From positions 1 through 62,706 of the forward strand of contig QHRX01000024.1 in assembly GCA_003221455.1 (NCBI GenBank): 62,706 nucleotides of DNA, read 5' to 3'. A model generated the notes under the pieces. That model was given only the letters and a program-made list of their open reading frames with translations, did not search any database and was not told where the DNA came from. Positions within the stretch are counted from its first letter, which is position 1; each line of letters starts with the position of its first letter. The translations under genes and the position numbers were made by a program. Shown here in pieces: positions 1 to 62,706 of the stretch. The stretch comes from Candidatus Rokuibacteriota bacterium. Lineage in GTDB: Bacteria; Methylomirabilota; Methylomirabilia; Rokubacteriales; CSP1-6.

Positions 1-2
1 CC

Positions 3-236
3 AACGCGCGCATCGGCATCGGCGCCGTCGTCCTGAACGGCGCCGTCGTGGAAGAGGGCGCCCAGGTCGGCGCGGGCGCGCTCGTGCCGCCGGGCAAGGT
101 GATCCCCGCGGGGTGGCTCGTGATGGGCGTGCCCGCCAAGCCCGTGCGGCAGATGAGCGCCGAGGAGCTGGAGGATATCCGACGCAACGCCCGCGAATAC
201 GTCGATCTCTGGCGCCGCGACTACGGGGCCCGGTAG
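3..236 (+). CDS. C-terminal part of a gamma-carbonic anhydrase / hexapeptide-repeat acyltransferase family protein (truncated by window start)
   Basis: Frame open from base 3: NARIGIGAVVLNGAVVEEGAQVGAGALVPPGKVIPAGWLVMGVPAKPVRQMS; left-handed beta-helix hexapeptide repeats followed by the G.PAK.VR motif. Confidence 0.85.
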   Translation, partial: NARIGIGAVVLNGAVVEEGAQVGAGALVPPGKVIPAGWLVMGVPAKPVRQMSAEELEDIRRNAREYVDLWRRDYGAR

Positions 237-570
237 CCCGGTCACGGCGTTCGACGGGTATGACGGAAACGGCTAAGATGGCCGCAGCCAAAGGGGCCGA
301 GCGCGACCATGACCCGTCTCGCGACCCAGAGCCTCTCCGGGGCGCCGGGTGCCGGTGCCGTGTCCGGGCGGCCGCGGAGCCAGCCGCGCGGCGGCCGGGC
401 GTCGACCCCGCGGCGGGGGACCGGATCCTGACGGGCGCTGACCGCCTCCTCTCGGCGCTCGCGCCCAAGCGGTCGGTCCCGTCGACCGGCGCCGGACCGG
501 TGGCGCTGACCCCGCACAGGCCCGCCGGCTCGGGCCTGACCAACCTCCCATCGTCGTCACGGAGACTCGG

Positions 571-2676
571 GTGAGCAACCTGGTGAGCTACGAGCGGGAG
601 CGGACGATCGGCGTCATTACGGTCGACAACCCGCCCCTCAACGCGCTCAGTGTCGGCGTCCGCCAGGGGCTACTGGACGGTCTGGCCCACGGACTCCGGG
701 ACGCCGGCGCGAGGGCGCTCGTCATCATGGGCGCCGGGCGGACCTTCAGCGCCGGCGCCGACATCCGCGAGTTCGACCGGCCGCTGGCGCCTCCCGACCT
801 GAACGACGTGATCGGGCGGATCGAGGCGAGCCCGAAACTCGTGGTCGCGGCGCTCCACGGGACCGCCCTCGGCGGCGGGCTCGAGGTGGCGCTCGGCTGC
901 CATTACCGCTGCGCGCTCCGCTCGACGCGGGTCGGCTTCCCCGAGGTGACGCTCGGCCTCGTGCCCGGCGCCGGCGGCACCCAGCGGCTCCCTCGCCTGG
1001 TCGGCGCCGAGCTGGCGCTCCGGATCATCGCGAGCGGCGAGCCGATGCCGGCCGAGCGGGCGCACAGCCTCGGACGGATCGACGAGCTGATCGACGGCGA
1101 CCTCCGCGGCGGCGCCATCGCGCTTGCCGAGCGGCTCGTGGCCGAGGGCCGGCCGCTCCGCAGGCTCAGCGCGATCGACGACAAGCTCGAGGCCGCGCGG
1201 CGCGACCCCGGGATCTTCGACCGGTTCCGCCAGGAGATCGAGCGCCAGGCGCGCGGCTACCTGGCGCCGTTCAAGTGCATCGAGGCGGTCCGGGCCGCCG
1301 TGACCTTGCCCTTCGCCGAGGGGCTCCGGCGCGAGCGGGAGCTCTTCCTCGAGTGTCTCGCCTCACCCCAGTCGAGGGCCCAGATCCACGCGTTCTTCGC
1401 CGAGCGCGAGGCGACGAAGATCCCGGACGTGCCCCGGGACACGCCCACGCGGCCGATCGGCACCGCCGCGGTGATCGGTGCCGGCACGATGGGCGGCGGG
1501 ATCGCGATGACCTTCGCCAACGCGGGCATCCCGGTCGCCGTCGTCGAGGCCTCCGAGGAGGCGCTCGACCGGGGGCTCGCCGTCGTCCGGAAGAACTACG
1601 CGGCGACGGTCGAGAAAGGGCGCCTCACGCCGGCCGAGATGGAGCGCCGGCTCGCGCTGATCCGCGGCACCCTCGCCTGGGAGACCGTCGCCGACGCCGA
1701 CATCGTCGTCGAGGCGGTGTTCGAGGAGATGGCGGTCAAGCAGGAGGTCTTCGGCCGGCTCGACCGCCTCTGCCAGCCGACGGCGATCCTCGCCACCAAC
1801 ACCTCGACGCTCGACGTCGACCGGATCGCGCAGGCGACCTCGCGGCCGGGCCAGGTCATCGGCACCCACTTCTTCAGCCCGGCCAACGTCATGCGCCTCC
1901 TCGAGCTCGTGCGCGGCGCCCGCACGTCGACGGAGACGATCGCGACCGCCGCCGCGCTGGCGGGCCGGCTCGGCAAGGTCTGGGTCCTCGCCGGCAACTG
2001 CGACGGGTTCATCGGCAACCGAATGCTCGCGGGCTACTTCCGCGAGGCGGCGTTCCTCGTCGAGGAGGGCGCCACGCCCGAGCAGGTCGACCGGGTCCTC
2101 TACGACTTCGGCTTCGCCATGGGCCCGTTCGCCGTGTCCGACCTGGCCGGGCTCGACGTCGGGTGGCGCATTCGGAAGGGCAAGGCGGCCGCGCGCTCGA
2201 CCGACCTCCGCTACTCTCCGGTGGCCGACTGGCTCTGCGAGCGGGGCCGCTTCGGCCAGAAGACCGGCGCCGGCTGGTATCGGTACGAGCCGGGCGGCCG
2301 GACGCCCCGCCCCGACCCCGAGGTGGCGGCGCTGATCGCCGAGAGCGCCCGCGCGCAGGGCATCCGGCGCCGCGAGGTGGGCGACGAGGAGGTCCTGACG
2401 CGCTGCCTCTATCCGCTCGTCAACGAGGGCGCCCGGCTCTTGGCGGAAGGCATCGCGCTCAGGCCGGGCGACATCGACGTCGTGTACCTCCACGGCTACG
2501 GCTTTCCGCGCTACCGGGGCGGCCCCATGCACTGGGCCGACACCCTTGGATTGAAGCGTGTCTCCGACGAGATTGCCCGGTATCATCGCGTTCACGGGCG
2601 GCTCTGGGAGCCGGCGCCACTGCTCCGGCAGCTCGCCGAGCAGGGCAAGGGCTTCCGCGATTTCGGGCGCGCCTGA
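571..2676 (+). CDS. Bifunctional enoyl-CoA hydratase / 3-hydroxyacyl-CoA dehydrogenase (FadB/FadJ-like)
   Basis: N-terminal crotonase fold ([28 protein letters not shown]), central Rossmann [17 protein letters not shown] and 3HADH motif [18 protein letters not shown]. Confidence 0.92.
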
Positions 2677-2704
2677 CGGAGGACCCGATGCTCGAGCGCC
2701 GCAC

Positions 2705-3691
2705 GTGATCCGGGCCAGGATCGCCGGTCTGGGTGCTTACGCGCCTACGCGAGTCCTCACCAACCACGAGCTCGAGCAGCGGCTCGGGACCTCGGACGAG
2801 TGGATCACCCAGCGGACGGGGATCCGCGAGCGCCGGATCGCCGACGCGAGCGAGGCCACCTCCGACCTCGCCCTGCCCGCCGCCCGGCAGGCGCTCGAGC
2901 GCGCCGGGGCCACGCCGGCCGAGGTGGAGCTGATCGTCGTCGGCACCTCGACGGCGGACATGGTCTTTCCCTCCACCGCCAACTTCGTCCAGCACAAGCT
3001 CGGGGCGGGGCACGCCGGCTCGGTCGACGTTTCCGCCGCCTGCTCGGGCTCCGTCTACAGCCTCTCGGTCGGCGCCCAGTACATCGAGACCGGCAAGTAC
3101 CGGACCGTGCTCGTGATCGGGGCCGAGACGTACTCGCGGCTCGTCGACTGGGACGACCTCCGCACCTGCGTCCTCTTCGGGGACGGGGCGGGCGCCGCCG
3201 TCCTCCGCCCCGCCGCCGACGGCTCGGGGATCCTCGATACCGACCTCTACTCCGACGGCCAGTACGCGGATCTGCTCTACGTGCCGGGCGGGCGCTCCCG
3301 GCACCCCGCCACGCGCGAGAGCGTCGCGCAGCGGCTCCAGTTCCTGAAGATGCCGAAGGGCGACGAGGTCTTCAAGGTCGCCGTCCGCACCCTCGCCGAG
3401 GCGTCGCTCGCGATCCTCGAGAAGAACGGCTTCGGACCCGACACGGTCGACCTCTTCGTCCCCCACCAGGCCAACATCCGGATCATCGAGGCCGTGGCCA
3501 AGCGGCTCCACCTGCCGATGGGCAAGGTCGTCGTCAACGTGGACCGCTACGGCAATACCGCGGCGGCGTCGGTCTACGTCGCGCTCGCCGAGGCGTGGTC
3601 CGAGGGGCGTGTGAGGCCCGGCGACCTGGTCCTGCTCGCCACCTTCGGGGGCGGCTTCACCTGGGGCACCGCGCTCGTCCGATGGTCCTGA
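2705..3691 (+). CDS. Beta-ketoacyl-ACP synthase III family protein (FabH-like)
   Basis: GTG start at 2705; [13 protein letters not shown] (Cys), VPHQAN (His), RYGNTAAAS (Asn) catalytic triad motifs. Confidence 0.9.
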
Positions 3692-3743
3692 GCCGTGTAT
3701 CATCGCAGAGAGGGGACCGACGCCTGACCCAAGGAGACCGACC

Positions 3744-4928
3744 ATGACCGAGGCCGTCATCGTCTCGACCGCCCGTACCGGGATCGGCAAGGCCTACCGC
3801 GGGGCCCTCAACAACACCCACGGGGCCACGCTCGGCGGCCACGTCATCGCGGAGGCCGTCCGGCGGGCTCGCCTGGAGCCGGGCGAGGTCGAGGACGTCG
3901 TCATGGGCTGCGCGCTCCCGGAGGGCGCGACCGGGCACAACATCGCGCGCCAGGCGGCCCTGCGGGCGGGGCTGCCGGTGACGACCGCGGGAACGACGGT
4001 CAACCGGTTCTGCTCCTCGGGCCTGCAGGCCATCAGCATCGCCGCGGCGCGCGTGCTCGTCGACCGGGTGCCGATCGTCGTGGCGGGCGGGCTCGAGTCG
4101 GTCAGCCTCGTGCAGAACGAGCACATGAACCTGCACCGCTTTCGCGAGCCGTGGCTCGAGGAGCACAAGCCCGAGATCTACATGAGCATGATCGAGACGG
4201 CGGAGGTGGTGGCCACGCGCTACTACATCACGCGGGAGAGGCAGGACGAGTACGCGCTGCTGAGCCAGCAGCGCACGGCCGTCGCGCAGCGCGCCGGCCG
4301 CTTCGACGCCGAGATTGTCCCCATCACGACCCGCAAGCTCGTGCAGGACAAGACGACGGGGGAGACGCGAGAGGAAGAGGTCACCCTCACGAAGGACGAA
4401 GGGAACCGCCCCGACACGACCGCGGAGGGGCTCGCCGCGCTCAAGCCGGTGGCGGGCGAGAAGGGCCACGTCACGGCCGGCAACGCCAGCCAGCTCTCCG
4501 ACGGCGCCGCCGCCTGCGTCCTGATGGACGGCAAGCTCGCCGAGCGACGCGGGCTCGCGCCCCTCGGGATCTACCGGGGCCTCGCCGTCGCGGCCTGCGA
4601 GCCCGACGAGATGGGGATCGGCCCCGTGTTCGCCGTGCCGCGGCTCCTCGAACGCTTCGGCCTCCGTCGGGACCAGATCGACCTCTGGGAGCTGAACGAG
4701 GCCTTCGCCGTCCAGGTCGTCTACTGCCGCGACCGGCTCGGCATCCCGCCGGAGACGCTGAACGTCGACGGGGGCGCCATCTCGATCGGCCACCCGTACG
4801 GCATGAGCGGCGCCCGAATGGTGGGCCACGCGCTGATCGAGGGCAAGCGCCGGCGCGCCCGGTGGGTCGTCTGCACGATGTGTATCGGCGGCGGCATGGG
4901 GGCGGCCGGCCTCTTCGAGATCGCCTGA
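3744..4928 (+). CDS. Acetyl-CoA acetyltransferase (thiolase)
   Basis: [12 protein letters not shown] nucleophile motif, [29 protein letters not shown]. Confidence 0.93.
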
Positions 4929-4937
4929 GGCGGTCGG

Positions 4938-5570
4938 GTGAAGATCGGGACCATCGGCGCTGGCAACATCGGCGGCACGCTCGGGCGCGCGTGGGCGGCG
5001 ACGGGGCACCAGGTCGTCTTCGGCGTGCGGGATCCGCGCGGTCCGAAGGTCCAGGAGCTGGTCACGGCGACCGGGGGCAAGGCCCGGGCGGCCAGCCCGG
5101 CGGAGGCGGCGGCCCACGGCGAGGTCGTCCTGCTCGCCACCCCCTGGGCCGCGGCCCGGGCGGCGCTTGGCGGGGCGGGCGACCTGACCGGCAAGATCCT
5201 CGTCGACGCCACCAACCCGCTCCAGCCGGATCTGTCCGGGCTCGCCCTCGGCCACACCACCTCCGCCGGCGAGGAGGTGGCGCGCTGGGCGCCGGGGGCG
5301 AAGGTCGTCAAGGCGTTCAACACGATCGGCGCCCAGCACATCGCCAATCCCCGCTTCGGCACCCAGAGCGCCTCCATGCTCATCTGTGGCGACGACCTAG
5401 CGGCCAAGAAGACGGTCCTGTTGCTCGCCGAATCCCTGGGCTTCGACCCCGTCGACGCCGGCCCGCTCAGGCAGGCGCGCCTGCTCGAGCCACTCGCGAT
5501 GCTCTGGATCTCGCTCGCCTACGCCTACGGTCACGGCCCCGACATCGCCTTCAAGCTCCTCCGCCGCTGA
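4938..5570 (+). CDS. NADPH-dependent F420 reductase-like / NAD(P)-binding oxidoreductase
   Basis: GTG start; MKIGTIGAGNIGGTLGRAWAATGHQVVFGVRDPRG Rossmann motif; ATNPL..KAFNTIGA typical of the F420-dependent NADP reductase family. Confidence 0.75.
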   Translation: MKIGTIGAGNIGGTLGRAWAATGHQVVFGVRDPRGPKVQELVTATGGKARAASPAEAAAHGEVVLLATPWAAARAALGGAGDLTGKILVDATNPLQPDLSGLALGHTTSAGEEVARWAPGAKVVKAFNTIGAQHIANPRFGTQSASMLICGDDLAAKKTVLLLAESLGFDPVDAGPLRQARLLEPLAMLWISLAYAYGHGPDIAFKLLRR

Positions 5571-5611
5571 GCCCGGGCCCGGGAGCCGCAGGGCCGCCGA
5601 GGGGCAGCGAG

Positions 5612-6643
5612 ATGGCGCGTGGCGCGACGATGCGGGCGGCGTTCTACGAGGGCGCGCGACGCTTCAGGACGGGCACGGCGAGCGTGCCCGCGCCCGGGCC
5701 GGGCGAGGCCCTCCTCCGGGTGCGCCGGGTCGGAATCTGCGGAACCGACCTCCACATCTTCCAGGGGCACCTCGACCACCGCGTGCCGCGGGGCGGCGTG
5801 ATCGGCCACGAGGCGCTGGCCGAGGTGGCGGAGGCTCCCGCAGGGAGTGGATTCACCGCGGGCGACCGGGTCGTCGTCGAGCCGCTCTGGTTCTGCGGCG
5901 CCTGCCGCGCCTGCCGGATGGGCGGCTCGTATCTCTGTTACAACCTCAAGGTGCTGGGGGTCGACCTGCCCGGGGGCATGCGGGAATACTGGCCGGTGCC
6001 GGTCGGGCGGCTCCTCAAGGTGCCGGCCGTGCTGGGCGACGACCACGCCGCGCTGATCGAGCCCCTGAGCGTCGCCACCCACGACGTCCGCCGCGCGCGG
6101 GTCGGGACGGGGGACGCGGTGGTCGTGTTCGGCGGCGGGCCCATCGGCGCGCTGATCGCGATGGTCGCCCGCCAGAAGGGCGCGCGGGTCGTCGTGGCCG
6201 AGGTGAACCCCTTCCGCCTCGACATGCTGGCCACGCTCGGCCTCCAGACCGTGGGGCCCGACCAGGACCTCGTCGGGTTCGTCAACGACTGGACCGGAGG
6301 CGACGGCGCCGACGTCGCCTTCGAGGTCACGGGGAATCCCAAGGCCGTCCGCGCCATGACCGAGGTCGTGCGGGTGTGGGGCACGGTGAGCATCGTCGCC
6401 ATCCACTCCGAGCCGATGCCGGTCAACCTCTACCAGATGTTCGCGCGCGAGCTCAGCATGCACGGCAGCCGGCTCTACGCCCGGGAGGACTGGGAGGAGG
6501 CGATCCGCCTGGCCGCCAGCGGCGCCATCACGCTCGGCCCGCTCGTGAGCCGGACGATCCCGCTCGAGGCGCTCCAGGAGGGCATGGAGCAGGCGCTCGG
6601 CGGCGGCCCCGTCATGAAGCTCCTGGTGGACCTGACGGCGTGA
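5612..6643 (+). CDS. Zinc-dependent alcohol dehydrogenase (threonine/sorbitol dehydrogenase-like MDR family)
   Basis: GICGTDLHIFQGH, GHEALAEV, structural Zn loop CGACRACRMGGSYLC, Rossmann GGGPIGALIAMVA. Confidence 0.88.
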   Translation: MARGATMRAAFYEGARRFRTGTASVPAPGPGEALLRVRRVGICGTDLHIFQGHLDHRVPRGGVIGHEALAEVAEAPAGSGFTAGDRVVVEPLWFCGACRACRMGGSYLCYNLKVLGVDLPGGMREYWPVPVGRLLKVPAVLGDDHAALIEPLSVATHDVRRARVGTGDAVVVFGGGPIGALIAMVARQKGARVVVAEVNPFRLDMLATLGLQTVGPDQDLVGFVNDWTGGDGADVAFEVTGNPKAVRAMTEVVRVWGTVSIVAIHSEPMPVNLYQMFARELSMHGSRLYAREDWEEAIRLAASGAITLGPLVSRTIPLEALQEGMEQALGGGPVMKLLVDLTA

Positions 6644-7416
6644 CCGCCGAGGCCGTCTTCGCGCGTGAGGGCGCCGTCGCCGTCCTCACGTTCAACCGGC
6701 CCGAGGCCCGCAACGCGATGACGTGGGCGATGTACGACGCGCTCGCGGCCGCGTGCGACACGGTCGACCGCGACGACGAGCTGCGCGTCCTCATCCTCCG
6801 GGGGGCGGGCGGCCGGGCCTTCGTGGCGGGGACCGACATCAGCCAGTTCCAGGCCTTCGAGACCTCCGCGGACGCCCTCGACTACGAGCGCCGCATGGAC
6901 CGCGTCATCACCCGCCTCGAGGGGGTGGGAAAGCCGACCCTCGCCGCCATCGCGGGCGTGGCCGCGGGCGGCGGCGCCGCGATCGCGCTCGCCTGCGACC
7001 TCCGCTACTGCACGCCCGAGAGCACGATCGGCATCCCGATCGCCCGCACGATCGGCAACTGCCTGTCGATGGCCAACTACGCGCGGCTCGTCGACCTCCT
7101 CGGCCCCGCCCGCACGAAGGAGCTGATCTTCCGCGCGCGCCTCCTCCCCGCCGAGGAGGCGCGCCAGGCCGGCCTCGTGAACGAGGTCGTGGCGGCCGAC
7201 CGGCTCGAGGAGCGCGTGCGCGAGGTCGCCCGCGAGATCGCCGGCCACGCCCCGATCACCCTCCGCGTGACGAAGGAGGCCCTCCGCCGCCTCCAGCTCG
7301 CGCGCCGCCCGCCCGAGTGCGACGACCTGATCGTGCAGGCCTACCTGAGCGAGGACTTCCGGGAGGGCGTGCAGGCCTTCCTCGCCAAGCGCGCGCCCGC
7401 CTTCCGCGGGCGCTGA
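6640..7416 (+). CDS. Enoyl-CoA hydratase/isomerase family protein
   Basis: GTG start overlapping the upstream stop (GTGA); FNRPEARNAM, GGRAFVAGTDISQF, GGGAAIALACDLRY. Confidence 0.9.
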   Translation: MTAEAVFAREGAVAVLTFNRPEARNAMTWAMYDALAAACDTVDRDDELRVLILRGAGGRAFVAGTDISQFQAFETSADALDYERRMDRVITRLEGVGKPTLAAIAGVAAGGGAAIALACDLRYCTPESTIGIPIARTIGNCLSMANYARLVDLLGPARTKELIFRARLLPAEEARQAGLVNEVVAADRLEERVREVAREIAGHAPITLRVTKEALRRLQLARRPPECDDLIVQAYLSEDFREGVQAFLAKRAPAFRGR

Positions 7417-7514
7417 CTCCCTCCCCGCCCCGTCGCCCGGCTCCCGCTTGTCGAGGGGGGCATTGTCGTCTATCGTGGCGCCGGACCAGTCGACCGGGCC
7501 GAGGAGCGACGCCA

Positions 7515-9371
7515 ATGAAGTCCTTCGTCGTCAACCGCTACGGGCGCCTCGTCTTCCCCTTCAACTTTTTCCCGGAACTCGACTTCTCGATCTTCGAGAG
7601 CCTCGAGCAGTTCGCGGCGGTCATCAGGCGCGACTTCGAGGAGAAGGCGCCGTCCGAGACCGAGATCGTGGCCCGACTCGAGGCCGGCCTCTACCGCCGG
7701 CGCCACGAGCTCTTGCGGGATCTCGCGCTGAACCTGTTCTGGGTCAATCGTTACGCGATGACGATGTACGACAAGCGCCCCACGCGCTGGCGCGACGTGC
7801 CCCGTCACCGCGACGACGTGTTCCTGCCGGTCTTCACGCCGTGGGACGGCGCCGGGCCGGTGGCGCGGATCGAGGCGGGCTACCGAGCGCTCGGACCGAC
7901 CTGGGACGAGGGGACCGAGGACAAGGTCTTCCGCATCCTGTTCGACGTGTTCCGCCACAAGAAGGGCGCGGGGGCGGAGCTGCCCGCCGTCAAGCCGACG
8001 GTGCCGGAGATCCTCGCCGACCCCCGCAGCCTCACCTACCACCTCCTCGCGTACGACCCCGACTACCCGGGCTACAGCTACGCGGACATCGTCGAGTGCT
8101 TCCACCGAGTGCCCGAGCTGGAGGCGCTCTCGCGGCAGGCGATGGTCCTCCACAACCAGTACCGCTGGGACCGCGGGCAGACCCGGCTCACCGAGGTCGG
8201 CCGGCTCGCCCCCGACGACTTCGTGGTCGTCTTCCACCCGCGCACCGAGGAGGTGCTCCAGTTCATCCGGCGTGTGAAGGGCAACCGGCGCCAGCGCGTG
8301 CGCCGGCCGACACCGGTCGAGGCGCGCAAGCCGGCGAGCCCCTACCCGCCCGTGGACGTGCGCGCCCGCTTCAAGGTCCTGCCGCGCGTCGAGGCCCTCG
8401 CCGTGTACCGGGGCGAGCGGGTCTGCACCAACGACGACCTGATCCGCAACGCCGCCTACTGCTGGTCGCCCATGACCGCCGACGAGATCCGCGAGAAGAC
8501 CGGCATCGAGCAACGCCGGTACACGGAGCTCGAGCTCGACCATATGGCGCTCCTGGCCGCGAGGGCGGCGCTCGCCAAGTCCGGTCACGGGCCGGAGGAG
8601 ATCGGCGCCCTGCTCTTCTGCTCGTGCACGAGCGTGAAGATGATGCCGTCGGTCGGCACCTGGCTCTCGGGCCAGCTCGGGATGTTCCAGACGCACGTCT
8701 CGTGCGACCTGGTGGCGGCCTGCGCCGGCCTGCCGTACGGTCTGGCCGAAGCGGTGCGCGTGCTCCAGGAAGTCGAGCGGCCCGTGCTGGTCGTGTGCGG
8801 GGAGAAGTTCTCCGACAAGATCGGGACGGTGCGGACCTCGCGGATGATCTTCGGCGACGCGGCGGCGGCCCTCGTGCTGGCCCCGGCCCCCGCCGGCGCG
8901 CCGCCCGACATCGAGGTGTACCAGACCTACGCGAGCGGCCCCATGAGCGAAGTCGACTCGATCATCTGGCCCAACCCCGAGTTCGACAACAACATCACCG
9001 TCTACGGCCCCGAGGTCCGGGCGCTCGTCCAGCGCTACCTCAGCCAAATGCTGGCCGAGCTGACGGCGCTGCCACACCCCGACGGCGGGCCGGGCTCGAT
9101 GCTGGACGCGATCGACGTGATCGTGCCTCATCAGGCGAACAAGACCATGGTCGTGAGCCTGGCCCGGGCGGCCGGTATCCCGCCCGAGCGGCTCTACTTC
9201 AACATCGAGCGCGTCGGCAACACGTCCTCGGCGTCGATCCCGCTCGCGCTCCACGACGCCGTCCGCGAGGGCGTCATCGCGCGCCCCGTGCGGGTGTTCG
9301 CGCCCGGCTTCGGCGCCGGCGCCGTCGGTGGCTACGTGGTGCTCCGCTTCGATCCGGCGGTCGTCGCCTAG
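7515..9371 (+). CDS. Two-domain protein: unrecognised N-terminal domain (~290 aa) fused to a 3-oxoacyl-ACP synthase III-type ketosynthase
   Basis: ATG at 7515; C-terminal half carries SCDLVAACAGLPYG (Cys codon at 8721), VIVPHQANKTM and ERVGNTSSAS; residues 1-~290 match no family I recognise. Confidence 0.85.
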   Translation: MKSFVVNRYGRLVFPFNFFPELDFSIFESLEQFAAVIRRDFEEKAPSETEIVARLEAGLYRRRHELLRDLALNLFWVNRYAMTMYDKRPTRWRDVPRHRDDVFLPVFTPWDGAGPVARIEAGYRALGPTWDEGTEDKVFRILFDVFRHKKGAGAELPAVKPTVPEILADPRSLTYHLLAYDPDYPGYSYADIVECFHRVPELEALSRQAMVLHNQYRWDRGQTRLTEVGRLAPDDFVVVFHPRTEEVLQFIRRVKGNRRQRVRRPTPVEARKPASPYPPVDVRARFKVLPRVEALAVYRGERVCTNDDLIRNAAYCWSPMTADEIREKTGIEQRRYTELELDHMALLAARAALAKSGHGPEEIGALLFCSCTSVKMMPSVGTWLSGQLGMFQTHVSCDLVAACAGLPYGLAEAVRVLQEVERPVLVVCGEKFSDKIGTVRTSRMIFGDAAAALVLAPAPAGAPPDIEVYQTYASGPMSEVDSIIWPNPEFDNNITVYGPEVRALVQRYLSQMLAELTALPHPDGGPGSMLDAIDVIVPHQANKTMVVSLARAAGIPPERLYFNIERVGNTSSASIPLALHDAVREGVIARPVRVFAPGFGAGAVGGYVVLRFDPAVVA

Positions 9372-9577
9372 CCGCGCGATCTCACCCTGGGAACGGGTGC
9401 CTCGGTGGCATGGCGCCGAGCTCCGTGGTTCCCGCGCCCGCGGTTGCGGGGATTTCCGCTCGGCCACCCCTGGGTATTTTCTGCTTCGACTTCGACACCT
9501 GTGTGGGAGGCTGGATGGAGTCGCGCGAGGGACGCCATGGATCAAGACCCGGAAGCGCCCGGGGGGAGGACGACGTG

Positions 9578-10012
9578 GTGAGAACGACGACGACGATCAG
9601 AGGCCCTGGATCGGCACTGCTCGGCTCCGCCCTGCTCACGCTCCTCGTCTGCACGGCGTCGGCCGCGAACACCGAGCCCAAACCGCTGCCGTGGAACACG
9701 TTCGCCGAGGCGTCCGCCGAGGCGGTGAGCGTCGAGCAGGTGACGTGCCCGAAGACGCCGGACGAGCCCGTGCTCAAGGCCCGGCTGATCCACGAGCACG
9801 AGCAGTACATCTATCTGGCCAAGGACCGGCGCTGGCTCGTCTGGCGGGTGTCCGGCGGTCGCTCGAGCGAGGACGCGCCAGCCGGCTACGTCTGGTTCGG
9901 CAACCAGGGCCCGGGGGACGACGTGCTGCGGGTCGTCAGCGCGATGCCGTACGACGAGGCCCAGAAGGTCTTCCCCGGGCCCTGCGGCTGGATCGACCCC
10001 GACCGAATCTGA
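9578..10012 (+). CDS. Hypothetical secreted protein
   Basis: N-terminal hydrophobic signal-like segment (GSALLGSALLTLLVCTASAANTEP) in an ORF following GTG starts at 9575/9578. Confidence 0.6.
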   Translation: MRTTTTIRGPGSALLGSALLTLLVCTASAANTEPKPLPWNTFAEASAEAVSVEQVTCPKTPDEPVLKARLIHEHEQYIYLAKDRRWLVWRVSGGRSSEDAPAGYVWFGNQGPGDDVLRVVSAMPYDEAQKVFPGPCGWIDPDRI

Positions 10013-10031
10013 TCCCGGGCGGCCTCGCGCC

Positions 10032-11489
10032 TCAGCGCGGGAGCCGCGGTGGCTCCGCGCAGATGCGCTCGACCTCGTCCACGGTCTTCGGGGTCCCCGC
10101 GGTCAGGACCTCCCCGCCGTAGGCCGTGACCAGCACGTCGTCCTCGATGCGGACGCCGATGCCCCGGAACTCCCGCGGGATCGCGTGGACGATCGTCCCG
10201 GCCCGGGCCCGCTCCTCTTCCTCGAGCTGCTTCGCCGCGGTCGCGCCGAGACGATAGCGCCGCTCCCACATCTCGTCCTCGCTGTACTCGCGCAGGGCGA
10301 ACGTCGCCGTCTCCCGCTCGGGGTCGACGTAGAGGCCGGGCTCGACCGTGAGCACCATGCCGGCTTCGAGCGGGCGCGAGACGCGTCGGATCCGGTAGTC
10401 GCCGACGTCGTGCACGTCCATCCCGAGCCAATGGCTCGTGCCGTGCGGATAGAACTCGCGGTAATGGTGCATGGCGAGCGAGTCCGCGACCCCTCGGGGC
10501 AGGAGGCCGAGCTCGACGAGCCCCTCGGTGAGCACGCGCCGCACCGCGTCGTGGACGGCCTCGAGGCGGTGACCAGGCCGGACCGCAACCAGGCCCGCCG
10601 CCTGCGCGCGCAGCACGAGCTCGTAGATCGCGCGCTGCGGCCCGGTGAACCGCCCGTTCACGGGGAAGGTGCGGGTGATGTCGGCGGTGTGGTACTCCCA
10701 CTCGCACCCGGCGTCGATCAGCAGCAGGTCGCCGTCCGCCATCCGCCGGCGGTTCTCGGTGTAGTGCAGGATGCAGGCGTTGGGCCCGGAGGCGACGATC
10801 GAGGGGTAGCCGGTGCGCGGGGAGCCGTGGGCCCGGAACACGAACTCGAGCGCCGCCTGCACCTGGTACTCGTACTGGCCCGGCCGCGCGTAGCGCATGG
10901 CCTCGGCGTGCGCCTCGCGGCTGATCTCGCACGCGCGGCGCTGCCGGGCGAGTTCGCCGGGCGACCGACGCAGGCGCATCTCGTGCACGATGGGTCCCGG
11001 GTCCTCGATCGTCGCGGGCGTGACCTGGCCCCGGCTCCGCGCCGCCCGCCCCTCGGCGAGCAGTCGCGTGATCCGGCCGTCGAAGGCCGGGTTGCCGAGA
11101 CGATACACGAGCGACGGCCGGTCGAGGATGTACTCGCGGAGGCGCCGGTCCAGCTCGTCGATCGGGTAGGCGGCGTCGGCGCCGTAGTCGGCGACGGCGC
11201 CCTCCACCCCCGCCCGTCGCCCGTTCCAGATCTCCCGCTCGCGGTCGCGCGGGCGCACGAACAAGACGTAGCGCTCCTTGGCGTGGGAGGGGTTGATGAC
11301 CGCGACGGCGTCGGGCTCCTCGAAGCCGGTGAGGAAGAAGAAGTCGGAGTCCTGACGGAACTCGTACGAGACGTCGCCGTTGCGGAGCACCTCCCGCGCG
11401 CCCGGGATGACCGCGAGGCCGTCGCCGACGGCGTCGGCGAAGCGCTGGCGGCGTTCCACGAACGGGGCGAGGTCCTGGGCGGGGGTCAC
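10032..11489 (-). CDS. pepP: Xaa-Pro aminopeptidase (M24B metallopeptidase)
   Basis: N-terminal aminopeptidase P domain and metal ligands LLIDAGCEWEYHTADITRTFPV, HGTSHWLGMDVHDVG, LTVEPGLYV, GIRIED-type end. Confidence 0.92.
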   Translation of the reverse strand: MTPAQDLAPFVERRQRFADAVGDGLAVIPGAREVLRNGDVSYEFRQDSDFFFLTGFEEPDAVAVINPSHAKERYVLFVRPRDREREIWNGRRAGVEGAVADYGADAAYPIDELDRRLREYILDRPSLVYRLGNPAFDGRITRLLAEGRAARSRGQVTPATIEDPGPIVHEMRLRRSPGELARQRRACEISREAHAEAMRYARPGQYEYQVQAALEFVFRAHGSPRTGYPSIVASGPNACILHYTENRRRMADGDLLLIDAGCEWEYHTADITRTFPVNGRFTGPQRAIYELVLRAQAAGLVAVRPGHRLEAVHDAVRRVLTEGLVELGLLPRGVADSLAMHHYREFYPHGTSHWLGMDVHDVGDYRIRRVSRPLEAGMVLTVEPGLYVDPERETATFALREYSEDEMWERRYRLGATAAKQLEEEERARAGTIVHAIPREFRGIGVRIEDDVLVTAYGGEVLTAGTPKTVDEVERICAEPPRLPR

Positions 11490-11589
11490 GCCGGTGCCCC
11501 GGCCGGCGGCCGGTCGACGGCGCGGGCGACCAGGGCCGTGGCGCGCATCGCCGTCCCGCGTCCGGGACCGGCGCCCGCCGCGCGGCGGG

Positions 11590-11799
11590 TCATGGCGCGA
11601 CCCAGCGCCCGAGGAGGATCACCACCGCCACGTACCCGACGGCCGACGCCGTCAGGACCGCACCGGCCGTAGCCACCACGACGCCCGTGAGGGCCGGGCG
11701 GGAGACCGTCCAGGCGAGGGCCGCGATCCCGACCACCCAGACTTCGACGCCAAGCAGAATCGCCGCCAGCAGGACCGCCGCCAGGGTCGCCGTCGCCAT
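11590..11799 (-). CDS. Small predicted membrane protein
   Basis: 69-aa ORF with two hydrophobic segments (LAAVLLAAILLGVEVWVVGIAALAW; VVVATAGAVLTASAVGYVAVVILLG). Confidence 0.5.
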   Translation of the reverse strand: MATATLAAVLLAAILLGVEVWVVGIAALAWTVSRPALTGVVVATAGAVLTASAVGYVAVVILLGRWVAP

Positions 11800-11882
11800 G
11801 CCCCGTCTCGCGCCTCAGTTGACATCAGCCCGCCACCGTCGTCAACGGCTCCTCCCCGTGCGACCCGGCCCCGCCGACCCGG

Positions 11883-13466
11883 TCAGTGCGCTCCGCCGAT
11901 CCGCCGCGGCATGACCCGCGCGAAGAGTGCGGCCAGGGGCGCGCAGGCCAGGCCGAGGAAGCTCAGCAACCGGAAGTTGTCGGCGAAGGCGAGCAAGGTC
12001 GCCTGCTGCACGACCACGTTGTAGACCACCCCGAGCGCCTGTCGGGAGGCGGTCACGGGGTCCGTCTGGCGCGCGAGCCCGGCCCGGAGCGCCTGGAGCT
12101 TCCGGAGGTACATCGGGTCGTACGGCGTCAGGTGCTGCACGAGGACGTTCTGGTGCACCTGCGCGGCGCGCGCCAGCAGGGTCGTCACCATCGAGATGCC
12201 GACGCTGCCGCCGATGTTTCGCATCAGGTTGTAGATGCCGGTCGCGTTCCCCATCTGCTCGTTGCGCAGCCGGCCGAGCGTGGTGGTCGAGAGGGGGACG
12301 AAGATGAGGCCGGTCGAGATCCCGTTCACGATGCTGACGAACGCGACGCTCCAGAGCGAGATGTCGAGCGTCATCTGGCTGTAGAGGAGGGCGGAGACCC
12401 CGAAGAGCACGAAACCGGCGGCGATCAGCACGCGGCTGTCGATGAACCCGATGAGCCGGCCCACGACGATGGCCGCGCACATGGCGCCGACGCCGCGCGG
12501 GCTCAGCGCGAGCCCGCTCTGCATCGCCGGATAGTTCATGAGCGTCTGCAGGAAGAGGGGGAGCTGCACGGTGGTGCCGTACAGGCCGACCCCCACCGCC
12601 ACGGCCATCAGGGTGCCGACCGCGAAGTTGCGATCCCGCATGATGCGGAGGTCGACGATCGGATGGTCCGCCAGCAGCTCCCGGGCGACGAACGCGAGCA
12701 ACGCGATCACCGAGATCACCGCGACCCACCGGATCCACACCGCGGAGAACCAGTCGTCCTCCTGTCCCTTGTCCAGGATGACCTGCAGCGTGCTGAGCCC
12801 GATGGCCATCAAGCCGAAGCCGACATAGTCGATCCGGCCGCGCTCGACGCGCCGGATGTAGGGCGGGTCCTCGATGAAGGCCTGGGCCATCAGGAGGGCG
12901 AGGAGGCCGACCGGCAGGTTGATGTAGAACACCCAGCGCCAGCTGTAGTTGTCGGTGATCCAGCCGCCGAGCGTCGGTCCGAGGATCGGGGCCACGATGA
13001 CCCCCATCGAGTACGCCGCCATCGCGGCCCCGCGCCGGGCCGGCGGGAAGCTCTCCATCAGGATGGCCTGGGCGATCGGCTGGAGCGCGCCGCCGCCCGC
13101 GCCCTGGACGACCCGCGCCGCGACGAGCATGCCGAGGCTCAACGCCGCTCCGCACGCCGCCGACGCCGTGGTGAAGATCAGGATGCAGGCCATCAGGAAC
13201 CGCTTGCGGCCGAAGAAGCCCGAGAGCCAGGCGGACGCCGGCAGGATGATCGCGTTGGAGACGAGATAGCTCGTGAGCACCCAGGTCGCCTCCGAGGGGG
13301 TGGCGGAGAGGCTCCCGGCGATGTGCGGGAGGGCCACGTTGGCGACGGAGGTGTCCAGGACCTCCATGAAGGTCCCGAGCATCACGGAGACGGCGACGAG
13401 CCAGGCGTTGTATCGGGGCCGCCACTCGCCCGCCCCGGGAGTCGGGCCCGCGCCTCCGTTGCCCAT
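11883..13466 (-). CDS. DHA2-family MFS drug efflux transporter (EmrB/QacA type)
   Basis: About 14 TM segments; MLGTFMEVLDTSVANVALPHIAGSLSATPSEATWVLTSYLVSNAIILP. Confidence 0.93.
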   Translation of the reverse strand: MGNGGAGPTPGAGEWRPRYNAWLVAVSVMLGTFMEVLDTSVANVALPHIAGSLSATPSEATWVLTSYLVSNAIILPASAWLSGFFGRKRFLMACILIFTTASAACGAALSLGMLVAARVVQGAGGGALQPIAQAILMESFPPARRGAAMAAYSMGVIVAPILGPTLGGWITDNYSWRWVFYINLPVGLLALLMAQAFIEDPPYIRRVERGRIDYVGFGLMAIGLSTLQVILDKGQEDDWFSAVWIRWVAVISVIALLAFVARELLADHPIVDLRIMRDRNFAVGTLMAVAVGVGLYGTTVQLPLFLQTLMNYPAMQSGLALSPRGVGAMCAAIVVGRLIGFIDSRVLIAAGFVLFGVSALLYSQMTLDISLWSVAFVSIVNGISTGLIFVPLSTTTLGRLRNEQMGNATGIYNLMRNIGGSVGISMVTTLLARAAQVHQNVLVQHLTPYDPMYLRKLQALRAGLARQTDPVTASRQALGVVYNVVVQQATLLAFADNFRLLSFLGLACAPLAALFARVMPRRIGGAH

Positions 13467-13618
13467 CGCCGGTCGCTGGTCCTCCTGTGCCTCCAGCCTG
13501 AATTGGCCGGTGCGCGGCGGGAAAAGGTATTATGGCAGCCTGATGGACACAGTATAAGGCCCCCGCGCCGCGCGTCCGGCGGGGGCCCGCCGCGACGGCG
13601 GTAGCCGATCCGGAGACC

Positions 13619-14938
13619 ATGCGACCCGGCGACTTTTTCGCGGACCTCAGGAAGTTCTCGGAGTTCACCGCCCGCGGGCGCTACCCGCGGCGCCGCCTGC
13701 TCGGATTCGGCGCGATCGCCCTCGGCGTGGCGGCCGCGCTCGGCTACGCCGGCTACCTGTACTGGTATGGCCAGACGCACGTGTCCACCGACGACGCGTA
13801 CATCACCGGGCACATCGCGCCCGTGAGCGCCCGCGTCGCGGGGCCGGTGATCGCGGTCCTGGTCGACGACAACCAGGACGTGAAGGCGGGCGCGGTCCTC
13901 GTTCGCCTCGATCCCAAGGACTACGAGGTCGCCCTCGCCCAGGCGCGCGCGGCGGTGGAGACGGCTCGCGGCGACCTCGGCAACGCGAACGCGACCGTGC
14001 CGCTGACCAGCGAGACGACCGCGAGTGGCCTCCGCCAGGCGGAGGCGGCGCTGGCGGCCGCACAGCACGGCAGCCGGGTCGCCGAGCACGACCTCGAGGA
14101 GCGGCGGAGCGCGCTCGCGTCCAAGCAGGCGGCGGTGGCCGCCGCCGACGCCGCGGTGCGGGCGGCGGAGGCGGACTTCGAGCGCGACCGCCTGGACCGT
14201 GAGCGGTCCGCCGAGCTCTACAAGCGGGAGCTCGTCGCCAAGCAGGATCTGGACCACGCGGACGCCGCCTACAACAACGCCCGGGCGACGCTCGACGTGG
14301 TCCGGGAGAAGCTGGCCCAGGCGCGGGCCGACGTCCAGCAGGCGGCGGCGGCGGTCCGGAGTCAGGAGGCGGCGGCGGCCCAGGCCGGGCAGCGGGTGCG
14401 CGAGGCCCAGGCGGCGGCGGCCACCGCGCGGAGCCAGCTGCGCCAGGTGACCTTGAAGGAGTCCGACGTGGACGCCTCCCGCGGACGACTCGCGCAGGCG
14501 CTGGCGAACCTGGAGCAGGCCCAGCTGAACCTCGCCTACACGACCATCCGGGCGCCGCTGGACGGCCGGGTCACGAAGAAGACCGTCGAGGTGGGCCAGG
14601 TCGTTCAGCCGGGGCAGGCGCTGCTCGCGATCGTCGACCTTGACACCCTGTGGGTCGTCGCCAATTACAAGGAGACGGAGCTCACCAACGTCCGGCGGGG
14701 CCAGCGGGCGACGGTCACGGTGGACACCTATCCAGGCGTCGTCTTCCGGGCGCGGGTGGACTCCGTCCAGGCCGGATCGGGCGCCGTCTTCTCGCTGCTG
14801 CCGCCCGAGAACGCCACCGGCAACTTCATCAAGGTGGTGCAGCGGGTGCCGGTGAAGCTCGTCTTCGAGGCCGGCGAGAACTCACGGCATCTGCTGGTCC
14901 CCGGCATGTCCGTGGTCCCCACGATCGCGCTCCGGTGA
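13619..14938 (+). CDS. HlyD/EmrA-family membrane fusion protein
   Basis: Single N-terminal TM, biotinyl-lipoyl-like halves (VSTDDAYITGHIAPVSARVAGPV; TIRAPLDGRVTKKTVEVGQVV) and a long Ala-rich coiled coil. Confidence 0.92.
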   Translation: MRPGDFFADLRKFSEFTARGRYPRRRLLGFGAIALGVAAALGYAGYLYWYGQTHVSTDDAYITGHIAPVSARVAGPVIAVLVDDNQDVKAGAVLVRLDPKDYEVALAQARAAVETARGDLGNANATVPLTSETTASGLRQAEAALAAAQHGSRVAEHDLEERRSALASKQAAVAAADAAVRAAEADFERDRLDRERSAELYKRELVAKQDLDHADAAYNNARATLDVVREKLAQARADVQQAAAAVRSQEAAAAQAGQRVREAQAAAATARSQLRQVTLKESDVDASRGRLAQALANLEQAQLNLAYTTIRAPLDGRVTKKTVEVGQVVQPGQALLAIVDLDTLWVVANYKETELTNVRRGQRATVTVDTYPGVVFRARVDSVQAGSGAVFSLLPPENATGNFIKVVQRVPVKLVFEAGENSRHLLVPGMSVVPTIALR

Positions 14939-15011
14939 CGGACACGGTGAGCGCTCGGCCGGGACGGCGTCACCCCACGCCCGGGCGCCCGAGCACGCGC
15001 GCCCTGCCCGC

Positions 15012-15905
15012 GTGCCGACGGTCGCGGATCCCGAGCCTCGCGTGACGCCGCTGTCGGTCTACCTGCCCTTCAACCGCGAGGCGCTCGGCGGCGCGTTCGC
15101 GCCGGCCAAGCGCGCGACGAAGGCGCCCGAGGGCCGCCAGGGCTACTGGCTCGTCGTCCACGAGCAGAACCTCCTCGTCGCTCGGGAGGGCGATCGCTTC
15201 CGGCTGCCGCAGGGCGACCCCCCGTCCGGGCTCGAAGGCCTGCGGGAGCAGGCGCTCTGGCTCGGGACGTTCGACGGCACGCCGTGCTGGGTGCTGGCGC
15301 TCGCGCGGGGCGCCGCCGTCCCCGCCGGCCTTCACGCCGAGACGCTCGTCCCGATGCGCGGCACGCAGCTCCCCGACGACCTGCTCTCGCTCGGCGGCAT
15401 GGCCATGCAGGCGCTGCACTGGGAGGGCACCAGCGGTCACTGCCCGCGCTGCGGCCAGCCCACCGAGCGGATCGAGGGCGAGTGGGGCAAGCGGTGCCGG
15501 CAGTGCCGCTACGAGCACTATCCCCACCTCCACCCGGCGGTCATCATCTTGATCCGCGACGGCGACCGCTGCCTGCTCGCCCGCAAGCGCGAGTGGGCCC
15601 CCGGTCGCTACGCCCTCGTGGCGGGCTTCGTAGACAACGGGGAGTCGCTCGAGGGCGCCGTCCACCGCGAGGTGAAGGAGGAGGTCGGCGTGGACGTGAC
15701 AGACCTCCGCTACGTCGGGAGTCAGAACTGGCCCTTCCCGAGCCAGCTCATGGTCGGCTTCGTCGCCACCTATGCCGGTGGCGAGGTGCGGATCGAGCCG
15801 AGCGAGCTCGAGGACGCGCGGTGGTTTCCGTGCGACCGGCTCCCCGACGGCCCGTCGCGCCATAGCATCGCCCGGTTCATCATGGACCACTACGCCCGCG
15901 ACTGA
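15012..15905 (+). CDS. nudC: NAD(+) diphosphatase (NudC-like Nudix hydrolase)
   Basis: Zn ribbon CPRCGQP...CRQCRYEHYPHLHPAVI and Nudix box GFVDNGESLEGAVHREVKEEVGVDV. Confidence 0.92.
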   Translation: MPTVADPEPRVTPLSVYLPFNREALGGAFAPAKRATKAPEGRQGYWLVVHEQNLLVAREGDRFRLPQGDPPSGLEGLREQALWLGTFDGTPCWVLALARGAAVPAGLHAETLVPMRGTQLPDDLLSLGGMAMQALHWEGTSGHCPRCGQPTERIEGEWGKRCRQCRYEHYPHLHPAVIILIRDGDRCLLARKREWAPGRYALVAGFVDNGESLEGAVHREVKEEVGVDVTDLRYVGSQNWPFPSQLMVGFVATYAGGEVRIEPSELEDARWFPCDRLPDGPSRHSIARFIMDHYARD

Positions 15906-15942
15906 TCCACCCACCACGCCGCCGGGGCCCGCCGCACGCTAC

Positions 15943-15971
15943 GGGGCCCCCGCCCTCGGGCGGGCGGCCCC
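15943..15971. terminator. Candidate bidirectional hairpin between convergent genes
   Basis: GGGGCCCCCGCCC-TCG-GGGCGGGCGGCCCC-type near-perfect inverted repeat between convergent NudC and phosphotransferase genes; no U tract. Confidence 0.4.
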
Positions 15972-16082
15972 GACCAGCATCACGACGATCGGCATGACGC
16001 ACGGCCGGGCGCGCCCAGGCCCGCCCGGCAGGCCGAGGCACCGACCGTCCCGGCGCACGAGCCCGGGTGACGCCGGGCCGCG

Positions 16083-17141
16083 TCAGCCGGCGCGGGCGGC
16101 GACCTGGGCCCAGCCGAGCGCGGCGAGGAACGGGGCGCGGAGCCCGCGCTCGCGGGCGTTCGGATCGTTCGCGGTGCCGGCCAGCACGCGCCCCATGATG
16201 CCCTGCGAGATCGCGGCGAGCCGAAAGAGCGAGAAGCCCACGTAGAAGTCCCAGTCCTCGATGCCCGCGCGCCCCGTCCGGCGGCAGTAGGCCCCGACGT
16301 ACGCCGGCTCCGACGGGATCCCGAGCGCCGCCAGGTCCTTCCCACCGAGGCCGTCCGCGTCGAAGTAGTACGGCACGCAGGTGTAGGCGAGGTCCGCGAG
16401 CGGGTGGCCGAGCGTCGAGAGCTCCCAGTCGAGCACCGCCAGGATCCGCGGCTCGGTCGGATGGACCACGATGTTGCCGGGCCGGTAGTCGCCGTGCACG
16501 AGCGTCGTCTCGTCGCCGGCCGGGACGTGCGCCGGGAGCCACTCGATGAGCCGCTCCATCTCCGGGATCGGCTCCGTCTGCGAGGCCCGGTACTGCGTCG
16601 TCCAGCGGTGGATCTGCCGGGCGAAGTAGTTGCCGGCCTTCCCGAAGTCGCCGAGCCCGAGCGCCAGCCAGTCGAGTCCGTGCAGGCGCGCCAGCACCCC
16701 GTTCATCGCGTCGTAGAGGGCGCCGCGCTCGGCGGGGCTCACGCCCGGCAGCCGCGGGTCGGCGAAGATCCGCCCGCGCACGCAGTCCATGACGTAGAAC
16801 GGCGTCCCGATCACGGTCGGGTCGTCGCAGTACACGTACGTCCGGGGCACGGGAATGTCGGTCGCCGCCAGCGCGGTCAGCACCCGGTACTCGCGGTCGA
16901 CCGCGTGGGCCGAGGGCAGGAGCCGGCCGGGCGGCTTGCGTCGGAGGACGTACTCCCGGTCGCGGGCGCTCAGCAGGTAGGTCGGGTTGGACTGGCCCCC
17001 CTGGAACTGGCCGACGACGACGGGGCCGGCGAAGCCGCCGACCCGCCGCGCCAGGTATCGCTCGAGCGCGGCGACCTCGAAGCGGTGCGCCTCGCGCACC
17101 TCGCCGACCCGTTGCGTGAGTTCCTCCGGGCCCTCGGCCAC
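16083..17141 (-). CDS. Phosphotransferase family protein (APH/ACAD10-11 kinase-like)
   Basis: Brenner motif [13 protein letters not shown] and [16 protein letters not shown], as in acyl-CoA-dehydrogenase-associated aminoglycoside-phosphotransferase-like kinases. Confidence 0.9.
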
Positions 17142-17230
17142 GATGCTGGATTGTACGGCATGGCCAGCGAGCGCGTCTTGACGTAGACTCGCTGGCGGGC
17201 CCCCGCTCGCCGGGCGCCAGGGAGAGCTCG

Positions 17231-18439
<1,209 letters not shown>

Positions 18440-18547
18440 CGCGACGTGCGCCCGGGCGCCGCACCCTGCGGCGTTCCGGCGTGCCGCCGGCTCGACGGCG
18501 AGACCCGGCGGGCGTTGCCCCCTCGGCGGACGCCCAGCTGCGGCCCG

Positions 18548-19018
18548 CTAGCCCCTGAAGCCGCGGTCCCGCATACACACCGCGTAGGCGTCCCGGTACC
18601 GCTGATCGTGCTGCTTGCTCTCGTTGAGGCCGTAGAGCGTGCCGCCGCCGACCCCGACGAGGCCGCCGATCGCCGCGCCCGTACCGGCCCCCTTGCCGCC
18701 GTCGGCGATCGCCCCGCCGGCCGCTCCTATGACGGTGCCGACGACGGCGCCGATCGCGCCATCCTTGACCATCTCCGTTGTCTTGTCCTGTCGCCCGACG
18801 TGCGCGGCCGCGTACTGGTTACAGGCCTCGACCACGGCCGCCGTCGGAACCATCGGCGCGGGGGCGACCGCGCGCGCCGTCGAAGGCGTCGGCCCACTCG
18901 TGACCGCCTTCGGGCCCGACCAGTCCGCCACCACCGCCGCCGTCACCACGGCCGTCAGGGCAACGAGCCCCATCCCGACCGCAAACAGCTTCCACGGATT
19001 CCAGTCGCCGTTGCTCAT
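18548..19018 (-). CDS. Glycine-zipper-containing membrane-anchored protein
   Basis: N-terminal TM and Gly-rich zipper (IGAVVGTVIGAAGGAIADGGKGAGTGAAIGGLVGVGGGTLYG). Confidence 0.7.
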   Translation of the reverse strand: MSNGDWNPWKLFAVGMGLVALTAVVTAAVVADWSGPKAVTSGPTPSTARAVAPAPMVPTAAVVEACNQYAAAHVGRQDKTTEMVKDGAIGAVVGTVIGAAGGAIADGGKGAGTGAAIGGLVGVGGGTLYGLNESKQHDQRYRDAYAVCMRDRGFRG

Positions 19019-19112
19019 CGTGTCCTCCACCTCCCGTCGACCAGGGGCGCCGGCCGCCATGACGGCGGCCCCCGCTACCGGCCGCGCGGGCCGGCGCGCG
19101 GCGCCGGGCGGC

Positions 19113-19487
19113 TCACCGGTCGATGGCCCGGACGATCCCCTTGACCTGCCCCGGGGCGATCGGCTTCTCCAGGCACTCGAGGACCTTCAGCTCCTTGGCC
19201 CGCGCCCTCACTTCGGGACCGCCCTCGGCGGTCACCACGATGATCGGCATCGCCGCGTCGAAGGCCCGGCAGATGCGGACGACGTCCCAGCCGCTGATCG
19301 TCACCCCCTTCACGGGCGGCAGGTCGAGGTCGATGATCGCCATGCCGACCTCGCTCTCGATCATCTGCTTGATCGCCTGCGCCCCGTCCTGGGCCGTCGC
19401 GACCAGGAACCCACCGCCCACCAGGGACTGCCTCAATCCCTCGCGGCTGTGGAGGTCGTCGTCCACGAGCAGGATCGTCTTGTTCAC
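19113..19487 (-). CDS. Stand-alone receiver-domain response regulator (CheY-like)
   Basis: ILLVDDDLHSREGL, AIIDLDLP, VVTAEG, LEKPIAPGQ. Confidence 0.88.
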   Translation of the reverse strand: MNKTILLVDDDLHSREGLRQSLVGGGFLVATAQDGAQAIKQMIESEVGMAIIDLDLPPVKGVTISGWDVVRICRAFDAAMPIIVVTAEGGPEVRARAKELKVLECLEKPIAPGQVKGIVRAIDR

Positions 19488-19630
19488 GGTTCCCCGAAAG
19501 CGGATCAGAGCAACGCCGGTGCCACGCGGGAGGGCCAGGATGCCGGGATCGAAAGTGCTTGATATCGCGCGCGTCGCCGCCGGGGGGAAGGGTGGGGATC
19601 GGCGAGAACCCCTATAGTGGTGTGGCTCGC

Positions 19631-19647
19631 CGTGTAAGCGTTACACG
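19631..19647. promoter_or_regulatory. Perfect inverted repeat, candidate operator
   Basis: CGTGTAA-GCG-TTACACG, in the intergenic region between the divergent receiver protein and LuxR-type regulator. Confidence 0.4.
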
Positions 19648-19737
19648 CCGGAGCCTGTAAGATTCTCCCGCCCCGGCCTGACGGCTCTGGGTCAGCAAGC
19701 AGCCTCTCGAGCGGCGAAAGGCTTCCCGGGCACGCGC

Positions 19738-19767
19738 TTGACTTTGGCGCCTTCAACAAAGTATAAG
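19738..19767 (+). promoter_or_regulatory. Candidate sigma70-type promoter
   Basis: TTGACT (19738-19743) - N18 - TATAAG (19762-19767), oriented toward the NarL-type regulator. Confidence 0.4.
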
Positions 19768-20100
19768 GATGGCCCACGAGTTTCGGGGCTTAGGGCCTTA
19801 CTTGTCCGCCCCACCGGGCGGCCTCGCGGTACTTGAACGAGGTAGGGTCCGTGCCGCCAACCCAGCTGGACCCCACGGGACGTGCTCTTCCGGTTGCCGA
19901 TCGTTCGACGCGGCGGCAGTCCATTCTTCTGGACGGCACCCGACGATGCGCACACGGCCGAGTCCAGAGCCGCGGCGGACGAGGGCACCCCGATGCCGCC
20001 GTGACGGATCGTGGCACTGCTCGAGGCCGTCGACCGGCTGGTGTGGACACGCCTCCACGACGAAACACGGCGAGGCAGGTGAGGAAGCTGGAGGCACGAC

Positions 20101-20733
20101 GTGCCGACTCGGATCCTGGTCGCTGACGACCACCTGATCGTCCGACAGGCTCTGACGGCACTGCTCGAGGTGGAAGGCTTCTCGGTGGTGGCCGAGGTCG
20201 GAGACGGTGTTGAAGCCGTCCGCGTCGCACGCGAGCGGTGCCCAGACGTCGCCGTCCTGGATTTGTCGATGCCGCTCCTCAACGGGCTCGATGCGGCCCG
20301 GGAGATCCAACAGACGTGCCCGCGCACGAAGGCGATCCTCCTGACCATACACACGGAGGACCACTACGTGCTGGATGCACTCCGGGCCGGTATCAAGGGC
20401 TACGTCGTGAAGACCCAGGCGGCGGCCGACCTGGTCCGGGCGATCAACGAGGTGCAGAAGGGGACGGTCTACCTGAGCCCGGGCGTCTCGCAGACCGTGG
20501 TCCAGGCCTACCTGGCCAAGGCCGAGCTGCCGCCGGACCTGCTCACGCCGCGCGAGCGGCAGGTGCTGCAGCTCGTGGCCGAAGGCAAGACGACCAAGCA
20601 GGTCGCCAAGCTCCTCGGGATCACCCAGAAGACCGCGGAGTCCCACCGGACCCGGATCATGGAGAAGCTCGAGGTCCACGAGACGGCGAGCCTCGTCCGC
20701 TACGCGGTCCGGCGTGGCCTGATCCAGCCCTAG
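20101..20733 (+). CDS. NarL/FixJ-family response regulator (REC + LuxR HTH)
   Basis: ILVADDHLIVRQAL, VAVLDLSMPLLNG, and LTPRERQVLQLVAEGKTTKQVAKLLGITQKTAESHRTRIMEKL. Confidence 0.93.
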   Translation: MPTRILVADDHLIVRQALTALLEVEGFSVVAEVGDGVEAVRVARERCPDVAVLDLSMPLLNGLDAAREIQQTCPRTKAILLTIHTEDHYVLDALRAGIKGYVVKTQAAADLVRAINEVQKGTVYLSPGVSQTVVQAYLAKAELPPDLLTPRERQVLQLVAEGKTTKQVAKLLGITQKTAESHRTRIMEKLEVHETASLVRYAVRRGLIQP

Positions 20734-21301
20734 CGCTCGGGCCCCTCCCTCCCTCAGGGATTCCCCGTCCAGCCATTCTGCAACTTCCCGTGTCTCCTCC
20801 GCTACCGGCCGGCTATGGGCTCCGCCCTCGAGGGGTCGTGCGAGGGAGAGATCGGCGACTCCGCACGCTCACGGCGCCATACCGGGGACCATACCCGGGA
20901 GATGAGGGCCGCCGCGAGTCGTGTCGCTCAGCATCAGGACCGGCGAGGCCGTGCAAACCGGAAGACGCCTCAGGTCACGGATCGATTGAGACAATCGGTT
21001 GAGGACTGCCTGACGACCGGCTCCACGGTTGAGACGAGGGTGTGGCCGTGCAGACAGTGGCGCACACTGACCGCTAAGGTCTAGGCCGCCCGTGGCGATC
21101 GTCGCCGACGGCGCCGTCCTCGGGCGTCGCTCAAGGCGCACACCTCTTTTCCTGCGCCATGTTACCTATCGCGGGCCTTCCCCCTCGCCTCGTCTGAGCG
21201 GGGTGTACCCGGGGTCGCCCGTATCCGCCTCCAGTAATTCACCCTACGGTTTAAGGTAAATAGCGGATAGTCAGCCGAGCCGTCGCGCGGTCGTCTTTAC
21301 A

Positions 21302-22051
21302 GTGATGGCCCTCGACTGTCGAAGCACGGAGCAGCTCCAGGTCCTCGTCGTCGAGCCCAAGGACCTCGTCGCCGCTCGCCTGAAGGAGCAGCTCCAGAGC
21401 CTGGGTCACCGCGTCCTCGGACAGGCCCGGAACGGGCCAGAGGCGATCGCGGCTGCCCAGAGACTCCAGCCGAATCTCATCGTCATGGAGGAGAAGCTGC
21501 CCCGGTTCGACGGCATCCACACGGCGCGGGCGATCGTCACCGACCGGCCCGTGCCCGTGATCCTCCTGACCGATTATGCCGGCGCCGATCTTGTGCGACG
21601 GGCAAGGGAGGCGGGGGTCGTCGCATACCTTACGTCCGTCGACCGGAAGCGGCTCCTCTCGGCCATCGAAGTCGCGGTGGAGCGTTTCGGACAACTCCAG
21701 ATCCTCCGGAGGGAAGGGGGTGACCCGAGGGAAGCGTTGGAGACCGGAAGGCTGGTGGAGCGCGCCAAGAAGGTGCTGATCACGCGGCTCGGGTGCTCCG
21801 AGGCCGAGGCTTTCCGGCACATCCTCGAGCGCACGAGGAGCACGGATCGGACCCTTCGAGAGACCGCCTGGACGATCGTCAACGCCGAGGAGGTTCTGTC
21901 CAGGCTCGACTTCCCACGCTCCCTCCAGTTGATCGTAGGGGTTGTCCGCCGGGAGCCGCGGCGGAGCTCGGGACCGACCCCGTTCACAGGCGCCGAACCG
22001 GCGATGGCGCGCGGCGGCGCCCCGCCGAAAGGGGTCGGGCCAGCGCCCTAG
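21302..22051 (+). CDS. Receiver-like + ANTAR domain protein (putative antiterminator) with degenerate receiver
   Basis: LQVLVVEPKDLVAARL...NLIVMEEKLPRFDGIHTARAI followed by the ANTAR-like helix LVERAKKVLITRLGCSEAEAFRHILERTRSTDRTLRETAWTIV. Confidence 0.85.
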   Translation: MMALDCRSTEQLQVLVVEPKDLVAARLKEQLQSLGHRVLGQARNGPEAIAAAQRLQPNLIVMEEKLPRFDGIHTARAIVTDRPVPVILLTDYAGADLVRRAREAGVVAYLTSVDRKRLLSAIEVAVERFGQLQILRREGGDPREALETGRLVERAKKVLITRLGCSEAEAFRHILERTRSTDRTLRETAWTIVNAEEVLSRLDFPRSLQLIVGVVRREPRRSSGPTPFTGAEPAMARGGAPPKGVGPAP

Positions 22052-22066
22052 GTCCGAGCCAGGCCG

Positions 22067-22372
22067 ATGGGATTCATCCCCCAATTCGTCTTGAGCATCC
22101 TCGGCGTGACGGAGGGGCGAGGCCCCGGCCCAGCGAGAATCCGCATGATCGTCCGCAGACCGTACGCCTACCTGGAGAGTCGCCTTCGCAGGGCATTTGA
22201 GGGGCGTGACGACGTCGATATCGTCTCCGATCGGCGCCGCGGCGAGCGCCGTGCGGGCGCCCGGCCCGCCCAGAAGGAGCGGCGGCAGGGCGAGCGACGG
22301 ATGACCAAGGGCCAGATGCTCGAGATCGTGATCGAGGGTGATCCGCTCACCATGCTCGTCCCACCTCATTGA
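22067..22372 (+). CDS. Hypothetical small basic protein
   Basis: 101-aa ORF immediately downstream of the ANTAR gene; DRRRGERRAGARPAQKERRQGERR motif. Confidence 0.5.
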   Translation: MGFIPQFVLSILGVTEGRGPGPARIRMIVRRPYAYLESRLRRAFEGRDDVDIVSDRRRGERRAGARPAQKERRQGERRMTKGQMLEIVIEGDPLTMLVPPH

Positions 22373-22800
22373 GCGAGCGGCGGATGAGCGCCGCGCCGAG
22401 GCTCGTCGGCTTGGCGCGGCCGGCGCCATCGGATGAGCCCTGGTACGGAGACGAGAGACATCCCTGGCCCTGACCGGGCTGAGCGTCCATTTTCGGACCG
22501 TACCAGTCATTCCGCGAGTCGAGCGCTGTGACGCTGTCATACTCGCTCGAGTGCGTTTCTCCGGGGCGTGGAATGTCTGGCTCGTGTCCTCCCTGAAGCT
22601 CGGTGGTGAGGGCCGGGCCTTGGTCGGGAGCGCAAGGAGGGGCTTCCGTCGCGACCCCTCGGGGCGGCCGCGACGCCGGCGCGATCGAACCTCGACGAAA
22701 CTTGGACGGCGCGGGGCGCGCCCGGGAGGAGGTCGAGCGAGCGCTCGGCGGACAAGGCTTCCCGGTACGGGGCTGTGAGATTCACCGGCCGCCGCGGGTC

Positions 22801-23499
22801 TCAGCGGCGGGGCTGCACGAGCTCTTGGGCGAGGATGTTCGCCTTGTCCGCGAGCGTGGCCGCCCGCTGCAGGTCCTGGCGCTCGAGGGCCTCTCGCGCC
22901 TTCGCGAGGAAGCTCTGAATCGTCGAGTACGTCTCTGCCTGCTCCGGGGGCAAGGCCTTCCCGTCGAGCGGCCGGAGGAGCCCCTCCGTCGCGTCGAGTC
23001 GCGCCCGGGTCTCCCGGCTCAGCCGTTCGGCCGCCTCCGGGCTCACGTCGGGCGACAGGACGGGCGCGACGGGCGGCGCCACGGCCGCCGGGAGCTCGGC
23101 GCAGCACGCCAGGAGGGCGGCCGCGAGCTCGCTGGCCAGGAGGTGGGCCTTCTCCGCGAGCGCGGCCGCCCCCTGGAGGTCCCGGCGCTGGAGGGCATCC
23201 TTCGCCTTCGCGAGAAGGCTCTGGACGGTCGAGTACCTCTCCGCCTGCTCCGCGGGCACGACCTTGCCGTCGAGGGGCCGGAGGAGCCCCTCCGTCGCGT
23301 CGAGCCGCACCCGGGTCTCCCGGCTCAGCCGTTCGGCCGTCTCCGGGCTCGCCTCGGGGGGCCGGGGGGGCGCGACGGGCGCCGCCTTCTCGGCGGCGAG
23401 CTTCGGCGGCGCCACGACCGCCGGGAGCCCGGCGCAGGCGGCGAGGGACAGGGCGAACACCACGCACCAGACCGACCCCCTCAACGGTCCGCTCGGCAT
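22801..23499 (-). CDS. Putative lipoprotein with internal tandem duplication
   Basis: MPSGPLRGSVWCVVFALSLAACAGLPAVVAPP... lipobox (LAAC), then two ~80-aa repeats with ERLSRETR.RLDATEGLLRPLDGK. Confidence 0.75.
   Translation of the reverse strand: MPSGPLRGSVWCVVFALSLAACAGLPAVVAPPKLAAEKAAPVAPPRPPEASPETAERLSRETRVRLDATEGLLRPLDGKVVPAEQAERYSTVQSLLAKAKDALQRRDLQGAAALAEKAHLLASELAAALLACCAELPAAVAPPVAPVLSPDVSPEAAERLSRETRARLDATEGLLRPLDGKALPPEQAETYSTIQSFLAKAREALERQDLQRAATLADKANILAQELVQPRR
22819..23355. repeat. Intragenic direct repeats (about 230 bp each: 22819-23052 and 23125-23355)
   Basis: Near-identical blocks, e.g. gtcgcgtcgag(t/c)cgc(g/a)cccgggtctcccggctcagccgttcggccg in both copies. Confidence 0.8.
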
Positions 23500-23525
23500 T
23501 CCGGCATCGCCCACGGCGCCCTGCC

Positions 23526-25334
23526 CTACCGGACCGGGAGCTGAACGCTCACCGTGGTGCCGCGGCCGACCTCGGACGAGACGCCGATTGCGCCGTCGTG
23601 GAGCTGGACGATCCGGTAGGCGACGGCGAGCCCGATCCCGCTCCCCTCGGGCTTCGTCGTGTAGTAGAGCTTGAAGATCCTGTCGAGATCGGCGGGCGCG
23701 ATCCCGACGCCTTCGTCGGCGACGCGCACGATCACGGATCCGGGAACGGCCCGCTCGGTCGCGATCCGGACGGCGCCGCCGACGGGCATGGCCTGGCAGG
23801 CGTTCAGGACGATGTTCATCAGCGCCTGGTGGAGGAGCTCCTGATCGCCCGCGATGGCGGGGAGCGCCGGCTCGGCTTCGATCGCGAACCGCACGCCCGC
23901 GGGCCCCCACTCGGCCTCGAGGAGCGCGACCATGTCGCGGAGGACCGCGTTCAGGTCGACGGGCTTCAGATTCAGCTCCTGCGGTCGCAGAAACCGGAGG
24001 AAACCCTGGACGACCCGATCCAGTCTCCGGATCTCGCTGGCGATGATCTCGAGGTTCTCCTGCACCTCGCCGGGGGCGCCCCCGAGCCGCTCCCGGAGGA
24101 GCTCGAGATGGATCATCATGGCGTTGAGGGGATTCTTGACCTCGTGGGCAACGCCCGACGTGAGGCGGCCGAGCTCGGTCAGCTTGGCCGAGTAGCTGAT
24201 CAGCGACTGGAGCGTCTTCACCGACTCGAGATCCTTGAAGAGCGCGACGGCGCCGCGCGCCAGCCCGCCGTCCGTCACGAGGAAGCCGGAGGCGAGCAGC
24301 GCCCGGGGTCCACGCTCGGTCGGCACGACGACCGTCGCCTTGCGCACACCGGCCGGTTCGGCGAAGATCCGCTCCACCAGCGCCCGGCACGGGTGTGCCG
24401 GCTCCAGCACCTCGTCCAGGCGCGCGCCCACGGCCTGCTCGAGGGGCCGCCCCACGATCGCCTCGCTCGCCTTGTTGAAGAAGAGGATCCGGCGCTCGTC
24501 ATTGAGGAAGATGATCGCGTCCTCCAGGCCGTCGACGACCTGCTGGAGATGGGCTCGCTCGCTGAGCATCTGCAGGCGCTCGGACTGCAGCTGCTGCCCG
24601 AGGAGTTGGAGGCCCCCGGCCAGGTCGCCGAGCTCGTCGCCCGCCTCGAGGGCGGCGCCGACGTTGAACTCGCCCTGCCGGAGGCGGCTCATCTCGCGGA
24701 CGAGGATCCGGACCGGGCGCAGGAGCACGTTGGCGAGACCGATCGCCACGAGCGATGCCACCGCGAGGGCGAGGCCCGCGAGCGCCAGGCTTCCTTTGAG
24801 GGCGGCGGTGAGCTCTGAGCGGAGCAGGCTCGAGGAGACGCCCAGCCGGATGCTTCCGAACGGCGCCCCGTTCAGCGCGAGGGGGAGGACCGCCTCCCAG
24901 ACGCCGCCCCCGCCGTAGCCGTAGAGGATGCGGAGCCGGCGGACGGGGCCGGCCGAGACCAGGGTGCGAAGGTCCGACCGCTCGGGGGCGACCGACCCCT
25001 CCTTGTCGCGCTCGCTGTGCAGGATCACCCGTCCGGCGCCGTCGGCGATCAGCGCGTAGACGAGGTAGGGCGAGTAGCCGACGCTCGCTTCGAGCAGGCT
25101 CTGGAGCTCCGGCTCCGGCTGGAGCTCCCCGCCGGACGGGCGGCGCCGGGCCCGCGCCAGCGACTGACCGGTCTGGGCGTAGATCTGCTTCGCGATCAGC
25201 TCGGCTTGCTGGGCCGCGTTCTCGACGACCACCCGGGTCAGCTGGGCCAGGTGGACGAGGGTCGCGCTGGTCACCACGACGAACGTCAGCGCGACGATCC
25301 CGACCACCTCTTTGGTCCGCAGGCCCCAGCGCAT
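23526..25334 (-). CDS. Membrane sensor histidine kinase (periplasmic sensor, HAMP, PAS, HisKA, HATPase)
   Basis: Two TMs, HAMP, PAS (VVDGLEDAIIFLNDERRILFFNKASEAIVG), H-box SGVAHEVKNPLNAMMIHLELL, G-box EGSGIGLAVAYRIVQLHDG. Confidence 0.93.
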   Translation of the reverse strand: MRWGLRTKEVVGIVALTFVVVTSATLVHLAQLTRVVVENAAQQAELIAKQIYAQTGQSLARARRRPSGGELQPEPELQSLLEASVGYSPYLVYALIADGAGRVILHSERDKEGSVAPERSDLRTLVSAGPVRRLRILYGYGGGGVWEAVLPLALNGAPFGSIRLGVSSSLLRSELTAALKGSLALAGLALAVASLVAIGLANVLLRPVRILVREMSRLRQGEFNVGAALEAGDELGDLAGGLQLLGQQLQSERLQMLSERAHLQQVVDGLEDAIIFLNDERRILFFNKASEAIVGRPLEQAVGARLDEVLEPAHPCRALVERIFAEPAGVRKATVVVPTERGPRALLASGFLVTDGGLARGAVALFKDLESVKTLQSLISYSAKLTELGRLTSGVAHEVKNPLNAMMIHLELLRERLGGAPGEVQENLEIIASEIRRLDRVVQGFLRFLRPQELNLKPVDLNAVLRDMVALLEAEWGPAGVRFAIEAEPALPAIAGDQELLHQALMNIVLNACQAMPVGGAVRIATERAVPGSVIVRVADEGVGIAPADLDRIFKLYYTTKPEGSGIGLAVAYRIVQLHDGAIGVSSEVGRGTTVSVQLPVR

Positions 25335-25336
25335 CG

Positions 25337-26692
<1,356 letters not shown>

Positions 26693-26764
26693 CCGCCCAA
26701 CCTTAACCAACGCGCGGGCCCGGGTCCACTACCGAATCGAGGCGACGATTCCTCGGCCGTCCCA

Positions 26765-26793
26765 TTGACAGGGGCGCCCGCGGGTGTGATTCT
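26765..26793 (+). promoter_or_regulatory. Candidate sigma70-type promoter just upstream of the sixA-like gene
   Basis: TTGACA (26765-26770) - N17 - GATTCT (26788-26793); -10 match is weak. Confidence 0.3.
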
Positions 26794-26802
26794 CCAAGCC
26801 GC

Positions 26803-27306
26803 GTGAGGCTGATCCTGATCCGCCACGCCGATGCCGGTGACCCCGATCCGCGGCGTTACCCGGATGATCGCTCGCGCCCGCTCACGCCTGACGGGGAACG
26901 CCAGCACCGGCTGATCGCCGACGGCCTCGCCCGCATGGGGCTCACGGCGACCCATGTCCTCACGAGCCCGCTCCGCCGCGCCCGCGAGACCGCCGAGATC
27001 ACCGCGCGGGCGTTGGGTTTCTTGGGCGCGATCGAACCGGTGGCGGCGCTGGGGGACGACGTCGCGGCGCCGGGCCTGCTCGAGAGGTTCGCGCGGTACC
27101 CAGGCGACGCCGTCGTCGTGTGCGTGGGGCACGAGCCGCAGCTCTCGCGGCTCGCCGCCATCCTGCTCCATCCCGACGGGACGATCGGGATCGCGCTCTC
27201 CCGGAGCGGCGTCCTGGCACTCGAGTGCGCGACGACCCCCGCGCCCGGCGCCGCGCGCCTCCTCTACCTCCTCCCGCCGCGGGAGCTCCTCCGGCTCTTG
27301 GGCTAG
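26803..27306 (+). CDS. SixA-like phosphohistidine phosphatase (histidine phosphatase superfamily)
   Basis: GTG start; LILIRHADAGDPDPRRYPDDRSRPLTPDGERQ, LTSPLRRARETAEI, VGHEPQLS. Confidence 0.88.
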   Translation: MRLILIRHADAGDPDPRRYPDDRSRPLTPDGERQHRLIADGLARMGLTATHVLTSPLRRARETAEITARALGFLGAIEPVAALGDDVAAPGLLERFARYPGDAVVVCVGHEPQLSRLAAILLHPDGTIGIALSRSGVLALECATTPAPGAARLLYLLPPRELLRLLG

Positions 27307-27810
27307 CCGCTGCGGCCAGGCGCGGCTCGACGCGGAGGGCGCGGCCGCGCCCGGGAGCTACGGCATGAGCGGGGTGCGGGGTCGCGGGTCTGGGCCCCGC
27401 ACGGCGGGTCCGGCCCGAGGCGCGTGTCCACCGCGAGAGGTGAATCGACGATCCCCCCGTCGGGAACCCAGATCTTGACTCGACAGGGCTTGACAACGGC
27501 CCGGCGCGTGGCCCAAAGTCTCCGCTACCGTACGGACCATATTGATCTCGACGGGGTCGACAGTGCCCCTTGCAGGATTCGAGGAGAGGGCTTCCTCGGA
27601 CGGCCACTCGGTTGGTCGCGGGGATTGCCGTGCCCGCGCGGCCGGACGCCGGCGCCCCTCCGCGCGCGCGTCTCGCGGGCCGCCGGCTCGCGCCCGCGCC
27701 CCAGCTCGTCGTGGATCGCTCCCGGCATCTCGCCACGCCCAAAGGGACGCGAGCCATCTCTTTTCTAGCGGGCACTGAGTCGAAGCGGGTCTCGAGGCGA
27801 AGGAGGAACC

Positions 27811-29514
27811 ATGGACCGATTCTGGAGAACGATCGCGATCGCGGGCGTGCTGTTACTGTCCCTCATCAGCGTTGCGGGTCAGGCGCAGGCCGACCAGGCA
27901 AAGGGGAGTGGGGTCACGGACGTCATGCTCGCCGCCGACCCCGGCGAATCCTGGCTGCATACGAACGGCAACTGGGCCGCGCAACGCTTCAGCACGCTGG
28001 CCCAGCTGAACCCGAGCAATGTGAAGAACCTGAAGGTCGCCTGGATCTTCTCCCCCGGGGGGAAGACCGACGCCATGGCCACGCCGCTCTACCACGACGG
28101 GCTCGTCTACTTCCCGCAGGACAACAAGGTCTTTGCGCTCGACGCCAACACCGGGCGAGTGGTGTGGAAGTACGAGCACAAGCTGCCCGACGACTGGGGC
28201 GGCTACAACGTGCCCTTCTTCACCGGCAAGCATCGCGGCGTGGCGATCTACGGCGAGTACATCTACTTCCTGTCGAATGACGCCAAGCTGCACGCGATCC
28301 ACTACAAGACCGGTCAGGCGAAGTTCGTAAAGGCGTACTCCGACTTCCCCTACCCGAAGGACTTCGCCAAGGCCGCGGACGCCAACGGCTATTGCACCAC
28401 CGTCGGTCCGCTCGCGGTACCCGGCACGATCATCGTACCGATGAACGCCACCGACACCGGCGGGCTTCCGGGGTACGTGATCGGCGTGAACCCCGACAAC
28501 GGCGACATCAAGTGGAAGGCCAACATGATCCCGGCGCCGGGCGAGCCGGGCGCCGAGACCTGGCCGGGTGACAGCGCCCAGTGGGGCGGGGCTGGCCCCT
28601 GGATCACCGGCTCCTGGGACCCAGACCTGAGGATGTACTTCACGGGCACCGCCAACGCCTACCCGTGGAATCCCTCGACCCGGGGCGGCGGCAAGGCGGA
28701 CAACGTCGGGGCCGCGAGTGTGGTGGCGGTCGACACCGACGGCGGCAAGGTGGTCTGGCGCTATCAGGCCGTCCCCGGTGACCCCTGGGACTTCGACGTG
28801 CCGCAGACGCCAATTCTCGTGAATATCGACGGCACGACGACGGTCGTGCACCCGAACAAGACCGGCTTCATCCACTATCTGGACGCGAAGAGCGGGAAGT
28901 TTCTGAAGGCGCTCCGCTTCGCGGACAAGATCAACTGGATCAAGGGGTACGACGAGAACGGGCGGCCGGTTGGGCAGCTCGATCTCCCCGCGGTGGCGGG
29001 CCCGACGGTCGAAGTGTGGCCGAGCCTTCTCGGCGGCGTGAACATGTATCCCAACGCCTACAGTCCCAAGACGGGCCTGATTTACCTCGCGGCCCGAAAC
29101 CTGGGGATGAAGTACGGCTTCGAGGAGATCAAGGTCATCAGCAACGTCCGGCACTTCGGCGCCTACCAGGAGTTCATCTGGGGGTACGAGGTGGACGAAG
29201 CCAGAGACGTCCGAACGGGCCGGGAAGTCTGGCGAGATCAGAAGTCGAAGGACGGCTATGCCGGGGGGATGCTCACCACGGCGGGCAACCTGGTCTTCTA
29301 CACGAGCCAGAACGGGGCGTTCCAGGCCATGAACGCCACGACGGGCGAGATTCTCTACTCCCTCAATCTGGGCACGACGCCCAAGGCCGGCCCGATCACC
29401 TTCCTGCATAACGGCAAGCAGATGGTCGTCCAAGCCCTCGGCGGGGTGCCGGGCTTCGGATACGAAGGACACAATCTGGAGTTCGGCAGCGTGGTCGTCG
29501 GGTTCTCCGAGTAA
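27811..29514 (+). CDS. PQQ-dependent (quinoprotein) alcohol dehydrogenase
   Basis: Signal peptide; repeated beta-propeller W-motifs; GDSAQWGGAGPW...TGTANAYPWNPSTR...GDPWDFDVPQTP active-site region. Confidence 0.9.
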   Translation: MDRFWRTIAIAGVLLLSLISVAGQAQADQAKGSGVTDVMLAADPGESWLHTNGNWAAQRFSTLAQLNPSNVKNLKVAWIFSPGGKTDAMATPLYHDGLVYFPQDNKVFALDANTGRVVWKYEHKLPDDWGGYNVPFFTGKHRGVAIYGEYIYFLSNDAKLHAIHYKTGQAKFVKAYSDFPYPKDFAKAADANGYCTTVGPLAVPGTIIVPMNATDTGGLPGYVIGVNPDNGDIKWKANMIPAPGEPGAETWPGDSAQWGGAGPWITGSWDPDLRMYFTGTANAYPWNPSTRGGGKADNVGAASVVAVDTDGGKVVWRYQAVPGDPWDFDVPQTPILVNIDGTTTVVHPNKTGFIHYLDAKSGKFLKALRFADKINWIKGYDENGRPVGQLDLPAVAGPTVEVWPSLLGGVNMYPNAYSPKTGLIYLAARNLGMKYGFEEIKVISNVRHFGAYQEFIWGYEVDEARDVRTGREVWRDQKSKDGYAGGMLTTAGNLVFYTSQNGAFQAMNATTGEILYSLNLGTTPKAGPITFLHNGKQMVVQALGGVPGFGYEGHNLEFGSVVVGFSE

Positions 29515-29533
29515 GCGAACTCGTCGCGGGAGC

Positions 29534-29586
29534 GTGGGCGGGCGGAGGCCGCGCGGATTTCCTCGCGCGGACCTCTTCCCGCCCAC
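29534..29586 (+). terminator. Large nested hairpin between the PQQ-dehydrogenase and cytochrome c genes (attenuator/processing candidate)
   Basis: Outer stem GTGGGCGGG/CCCGCCCAC, AGG/CCT, inner stem CCGCGCG/CGCGCGG with loop GATTTCCT. Confidence 0.6.
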
Positions 29587-29661
29587 GGCGCGACGGCGGA
29601 CGCGGGGGGAGCCTGCCCCCCACGGGCGGGTCAAGCGATGAAACGGGAAAAGGGTCTAGCG

Positions 29662-30084
29662 ATGGGGCGAATCGCTTTGTGGGTTGCGCTGGGAACTGTT
29701 CTGGCGCTGCTCGTCGTGGATGGATCGCTGCCTGGGGTCGGCCACGGCGCGCGCGCCGACTCCGACATACCCGGGACAAACCCGCTCTCGGGCGATCAGA
29801 AGGCGATCGCGGAAGGCCGTTCCTGGTTCCGGGCGACCTGTAGCGTCTGCCACGGGGGGCGGGCGGACGGCGCGGGCGAGCGCGGGCAGGGCGCCGACCT
29901 CAGGGTCTTCAGCAAGGGGTTCCGGAGGTTCGTGGAGACGGTCAAGAACGGCAAGGATACCGGCCGCACGATGAAGATGCCCGCGTGGGGGCGGGTCCTG
30001 TCTGAGCAGCAGATCTACCAGATCGGCGCCTACCTGGAGACGCTGGCCCTCGAAGGGGCGAACTGGAAGGCGCCCGCCCAGTAA
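29662..30084 (+). CDS. Periplasmic c-type cytochrome, likely electron acceptor for the quinoprotein
   Basis: Signal peptide and single CSVCH heme site (29839-29853); distal Met in TMKMPAWGRVLSEQQIYQIGAYLETL; alternative upstream start at 29638. Confidence 0.87.
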   Translation: MGRIALWVALGTVLALLVVDGSLPGVGHGARADSDIPGTNPLSGDQKAIAEGRSWFRATCSVCHGGRADGAGERGQGADLRVFSKGFRRFVETVKNGKDTGRTMKMPAWGRVLSEQQIYQIGAYLETLALEGANWKAPAQ

Positions 30085-30142
30085 TCCGTGGGCCTGGCGG
30101 CTCGCCGGGCCGGGGACGGCCCGCGCCGCCTGCGCCGCGCCA

Positions 30143-30703
30143 TCACTCCGAGTCGCCCTGGCCCCCCTCGCTCGCGGGCCGCTGTTTTTTCCCGACCCTC
30201 CGCAGCGTCAACGTCCGGTCGGCGTCGTGCCAGCTCTCGGCCTCATCGCTCGCGGCACCGTCGAGCGCGGGCCCGCTGTACTGGATGGCGATTTCGGGCC
30301 GCTCCAAGTCCACCCTCCCCCGCATCGGGCGCGTCCACTCGACTCCGTGCTGGTGGGGGACCCGCCGGTAGAGGGACACCTCGCCGTTCAGGACATCGCC
30401 GTCGATCGTGCCGGAGAACTCGCTCACCCGAGGCGAGTAGCGCTCCGCCAGCCCCCGGGGAGACACGATGACCAGCTCGCCGACCGCGACGACGCGGTTG
30501 CCGGTGAGCGAGATGTCGTACCGCGTGACGTACCGCCATCCGTGGATCGTCGCGTCCAATGCCAGCCAGGTCCCCTCGAGTCGCTGGAGCCCTGCGACGG
30601 CGGACGGCTCAGCCGCGAACCCCGCGAGGGGACTCGGGAGCGCCAGGCCGACGACCCCGAGGAGAAGCCACCCCGCCGCCCGACGCACTCGCCCGCTCAT
30701 CAT
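30143..30703 (-). CDS. Hypothetical secreted protein
   Basis: Signal peptide MMSGRVRRAAGWLLLGVVGLALPSPLAGFAAEP; no family recognised. Confidence 0.6.
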   Translation of the reverse strand: MMSGRVRRAAGWLLLGVVGLALPSPLAGFAAEPSAVAGLQRLEGTWLALDATIHGWRYVTRYDISLTGNRVVAVGELVIVSPRGLAERYSPRVSEFSGTIDGDVLNGEVSLYRRVPHQHGVEWTRPMRGRVDLERPEIAIQYSGPALDGAASDEAESWHDADRTLTLRRVGKKQRPASEGGQGDSE

Positions 30704-31031
30704 CGTCCGTACCTCTCGGCGTCCGGAGAAAGGGCGCCACTCACGGCGCCGGCACCGGCTGGCCGCGCTGTCGAATCCGCCGCGCCCGGGGGGGGGCGGC
30801 GGCACCGCGTCGGCCCGCGCCCGGCCCCGATACGCCCGGACCGAATGACCCGGATGGGCGGCACGAAAAATAGCAGCCGGGCTACGGAGAGGCAAGCCAT
30901 GATTTGCCGCAGGCGCCCGCCCGCCGTCGAGATCCTGTGGCCACGCCGGCGGTCAGCGGCAGGTACGACTCGACGCGCTCGGCTCGAACGGACGCGAGGC
31001 TCGGGTGCGGGTCCAGGGCGATCGGCACCCG

Positions 31032-31862
31032 TCAGAGCCGCCAGCCGATCCACTCGGCGGTCGCACGCCCCATGATCCACTCGCGGTCCCCTCGGGAGAG
31101 AAAGTCGAGCGCGTCGGTAAAGAGGCGGATGGCGTCCGCGTAGGGACAGGTGAGGCGGGAGTAATCCGTGCCCCAGAGCATGCGCCGGGAGCCGAAGGCC
31201 TCGTAGATGCGGCGAACGTGCGAGTGGAGCCGCGGGAACGGGTAGGGCTCGCTCGAGTAGCACGGGAGCGCCGAGACTTTGGCCGCGACGGCCGGGTACT
31301 TCGCGAGCGCCAGGACCTGGTCGAGGTCCTCGAACGCGGCATCGTCCTTCAGCGCACCCGGCCGCGCGAGATGATCGAGGATCAGTCGGAGCCGGGGGTG
31401 TCGGGCGGCGATCGGGGCGAGGGCCGGGGCCTGCCCCGGCACGAATACCATCAGCGGGACCCCCGCCTGTTCCGCCGCCGCCCAAAACCAGTCGAGCGAG
31501 CCGTCGCCGAGCCAGGCCTGCCAGAGGGGCAGATGGAAAGTCAAGCGGATGCCGAGCATGCCGGGCTCGGAGAGCCAGTGCCGGAGCCGGCCCTCGGCGC
31601 CCGGCGCCGTCGGGTCGAATCGGCCCATCACGGCGAACCGGTCCGGATGAGCCCTGGCGGCAGTCAGCGCGTCAGAGTTGTCGTCGCCGATCCACGACGG
31701 CGGCACCAGTACGGCCCGTGCGACGCCGGCGCCGTCCATCACGCGAAGGACCTCCTCCGCGCTGAGCGAGCGTCCGTGGGCGTAGGCCGCCCGGCCCGGG
31801 GGCCAGGGACGACTCGGTGTGTCGGGATTCCAGACGTGAATCTGGGCATCAATGATCGTCAT
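31032..31862 (-). CDS. Amidohydrolase family protein (2-pyrone-4,6-dicarboxylate lactonase / amidohydrolase_2 type)
   Basis: MTIIDAQIHVWNPDTP, RLILDHLARP, RMLWGTDYSRLTCPY. Confidence 0.88.
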   Translation of the reverse strand: MTIIDAQIHVWNPDTPSRPWPPGRAAYAHGRSLSAEEVLRVMDGAGVARAVLVPPSWIGDDNSDALTAARAHPDRFAVMGRFDPTAPGAEGRLRHWLSEPGMLGIRLTFHLPLWQAWLGDGSLDWFWAAAEQAGVPLMVFVPGQAPALAPIAARHPRLRLILDHLARPGALKDDAAFEDLDQVLALAKYPAVAAKVSALPCYSSEPYPFPRLHSHVRRIYEAFGSRRMLWGTDYSRLTCPYADAIRLFTDALDFLSRGDREWIMGRATAEWIGWRL

Positions 31863-32103
31863 GGCGTCGTCTCCTCGGCGCGACGCGCCGTGCCGCCCCT
31901 GTCGAATCGCCAGTCCCCGCGGCGACCCGACCAATCGGCCTCGAACTCGGTCCGGCACGAAACAGCGACGTCTCCTCCGTCCGAGCGCGCGCCGAGCCCG
32001 GCCGCGGCGGGTCCTGGCAATCGACCGACGGGGCCCAGCGTCAGCGTGAATGGCGCGACCGCGTGGGACACCGGTCGTCGAACAGTCTCGTGTCGCCTGC
32101 CGC

Positions 32104-32664
32104 TCACCCGTCGCGGAACCCGGACGCCCGCGCCCGGCGCGCGTTGTCGAGCGCGCGGTCCACGTAGTAGCCGAGCACGGTGCCGTAGAAGACGGCGTGG
32201 GCGGGGAGCTGGTCCAGTGGGTCCCCGTTCGCCCGGATCCACTCCCACCCCGCCAGCGGCGCCACGGCGAGGAAGTTTACGGCCCAGAGCGCCACACCGT
32301 AGAGCCCCCCGGCGCCGACGACGATCGCGGTCGACGGCGACATTTCCGCCGAGGACATCACGAGGCCGAAGAACGCGCCGAATAGGGCGGACAGGAGTAC
32401 GTGCAGGGCCCCGCCCGTGACGACGGCCGAGCCGAGCGGGTAGCCCGGGTCGAGCGCGGCCCCCGCGGTCACGATCCCGGCGGCGATCCGCGCCGACCTG
32501 CCGCCGCCGACCGCCACGATCTCGAACACCGCGAGCGGGACACCCGCCACGATCCCCCCGGCGAGGCCCTGGTCGAGCCACCACCAGAGGGGCGGGCGCG
32601 GCCAGCGCCAGTCCCGCGCGGGGGGCGTCCCCTCCGGTTGATGCGCCACGCCGACAGTATGCAC
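32104..32664 (-). CDS. Hypothetical membrane protein
   Basis: Several hydrophobic segments, e.g. LHVLLSALFGAFFGLVMSSAEM and AIVVGAGGLYGVALWAVNFLAVAPL. Confidence 0.6.
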   Translation of the reverse strand: MHTVGVAHQPEGTPPARDWRWPRPPLWWWLDQGLAGGIVAGVPLAVFEIVAVGGGRSARIAAGIVTAGAALDPGYPLGSAVVTGGALHVLLSALFGAFFGLVMSSAEMSPSTAIVVGAGGLYGVALWAVNFLAVAPLAGWEWIRANGDPLDQLPAHAVFYGTVLGYYVDRALDNARRARASGFRDG

Positions 32665-32981
32665 TGGCGCGGGCGCGTGAGGGCCGGGGATGGCGGAGGC
32701 TACGCCGAGCGCGGCCAGTCGAGGCCGGGGTCCGAGGCGCTCAGGAACTCAGCGCCCTAGCAGCACGGCGGGCGGCTCAGGACGAGTCGCCCCTGCTCTT
32801 TCGGGCCCAGAAGCGGAGACCACCGCGGAGCCCAGTTCACAGGGCTCCGGAACGGCCGCGATGGAGGGGGCGCTGGCGCAGGCCATCGATTCCCGCAACG
32901 GCCGCGCGCTGTCTAGCTCTCGAAGCCGCAGACGTCCCGGCCGCCCGCGACGGCGGTTTCCGGGGCGGCCCCGGTCGCCGG

Positions 32982-33407
32982 TCACCCCTGCTTTTTCGCG
33001 ACGCCGTGGACGACCGAGGTCGTATCGGTCCCGATCAACTGAACCTCGTTATTCGAGGTGATCACAAAGGCCAGCGTCTCCGTATGCCCGGGGACGAACT
33101 GACAGGTCGCCGTCCCCATCCCTGTCGGGTCGACGGAATACATGCAGGAGAAGGTCTGGTGGATGACCGCCGCGCCGGTGGAGTATCCGACGCTCAGCGT
33201 TCGCAGGCCGTTCAGGATGTTGCCGTGCCCATCCGCATACAACGAGCCGACCGCGGCGACGCGGGTCCCGTCGACGAAGGCCCCGTCGAAGGAGAACCCG
33301 TACGTGCCCTGGACGTTGCCCACCGTGAAGGAGCCGGCGCCGGACCCCGAAGCGGCCAGCGTGACGAGCCCCAACGCCAACACCGGAACCGACAGCCATT
33401 TCGTCAT
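32982..33407 (-). CDS. Hypothetical secreted protein
   Basis: Signal peptide MTKWLSVPVLALGLVTLAASGSGAGSFTVGNVQGTYGFSFDG; extracellular-type beta-rich sequence. Confidence 0.6.
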   Translation of the reverse strand: MTKWLSVPVLALGLVTLAASGSGAGSFTVGNVQGTYGFSFDGAFVDGTRVAAVGSLYADGHGNILNGLRTLSVGYSTGAAVIHQTFSCMYSVDPTGMGTATCQFVPGHTETLAFVITSNNEVQLIGTDTTSVVHGVAKKQG

Positions 33408-33639
33408 CGACGATGCTCCTCTGGTCAGGTCGTTCGCGGCCACTCTGGCGGGGGCCACCAACCGCTCCCCGGTGCGTTCGCCGAGGCCTCACGTCACCGC
33501 GGCCGCACCGAGGCAGGTGGTGGGGAGATACAACTTTCGGGCCATCGGCGGTGGCATTGTAAGGACGGGAGTTTACAGCGACGGGTGTCGACCGGAGACT
33601 TCCCGGATGCGACAGTCGACTGTCGCGTCCGTCGCGCGA

Positions 33640-35025
<1,386 letters not shown>

Positions 35026-35307
35026 CACAGTACGCCTCCGGGGAGGACGGCGACCGCCCCCCGCTCGGGTAGAAGGCAACCCGCGTACCAATCGATAACT
35101 GGCTGATCTGCCGGTCGAGTTTGACGCGGGTCGCCTCGTGAGTGTGCCCCCTGGGCATCGACAGGACAGCGTGGCACGGGGAGTCCTGCGGTCTCGCCTC
35201 CCCGCCCCCCGGCCTGGCGGGATGAAGTGTCCGGAGACCCCCATTTGACCAGCGCGCAGAAGTTCGGAGAGACTCGTGCGTGAGGCTCTGACGCCTGAGG
35301 AGGGGCG

Positions 35308-36105
35308 ATGCAAAGAGACGACGTGGAGCGCCGTGTGCTGGACGCCGTAGGGCGCGCGATGGGGCAGTTCTCGATGCTGCGGCCGGGTGACCGGGTCGCC
35401 GTGGGGGTGTCGGGGGGAAAGGACAGCCTCTGCCTGCTCCATGCCCTCGTCCTCCACCAGCGACGCGTGCCGGTCAGCTACGAGCTGATCGTCCTCACCA
35501 TCGAGCAGGGCAAGTTCACGGCCCCGATCACGGCGCTCGCGTCGCAGATCGAGCGCCTGGGGGTCCGATGGGTGGTGCGCGAGGACCCCGCCACGCTCCG
35601 GCTCGTGCGAGCGGGCGCCGCGCACGGCTGCGACGTCTGCAGCCGCCACCGGCGACGCACCCTCTACCAGGTCGCCGCGGAGCTCGGCTGCACGACCTTG
35701 GCGCTCGGTCACACGGCCGACGACTGCGCGGAGGCGCTCCTGCGGAACATCCTGTTCAACGGCCGGATCGCCTCCCTGCCGCCGGTCGCCCAGTCGCGGA
35801 AAGGAACGCTCCGGCTGATCCGCCCGCTCGTCTACGCCACCGAGGAGTTGACGGCCGCGTACGCGACCGCCCAAGGGTTCCGCACCGTCGGCTGCGTCTG
35901 CGGCGAGCGGGCGAGCGTGCGCCGGGAGATCCGCGACTTCCTCGCGGGCCTCCGTCACCGGCACCCGGGCGTGGCGGAATCGATCGGCGCCGCCCTCGCC
36001 AACGTGAGCCCCTACACGCTGTTCGACCGAGCGCTCACCAAGGCGGGCGCTGACGTCTCGCCGGCTCTCGCCGGGGCGCCGGACGAGGACGCGTCGCGCG
36101 CGTGA
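35308..36105 (+). CDS. PP-loop ATPase, TtcA-like tRNA thiolation family protein
   Basis: PP-loop VGVSGGKDSLCLLHAL, CDVCSRHRRRTLYQVA CxxC, LALGHTADDCAEALLRNILFNG. Confidence 0.85.
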   Translation: MQRDDVERRVLDAVGRAMGQFSMLRPGDRVAVGVSGGKDSLCLLHALVLHQRRVPVSYELIVLTIEQGKFTAPITALASQIERLGVRWVVREDPATLRLVRAGAAHGCDVCSRHRRRTLYQVAAELGCTTLALGHTADDCAEALLRNILFNGRIASLPPVAQSRKGTLRLIRPLVYATEELTAAYATAQGFRTVGCVCGERASVRREIRDFLAGLRHRHPGVAESIGAALANVSPYTLFDRALTKAGADVSPALAGAPDEDASRA

Positions 36106-36821
36106 CCCGGCCGCCTCTCCAGGCGCTCCTGCTCGATCTCGACGACACCCTCCTCGACTACTCCGGCTCCGCCGCCCGGTGCTGGGAGGAGGCGTGCCGG
36201 GCCGTCGCCGGACCAGCGGGGGTGGACCCGGAGGCGCTCGCCGGAGCCATCGCCCTAGTCGGTCCCTGGTTCTGGTCGGATCCCGCGCGCCACCGCCGCG
36301 AGCGCGTCGACATGCTGCGCGCCTGGGAGCGGATCGGCGCGCGCGCGCTGGCGCGCCTCGGGGTCGCCCCCGACGGCCTCGCGGCCGCCCTGGCCCGGGA
36401 CTTCGCCGCCCGCCGCCGGGAGGCGATCCGCCTCTTCCCCGACGCACGCGGGACCCTCGAGCGGCTCCGGCGTCGGGGCATTCCGCTCGCCCTCGTGACG
36501 AACGGCGACGCGGGCCAGCAGCGCGACAAGATCGAGCAGCACGACCTCGCACGCTATTTCGACGCGATCGTCATTGAGGGGGAGTTCGGCGCCGGCAAGC
36601 CCGACGAGGTGGTCTACCGGCACGCGCTGGCCGCGCTCGGCGTCGCGCCCGCCGAGGCCTGGATGGCGGGCGACCATCTGGAGTTCGACGTGGAAGCGCC
36701 GCAGCGGCTCGGGCTTCGCGGCGTGTGGGTCGATCGCCCCGGACGCGGCCTGCCCGCGGAGAGCACGGTCCGGCCCGACCGGATCATCCGCGCGCTGGGA
36801 GAGCTGACCGACGGGCTCTGA
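36102..36821 (+). CDS. HAD-superfamily hydrolase
   Basis: LLLDLDDTLLDYSG, PLALVTNGD, GKPDEVVYRHAL, WMAGDHLEFDV; overlaps the upstream gene stop. Confidence 0.9.
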   Translation: MTRPPLQALLLDLDDTLLDYSGSAARCWEEACRAVAGPAGVDPEALAGAIALVGPWFWSDPARHRRERVDMLRAWERIGARALARLGVAPDGLAAALARDFAARRREAIRLFPDARGTLERLRRRGIPLALVTNGDAGQQRDKIEQHDLARYFDAIVIEGEFGAGKPDEVVYRHALAALGVAPAEAWMAGDHLEFDVEAPQRLGLRGVWVDRPGRGLPAESTVRPDRIIRALGELTDGL

Positions 36822-37279
36822 TCTGACGTCAACGGCGCGTCGCTGTCCGCGAGGCGCTCGTCTACCTTCGACGGACGTAACGACGGCGGACTGGCGGGCG
36901 CGATCGCGGAAATGGCCGGCGTCGCCCTGCGATCCGGGGCCGCCGGTCGGAGTAGGAACTATCAGCGGCACTGCGGCCGTGGAATCGACTCGACGCGAGA
37001 CGACTTTCATACGTGGGTTGAGGAGAAACGGCTTTATGTCGTGAAGGTTATCCGTGCCGTCCTTCGATTGGTGGCCCCATATCGGAAGCTGCTGCGCTGG
37101 TCCATCGGGAGTCTTGCTCCTACACCGTCTCTATCGGATTAGCCTCCTCTCTATGTCACTTTGCCGCCTCCAGGGGACACGCTCCTAGAGGGGGTCGCGT
37201 GAGCTGGCTCGTGACCCCACCCGTGAGCGACCGCGGCCGCGTCGTGGCGGCCGACACGAGCGCTCGCCGCGTATGGACC

Positions 37280-37621
37280 TCACAGGCCCAACGCCTTCCG
37301 GAGTCCTTGATCGATCGCCTCCACATCGGGCGTGGCCATCGTGCCCAGCTTTCGATCGATCATGGTTCGCTTGATCGTCCGGAAGATTGCGGTCGCCACG
37401 GAGGGGAAGAGCAAACCGGCCCCCTTCCAGTCTGAGATCAAGTGATCGCAGAAAAGACGACGTCGCGCCACATTGCTGGTAATGGCCGCCACGATTACTT
37501 CCTGCCGCCCCCGGTGGTAGGCGGCAGAGCTGATCACGACGGCGGGGCGAACTTTCTTCCCCGACTCATCGGAAAACACGAACCCTACCAAGACGACGTC
37601 GCCTCGGCTACACGCGGTCAT
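37280..37621 (-). CDS. MazF/PemK-family toxin (type II TA)
   Basis: RGDVVLVGFVFSDESGKKVRPAVVISSAAYH... typical MazF N-terminus. Confidence 0.85.
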   Translation of the reverse strand: MTACSRGDVVLVGFVFSDESGKKVRPAVVISSAAYHRGRQEVIVAAITSNVARRRLFCDHLISDWKGAGLLFPSVATAIFRTIKRTMIDRKLGTMATPDVEAIDQGLRKALGL

Positions 37622-37868
37622 ATTGCGAATCTCGCGGGTTGTCCCAGAGCCCCGCGAGCACGGGATCCGCCTTTGCGGTCAAGGCGAGCATGCCCTCGCT
37701 CTCATCCCCGAGGTCTTCGCGCAACCGTTCCTCGATCGCCTCCAGGATATACTGCCGGACCGTGAGGTCTCGCTTCGCGGCGGCCAGCCGGAGGCGACGC
37801 CGCACTTCTGGCCGTACGTCGAGGCTGATCCGCGGCCGTTTCGGCGATGACTCCATTGGTCGTGGCAT
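37608..37868 (-). CDS. Ribbon-helix-helix antitoxin partner
   Basis: KRPRISLDVRPEVRRRLRLAAAKRDLTVRQYILEAIEERLRE; 14-bp overlap with the downstream mazF-like start. Confidence 0.78.
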   Translation of the reverse strand: MPRPMESSPKRPRISLDVRPEVRRRLRLAAAKRDLTVRQYILEAIEERLREDLGDESEGMLALTAKADPVLAGLWDNPRDSQYDRV

Positions 37869-38035
37869 CTGCGTTCCCCCCCTTCGCGACGAAGGGTGAC
37901 ACAGAGTGTCCATGGTGTCAATGACGCCAAGGAACATCGATCAGCTGAATGGTAGCCGAGCGCCCGGTACCAGCGGTCAGGCGCGACGGCCCCCCCTCGG
38001 GAGTCGGCTGGGCGGGCCCCGGCCGACCGGCCGCG

Positions 38036-38362
38036 TCAGCGGCTCGCGGGGCGGAAGATCGGACCGCGCAGCTCGTCGATCGAGGCCAGCGTGACGGGCT
38101 GGCCCGCCGAGAGCCCCGCGGGGTCGCCCTCGAGGCGCGCCGTGAGCCGCGGGCCCTCCACCAGCTCGAGGAGGCCGACCGCGTACGGCGCCTCGGCCTC
38201 GTAGCGCGCGGGCGCCACACGGATCACCGTCCACGAGACGAGCCGGCCGCGCCCCGAGAGGGTGACGTCGCTGCCGTCGGCGGCGCCGCAGGCGGGGCAG
38301 GAGCGTCCCCGATCGAGCGAGAGGGTGCCGCAGCCGGCGCAGCGACGGGCCGGGAGCGTCAG
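38036..38362 (-). CDS. Zn-ribbon / OB-fold (DUF35-type) acyl-CoA-associated protein
   Basis: Manual translation of the minus strand: TLPARRCAGCGTLSLDRGRSCPACGAADGSDVTLSGRGRLVSWTVIRVAPARYEAEAPYAVGLLELVEGPRLTARL; ORF caller shows only the internal GTG (38227); likely CTG start overlapping the thiolase stop (CTGA). Confidence 0.75.
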   Translation of the reverse strand: MTLPARRCAGCGTLSLDRGRSCPACGAADGSDVTLSGRGRLVSWTVIRVAPARYEAEAPYAVGLLELVEGPRLTARLEGDPAGLSAGQPVTLASIDELRGPIFRPASR

Positions 38363-39516
38363 AGCCTCCCGAGGATCGTCACCGTGCTGACGACGCCGGT
38401 CCCGCCGAGGTTGTGGGCGAGGGCGACCTCGGCGTTCCGCACCTGGTTCGCGGCGTCGCCGCGGAGCTGGCGCACGAGCTCGTAGACCTGGGCACAGCCG
38501 GTCGCGCCGACCGGGTGGCCCTTGGCGATGAGCCCCCCGGAGGGGTTGACGGCGACCTTGCCGTCGAGGCCGGTCCAGCCTTCCTCGACGGCCGGCCCGC
38601 CCTTGCCCTTCGGAAAGAAGCCCAGGTCCTCGGTGGCGACGATCTCGGCGATCGTGAAGCAGTCGTGCACCTCCGCCACCTGGACCTCGGCGGGGGTCAC
38701 CCGCGCCATCGCGTAGGCTTCGCGCGCGGCGCGCACGGTCGCCGGGAACGACGTGAGGTCCGTCGTCTCCCAGAGCGTCGCTGGCCCGGTGGCGTGCCCG
38801 CTGCCGAGCACCCGGACGGGCGTGCGGTGAAAGTCACGGCCGCGGTCGGCGGGGCAGAGCACGAGGGCGGCGGCGCCGTCGGAGATGGGCGGGCAGTCGA
38901 AGAGCCGGAGGGGGTCGGCGATCAGCCGCGAGCCGAGGACCTCGTCGAGGGTGACCCGCCGGCGGAACTGGGCCTTCGGGTTGGCCGCGCCGAGCCCGTG
39001 GTTCTTGACCGAGACGAGCCCGACCTGCTCGCGCGTGGTGCCGTAGCGCGCCATGTGCTCGCGCATGATGATGCCGAACGCGCCCGGAAAGGTGAGCCCC
39101 GTGCGCATCTCGCGCTCCTCGTCGCCCGCGGTGGCGAGGGCGGCGGTCACCTCGGGGGTCGGCGACGCGGTCATCTTCTCGGCGCCCGCCACCAGGACGA
39201 AGTCGTAGAGGCCGAGCGCGATTCCGAGGACGCCGTGGCGGAGCGCGATGCCCCCCGAGGCGCAGGCGCCCTCGACCTTCGTGGCCGGGATGCCCGGGAG
39301 TCCGAGCCGCCCGGCGAGGAGTGCGGCCAGCGAGCCCTGGCTCGCGAGCCGCTCGCCGACGAAGTTACCGACATAGAGGGCCTGGATCTGCCCGCGCGGG
39401 ACGCGCGAGTCGGCCAGCGCCTCGCGGCACGCGGCGACGGCGAGCTCGACGAGGCCCGTGCCCTCCACCCGACCGAACGGGGTGGAGCCGACGCCAACGA
39501 TCGCCACCTCTCGCAT
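38359..39516 (-). CDS. Thiolase family protein (SCP2/acetyl-CoA acetyltransferase-like)
   Basis: VEGACASGGIALRHG; VHDCFTIAE; NPSGGLIAKGHPVGATGCAQ. Confidence 0.92.
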   Translation of the reverse strand: MREVAIVGVGSTPFGRVEGTGLVELAVAACREALADSRVPRGQIQALYVGNFVGERLASQGSLAALLAGRLGLPGIPATKVEGACASGGIALRHGVLGIALGLYDFVLVAGAEKMTASPTPEVTAALATAGDEEREMRTGLTFPGAFGIIMREHMARYGTTREQVGLVSVKNHGLGAANPKAQFRRRVTLDEVLGSRLIADPLRLFDCPPISDGAAALVLCPADRGRDFHRTPVRVLGSGHATGPATLWETTDLTSFPATVRAAREAYAMARVTPAEVQVAEVHDCFTIAEIVATEDLGFFPKGKGGPAVEEGWTGLDGKVAVNPSGGLIAKGHPVGATGCAQVYELVRQLRGDAANQVRNAEVALAHNLGGTGVVSTVTILGRL

Positions 39517-39549
39517 GGACGGCCCCCCTCCCTTTCTACTCTACCCCCG

Positions 39550-40527
39550 TCAGGGCTCGGGGGGGCGCGACCGCCTGGGGCCGGCCCCGGGCGCTTCTCC
39601 CGCGGGCGCGCCGAGTCGTCCGCCGGGCGCGCCGACCCCGGGCCCGGTCAGGAGCCGTCGCACGTCGTCGGCGTAGCGGACCTCCGAGTCGTCCTGGGGC
39701 CGGTAGCCCAGCACGCGGCGGGCGCTCTCGAGCGACCAAAAGGCCCGGGTGTTGTCGCTGACCCCGTAGACCACGAGCCAGGGGACGCCGTGCTCGTTCT
39801 CGATGCGCGGCGTCTCGATGCTCCGGCGGAAGAGCTGACGGAGGTCGCGCTCGCTCACCCACGCCCCGAGGTCGCGCTTGAAGTTGGCGAGGCCCGACCC
39901 GCCGGGCCCCACATGCTGCTCCCGGAGCGGACCCTCGTAGTGCGCGCCCGACACGTCGCGGGGCGCGCCGATCCGCACCTGCACCACTTCGAGCTTCCGG
40001 CCGAAGGCGCCAGAGGCGTAGACGAAGCCCAGGAGCTCGTAGCAGGCCTTCGCCCAGCCGTAGAAGTTGTCGGACAGCGGCGGGTCGTCGGGGGAGACCA
40101 GCTCGCGCCCGCGCGCGTGGACCAGCGCGTGCTCGTACCAGTCGGCCGCGTGATTCGAGCTCGCCGCGACCACCCGTCGCACGCCGGCGTCGTAGGCGGC
40201 GCGGTAGACGTTCTGGGCCATCCGGACGTTGGCGAACTCGGTCTCGAACCGGTCGCCCGGCGGCACGTCCTCGGCCCCGCCCGCGTGTCCGGGGGGCCGG
40301 TAGCCGAGGTGCACGACGGCGTCGACGCCGGCGAAGAGGCTCTGGTAGCGCGTCCGGTCCGGATCGGTCAGGTCCGCCACCACGACCCCGGGCACGCGGC
40401 GGCCGCCGCGGTCGGTCTCCGTCACGTCCACGAGGCGGAGGTCGAACTCGCGCCGGAACTCGTCGAGAAGCTGGCCGGCGATGTAGCCGCTGGCCCCCGT
40501 CATCAGCACCGCTCGCTTGCCCGCCAC
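39550..40527 (-). CDS. NAD-dependent epimerase/dehydratase (extended SDR)
   Basis: AVLMTGASGYIAGQLLDEF, VVHLGYRPPGH, NFYGWAKACYE (YxxxK). Confidence 0.88.
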   Translation of the reverse strand: MAGKRAVLMTGASGYIAGQLLDEFRREFDLRLVDVTETDRGGRRVPGVVVADLTDPDRTRYQSLFAGVDAVVHLGYRPPGHAGGAEDVPPGDRFETEFANVRMAQNVYRAAYDAGVRRVVAASSNHAADWYEHALVHARGRELVSPDDPPLSDNFYGWAKACYELLGFVYASGAFGRKLEVVQVRIGAPRDVSGAHYEGPLREQHVGPGGSGLANFKRDLGAWVSERDLRQLFRRSIETPRIENEHGVPWLVVYGVSDNTRAFWSLESARRVLGYRPQDDSEVRYADDVRRLLTGPGVGAPGGRLGAPAGEAPGAGPRRSRPPEP

Positions 40528-40555
40528 GTCCCCGCTCGCCCCCGCCGACCTGCGC

Positions 40556-41776
40556 TCAGGCCCGGCCGGCGGCCTGGCGGCCGCGGCGGGAGACCGCATC
40601 GATCGTGACGGCGGCCAAGAGCACGCCGCCCGTGATCATGAACTTGACCGACGACGCGAGCGCCAGCAGGTCCATCCCGTTCGAGATGGAGCCGATCACG
40701 AGCGCGCCGAGCAGCGCCGACCAGATGGTGCCCCGCCCGCCGAAGAGGCTCGTGCCCCCGATCACGGCCGCCGCGATCGCGTTGAGCACGACGTCGCCGC
40801 TGCCCGAGGACTGGTTCACGGCGAGCAGGCGAGAGGCGGCCAGGATCCCGCCGCAGGCGGCGAGGGTCGCGGACAGCGTGAACACGAGGACGCGCACCCG
40901 ATCGACCGCGACGCCGGCGCGCCGGGCCGCCTCCGCGTTGCCGCCGACGGCGAAGACGTGCCGGCCCCAGCCGGTCCGCGTGGTCACCCAGTCGAAGGCG
41001 ACGACGAAGCCCAGGAGGATCAGCATCGCCAGCGGCACGCCGCGGCCGGCGTCGAGGACGGCGATGGCCAGCAGGATCCCGCCGCCGACCAGGACGATCC
41101 GGGCGACGAGCGCGCCCGTCGTGCCGACGCCGAGCCCGGCGGCCACGCGCCGGCGGCGCGCGCGGGAGAGGCTCGCGAGGAAGACCGCGACCGCGGCGAG
41201 CCCGACGAACCAGCCCAGCCGCGGCCCCAGGAAGATTCCGGCCAGGTTCGTGATCGCGGGGTCGGTGAGGTTGACCGTGCCCGTGTCGCCGAGCACCCAG
41301 AGCAGCAGGCCCTGCCAGCCGAGGAGGCCCGCCAGGGTGACCACGAACGAGGGGACGCGGAAGCGCGTGATCCAGACGCCCTGGAGGAGACCGATGCCGG
41401 CGCCGGCGAGGACGCCGACGCCGACGGCCAGGGCGCCGGGCAGGCCCGCCTTGACGTTGAGCACGGCCATGACGGCGGCGCAGAGCCCGCTGACGGCGCC
41501 GACCGACAGGTCGATCTCGCCCAGCAGCAGGACCAGCACCACGCCGACGGAGATCGTGCCCATGGCGGCGATCTGGAGGACCAGGTTCGTGAGGTTGCGC
41601 GGGGTGAGAAAGTTCGGGTTCAGCGACTGGAAGACGATCGCGATCAGGATCAGCGCGGCGACGACCGGCAGCGAGCCGATCTCGCCCTGGGAGACGCGGC
41701 GCCAGACCCCCTCGAGGGTCCCGGCGAGCCCCGGCCGGTCGGCGATCAGCCGGGGGTCGCCGGCGATCGCACTCAC
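40556..41776 (-). CDS. Sugar ABC transporter permease (XylH/RbsC-like)
   Basis: GTG start; LLLGEIDLSVGAVSGLCAAVMAV, GRHVFAVGGNAEAARRAGV, VIGGTSLFGGRGTIWSALLGAL. Confidence 0.92.
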   Translation of the reverse strand: MSAIAGDPRLIADRPGLAGTLEGVWRRVSQGEIGSLPVVAALILIAIVFQSLNPNFLTPRNLTNLVLQIAAMGTISVGVVLVLLLGEIDLSVGAVSGLCAAVMAVLNVKAGLPGALAVGVGVLAGAGIGLLQGVWITRFRVPSFVVTLAGLLGWQGLLLWVLGDTGTVNLTDPAITNLAGIFLGPRLGWFVGLAAVAVFLASLSRARRRRVAAGLGVGTTGALVARIVLVGGGILLAIAVLDAGRGVPLAMLILLGFVVAFDWVTTRTGWGRHVFAVGGNAEAARRAGVAVDRVRVLVFTLSATLAACGGILAASRLLAVNQSSGSGDVVLNAIAAAVIGGTSLFGGRGTIWSALLGALVIGSISNGMDLLALASSVKFMITGGVLLAAVTIDAVSRRGRQAAGRA

Positions 41777-42561
41777 GCGGCGCCGGCGGGCGCCGGCGTC
41801 CCGAACTCGGCGCCGGTGATCGCGGCCACGATCTGCTCGCGGCTGGCCGCGCGGGCGTCGAAGTTGCCGGCGCGCCGCCCGAGGCGCAGGACCACGATGC
41901 GGTCGCAGACCTCGAAGACGTCGGCCAGGTTGTGGCTGATCACGACCACGCCGAGGCCCTGGGCACGCAGGCGCTTGATCAGGTCCAAGACCTGGCGCGT
42001 CTGCGCGACCCCGAGCGCGGCCGTGGGCTCGTCGAGGAGCACGACCTTGCTGTTCCACATGACGGACCGGGCGACCGCGACCGACTGCCGTTGCCCGCCC
42101 GACAGGGAGGCGATCGGCGTGCGCACGCTCGGGATCTGGACGGAGAGGTCGCGGAGCACCTGGATCGCCCGCTGCTCCATGGTGACCTCGTCGAGCGCCG
42201 CCACCAGGCCGGGGATGACCGGCCGGACCACCTCGCGGCCGAGGAAGAGGTTGGCGACCACGTCCAGGTTGTCGCAGAGGGCGAGGTCTTGGTAGACGGT
42301 CGAGATCCCGAGCCGCGCGGTGTCATTCGGCCCGCCGATCGTCACCTGGCGCCCTTCGAAATGGACCTCCCCCGAATCGGTCGCGTAGATCCCGGCGACG
42401 GCCTTGATCAGGCTCGACTTGCCGGCGCCGTTGTCGCCGACGAGCCCGACCACCTCGCCCGCGTACACCTCGAAATCGACGTCGTAGAGCGCCTGGACGG
42501 CGCCGAATCGCTTGCGGATCCCGCGGAGCTCGAGGAGCGGCGTCCGGTCGGGGCGAGCCAT
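41773..42561 (-). CDS. Sugar ABC transporter ATP-binding protein
   Basis: Walker A GDNGAGKSSLIKA, signature LSGGQRQSVAVAR, Walker B VVLLDEPTAALG. Confidence 0.94.
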   Translation of the reverse strand: MARPDRTPLLELRGIRKRFGAVQALYDVDFEVYAGEVVGLVGDNGAGKSSLIKAVAGIYATDSGEVHFEGRQVTIGGPNDTARLGISTVYQDLALCDNLDVVANLFLGREVVRPVIPGLVAALDEVTMEQRAIQVLRDLSVQIPSVRTPIASLSGGQRQSVAVARSVMWNSKVVLLDEPTAALGVAQTRQVLDLIKRLRAQGLGVVVISHNLADVFEVCDRIVVLRLGRRAGNFDARAASREQIVAAITGAEFGTPAPAGAA

Positions 42562-42568
42562 GGGCGCC

Positions 42569-43611
42569 TCAGAGGAGGCCGGCGGCCTTGCAGGCTCCCG
42601 CGTACGCCTGGGTACAGATCTGCTCCGCGGTCCAGAAGCCGTCCTTGATCACGGTGGCCTTGACGTTGGCCGCGGTGACCGCGACGGGATCGAGCAGGAT
42701 CGACGGCACGTCCCGCTTGCCGTTGTTGACGACCTTGCCCCGGGTCATGTCGGCGGGCACCGGCTTGCCCTCGAGCAGGAGGATGGCGAGCTCGGCGGCC
42801 GTCTCGGCCTCGGGCTTGATGGCCTTGTAGACCGTCATGTACTGCTCGCCCGTGAGGATCCGTTGGATGGCTGCCTGCTCGGCGTCCTGGCCGGTCACGG
42901 GCGGGAGCGGCTTGACCCCGGCGCCCTTCATGGCGGCGATGGCGCCGCCGGCCGTGCCGTCGTTGGCCGCGTACACGCCGTCGAGCCGCGTCTTGCCGAG
43001 CGCCGTCAGCGCCTGGGTCATCTCGTCCTGCGCCTTGTCGGGACTCCAGTCCGGCGTGTCGTACTCCTTCGCGATCGTGACCTTGCCCTCGAGGACGCTG
43101 TGGGCGCCGGCCTTGAAGAGCTTGGCGTTGTTGTCGGTCGGCGCCCCGTTGATCATCACGATCGTCGGGTCCTTCTTGCCCCCGAGCGCCGCGAGCAGCG
43201 CCTGCCCCTGCAGGGTGCCGACCCGCTCGTTGTCGAACGAGATGTAGTAGTCGACCGCGTCCGTGCCGAGGATCAGGCGGTCGTAGGAGACCACGGGCAC
43301 CTTCTGGGCCCGCGCCTTGTCGGCGATGGCCGCGGCGGCGGCGCCGTCGACGGCGTCGAGGACGAGCACGCGGGCGCCGTTGGTCAGCGCCGCCTCGGCC
43401 TGCGACTGCTGCTTATGATCTCGCAGCTGGCGCAGAGCTCCTTGATCCTCTTCTCGAAGAGCGGCCGGTCCTGGGTCTCGTAGCGCGCGGTCTTCGACTC
43501 CGGCAAGAGGAGCGCCACGACCTTCTTACCTCCGCCCTGCTGACAGCCGCCTAGGCCCAGCAGGACGACCACCAGCCACTCGATTCCTCGCCTCATGCCG
43601 CGCGTCTTCAC
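42569..43611 (-). pseudogene. Sugar ABC transporter substrate-binding lipoprotein (XylF-like), frameshifted
   Basis: N-terminal part in ORF 43384-43611 (lipobox LLGLGGCQQ...CEII then SSSRRPRRR*), remainder continues in another frame as KQQSQAEAALTNGARVLVLDAVDGAAAAAIADKARAQKV...; break at about 43414-43418. Confidence 0.85.
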
Positions 43612-43796
43612 GGTTTTCCTCCTGTTCGCCGCGGTGCGCTTGGATCCAGACCCCTCGTTTCGACCGGCTGAGCGTAGACAGGGTTGCGCAGGGTCGTCAA
43701 GGCCCTATCTTAGGGATCCTAATCCTGGGGAGGCCCCGACGGGGGATGATGCCGAGGTGGAGCCAGCCCTCGGGGGCTGGCAGAAGGGGGTGTCGC

Positions 43797-44018
43797 ATGG
43801 CGGCGATTTTGAACGCGGGGGCGAGTATCTTCGACAAGGCGCTCGACGACTTCCTGGGGGAGGCGCTCAAGATCTTCGAGGATCGCTTGCGCCACGAGGG
43901 GTCTGCCGACGGCACCGTCGAGGTCCGAGAGCTGGGGGCGCGGCAATTTGTCGACTTTCTGTTCGGGAGGTTTCAGCCGGCGTCGGGAGGGGGCGCGCGG
44001 CGGGGCAAGCGTTCCTGA
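43797..44018 (+). CDS. Hypothetical small protein
   Basis: MAAILNAGASIFDKALDDFLGEALKIFEDRLRHEGSADGTVEVRELGARQFVDFLFGRFQP; amphipathic, protein-like composition. Confidence 0.45.
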   Translation: MAAILNAGASIFDKALDDFLGEALKIFEDRLRHEGSADGTVEVRELGARQFVDFLFGRFQPASGGGARRGKRS

Positions 44019-44025
44019 GCCGCCC

Positions 44026-45330
44026 TCAGGGCGGGCTCGGAGCCCCGGCGTGGCGCGGGTCGCGGACGCGCGCGACCAGGAGTGCGAGCGCGATCAGCCC
44101 GAACAGCGTGGAGACGGCGAAGGTCCAGCCGAAGCCGAGCCGGTCGGCGGCCACCCCGGCCAGGAGGGGCGCCGCGAACGCCGCCGGCGCGAGGAAGGTG
44201 TTGCCCAAGCCGACGTAGGTCGGCCGCAGCTCGACCGTGGGCGCGAACTCGAGCAGCACGGGGAGCCACGAGACGTTGATGGCGGCGACCTGCACCCCGT
44301 AGAGGACGAAGACCGCCAGGAAGGTCCGGAGGGAGGGCGCCAGGAGCGCGAGGACGTTCGCCAGGACTGACGCCGCGACGCCCGCGATGATGACGAGGCG
44401 GTGGCCGGCCCGATCGGCGAGCCACCCGAGGGCGACGTTGCCCGCGGTCTGGCCCAGGAGCAGCACCGTCGTGAATACCCCCACCTCCCACGCCGGCGCC
44501 GCCCACGCGCGGAGCGCGTAGACCGTGTAGAAGCCGCTCGCCATCGCGCCGAACGCGGCCAGGCCGCGGGCGAGCAGGAACCAGGCGAGGTTCGGCTCCG
44601 CCCGCAGGAGGCCGGGGACCTGCCGGAGGTGGGCGGCGAGCGGCACGGCGCCGGCCGGGGGCGCCGCCGGGGGCTCCCGCGTGGCCGCCAGCGCGGCGAA
44701 CGAGAGCGCCATGAAGAGCGCGCCGCCGAGGAAGCAGACGCCGTAGCCGGCCGGCGCCGGGACCGTCGCCAGGATGTACGTCGTCGCCAGGCCGCCGCCG
44801 AGGCCGCCGACGCTCCCGAGCACGCTCGCCGCCGCGAAGAACCGGCCGCGCAGCCGCGTGGGGATGCTGCGGCCGACGACGTCGAGCCAGGCCGGCATCA
44901 GCGCGCCGCCGACGGTGGTCAGCAGGAGCAGCATGAGGAGCACGAGGGCCTGGGCGAGGGCCGGCGCCCGAGCCGCGAGAAAGAAGGCGACGAACGCCAA
45001 CCCGAGCAGCGGGAGGCGCTCCCAGATCGTGTAGCGGAGGACGAACGGGAGCTTCCGCGGCAGCGCCTGCGTGTGGCCCGCCACGAAGAGCGAGGGCAGG
45101 AACCACCCGGCCGTCATGACGGCGGGGATCGCGCCGACGACCACGTTCGGGGCGCCGAGAGAGGCGACGAACGCCGGCAGGACGGTGGACTGCGACCCGA
45201 ACGACAGACCGATCAGAAAGAGCCCGAGGTCTCCGCCGAGCGCCAGGAGGTTCCGGCGGAGGTGCGGCACCTCGAGCGCGTCGTCGTCGCGGGCCGCCGG
45301 CGCCGGCAGGCCGAGTCGGCCGAGCGTCAC
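44026..45330 (-). CDS. MFS transporter
   Basis: 12-TM pattern; LFLIGLSFGSQSTVLPAFVASLGAPNVVVGAIPAVMTAGW. Confidence 0.9.
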   Translation of the reverse strand: MTLGRLGLPAPAARDDDALEVPHLRRNLLALGGDLGLFLIGLSFGSQSTVLPAFVASLGAPNVVVGAIPAVMTAGWFLPSLFVAGHTQALPRKLPFVLRYTIWERLPLLGLAFVAFFLAARAPALAQALVLLMLLLLTTVGGALMPAWLDVVGRSIPTRLRGRFFAAASVLGSVGGLGGGLATTYILATVPAPAGYGVCFLGGALFMALSFAALAATREPPAAPPAGAVPLAAHLRQVPGLLRAEPNLAWFLLARGLAAFGAMASGFYTVYALRAWAAPAWEVGVFTTVLLLGQTAGNVALGWLADRAGHRLVIIAGVAASVLANVLALLAPSLRTFLAVFVLYGVQVAAINVSWLPVLLEFAPTVELRPTYVGLGNTFLAPAAFAAPLLAGVAADRLGFGWTFAVSTLFGLIALALLVARVRDPRHAGAPSPP

Positions 45331-45773
45331 ACGCTCGGGCCGCGCCCGGTCCGGTAGCGATCCCGCGGCTCGCGCCTCGGAAGCGTGCCGCAGGCCTGCG
45401 TCGGCGGCCCGGGGAGGCGGACGAAGGGCCCGACGGACCGGAAATCGCCGCGGATCGCCGCGAGGTGGGCGCCGAGCTCCCCGCCGTCGATCAGGATCAT
45501 GGCGTCGGCGCTGTCCCGCTCGGGCTCACGCGGGTGCAGCCGCGCGTTCAGCGGCTCCAGGCGAGGCGCCCGGGGGCGGGCCGGGCGGCGCGGGTCAGCC
45601 GGTCGCCGACGTGCACCCGATCTCCCCGGTCTCGCCGCCGGGCGCAGGGCTGTTGACGGATCGGCGCCGTGCCCCCAGAATGGCCGTGCCGTCGCTGACG
45701 GCGATCGAGACGACGGCCGGCTCCATGGTGGTCGAATGCTAGCACAGCGCCGGCGTCGGGAGAGGCGGGCGCA

Positions 45774-47051
45774 ATGAGCGTGCTCCGCATCACGAACGTC
45801 AAGGTCCTCGACGGCAGCGGCGGGCTGCCGTTTCTGGGCGAGGTGCTGGTCGAGGGCAACCGGATCGCCGCCGTCGCTCCTCCCGGGGGGACCCCGCCCC
45901 GTGACGGCGTCGACGTGATCGACGGCGGCGGCGCGACGCTGATGCCGGGCCTGACCGAGCCCCACGCCCACGCGACCTTCCCGGACGCCGCGTCGATCGC
46001 CGACTTCACGAGCCTTCCCCCCGAGGAACACACGCTCGTGTCCATGCACAATGCGCGGACGTTCCTCGAGTGCGGCTACACGAGCTGCGTCTCGGCGGCC
46101 TCGGCCAAGCCGCGGCTCGACGTCGCGATTCGCAACGAGATCGAGGCGGGCCGGATTCCCGGGCCCCGGTACCTCGCCAACAGCCCGGAGATCACCGTGA
46201 CCGGGGGACTCGGCGACACGAACCAGCTGCACCTGCCCTACCATCCGAACCCGACGTTCAGCTGCGTGGTGAACGGTCCGGACGAAGTGCGCCGGCTCTG
46301 CCGCCTGCTCGTCCGGGAGGGCGTCGACCTCTTGAAGCTCAACATCTCAGGCGACGAGTTCTCGCCCTCCGCCCGGGCCGAGGCGACCGTGATGACCGAC
46401 GCCGAGGTGGCGGCCTGCGTCGAGGTCGCCGCCTCCCGCGGGCTCCGTGTCTGCGCCCACGCCCGGAGCGCGGAATCGGTCAAGATGTGCGTGCGGCACG
46501 GGATCGAGATCGTCTACCACGCGAACTACGCGGACGAAGAGGCGCTCGACCTCCTCGAAGCCGGCCGCGACCGCTTCTTCGTCGTCCCCGCGATCGGGCC
46601 CACCTGGAACCTCTGCCACGGCACCGGCAGCCCCTGGGGCCTCACGCCGGAGGTGGTGAGGGCGCGCGGACTCGAGCGCGAGCTCGAGGTGTCCGTCGAT
46701 ACCATCGGCCGGATGCGTAAGCGCGGGATCCGCGTGCTGCCGGGCGGAGACTACGGCTTCGCCTGGAACCCGCACGGCACCTACGCGCGGGACCTCGGGC
46801 ACTTCGTCGACTTCCTCGGCTTCTCGCCGATGGAGACGCTCGTGGCGGCGACCCGGTTCGGCGCCGAGATCATGCGGCGGGCCGACGACCTTGGCCAGGT
46901 CAAGCCGGGTTACTGCGCGGACCTCCTCCTCGTCCAGGGCGACCCCCTCGACGACATCCGGATCCTGGAGGACCGGGCGCGGATCCTCATGATCATGAAG
47001 GACGGCCGGCTCCACAAGGCGCCGGGCCGGGCCCTCTCGAGTCGTCAGTAG
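45774..47051 (+). CDS. Amidohydrolase family protein (imidazolonepropionase/prolidase-like)
   Basis: LMPGLTEPHAHATF, VCAHARSAESVKMCVRHGIEIVYHANYADEEA, GGDYGFAWNPHG, VKPGYCADLLLVQGDPLDDI. Confidence 0.92.
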   Translation: MSVLRITNVKVLDGSGGLPFLGEVLVEGNRIAAVAPPGGTPPRDGVDVIDGGGATLMPGLTEPHAHATFPDAASIADFTSLPPEEHTLVSMHNARTFLECGYTSCVSAASAKPRLDVAIRNEIEAGRIPGPRYLANSPEITVTGGLGDTNQLHLPYHPNPTFSCVVNGPDEVRRLCRLLVREGVDLLKLNISGDEFSPSARAEATVMTDAEVAACVEVAASRGLRVCAHARSAESVKMCVRHGIEIVYHANYADEEALDLLEAGRDRFFVVPAIGPTWNLCHGTGSPWGLTPEVVRARGLERELEVSVDTIGRMRKRGIRVLPGGDYGFAWNPHGTYARDLGHFVDFLGFSPMETLVAATRFGAEIMRRADDLGQVKPGYCADLLLVQGDPLDDIRILEDRARILMIMKDGRLHKAPGRALSSRQ

Positions 47052-47706
47052 CGCTTCGGGCCCGCCCGCCGAGCTCGATCCGTCAGTCGCCCGCGCGACC
47101 GCCCCCCGACCGCGCGGCGCCGGCGGCCAGGTCGGGCTCGTCCGCCCCCGGCGGCTCGGACGTACCGAAGTAGTCGATGGTGCGGTCGATGGCCCGCGAA
47201 TGGTCCGTCTTGAACAGGTCACGGCAGGCCGCGCGGTCGCGGATCCGGCGGCGGCCCAGACCGCCACGGCCCGGGCCGGGTCCGGCGACCAGGCTCGTGC
47301 CGCCTGTGGGCCACTCCCCGAGTGCCTTCGTCACAGCCTCCCTCCCCGCTCGCGGCGGTCCAGCAGGAGCGCTCTCGTCGCCGCGCTCACTGGTCGTGCC
47401 CACGGCGTCCCTCGGCCTACACGCTAGCTTTCGACCCAGACGGAAAGAATCAGGTGAAGAGCCTGATCGGCGCGGGGAAAGTCCCTGAACGGCGCTACGG
47501 CGGGTCCGGCACTCCCGGTCTCCGGCAGAGGGACCGATCGCTTCCGGGTCCGGGATGGGGAGCCTCTCACGCGGACCGCCCCGCCGGCCGATCCGCGCGG
47601 ACTGCCGGAGGGCGGTCGCGGCGTGGCGACGGGGCGCCGGATCGCCGCGGGCGGCTCCCTCAGTACGGCAGAGACGCCCCGGGCGACCGTCGCCCAGGAC
47701 CGGCCG

Positions 47707-48120
47707 TCAGGCGACGCCCAAGAGCTTGCCGGCGCGGACGAAGTTGCGCGGCTCGACCCAGAGGATCACCCCGTAGCGGCCGGCGCCGGCGCAGACGGCG
47801 TCGAGGGCGACGATGTTGATCTTCGCATCGCCCAATTGCCGCACCACCTCGGCGACAGCGCCGACGCGGTCCTGGCCCTGGAGCAGGAACGCTCGCTTGG
47901 GCCCGACGAGCTTCCAGCCGGCCTTGTGGGCGACCCGCCGGAAGGTCCCCGGGTCCTCGGGGACGAAGTCGAGCTGGGTCCGCCGCCCCTGGGGGAAGCC
48001 CGAGAAGGCTAGGAGATTCACCCCCTCCTGCTGGAGCGTCGCCAGCGCCCGCGCCCCCTCCCCTGGCCGATTGGCCACCTGGATGTAGAAGTAGTCGACG
48101 CGGCGAATCGTGTCGGCCAT
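47707..48120 (-). CDS. ACT-domain-like protein
   Basis: VDYFYIQVANRPGEGARALATLQQEGVNLLAFSGFP... two ACT-like repeats (second: RVGAVAEVVRQLGDAKINIVALDAV). Confidence 0.7.
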   Translation of the reverse strand: MADTIRRVDYFYIQVANRPGEGARALATLQQEGVNLLAFSGFPQGRRTQLDFVPEDPGTFRRVAHKAGWKLVGPKRAFLLQGQDRVGAVAEVVRQLGDAKINIVALDAVCAGAGRYGVILWVEPRNFVRAGKLLGVA

Positions 48121-48169
48121 GCTCTGCCTCCTCGACGGAGCCAGCCCCGGGCGGTATGCTCGTCCCGCC

Positions 48170-49087
48170 ATGCGCATCTGCTCGCTCCTGCCGAGCGCGA
48201 CCGAGATCGTGTTCGCGCTCGGCCTGGGCGACCGGCTGGTGGCGGTCACCCACGAATGCGACTTCCCCGAGGCGGCGCGCGGGCTCCCCGTCGTTACGCG
48301 CAGCATTATGCCCCACCGAGACGGGGCGAGTCGGGAGATCCACACCCACATCGCCCGCGCCCTCCACGCGGGCAGCAGCATCTATGCCCTCGATGAGGCG
48401 ACCCTCGAGCGGCTCGACCCCGACCTGATCCTGACGCAGGAGCTGTGCGAGGTCTGCGCGGTCTCCTCCCGCGAGGTGCGGAAGGCCGCCGGTCGGCTGG
48501 CCGGCCGGCCGACGATCCTCTCGCTCGAGCCCACGAGCCTCGGCGGTGTCCTGGAGACGATCGAGCAGGTGGGCGGGGCGGCCGGCGTGGACGAGCGCGC
48601 CCGGGCGGTCGTCGCCGGGCTCCGCTCCCGCTTGGAGAGGGTGGCGGCCCGGGCGCGCGCGGCGACCGCGCGGCCGCGCGTGTTCGCGATGGAATGGCTC
48701 GACCCGCCCTTCAGCGCGGGCCACTGGGTGCCCGAGATGGTGCGGCTCGCCGGCGGCGTGGAGGGCCTCGGCCGCGAGGCGCGGCCGTCGACGGTCGTCG
48801 GCTGGGACGAGGTCGCCCACTGGGATCCCGAGATCATCGTCCTCATGCCGTGCGGCATGAGCCTCGACCGGACGCTCGCCGAGCTTCCGCGGGTGAGCCT
48901 GCCCGACGCGTGGCGCCGCCTGGCGGCGGTCCGCGCGGGCCACCTCTACGCGGTCGACGGCGCCGCCTACTTCAACCGGCCGGGGCCGCGCGTCGTCGAC
49001 GGCCTCGAGATCCTGGCGGAGATCATCCATCCGGAGGTCTTCCCCCGCCTGGCCCGCGGCGGCTGGCAGCGCCTCCCCGCCTCGTGA
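48170..49087 (+). CDS. Cobalamin-binding / BtuF-like periplasmic-binding-fold protein (lacks obvious signal peptide)
   Basis: MRICSLLPSATEIVFALGLGDRLVAVTHECDFP...LTQELCEVCAVS...FAMEWLDPPFSAGHWVPEMV. Confidence 0.85.
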   Translation: MRICSLLPSATEIVFALGLGDRLVAVTHECDFPEAARGLPVVTRSIMPHRDGASREIHTHIARALHAGSSIYALDEATLERLDPDLILTQELCEVCAVSSREVRKAAGRLAGRPTILSLEPTSLGGVLETIEQVGGAAGVDERARAVVAGLRSRLERVAARARAATARPRVFAMEWLDPPFSAGHWVPEMVRLAGGVEGLGREARPSTVVGWDEVAHWDPEIIVLMPCGMSLDRTLAELPRVSLPDAWRRLAAVRAGHLYAVDGAAYFNRPGPRVVDGLEILAEIIHPEVFPRLARGGWQRLPAS

Positions 49088-49185
49088 CCTCGGCGGGGGC
49101 CCGCGCGGCGGCCCGGCCGGGGCCGGGCCGATGACCGCCCGCGCTCGGTCCCGATCGCCGCGCGCGAGCGGCCGGACAGAGACCC

Positions 49186-49920
49186 TCAGCGCCAGCGGTT
49201 GAGGCGCTCGCCGAGCCCGTCGAGGACGAGCCCGATGGCGATCGCCACCGCCGACACGAGCAAGGTCAAGGCGAACAGCTCGGGCGCCTGGAAGGCGTTG
49301 GCGAAGGCCGAAAGCTCAAAGCCCATGCCCCGCACGCCGGCGAACATCTCGACGACCAGGACGCCGAGGAGGGCGAAGACGATCCCCAGGCGCATCGCGG
49401 CGAGGACGGCGGGGACGATCGCGGGCAGGATCACCCGCGAGTAGAGCTGCCACGGCCGGGCGCCGAAGGCGCGCGCGGTGGTGATGAGGCTCCGGTCCAC
49501 GTCGCGCACGCCCCCGATGACCAGGAGCAGGACGGGGAAGAGCCCGTGGAGGGTCCCGTACACGACCGCCGGCGTCGCGCCCGTGCCGAGGATCAGGACG
49601 ATCCAGGGCAGCACCAGGATCTTCGGCAGCCCGTAGGCGGCGAGCAGGAACGGGCTCAGCACGTCGCCGAGGAAGCGCCGCGCGCCGATGACGAGCCCGA
49701 GGCCGACGCCGAGGCCGACGGACAGCGCGTAGGCGACAAAGGCCGTCGCCACCGTCCGACCCAGCGCCGGCAGCGCCTCGCCGAGGACCTGGCCGAGGGC
49801 CGCGGCGACCGCGGTCGGCGCCGGGACGAAGAGCGGATCGACGAGCCGCGCGCGGGCGGCCCCTTCCCAGAGGAGGAGCGCCGCCCCCACGCTCGCCGCC
49901 TGGAGGGCGCGGATCGTCAC
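49186..49920 (-). CDS. ABC transporter permease (SsuC/TauC/NrtB family)
   Basis: LPKILVLPWIVLILGTGATPAVVYG, TARAFGARPWQLYSRVILPAIVPAVLAAMRLG. Confidence 0.9.
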   Translation of the reverse strand: MTIRALQAASVGAALLLWEGAARARLVDPLFVPAPTAVAAALGQVLGEALPALGRTVATAFVAYALSVGLGVGLGLVIGARRFLGDVLSPFLLAAYGLPKILVLPWIVLILGTGATPAVVYGTLHGLFPVLLLVIGGVRDVDRSLITTARAFGARPWQLYSRVILPAIVPAVLAAMRLGIVFALLGVLVVEMFAGVRGMGFELSAFANAFQAPELFALTLLVSAVAIAIGLVLDGLGERLNRWR

Positions 49921-50665
49921 GCCCAGCGCCGCCGCGCGCGCCGCTCGGCGAGCCCCGCGGCCGCGTCGATCGCGAGGACGATCGCGAGCGTCACGAGCAC
50001 GAGGGCGACGTAATCGGCGGTGCGCAGGAGGCCGTAGGCGTAGGTGATCAGGTAGCCGAGCCCAGCCGTGGAGCCGAGCACCTCGCCCACGATGACGCCG
50101 ACGACCGTGAGCGCGAGCCCGGCGCGGAGCCCGCCCGTCAGGGTCGAGAGCATTGAGGGCAGCATCACCGTCCGAAACACCCGGCCGGGCCCGGCGCCGA
50201 AGGCCCGGGCCACCGTCACGAGCTCGCGGCTCACCTGGCGGACTCCGGCGAGCACGGCCAGCACGACCGGATAGACGCCGAGCAGGAACCCGAAGGCGAT
50301 CTTCGAGGCCGCGCCGAGGCCGAAGAGCAGCATGAGCGAGGGATACCAGACGACGCTCGGCACCGCGTAGAGCGCGCCGAGCAACGGGGCGTAGACCCGC
50401 CCGAGCGTCGGCCGAAGACCGAGGACCGCGCCCACGGCGAGGCCCACGCCGACCGCCAGCGCGTACGCCACGAGGATCTCTCGGAGCGTCAGCCAGACGT
50501 GCTCGGGCAGGAGGGGAAAGGACCGGAGCAGGAGGAGCCGGGCGAGCGCCGGCAGCACGCGCGAGGGCGGAATGTAGAGGAGCGGGTCCCGCGCGCGGGC
50601 CGCGACCTCCCAGGCCAGCACGACGCCGAGCCCGAGGGCGGCCCGCGCCGCGAGCACCCGGCCGA

Positions 50666-50669
<4 letters not shown>
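49917..50669 (-). CDS. ABC transporter permease (SsuC/TauC/NrtB family)
   Basis: VPSVVWYPSLMLLFGLGAASKIAFGFLLGVYP, VARAFGAGPGRVFRTVMLPSMLSTLTGGLRAGL; overlaps adjacent genes by 4 bp. Confidence 0.9.
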
Positions 50670-51442
<773 letters not shown>

Positions 51443-52381
51443 TTAGGGAGCGAGCACGATCGTCCGGAGCGGCGAGCCGGTCGCCCCCTGGATCTTGAGC
51501 GGCGTCATGACCAGGACCGCGACGTACACCCGCGCGTCCGACAGCGGCTCGAGGTTCGCCGTCTCGACGATGTAGATGCCGCTGTCGGCGAGGAGCATCA
51601 TGTGGACGCTGAACAGTTCCTTGCCGTAGGCGGCCGGCCGCCGCTCGAAGGTCGCGGTGTCGTCGCCGGCCAGCCGCACGCCCTTGGCGATGATCCAGCG
51701 GGCGCCGTCGGGGCCGGGGCCCGGCGACTGCGCGCCGAGGTACTTGTCGCGCTGGGTGAAGAACTGGCCAAAGCCGGTCCGGATCAAGAGGGAATCGCCG
51801 CGCCGCACCTCGACCCCCTGCGCGCGCATGGTCGCCTCGAGGTGCTCGCCCTTGATCTCGAAGTCTCCCGGGAGCGGATCGGGGCGGCCGCCGGCCACGT
51901 GGCGGGCGACGTCGAGGAAGACGACGCGGTTGACCAGGAGGTCCGCGGGGAAGGCCTCGATGCCGAGATCGGCGCCGATGCCGCCCGGCGTGGAGGTCGC
52001 CGCCAGCGCGTCGACGCCGCCGTGGAGCCGGAGGTTCCGCCCGATGTGCCCGATCGCGTCGATCGTCGGCGAGCCGTGCTGGCCGCTGAAGTACATGATG
52101 TCCGACGCCCAGGAGAGCTGGCTGCCCGGCGCCTGGCCGAAGAACTCGTGGGTCATCTTGTGCGTGCGGTTGAGGGCAAAGGCGTAGGGCGGGTTGAGCC
52201 CGAGCACGGGCGACTGCTCGGTCCAGACGAAGGAGAGGTCGAAGACGCGCGCGCCCTTGACCGTGTGCACGAAGTCGTCGACGCCCGCTGCCCCCTCCGC
52301 GCGCGCCGGGCTCGAGAGCGCGGCGGCGGCCGCCAGGGTGCCCGCGGCCGTGAGCCACTGCCGACGTGAGTGGTCGCTCAT
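51443..52381 (-). CDS. Cyclase family protein (kynurenine-formamidase-like) with Tat-type signal
   Basis: Twin-Arg N-terminus MSDHSRRQWLTAAGTLAAAAAL; DLSFVWTEQSPV, SPTIDAIGHIG, LLIRTGFG. Confidence 0.82.
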   Translation of the reverse strand: MSDHSRRQWLTAAGTLAAAAALSSPARAEGAAGVDDFVHTVKGARVFDLSFVWTEQSPVLGLNPPYAFALNRTHKMTHEFFGQAPGSQLSWASDIMYFSGQHGSPTIDAIGHIGRNLRLHGGVDALAATSTPGGIGADLGIEAFPADLLVNRVVFLDVARHVAGGRPDPLPGDFEIKGEHLEATMRAQGVEVRRGDSLLIRTGFGQFFTQRDKYLGAQSPGPGPDGARWIIAKGVRLAGDDTATFERRPAAYGKELFSVHMMLLADSGIYIVETANLEPLSDARVYVAVLVMTPLKIQGATGSPLRTIVLAP

Positions 52382-52399
52382 AGATGCCTCCTGGGTGGA

Positions 52400-53545
52400 C
52401 TACTTGAGCTGCAGGATCTCCCGCGCGATCACGAGCCGCTGGACCTCAGAGGTGCCTTCGCCGATCTCCGTCAGCTTGGCGTCCCGGAAGATGCGCTCCA
52501 CCGGGAAGTCGGTGACGTAGCCGGCCCCGCCGTGGATCTGCACGGCCTTCGAGGCCGCCTTCATCGCGACCTCCGACGCGAACACCTTCGCCATCGCCGC
52601 CGTGTGCCGGACCGGCTGCCCCGCGTCCTTGAGCCAGGCGGCGCGGTGGGTCAGGAGCCGCGCCGCCTCGATCTCGGTCGCGAGCTCGGCGACCATCCCC
52701 TGGAGCCCGTTGAACTCGGCGAGCGTCTGGCCGAACGCGGTCCGCTGCTTCATGTACGTCACGGCCGCGTCGAGCGCGCCCTGGGCGATGCCGACCGCCA
52801 TCGCCGCCATCGCGATGCGGCCGCCCTCGAGCACCTGCATGGCCTGCACGAAGCCCAGGTGGAGCTCGCCGACCAGGTTGGCGGCGGGAACGCGGGCCCC
52901 GTCGAGGACCAGCTCGGCCGTGTCCGACGCCCGCAGGCCGAGCTTCCGGTAGCGCTGGCCCGCGGTGAAGCCCGGCGTCCCCTTCTCCAGGATGAAGGCC
53001 GAGATGCCCCGCTGGCGCTTCGGCGGGTCGGTGATCGCCATGACGACCGCGACCTGGCCGACGCTCGCATTCGTGATGAAGGCCTTGGTTCCGGTGAGCA
53101 CCCATTCGCCCTCGTCCCGGACGGCGCGCGTCCGCATCGCGGCCGCGTCCGACCCGGAGCCGGGCTCGGTCAGGCCCCAGGCGCCGAGCGCCTGGCCGCT
53201 GGCGAGCCGGGGCAGATACGTCTCCTTCTGCTCCCGTGAGCCGAACAGCAGGATGTGGCCCGTGCAGAGCGAGTTGTGGGCCCACATCGTCATGCCGACG
53301 GAGGCGTCACCCCGGCAGAGCTCTTCCACGATGAGCGCGTAGGAGACGTGGTCGAGCCCGGCGCCGCCGTACTCGGGCGGCACGAGCGCGCCGAGGAAGC
53401 CCTGGTCGCCGAGCCTGCCGACGATCGCGTGGGGGAACTCGTGGCGCTCGTCCCAGGGGGCGATCTTTTGGCCGAGCTCCGCCGTGGCGAACTCGCGGGC
53501 GACGGCGCGGATCCGGGCCTGGTCCGGGGTGGGGTCGAGGTTCAC
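52400..53545 (-). CDS. Acyl-CoA dehydrogenase
   Basis: GAWGLTEPGSGSDAAAMRTRA, GTKAFITNASVGQ, QIHGGAGYVTDFPVERIFRDAKLTEIGEGTSEVQRLVIARE. Confidence 0.94.
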   Translation of the reverse strand: MNLDPTPDQARIRAVAREFATAELGQKIAPWDERHEFPHAIVGRLGDQGFLGALVPPEYGGAGLDHVSYALIVEELCRGDASVGMTMWAHNSLCTGHILLFGSREQKETYLPRLASGQALGAWGLTEPGSGSDAAAMRTRAVRDEGEWVLTGTKAFITNASVGQVAVVMAITDPPKRQRGISAFILEKGTPGFTAGQRYRKLGLRASDTAELVLDGARVPAANLVGELHLGFVQAMQVLEGGRIAMAAMAVGIAQGALDAAVTYMKQRTAFGQTLAEFNGLQGMVAELATEIEAARLLTHRAAWLKDAGQPVRHTAAMAKVFASEVAMKAASKAVQIHGGAGYVTDFPVERIFRDAKLTEIGEGTSEVQRLVIAREILQLK

Positions 53546-55122
53546 CGCAGGAGCCCCTTCACGACCTTCCCGTTCGGGTTCCGGGGGAGCGTCTCGAGCA
53601 CCGCGACGTCGCGCGGCACCTTGAACTTCGCGAGCCGCTCCCGCACCCAGGCGCGGATCTCCTCCGCCTCGACGCGGGCGCCGGGCCGCGCCACGACGCA
53701 GGCCTTGACCGCCTCGCCGTAGACGGGGTCGGGCACGCCCACCACGGCCGCCTCTAGCACGCCCGGGTGGGAGCAGAGCACCTCCTCCACCTCGACGCAG
53801 AAGATCTTCTCCCCGCCCCGGTTGATCATGTCCTTGATGCGGTCCATGATCGTCACGTATCCCTCCCCGTCGATCGTCGCGAGGTCTCCGGTCCGGAGCC
53901 ATCCGTCGCCCATCGTGGCCGCCGTCGCCTGCGGGTTGGCCCAGTACCCCGGCACCACCATCGGCCCCCTGATCAGGAGCTCGCCGACCTCGCCCGGCGC
54001 GCACTCCCGCGCGGTGCCGGGCTCGACCGTGCGCGCGTCGGCCGTCGGGATCGGCCAGCCGACCGAGGAGATGCGGCGGAGGGCGTCGGCGTCGGGCAGG
54101 CAGGTCGCCGGCGACGACGTCTCGGTGAGCCCGTACGTGTTGTGGAGGCGGCACCGGGGGAGCCACTCGCGGAGCTGCCGGACGGTCTCGGACGCGATCG
54201 GCGCGCCGCCGTAGCCGAGCGCACGGAGGGTCCGGCCCGCGGCCCGGTAGCCCGGCTGGAGCAGCATCATCACGAAGACGGTCGGCGCGGCGATCATGTG
54301 GGTGACCCGCTCGACGTCGATCAGGCGCAGGGCCTCGGCCGGGTTGAACGTCGGCATCACGACGACCGTGCCGCCGAGGTGGGCGAGCGTGAGGAACTGG
54401 GCGATCAGGCCCGTGACGTGGAAGAGCGGGACCGCCACGAGGGTGCGCTCGGCGTCGCCGAGACCGTAGCAGCGTTCGTAGGTGATCGCCGAGTTGATGA
54501 TGCCGAGGTGCGTGCCCATCGCTCCCTTGGGGCGTCCCGTGGTGCCGGAAGTGTACATGATGAACGCCGTGTCCTCCTCGTGGACCAGGACGGGGGGCGG
54601 CGACGGGCGCTCGGCGAACAGCTCGGGGTAGGGCGTCCGGTAGTACGCCTCGCAGGGCAGGCGCTCGCGGATCGCGTCGATCTCGGGCCACTCCTCGGGG
54701 GTCGTGAGGAGGACGCGGGCGCCCGCGTTCTGGAGCATGAACTCGAGCTCCCGCGACCGGAGTTTGGTGTTGAGCGTCACCGTGATCGCGCCGAGCTGGG
54801 CGCAGGCGAAGACGGCCACGCAGAACGGCGAGCCGTTCCGGAGCAGCACGGCGACCCGGTCGCCGGGCTTGATGCCGTGGCGGCGGTGGAGGGCGGTGGC
54901 GAGCCGGCGCGCGCGCTCGGCCAGCTCGCGCCACGTGAGCCGCTCGGTCAGGTCGACGACCGCGTCGCGGTCCGGAAAGCGCTCGGCGGCACGGGCGAGG
55001 AGCCCGCCGAGCGTGCGCGGCCGGTCGGGCGGGTAACACCGCATCCGCCACCCGAGGTGCGTCTCCTCGACGAGGTCCCGCGTGAGCGCCCCCGGCCAGA
55101 GATCGGCCCCCCTCGCGTGCAT
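53542..55122 (-). CDS. AMP-dependent acyl-CoA synthetase/ligase
   Basis: FIMYTSGTTGRPKGAMGTH, YGLTETSSPA, GWLRTGDLATIDGEGYVTIMDRIKDMINRGGEKI, PRNPNGKVVKGLL. Confidence 0.94.
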   Translation of the reverse strand: MHARGADLWPGALTRDLVEETHLGWRMRCYPPDRPRTLGGLLARAAERFPDRDAVVDLTERLTWRELAERARRLATALHRRHGIKPGDRVAVLLRNGSPFCVAVFACAQLGAITVTLNTKLRSRELEFMLQNAGARVLLTTPEEWPEIDAIRERLPCEAYYRTPYPELFAERPSPPPVLVHEEDTAFIMYTSGTTGRPKGAMGTHLGIINSAITYERCYGLGDAERTLVAVPLFHVTGLIAQFLTLAHLGGTVVVMPTFNPAEALRLIDVERVTHMIAAPTVFVMMLLQPGYRAAGRTLRALGYGGAPIASETVRQLREWLPRCRLHNTYGLTETSSPATCLPDADALRRISSVGWPIPTADARTVEPGTARECAPGEVGELLIRGPMVVPGYWANPQATAATMGDGWLRTGDLATIDGEGYVTIMDRIKDMINRGGEKIFCVEVEEVLCSHPGVLEAAVVGVPDPVYGEAVKACVVARPGARVEAEEIRAWVRERLAKFKVPRDVAVLETLPRNPNGKVVKGLLR

Positions 55123-55132
55123 AGGGTCTGCG

Positions 55133-55537
55133 TCAGACCGCCGCGCGGATGTGCGCTCGGACGAACCGGACGATGTCCTGGGTCGACGTCCCCGGCGCGA
55201 ACAGCTCCTTCACCCCCGCCGCCTTCAGGGCGGCCACGTCCTCGGGCGGGATGATCCCGCCCCCGAAGACCACGACGTCGGCGGCCCCCTGCTCGCGGAG
55301 CAGGTCGAGCACTCGCGTGAACAGGTAGTTGTGCGCGCCCGACAGGACGGAGAGCCCGATCGCGTCGGCGTCCTCCTGGATCGCGGTCTCGACGATCTGC
55401 TCGGGCGTCTGATGGAGGCCGGTATAGATCACCTCGAACCCCGCGTCCCTGAGCGCCCGGGCGACGATCTTCGCCCCCCGGTCATGCCCGTCCAGGCCCG
55501 GCTTCGCCACGACCACGCGGACCTTGCGTTCGCTCAC
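55133..55537 (-). CDS. Cobalamin-binding small subunit of acyl-CoA mutase
   Basis: [30 protein letters not shown] (DxHxxG lower-axial His motif), [16 protein letters not shown]. Confidence 0.94.
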
Positions 55538-55558
55538 TGGCCCGAGGCCCCCTCGGGC

Positions 55559-55975
55559 CTACTTGGCGATCAACATGCGGATGCGTTCACCCGCCTTCAT
55601 GATCTGGTCCCGATTGCCGTGAACGACCTTCCAGTCGAACCCCTTGCCGTCGTTGTTCCAGCGGGGGATCAGGTGGATGTGGAAGTGGGCGACGGACTGG
55701 AAGGCGGCCGCGCCGTTGGCCTGGAGCAGGTTGAGGCCGTCGGGCTTCAGCGCCTGCCGCAGCGCGGACGCCACCTTCTTGGTGGCCGCGATCGCGGCCG
55801 CGAGGTCTTCGGCGTCGACGTCCCAGATCGTCGCCGCGTGCGGCTTGGTCAGCACGAGGCAGTGCCCGGTGTTGAGCGGGTTGATGTCCATGATGACCAT
55901 CGTCCGCGCGTCCTCGTAGATCTTCATCGAGGGCAACTCGCCGTCCCGAATCTTGCAGAAGACACAGTCCGTCAC
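55559..55975 (-). CDS. HIT family protein
   Basis: CVFCKIRDGELPSMKIYED, HCLVLTKPH, VAHFHIHLIPRW (HxHxH). Confidence 0.94.
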   Translation of the reverse strand: MTDCVFCKIRDGELPSMKIYEDARTMVIMDINPLNTGHCLVLTKPHAATIWDVDAEDLAAAIAATKKVASALRQALKPDGLNLLQANGAAAFQSVAHFHIHLIPRWNNDGKGFDWKVVHGNRDQIMKAGERIRMLIAK

Positions 55976-55987
55976 GCGCGTCTCCCC

Positions 55988-57055
55988 TCAGACGGTGACC
56001 AGCCAGCCGTGCGTGTCGGAGGCCTCGCCGTACTGGATGGCGACGATCGCGTCGTAGAGCTTCTGGGTCAGCTCGCCGATGCGGCCGCCATTGATCACGA
56101 TCCGCTCACCCTTGTGCGACAGCTCGCCGACCGGCGAGATGACCGCCGCCGTCCCCGTGCCCCACACCTCCCGGAGCGTGCCCTGCTTCGATGCCGCCCA
56201 GACCTCGTCGATCGAGACCTGGCGCTCGCGCACGCGGAGGCCCCACTCCCGCAAGAGCGTCAGCACCGAGTCGCGCGTGACCCCGGGCAGGATCGCGCCC
56301 GTCAGCGGCGGCGTGGCGACCTCGTCGCCGATCTTCACCATGATGTTCATGGTGCCGACCTCGTCGAGGTACCGGCGGTGGACGCCGTCGAGCCACAGCA
56401 CCTGGGTGTAGCCCTGGTGCTTGGCCTCCTCGGCCGCGTAGAGACTCGCCGCGTAGTTGCCCGACGTCTTCGCCGCCCCCACCCCGCCCTCGACCGCCCG
56501 CACGTACTGATCGACCACGAGGATCTTGACCGGGTTCATCCCCTCCGGGTAGTACGCGCCCACCGGCGAGAGGATCACGAAGTACAGGTAGGCGTGGGCG
56601 GGCCGGACGCCCAGGAACGGCTCGGTGGCGATGATGGTCGGCCGCACGTAGAGGGCGTGGCCGCGCGACGACGGCACCCAGTCGCGGTCGAGGCCGACGA
56701 GCGCGACCAGCGACCGGAGGGCCAACTCCGGGTCGAGCGGTGGGATGCACATCCGCTTCGCCGAGTTGTTCATCCGCTCGATGTGCTTTTGCGGGCGGAA
56801 CAGCCGCACCTGCCCGTCGCGGCCGCGAAACGCCTTGAGCCCGTCGAAGACCGACTGCGCGTAGTGCAGCACGGCCGCGGCCGGGTCCAGGCCGAACGGC
56901 CCGTACGGCTCGACGCGCGGGTCGTACCACCCCTTCCCCTCGCGATAGTCCATCACGAAGACGTGGTCGGTGAACACCGTCCCGAACCCGAGCTCCGAAT
57001 CCTTGGGGTGTGTCTTGAGCGTCGCTGCCCGCGTGATCCTGATCGGCTCCGCCAT
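55988..57055 (-). CDS. ilvE: Branched-chain amino acid aminotransferase
   Basis: QSVFDGLKAFRGRDGQVRLFRPQKHIERMNNSAKRM, YASLYAAEEAKHQGYTQVLWLDG, EVWGTGTAAVISPVGEL. Confidence 0.93.
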   Translation of the reverse strand: MAEPIRITRAATLKTHPKDSELGFGTVFTDHVFVMDYREGKGWYDPRVEPYGPFGLDPAAAVLHYAQSVFDGLKAFRGRDGQVRLFRPQKHIERMNNSAKRMCIPPLDPELALRSLVALVGLDRDWVPSSRGHALYVRPTIIATEPFLGVRPAHAYLYFVILSPVGAYYPEGMNPVKILVVDQYVRAVEGGVGAAKTSGNYAASLYAAEEAKHQGYTQVLWLDGVHRRYLDEVGTMNIMVKIGDEVATPPLTGAILPGVTRDSVLTLLREWGLRVRERQVSIDEVWAASKQGTLREVWGTGTAAVISPVGELSHKGERIVINGGRIGELTQKLYDAIVAIQYGEASDTHGWLVTV

Positions 57056-57165
57056 GGGTGTCCCCTCGTCCGCGGGGCCCCGAAATGGCCCCGCCCTCCC
57101 TCACCGCTGCTCGTGCGCCGTGCTCGGCCTCGAGGTCGACCAGGCCGGCGCGCTGAGCGCCGGCG

Positions 57166-58757
<1,592 letters not shown>

Positions 58758-58758
<1 letters not shown>

Positions 58759-59903
58759 CACGCCTCCCCGAGCACGGCGCGGGCGATCACGAGCTTCTGG
58801 ATCTGCGAGGTGCCCTCGTAGATCTGGGTGATCTTGGCGTCGCGGAAGTACCGCTCGACCGGGTAGTCCGTGATGTAGCCGTAGCCGCCGTGCACCTGGA
58901 CCGCGTCCGTCGCCACCTTCATGGCCGTCTCCGCCGCGAACAGCTTGGCCATCGCGGCGACGGTCCCGAAGGGCTGGCCGGCGTCCTTGAGCCACGCCGC
59001 CTTGAGCGTGAGGAGTCGCGCGGCGTCGATCGCGGTCGCCATGTCGGCCAGCATCCACTGCACCATCTGGTGCTGGCCGATCGGGACGCCGAAGGACTTG
59101 CGCTCTCGGGCGTACGCCAGGGCCAGCTCCCACGCGCCGGCAGCGATCCCGACCGCCTGGGCGGCGATCCCGATTCGTCCGCCGTCGAGCGCGCCCATGG
59201 CGATCTTGAAGCCCATGCCCTCGCCGGCGAGCCGGTTCCCCACGGGCACCCGGCAGTCCTCGAAGACGAACTCCGCGGTGTCCGACGCCCGCAGGCCGAG
59301 CTTGTCCTCGACCCGTGGCACGCCGAACCCCGGCGTGCCCTTCTCGATCAGGAGGGCGGAGATGCCGTGGTGACCCAGGGCCCGGTCGGTCTGGCAGAAG
59401 ACGAGGGCCGCCGCCGCCTCGCGGCCGTTCGTCACGAAGAGCTTCCGCCCGTTGACGACGTAGTGGTCGCCGTCGCGCACGGCGAGGGTCGCCTGATTGG
59501 TCGCGTCCGAGCCCGCCTGGGGCTCGGTGAGGGCGAAGCAGCCGATCCGCGCGCCGCTCGCGAACGGGACGAGGAAGCGCTTCTTCTGCTCCTCCGTGCC
59601 GTGCTTGTGCACGGGCTCGCAGAAGAGCGAGTTGTTGACGGACATGACCACCGCGTGGGAGGCGCAGGCCTTGGCGATCTCCTCCACCGCCACCGCGTAG
59701 GAGACGGCGTCGGCGCCGCTGCCGCCCCAGACGGGCGGGATCGTCATGCCGAGCAGCCCGAGCGCGCCCATGCGCCGGACCGTCTCCTGGGGGAAGCGAG
59801 CCCCGCGGTCGATGTCGGCGGCGATCGGCCGGATCTCCTTGTCGGCAAACTCGCGCGCCATCGCGCGGATCATCTCCTGCTCCTCGGTGAGCTCGACGCG
59901 CAT
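58758..59903 (-). CDS. Acyl-CoA dehydrogenase
   Basis: [88 protein letters not shown]. Confidence 0.95.
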
Positions 59904-59911
59904 CCTGGCTC

Positions 59912-60892
59912 CTACTTCCCCAACAGCTTCTTGAACTCCTCGGTGAGCGCCGGCACCACCTCGAAGAGGTCGCCGACGATCCCGTAGTCCGCGATCTTGA
60001 AGATGGGCGCCTCCGGATCCTTGTTCACGGCCACGATGAGCTTGGACGTCCGCATCCCGGCCAGATGCTGAATCGCGCCCGAGATGCCGAAGCCCAGGTA
60101 GAGCTTCGGCGAGATCGTCCGCCCGGTCTGACCGATCTGGAAGCGGTGGGGCCGCCATCCGGCGTCGACCGCCGCGCGCGATGCCCCGACCGCCGCCCCG
60201 ATCACCGCGGCCAACCGTTCGAGGATGACGAAGTTCTCCGGCCCCTTCAGGCCGCGCCCGCCCGAGACGACCAGCTCCGCCTCGCTCAGCTCGGGGAGCC
60301 CGGTCGAGACCTCCTCGCGCCGCTCGGCGAGCCGGAGGGCGCCGTCGGGCACCGTCACCGTCGGCCGCTCGATCTGGGGCTCGCGCCCGGCGACCGGGTC
60401 GGCCGGCTTGAACACGTTGGGGCGGAGCGTCGCGATCCACGGCGGCCGGGCCCACGCGACCCTCGCCAGGAGCTTGCCGGCGTACACGGGCCGCGTGGCG
60501 ACGAGGCGGTCGCCGTCCATCGCGAGCCCGACGACGTCGGCCGCAAAGCCGACGCCGAGCCGCGCCGCCAGCCGCGCGAGGAATTCGCGCTGGCGGCTCG
60601 TCACCGCGCCGAGGATCGCCCGCGGCGCCTGGGCGGCGACGAGTCCCGCCACGACCGGCGCCCAGACCTCGCCGCGGTAGGGCGCGAGCCCGGGGTGCTC
60701 GACGAGCCAGATCTTCCCGGCTCCCCACTCGGCCAGCCGCCGGAGCCCGTCGGGCTCCGCCCGGTCGGTGAGCCAGACCGCCTCCGCTCTCCCGCCCGAC
60801 AGGCGCGCCGCTTCCGCCAGCACCTCCGCCATCACCTTCTTGGGGTGGCCCGCCCGATCGTCTTCGACGACGCACCAGAACGCGTTCGGCAT
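59912..60892 (-). CDS. etfA: Electron transfer flavoprotein alpha subunit
   Basis: [67 protein letters not shown]. Confidence 0.95.
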
Positions 60893-60893
60893 G

Positions 60894-61673
60894 TCAGATC
60901 GCCTTGGCCTCTTCGCGGAGCGCCCGCACGAGCTCGTGGGCCGCCTCCCGGACGTCGCCGCCGATGATGCGCCCGGGCGGACGTGGGGGCAGCGTCTCGA
61001 GCCGGACGATCGAGAGCTGCGCCGACTCGGGCGCCACGCCGAGGTCATCCGCCCTGAGATCCTTGATCTCCTTCTTCTTGGCCCCCATGATCCCCTTGAG
61101 CGTCGGGTACCGCGGCTCGTTGAGCCCCTTCTGGGCCGTGAGCACGCACGGCAGGGGCGCCTCGAAGACCTCGAGCCCGCCCTCCACCTGGCGTCCGGCG
61201 CGGATCGTCCGGCCGCCCGCGTCGATCGCCGCCTCCATGACCCAGTAGAGCGAGGGCCAGCCCAGCAGTTCGGCCAGCTGGGCGGGGACGGCGCCCATGT
61301 CATCGTCGATCGCCTGCCGGCCGACGATCACGAGCGCCGGCGCCTCCTGCTTGATCACCGCCGCCAGCACGCGCGCGGTCAGGAGGGTGTCGGCCTCGTT
61401 GAAGGCCGGATCGTTCACGTGGATCGCTCGGTCGGCGCCCATCGCCAGCGCCGAGCGGAGCGCCTCCTTGACGCGATCGGGGCCGAGCGAGACCACGACG
61501 ACCTCGCCCTCGCCGCGCTTTTCCTTGATCCGGAGCGCCTCCTCCACCGCGAACTCGTCGTAGGGCGAGATGATCCAGGTGATCCCCCCGGTCTCGATCT
61601 GGCGCGCGTCCTGCCCGACCTTCACCTGCGTCGCCGTGTCGGGGACCTGCTTGACGGGGACGAGAATCTTCAT
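60894..61673 (-). CDS. etfB: Electron transfer flavoprotein beta subunit
   Basis: MKILVPVKQVPDTATQVKV, ISPYDEFAVEEALRIKEK, VIVGRQAIDDDMGAVPAQLAELLGWP. Confidence 0.95.
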   Translation of the reverse strand: MKILVPVKQVPDTATQVKVGQDARQIETGGITWIISPYDEFAVEEALRIKEKRGEGEVVVVSLGPDRVKEALRSALAMGADRAIHVNDPAFNEADTLLTARVLAAVIKQEAPALVIVGRQAIDDDMGAVPAQLAELLGWPSLYWVMEAAIDAGGRTIRAGRQVEGGLEVFEAPLPCVLTAQKGLNEPRYPTLKGIMGAKKKEIKDLRADDLGVAPESAQLSIVRLETLPPRPPGRIIGGDVREAAHELVRALREEAKAI

Positions 61674-62437
61674 CGGCGGGTGATCCCCTCCAGCTCCTCG
61701 GCCCCCCCGCCCGGCCCCTCCCACCTGAGCTCCCGGGTGATCCGGAACCGGTCGCCGGGGATGAACACGCGGTCGAAGACGACCGGCGTGCGGTCGGCCG
61801 CGTAGGAGGTCCGTTCCGAAAAGAACGCGGGCAGCCCGCTCCGGCACCCGAGCTCGCGCGCCTCCCGCCGCCCGAGCCGGATGGTCGAGATGGTCTCGTG
61901 GGCGTGGGCGATCTGGACGCCGAGCTTGAACTCCAGGATTTCGTGGAGCGGCGTGACGGTGAGATCTGCCTTCGCGACCTCCTCCCCGAGGGTCGCCGGA
62001 AGGAAGGAGCGCTGGAGGCCGATCGGGTGCTGGTCGAGGAGCCGGAGCCGCTCGAGCACGAAGACGCGCCCCCGCCCGTCGAGCGAGAGCGCGTCCGCCA
62101 CGCGGCGGTCCGCCCGGGCAAAGCGACTCGACACGAAGCGCGTCGCCACCGGCTCGCCGAGCGCGCTGAGGTCCTGGGCCAGGCGGCGGAGCTGGAGGAT
62201 GTCGTAGTCGATCGACGGCGCCGCCACGAAGGTGCCGAGCCCGTGCCGCCGGGCGATCAGCTTCTGCCGCTCGAGCACCGCGAGCGCCTGGCGGAGCGTC
62301 ATGAGCGTCACGCCGAACCGGCGGGCGAGCCGACGCTGGTTGTCGAGCCGGCTCCCGGGCGCGAGTCGGTCGTCGACGATCTGCTGGCGGAGCGCCTCGG
62401 CGATCTGGGAATAGCGGGGAACGCGCGTTGTCGCCAA
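61670..62437 (-). CDS. GntR-family transcriptional regulator (HutC/UTRA type)
   Basis: PRYSQIAEALRQQIVDDRLAPGSRLDNQRRLARRFGVTLMTLRQALAVLERQKLIARRHGLGTFV plus UTRA-like effector domain. Confidence 0.92.
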   Translation of the reverse strand: MATTRVPRYSQIAEALRQQIVDDRLAPGSRLDNQRRLARRFGVTLMTLRQALAVLERQKLIARRHGLGTFVAAPSIDYDILQLRRLAQDLSALGEPVATRFVSSRFARADRRVADALSLDGRGRVFVLERLRLLDQHPIGLQRSFLPATLGEEVAKADLTVTPLHEILEFKLGVQIAHAHETISTIRLGRREARELGCRSGLPAFFSERTSYAADRTPVVFDRVFIPGDRFRITRELRWEGPGGGAEELEGITRR

Positions 62438-62635
62438 CTGTTCTAGAACTCCTTGGCGCAGGCCGCGCCCCCCCAGAGGCCCACGTGGGGCAAACGCAAC
62501 TCTGACAGGAACTTACGCCGTTCTTATTGTAGTCGCAGCCGGCCACGCATGGCAAGGGAATGTCGCACTGGGCGTCCGGTGCGAGTGTCGCGGCTGTACT
62601 CCGATCCCGTATCCGAGTCGGCGGGACGGTGGGAC

Positions 62636-62706
62636 CTAGCCGGCCTGGGCGAGCTGCCGGCTCAGCGCCGTCAGCCGCCCGAGCGTCGCGAGGGCCCGGC
62701 CCGAGT
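62636..62706 (-). CDS. C-terminal tail of a truncated ORF at the window end (identity unknown)
   Basis: In-frame ...SGRALATLGRLTALSRQLAQAG* on the minus strand ending at TAG (62638-62636). Confidence 0.3.
   Translation of the reverse strand, partial: SGRALATLGRLTALSRQLAQAG

Follow-up and report, generated by a model that had tools for sequence, protein, structure and literature searches.

What a KASIII-type ketosynthase may do when it is joined to a long N-terminal extension of no recognised family is the question raised by a gene of Candidatus Rokuibacteriota bacterium, located on a stretch of 62,706 nucleotides (contig QHRX01000024.1, assembly GCA_003221455.1) that is referred to as a whole as the window. 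Polyhydroxyalkanoate (PHA) synthesis is taught as a thiolase-driven process, thermodynamically limited at its first step. The KASIII-type enzyme NphT7 of Streptomyces CL190 condenses acetyl-CoA with malonyl-CoA irreversibly (PMC5432608, PMC3899235); it has been reported to keep the catalytic triad, to miss the ACP-binding arginine and to have no KASIII (ACP) activity (PMC5432608). In Synechocystis an engineered NphT7-PhaB-PhaC pathway uses NphT7 instead of the thiolase PhaA for the production of PHB (PMC3899235). In this work we have analyzed the architecture, distribution and genetic neighbourhood of the Rokubacteria fusion protein, starting from an earlier note made on the sequence of the window.

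The reading frame is unbroken from the ATG at 7515 to the stop codon at 9369-9371 and encodes 618 amino acids. The earlier note had read it in this way, and the reading is upheld by the GAGGAG sequence upstream and by the equivalent start, Met/Leu-Lys-x-Phe, of homologues from within and beyond the phylum (Table 1). The complete ketosynthase triad that it had noticed in the C-terminal part is likewise present (Cys403, His539 and Asn569), and Pfam places ACP_syn_III (E 8e-10) and ACP_syn_III_C (E 6e-23) solely within residues 398-611. The extra N-terminal region exists as described, although the length of ~290 aa assigned to it was too generous: the folded part comprises ~255 aa, and residues 256-287 form a variable linker. 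Among 56 family sequences the mean pairwise identity is 59% in the N-domain, 39% in the linker and 71% in the ketosynthase (KAS) domain. The pairwise identities of the two halves correlate with r = 0.90, as expected of joint inheritance.

Table 1 Features of the fusion gene and of the genes preceding it in the window
Feature	Position (nt)	Strand	Basis or remark
FadJ-like gene	571-2676	same strand as run	
FabH	2696-3691	same strand as run	above family cut-offs
Thiolase (acetyl-CoA C-acyltransferase)	3744-4928	same strand as run	above cut-off
NpdG-like reductase	4938-5570	same strand as run	
Zinc alcohol dehydrogenase			by inspection
Enoyl-CoA hydratase	6640-7416	same strand as run	
Shine-Dalgarno-like GAGGAG (ribosome-binding sequence)	7501-7506	+	sequence; 8 nt upstream of ATG 7515
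Complete ORF, N-domain-KASIII fusion, 618 aa	7515-9371	+	full-length homologues
N-terminal domain, residues 1-255, new alpha/beta domain	7515-8279	+	conservation; AlphaFold2 model; no Pfam/NCBIfam/PDB match
Variable Pro/Arg-rich interdomain linker, residues 256-287	8280-8375	+	low pairwise identity
KASIII-type ketosynthase domain, residues 288-618	8376-9368	+	Pfam/NCBIfam; Foldseek to FabH
Catalytic Cys403 (AACAG), TGC	8721-8723	+	invariant in 56/56
Catalytic His539 (VPHQAN)	9129-9131	+	invariant in 56/56
Thr544, position of FabH ACP-binding Arg (HQANxR)	9144-9146	+	never Arg, 56/56
Catalytic Asn569 (GNTSSAS)	9219-9221	+	invariant in 56/56

The fusion is ancient and obligate, and its family spans at least four phyla. 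Among 84,980 species genomes scanned, 111 relatives were detected, and the best 80 of these 111 loci were kept: 26 from Rokubacteria, 15 from Acidobacteriota, 38 from Actinomycetota and one from a Pseudomonadales MAG. Both domains lie in one open frame in 78 of these best 80 loci, across the four phyla and including isolates of Geodermatophilus, Rhodococcus ruber and R. aetherivorans. The two exceptions are L126, truncated by the contig end, and L085, frame-shifted within the N-domain and the sole internally broken full-length locus. The host assembly is fragmented (336 contigs), which might have suggested that the fusion arose falsely in assembly or annotation, or incidentally in a single lineage, but conservation on this scale, with isolates included, has already refuted such an origin and its probability is negligible. 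The full-length fused homologues of the four phyla also rule out a split gene, a second start or a chimera; in particular, a second start near 8390 behind a separate N-terminal gene, which the earlier note had offered as the way in which its reading could fail, is unsupported, as no homologue is split there.

Of 95 genomes searched in the window's phylum, 38 contain the N-terminal 291 aa; all 38 are members of its order and fall into the family of the window or into two related families. The same search covered even samples of the phyla of genomes G095 (399 genomes, the phylum of L088), G096 (347, that of L109) and G097 (297, that of L074), and added three, one and one fused members, respectively, the first three (L150-L152) 55% identical. 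Stand-alone homologues of the N-domain, which the earlier note had proposed to look for, were not found in these about 1,140 genomes, barring fragments due to contig ends or frame breaks. A search of 94 genomes with the KAS domain gave no member of this subfamily without the N-domain: members showed 74-100% identity and were all fused or cut by the contig, and the next KASIII matches reached at most 36% identity over the full length, leaving a clean gap. A plasmid search gave no match. Some Rokubacteria genomes (G043, G044, G045 and G050) carry two to three copies of the fusion (L031, L033-L036), and a second Rokubacteria clade, just 66-68% identical to the window protein, may act on a different substrate.

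By sequence and by PDB fold the N-terminal part is a new conserved domain of ~255 aa. Profile searches and scans with residues 1-258 turned up nothing significant in Pfam, NCBIfam or PDB sequences, in line with the earlier description of an unrecognised domain in an unusual architecture. Modelling by AlphaFold2 on 56 diverse sequences was confident for both the full-length protein (pLDDT 88.4, pTM 0.87) and the isolated N-domain (pLDDT 87.2, pTM 0.83). The latter has an alpha/beta structure with helices at residues 30-44, 48-56, 63-84, 113-125, 132-147, 200-214 and 245-255 and short strands at 85-91, 173-177, 223-227 and 236-242. Its comparison with the PDB by Foldseek, a check suggested at the outset, gave no fold match (best E 1.7, probability 0.02), and none was found in BFVD. 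A weak match to PF17280 (E 0.098) was dismissed as chance, and kinship with the PhaR regulator or with PhaC was rejected, as hhalign against a PHB_acc_N protein and against PhaC gave probabilities below 1%.

The first 20 residues, with the consensus MKPFVxNRHGRxVFPxNFFP, are among the most conserved of the N-domain. They are modelled with pLDDT 82/84 in the full-length protein and 45/56 in the isolated domain, and since they gain confidence only in the presence of the KAS domain, the N-domain probably packs on the ketosynthase, either to shape its donor site or to dock partner enzymes. Residues R39, D40, K44, R68, D69, W76, R79, E135, E203, R207 and W218 are invariant and His213 is nearly so; the conserved Arg, Asp and Glu might serve catalysis or structural salt bridges. 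Such a set of charged and aromatic residues (R39, D40, R68, D69, R79, E135, E203, R207, W76 and W218 with His213) could belong to a second enzyme, e.g. an acyltransferase, decarboxylase or thioesterase, working in series with the KAS domain, an arrangement compatible with a role of the protein in PHA synthesis. We consider it unlikely, because no enzyme in PDB or Pfam matches the domain in fold or sequence, no obvious nucleophile or cofactor motif is seen and the N-terminal segment is modelled confidently only with the KAS domain in place. We favour an accessory or docking domain, among the options raised in the earlier note, and infer a non-ketosynthase module with a role in packing, selectivity or docking.

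The C-terminal domain is a member of the KASIII superfamily (thiolase fold), as judged by the Cys-His-Asn triad and the KASIII fold. Foldseek matches the full model to FabH structures (E 5e-23), and those of PDB entries 1hn9, 2ebd and 4wzu, which have the same fold and triad, align along almost all of the C-terminal 320 residues with 24-28% identity. This likeness would suit a FabH-type initiator of fatty acid synthesis (acetyl-CoA plus malonyl-ACP) carrying an extra domain. Against it, the protein scores far below the FabH cut-offs of NCBIfam (167.7 bits against 249 for NF006829 and 133.6 against 292.1 for TIGR00747), whereas the other KASIII of the window, at 2696-3691, exceeds both. FabH homologues have an arginine at the end of HQANxR, which we take to be Arg249 of E. 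coli and which the FabH of the window also possesses (HQANIR); in the fusion family the motif reads HQANK[T/N/A/S/K]M with minor variants, and this ACP-contacting arginine is replaced by T, N, A, S or K in 56 of 56 sequences. The gene is patchily distributed and, outside the window's phylum, sits among PHA genes. Set apart from FabH by its obligate N-domain, by the lost arginine, by its scores and by its PHA context in other phyla, the family is most improbably a FabH-type initiator.

The missing arginine points instead, at the level of sequence, to chemistry of acyl-CoA with malonyl-CoA and away from fatty acid initiation. An intact triad without the ACP-binding arginine is the combination described for NphT7 (PMC5432608), and it is found in the fusion KAS domain, the two enzymes being likened here by published description. 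NphT7 differs in its origin from a mevalonate gene cluster, in having no N-domain described and in the presence of an AGGSR motif for CoA recognition, which is absent from the KAS sequence of the window as read by eye in the translation. Because of this absence, a similar mode of working alone is claimed and not membership of the NphT7 family.

In Acidobacteriota and Actinomycetota the fusion gene recurrently lies together with PhaC and a PhaB-type reductase. The flanks of the 15 Acidobacteriota loci contain PhaC, a carboxylase and a PhaR/PhaE-like gene in 12 cases each. In all 15 (L072:2872-5541 and 14 further loci) a PhaB-like ketoreductase of the FabG/PhaB type is fused in frame at the C-terminus, so that N-domain, ketosynthase and ketoreductase form one chain of 888-900 aa. 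This reductase scores above a FabG cut-off and below the PhaB-type cut-off, hence its substrate is not fixed. The order of genes in L072 is a biotin-dependent carboxyltransferase, a biotin carrier protein, the fusion gene, a further SDR, a putative phasin-like gene without a family match, a PhaR-like subunit and a class-III-like PhaC.

Among the 38 Actinomycetota loci (members include Geodermatophilus, Modestobacter, Blastococcus, Rhodococcus and Pseudonocardia) a carboxylase was found in 30, a PhaB-like reductase in 25 and PhaC in 16. The SDR of L123 exceeds the cut-off of TIGR01829, acetoacetyl-CoA reductase. The carboxylase is a single chain of ~1,840 aa that typically adjoins the fusion gene; in L095:2463-7973, L109:703-6225 and L123:9993-15671 it contains regions of biotin carboxylase and of biotin carrier type together with a carboxyltransferase, recognised by inspection, at the C-terminus. 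Two independent cases came from the sampled genomes: L154, with PhaB directly downstream of the fusion followed by PhaC, and L153, with carboxylase, reductase and PhaC nearby. The PhaCs retain the GxCxG lipase-like box. A tblastn search with the thiolase of the window found no thiolase in the 80 loci, a search that could miss more distant thiolases.

From the absent ACP arginine and the carboxylase adjacent in two phyla, a 3-ketoacyl-CoA synthase using malonyl-CoA is predicted. We think it rather probable that the fusion protein is such a CoA-dependent, decarboxylative enzyme, most likely an acetoacetyl-CoA synthase, which replaces PhaA in PHA synthesis. Chemistry of this type is already known from ketosynthases. 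According to the proposed mechanism, Cys403 would take the acyl group from acetyl-CoA (or propionyl-CoA) for condensation with malonyl-CoA, and the CO2 released would make this step irreversible. The acyl-CoA carboxylase, whose genes are seen as partners outside the window's phylum, would supply malonyl-CoA; the PhaB/FabG reductase would form (R)-3-hydroxyacyl-CoA for polymerisation to PHA by PhaC, the fusion protein standing in for the reversible thiolase. To a broader proposal we give an even chance: that several phyla share a natural route to PHA without thiolase, PhaA being replaced by an acyl-CoA carboxylase and a decarboxylative KASIII with an obligate domain of unseen fold that selects substrates or docks partners, and that a single chain in Acidobacteriota leads from acetyl-CoA and malonyl-CoA to 3-hydroxyacyl-CoA.

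The PHA link is weaker in the window's own phylum, with one adjacent PhaC in 26 loci. In this case (L055/L156, a Rokubacterium of the same order) PhaC is the next gene downstream of the fusion; the examined flanks of the other 25 loci and of the gene in the window itself contain no PHA genes. The host has a PHA locus on another contig (L157:1979-12434, contig C123) that encodes a TetR regulator, an SDR, PhaC, a PhaE-like subunit above its Pfam cut-off, a PhaB-like SDR, a PHB_acc_N regulator, an AMP-binding enzyme, an SDR and a zinc dehydrogenase; nothing similar to the thiolase of the window was detected in the 13 kb of L157 examined. PhaC is common in Rokubacteriales genomes with or without the fusion, so its co-occurrence there is uninformative.

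Genes of beta-oxidation type form a same-strand run at 571-7416 of the window, and the FabH gene among them is unusual. This operon was rejected as the functional context, since neither its thiolase nor its hydratase is conserved beside the gene in other loci, and the neighbours tested in Rokubacteria (methionine synthase-like, amidohydrolases, amidase, TPP enzyme, aminotransferase) share no theme. The proteobacterial members (L088 and L150-L152) have no PhaC nearby; the neighbours of L150 include a metalloprotease-like and a methanethiol-oxidase-like protein.

Several of these observations weigh against a role in PHA synthesis: the 25 flanks free of PHA genes, the real thiolase among the window's neighbours, PhaC in genomes devoid of the fusion and the proteobacterial loci, to which the unseen AGGSR motif and the Acidobacteriota reductase, with its score below the PhaB-type cut-off, may be added. 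The enzyme might make another 3-ketoacyl-CoA or starter that feeds into a secondary metabolite, a lipid or PHA monomers of greater length or with branches, with acetoacetyl-CoA for PHA as one outlet of several, notably in Rokubacteria and Proteobacteria. The loci without PHA genes or PhaC in these two groups, the multiple copies and the divergent clade in Rokubacteria and the versatility of KASIII relatives agree with such products. PHA genes, however, are the only conserved biosynthetic neighbours found, and all phyla share one domain architecture and one set of key residues, which leaves this a tentative alternative. Acetoacetyl-CoA synthase activity in the family as a whole and PHA as the end product in Rokubacteria are inferred.

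The fusion loci resemble PHA operons of the phaCAB and phaC-phaE/R types in their genes for a PhaB-like reductase, PhaC, PhaR/PhaE-like and putative phasin-like proteins, but where the operons have PhaA these loci have the KASIII fusion and an acyl-CoA carboxylase. The engineered Synechocystis pathway follows the same chemistry as that proposed here and is synthetic, whereas the present arrangement appears to be natural and uses a different, fused enzyme. Among open-licence PMC papers, a scope that allows for description elsewhere, we found no account of the fusion, of its obligate new domain or of its ketoreductase-extended form, and none of a natural PHA locus that relies on a KASIII or combines one with a carboxylase.

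The N-domain merits attention independently of function, as a conserved unit of ~255 aa with no relative found in sequence or among PDB folds. If the proposed function is true, the potential of genomes for PHA synthesis would have to be judged differently, since loci with a natural route driven by carboxylation and decarboxylation would look incomplete. Such a route would also provide ready-made enzymes for bioplastic production, in which this bypass has so far been artificial, with NphT7.
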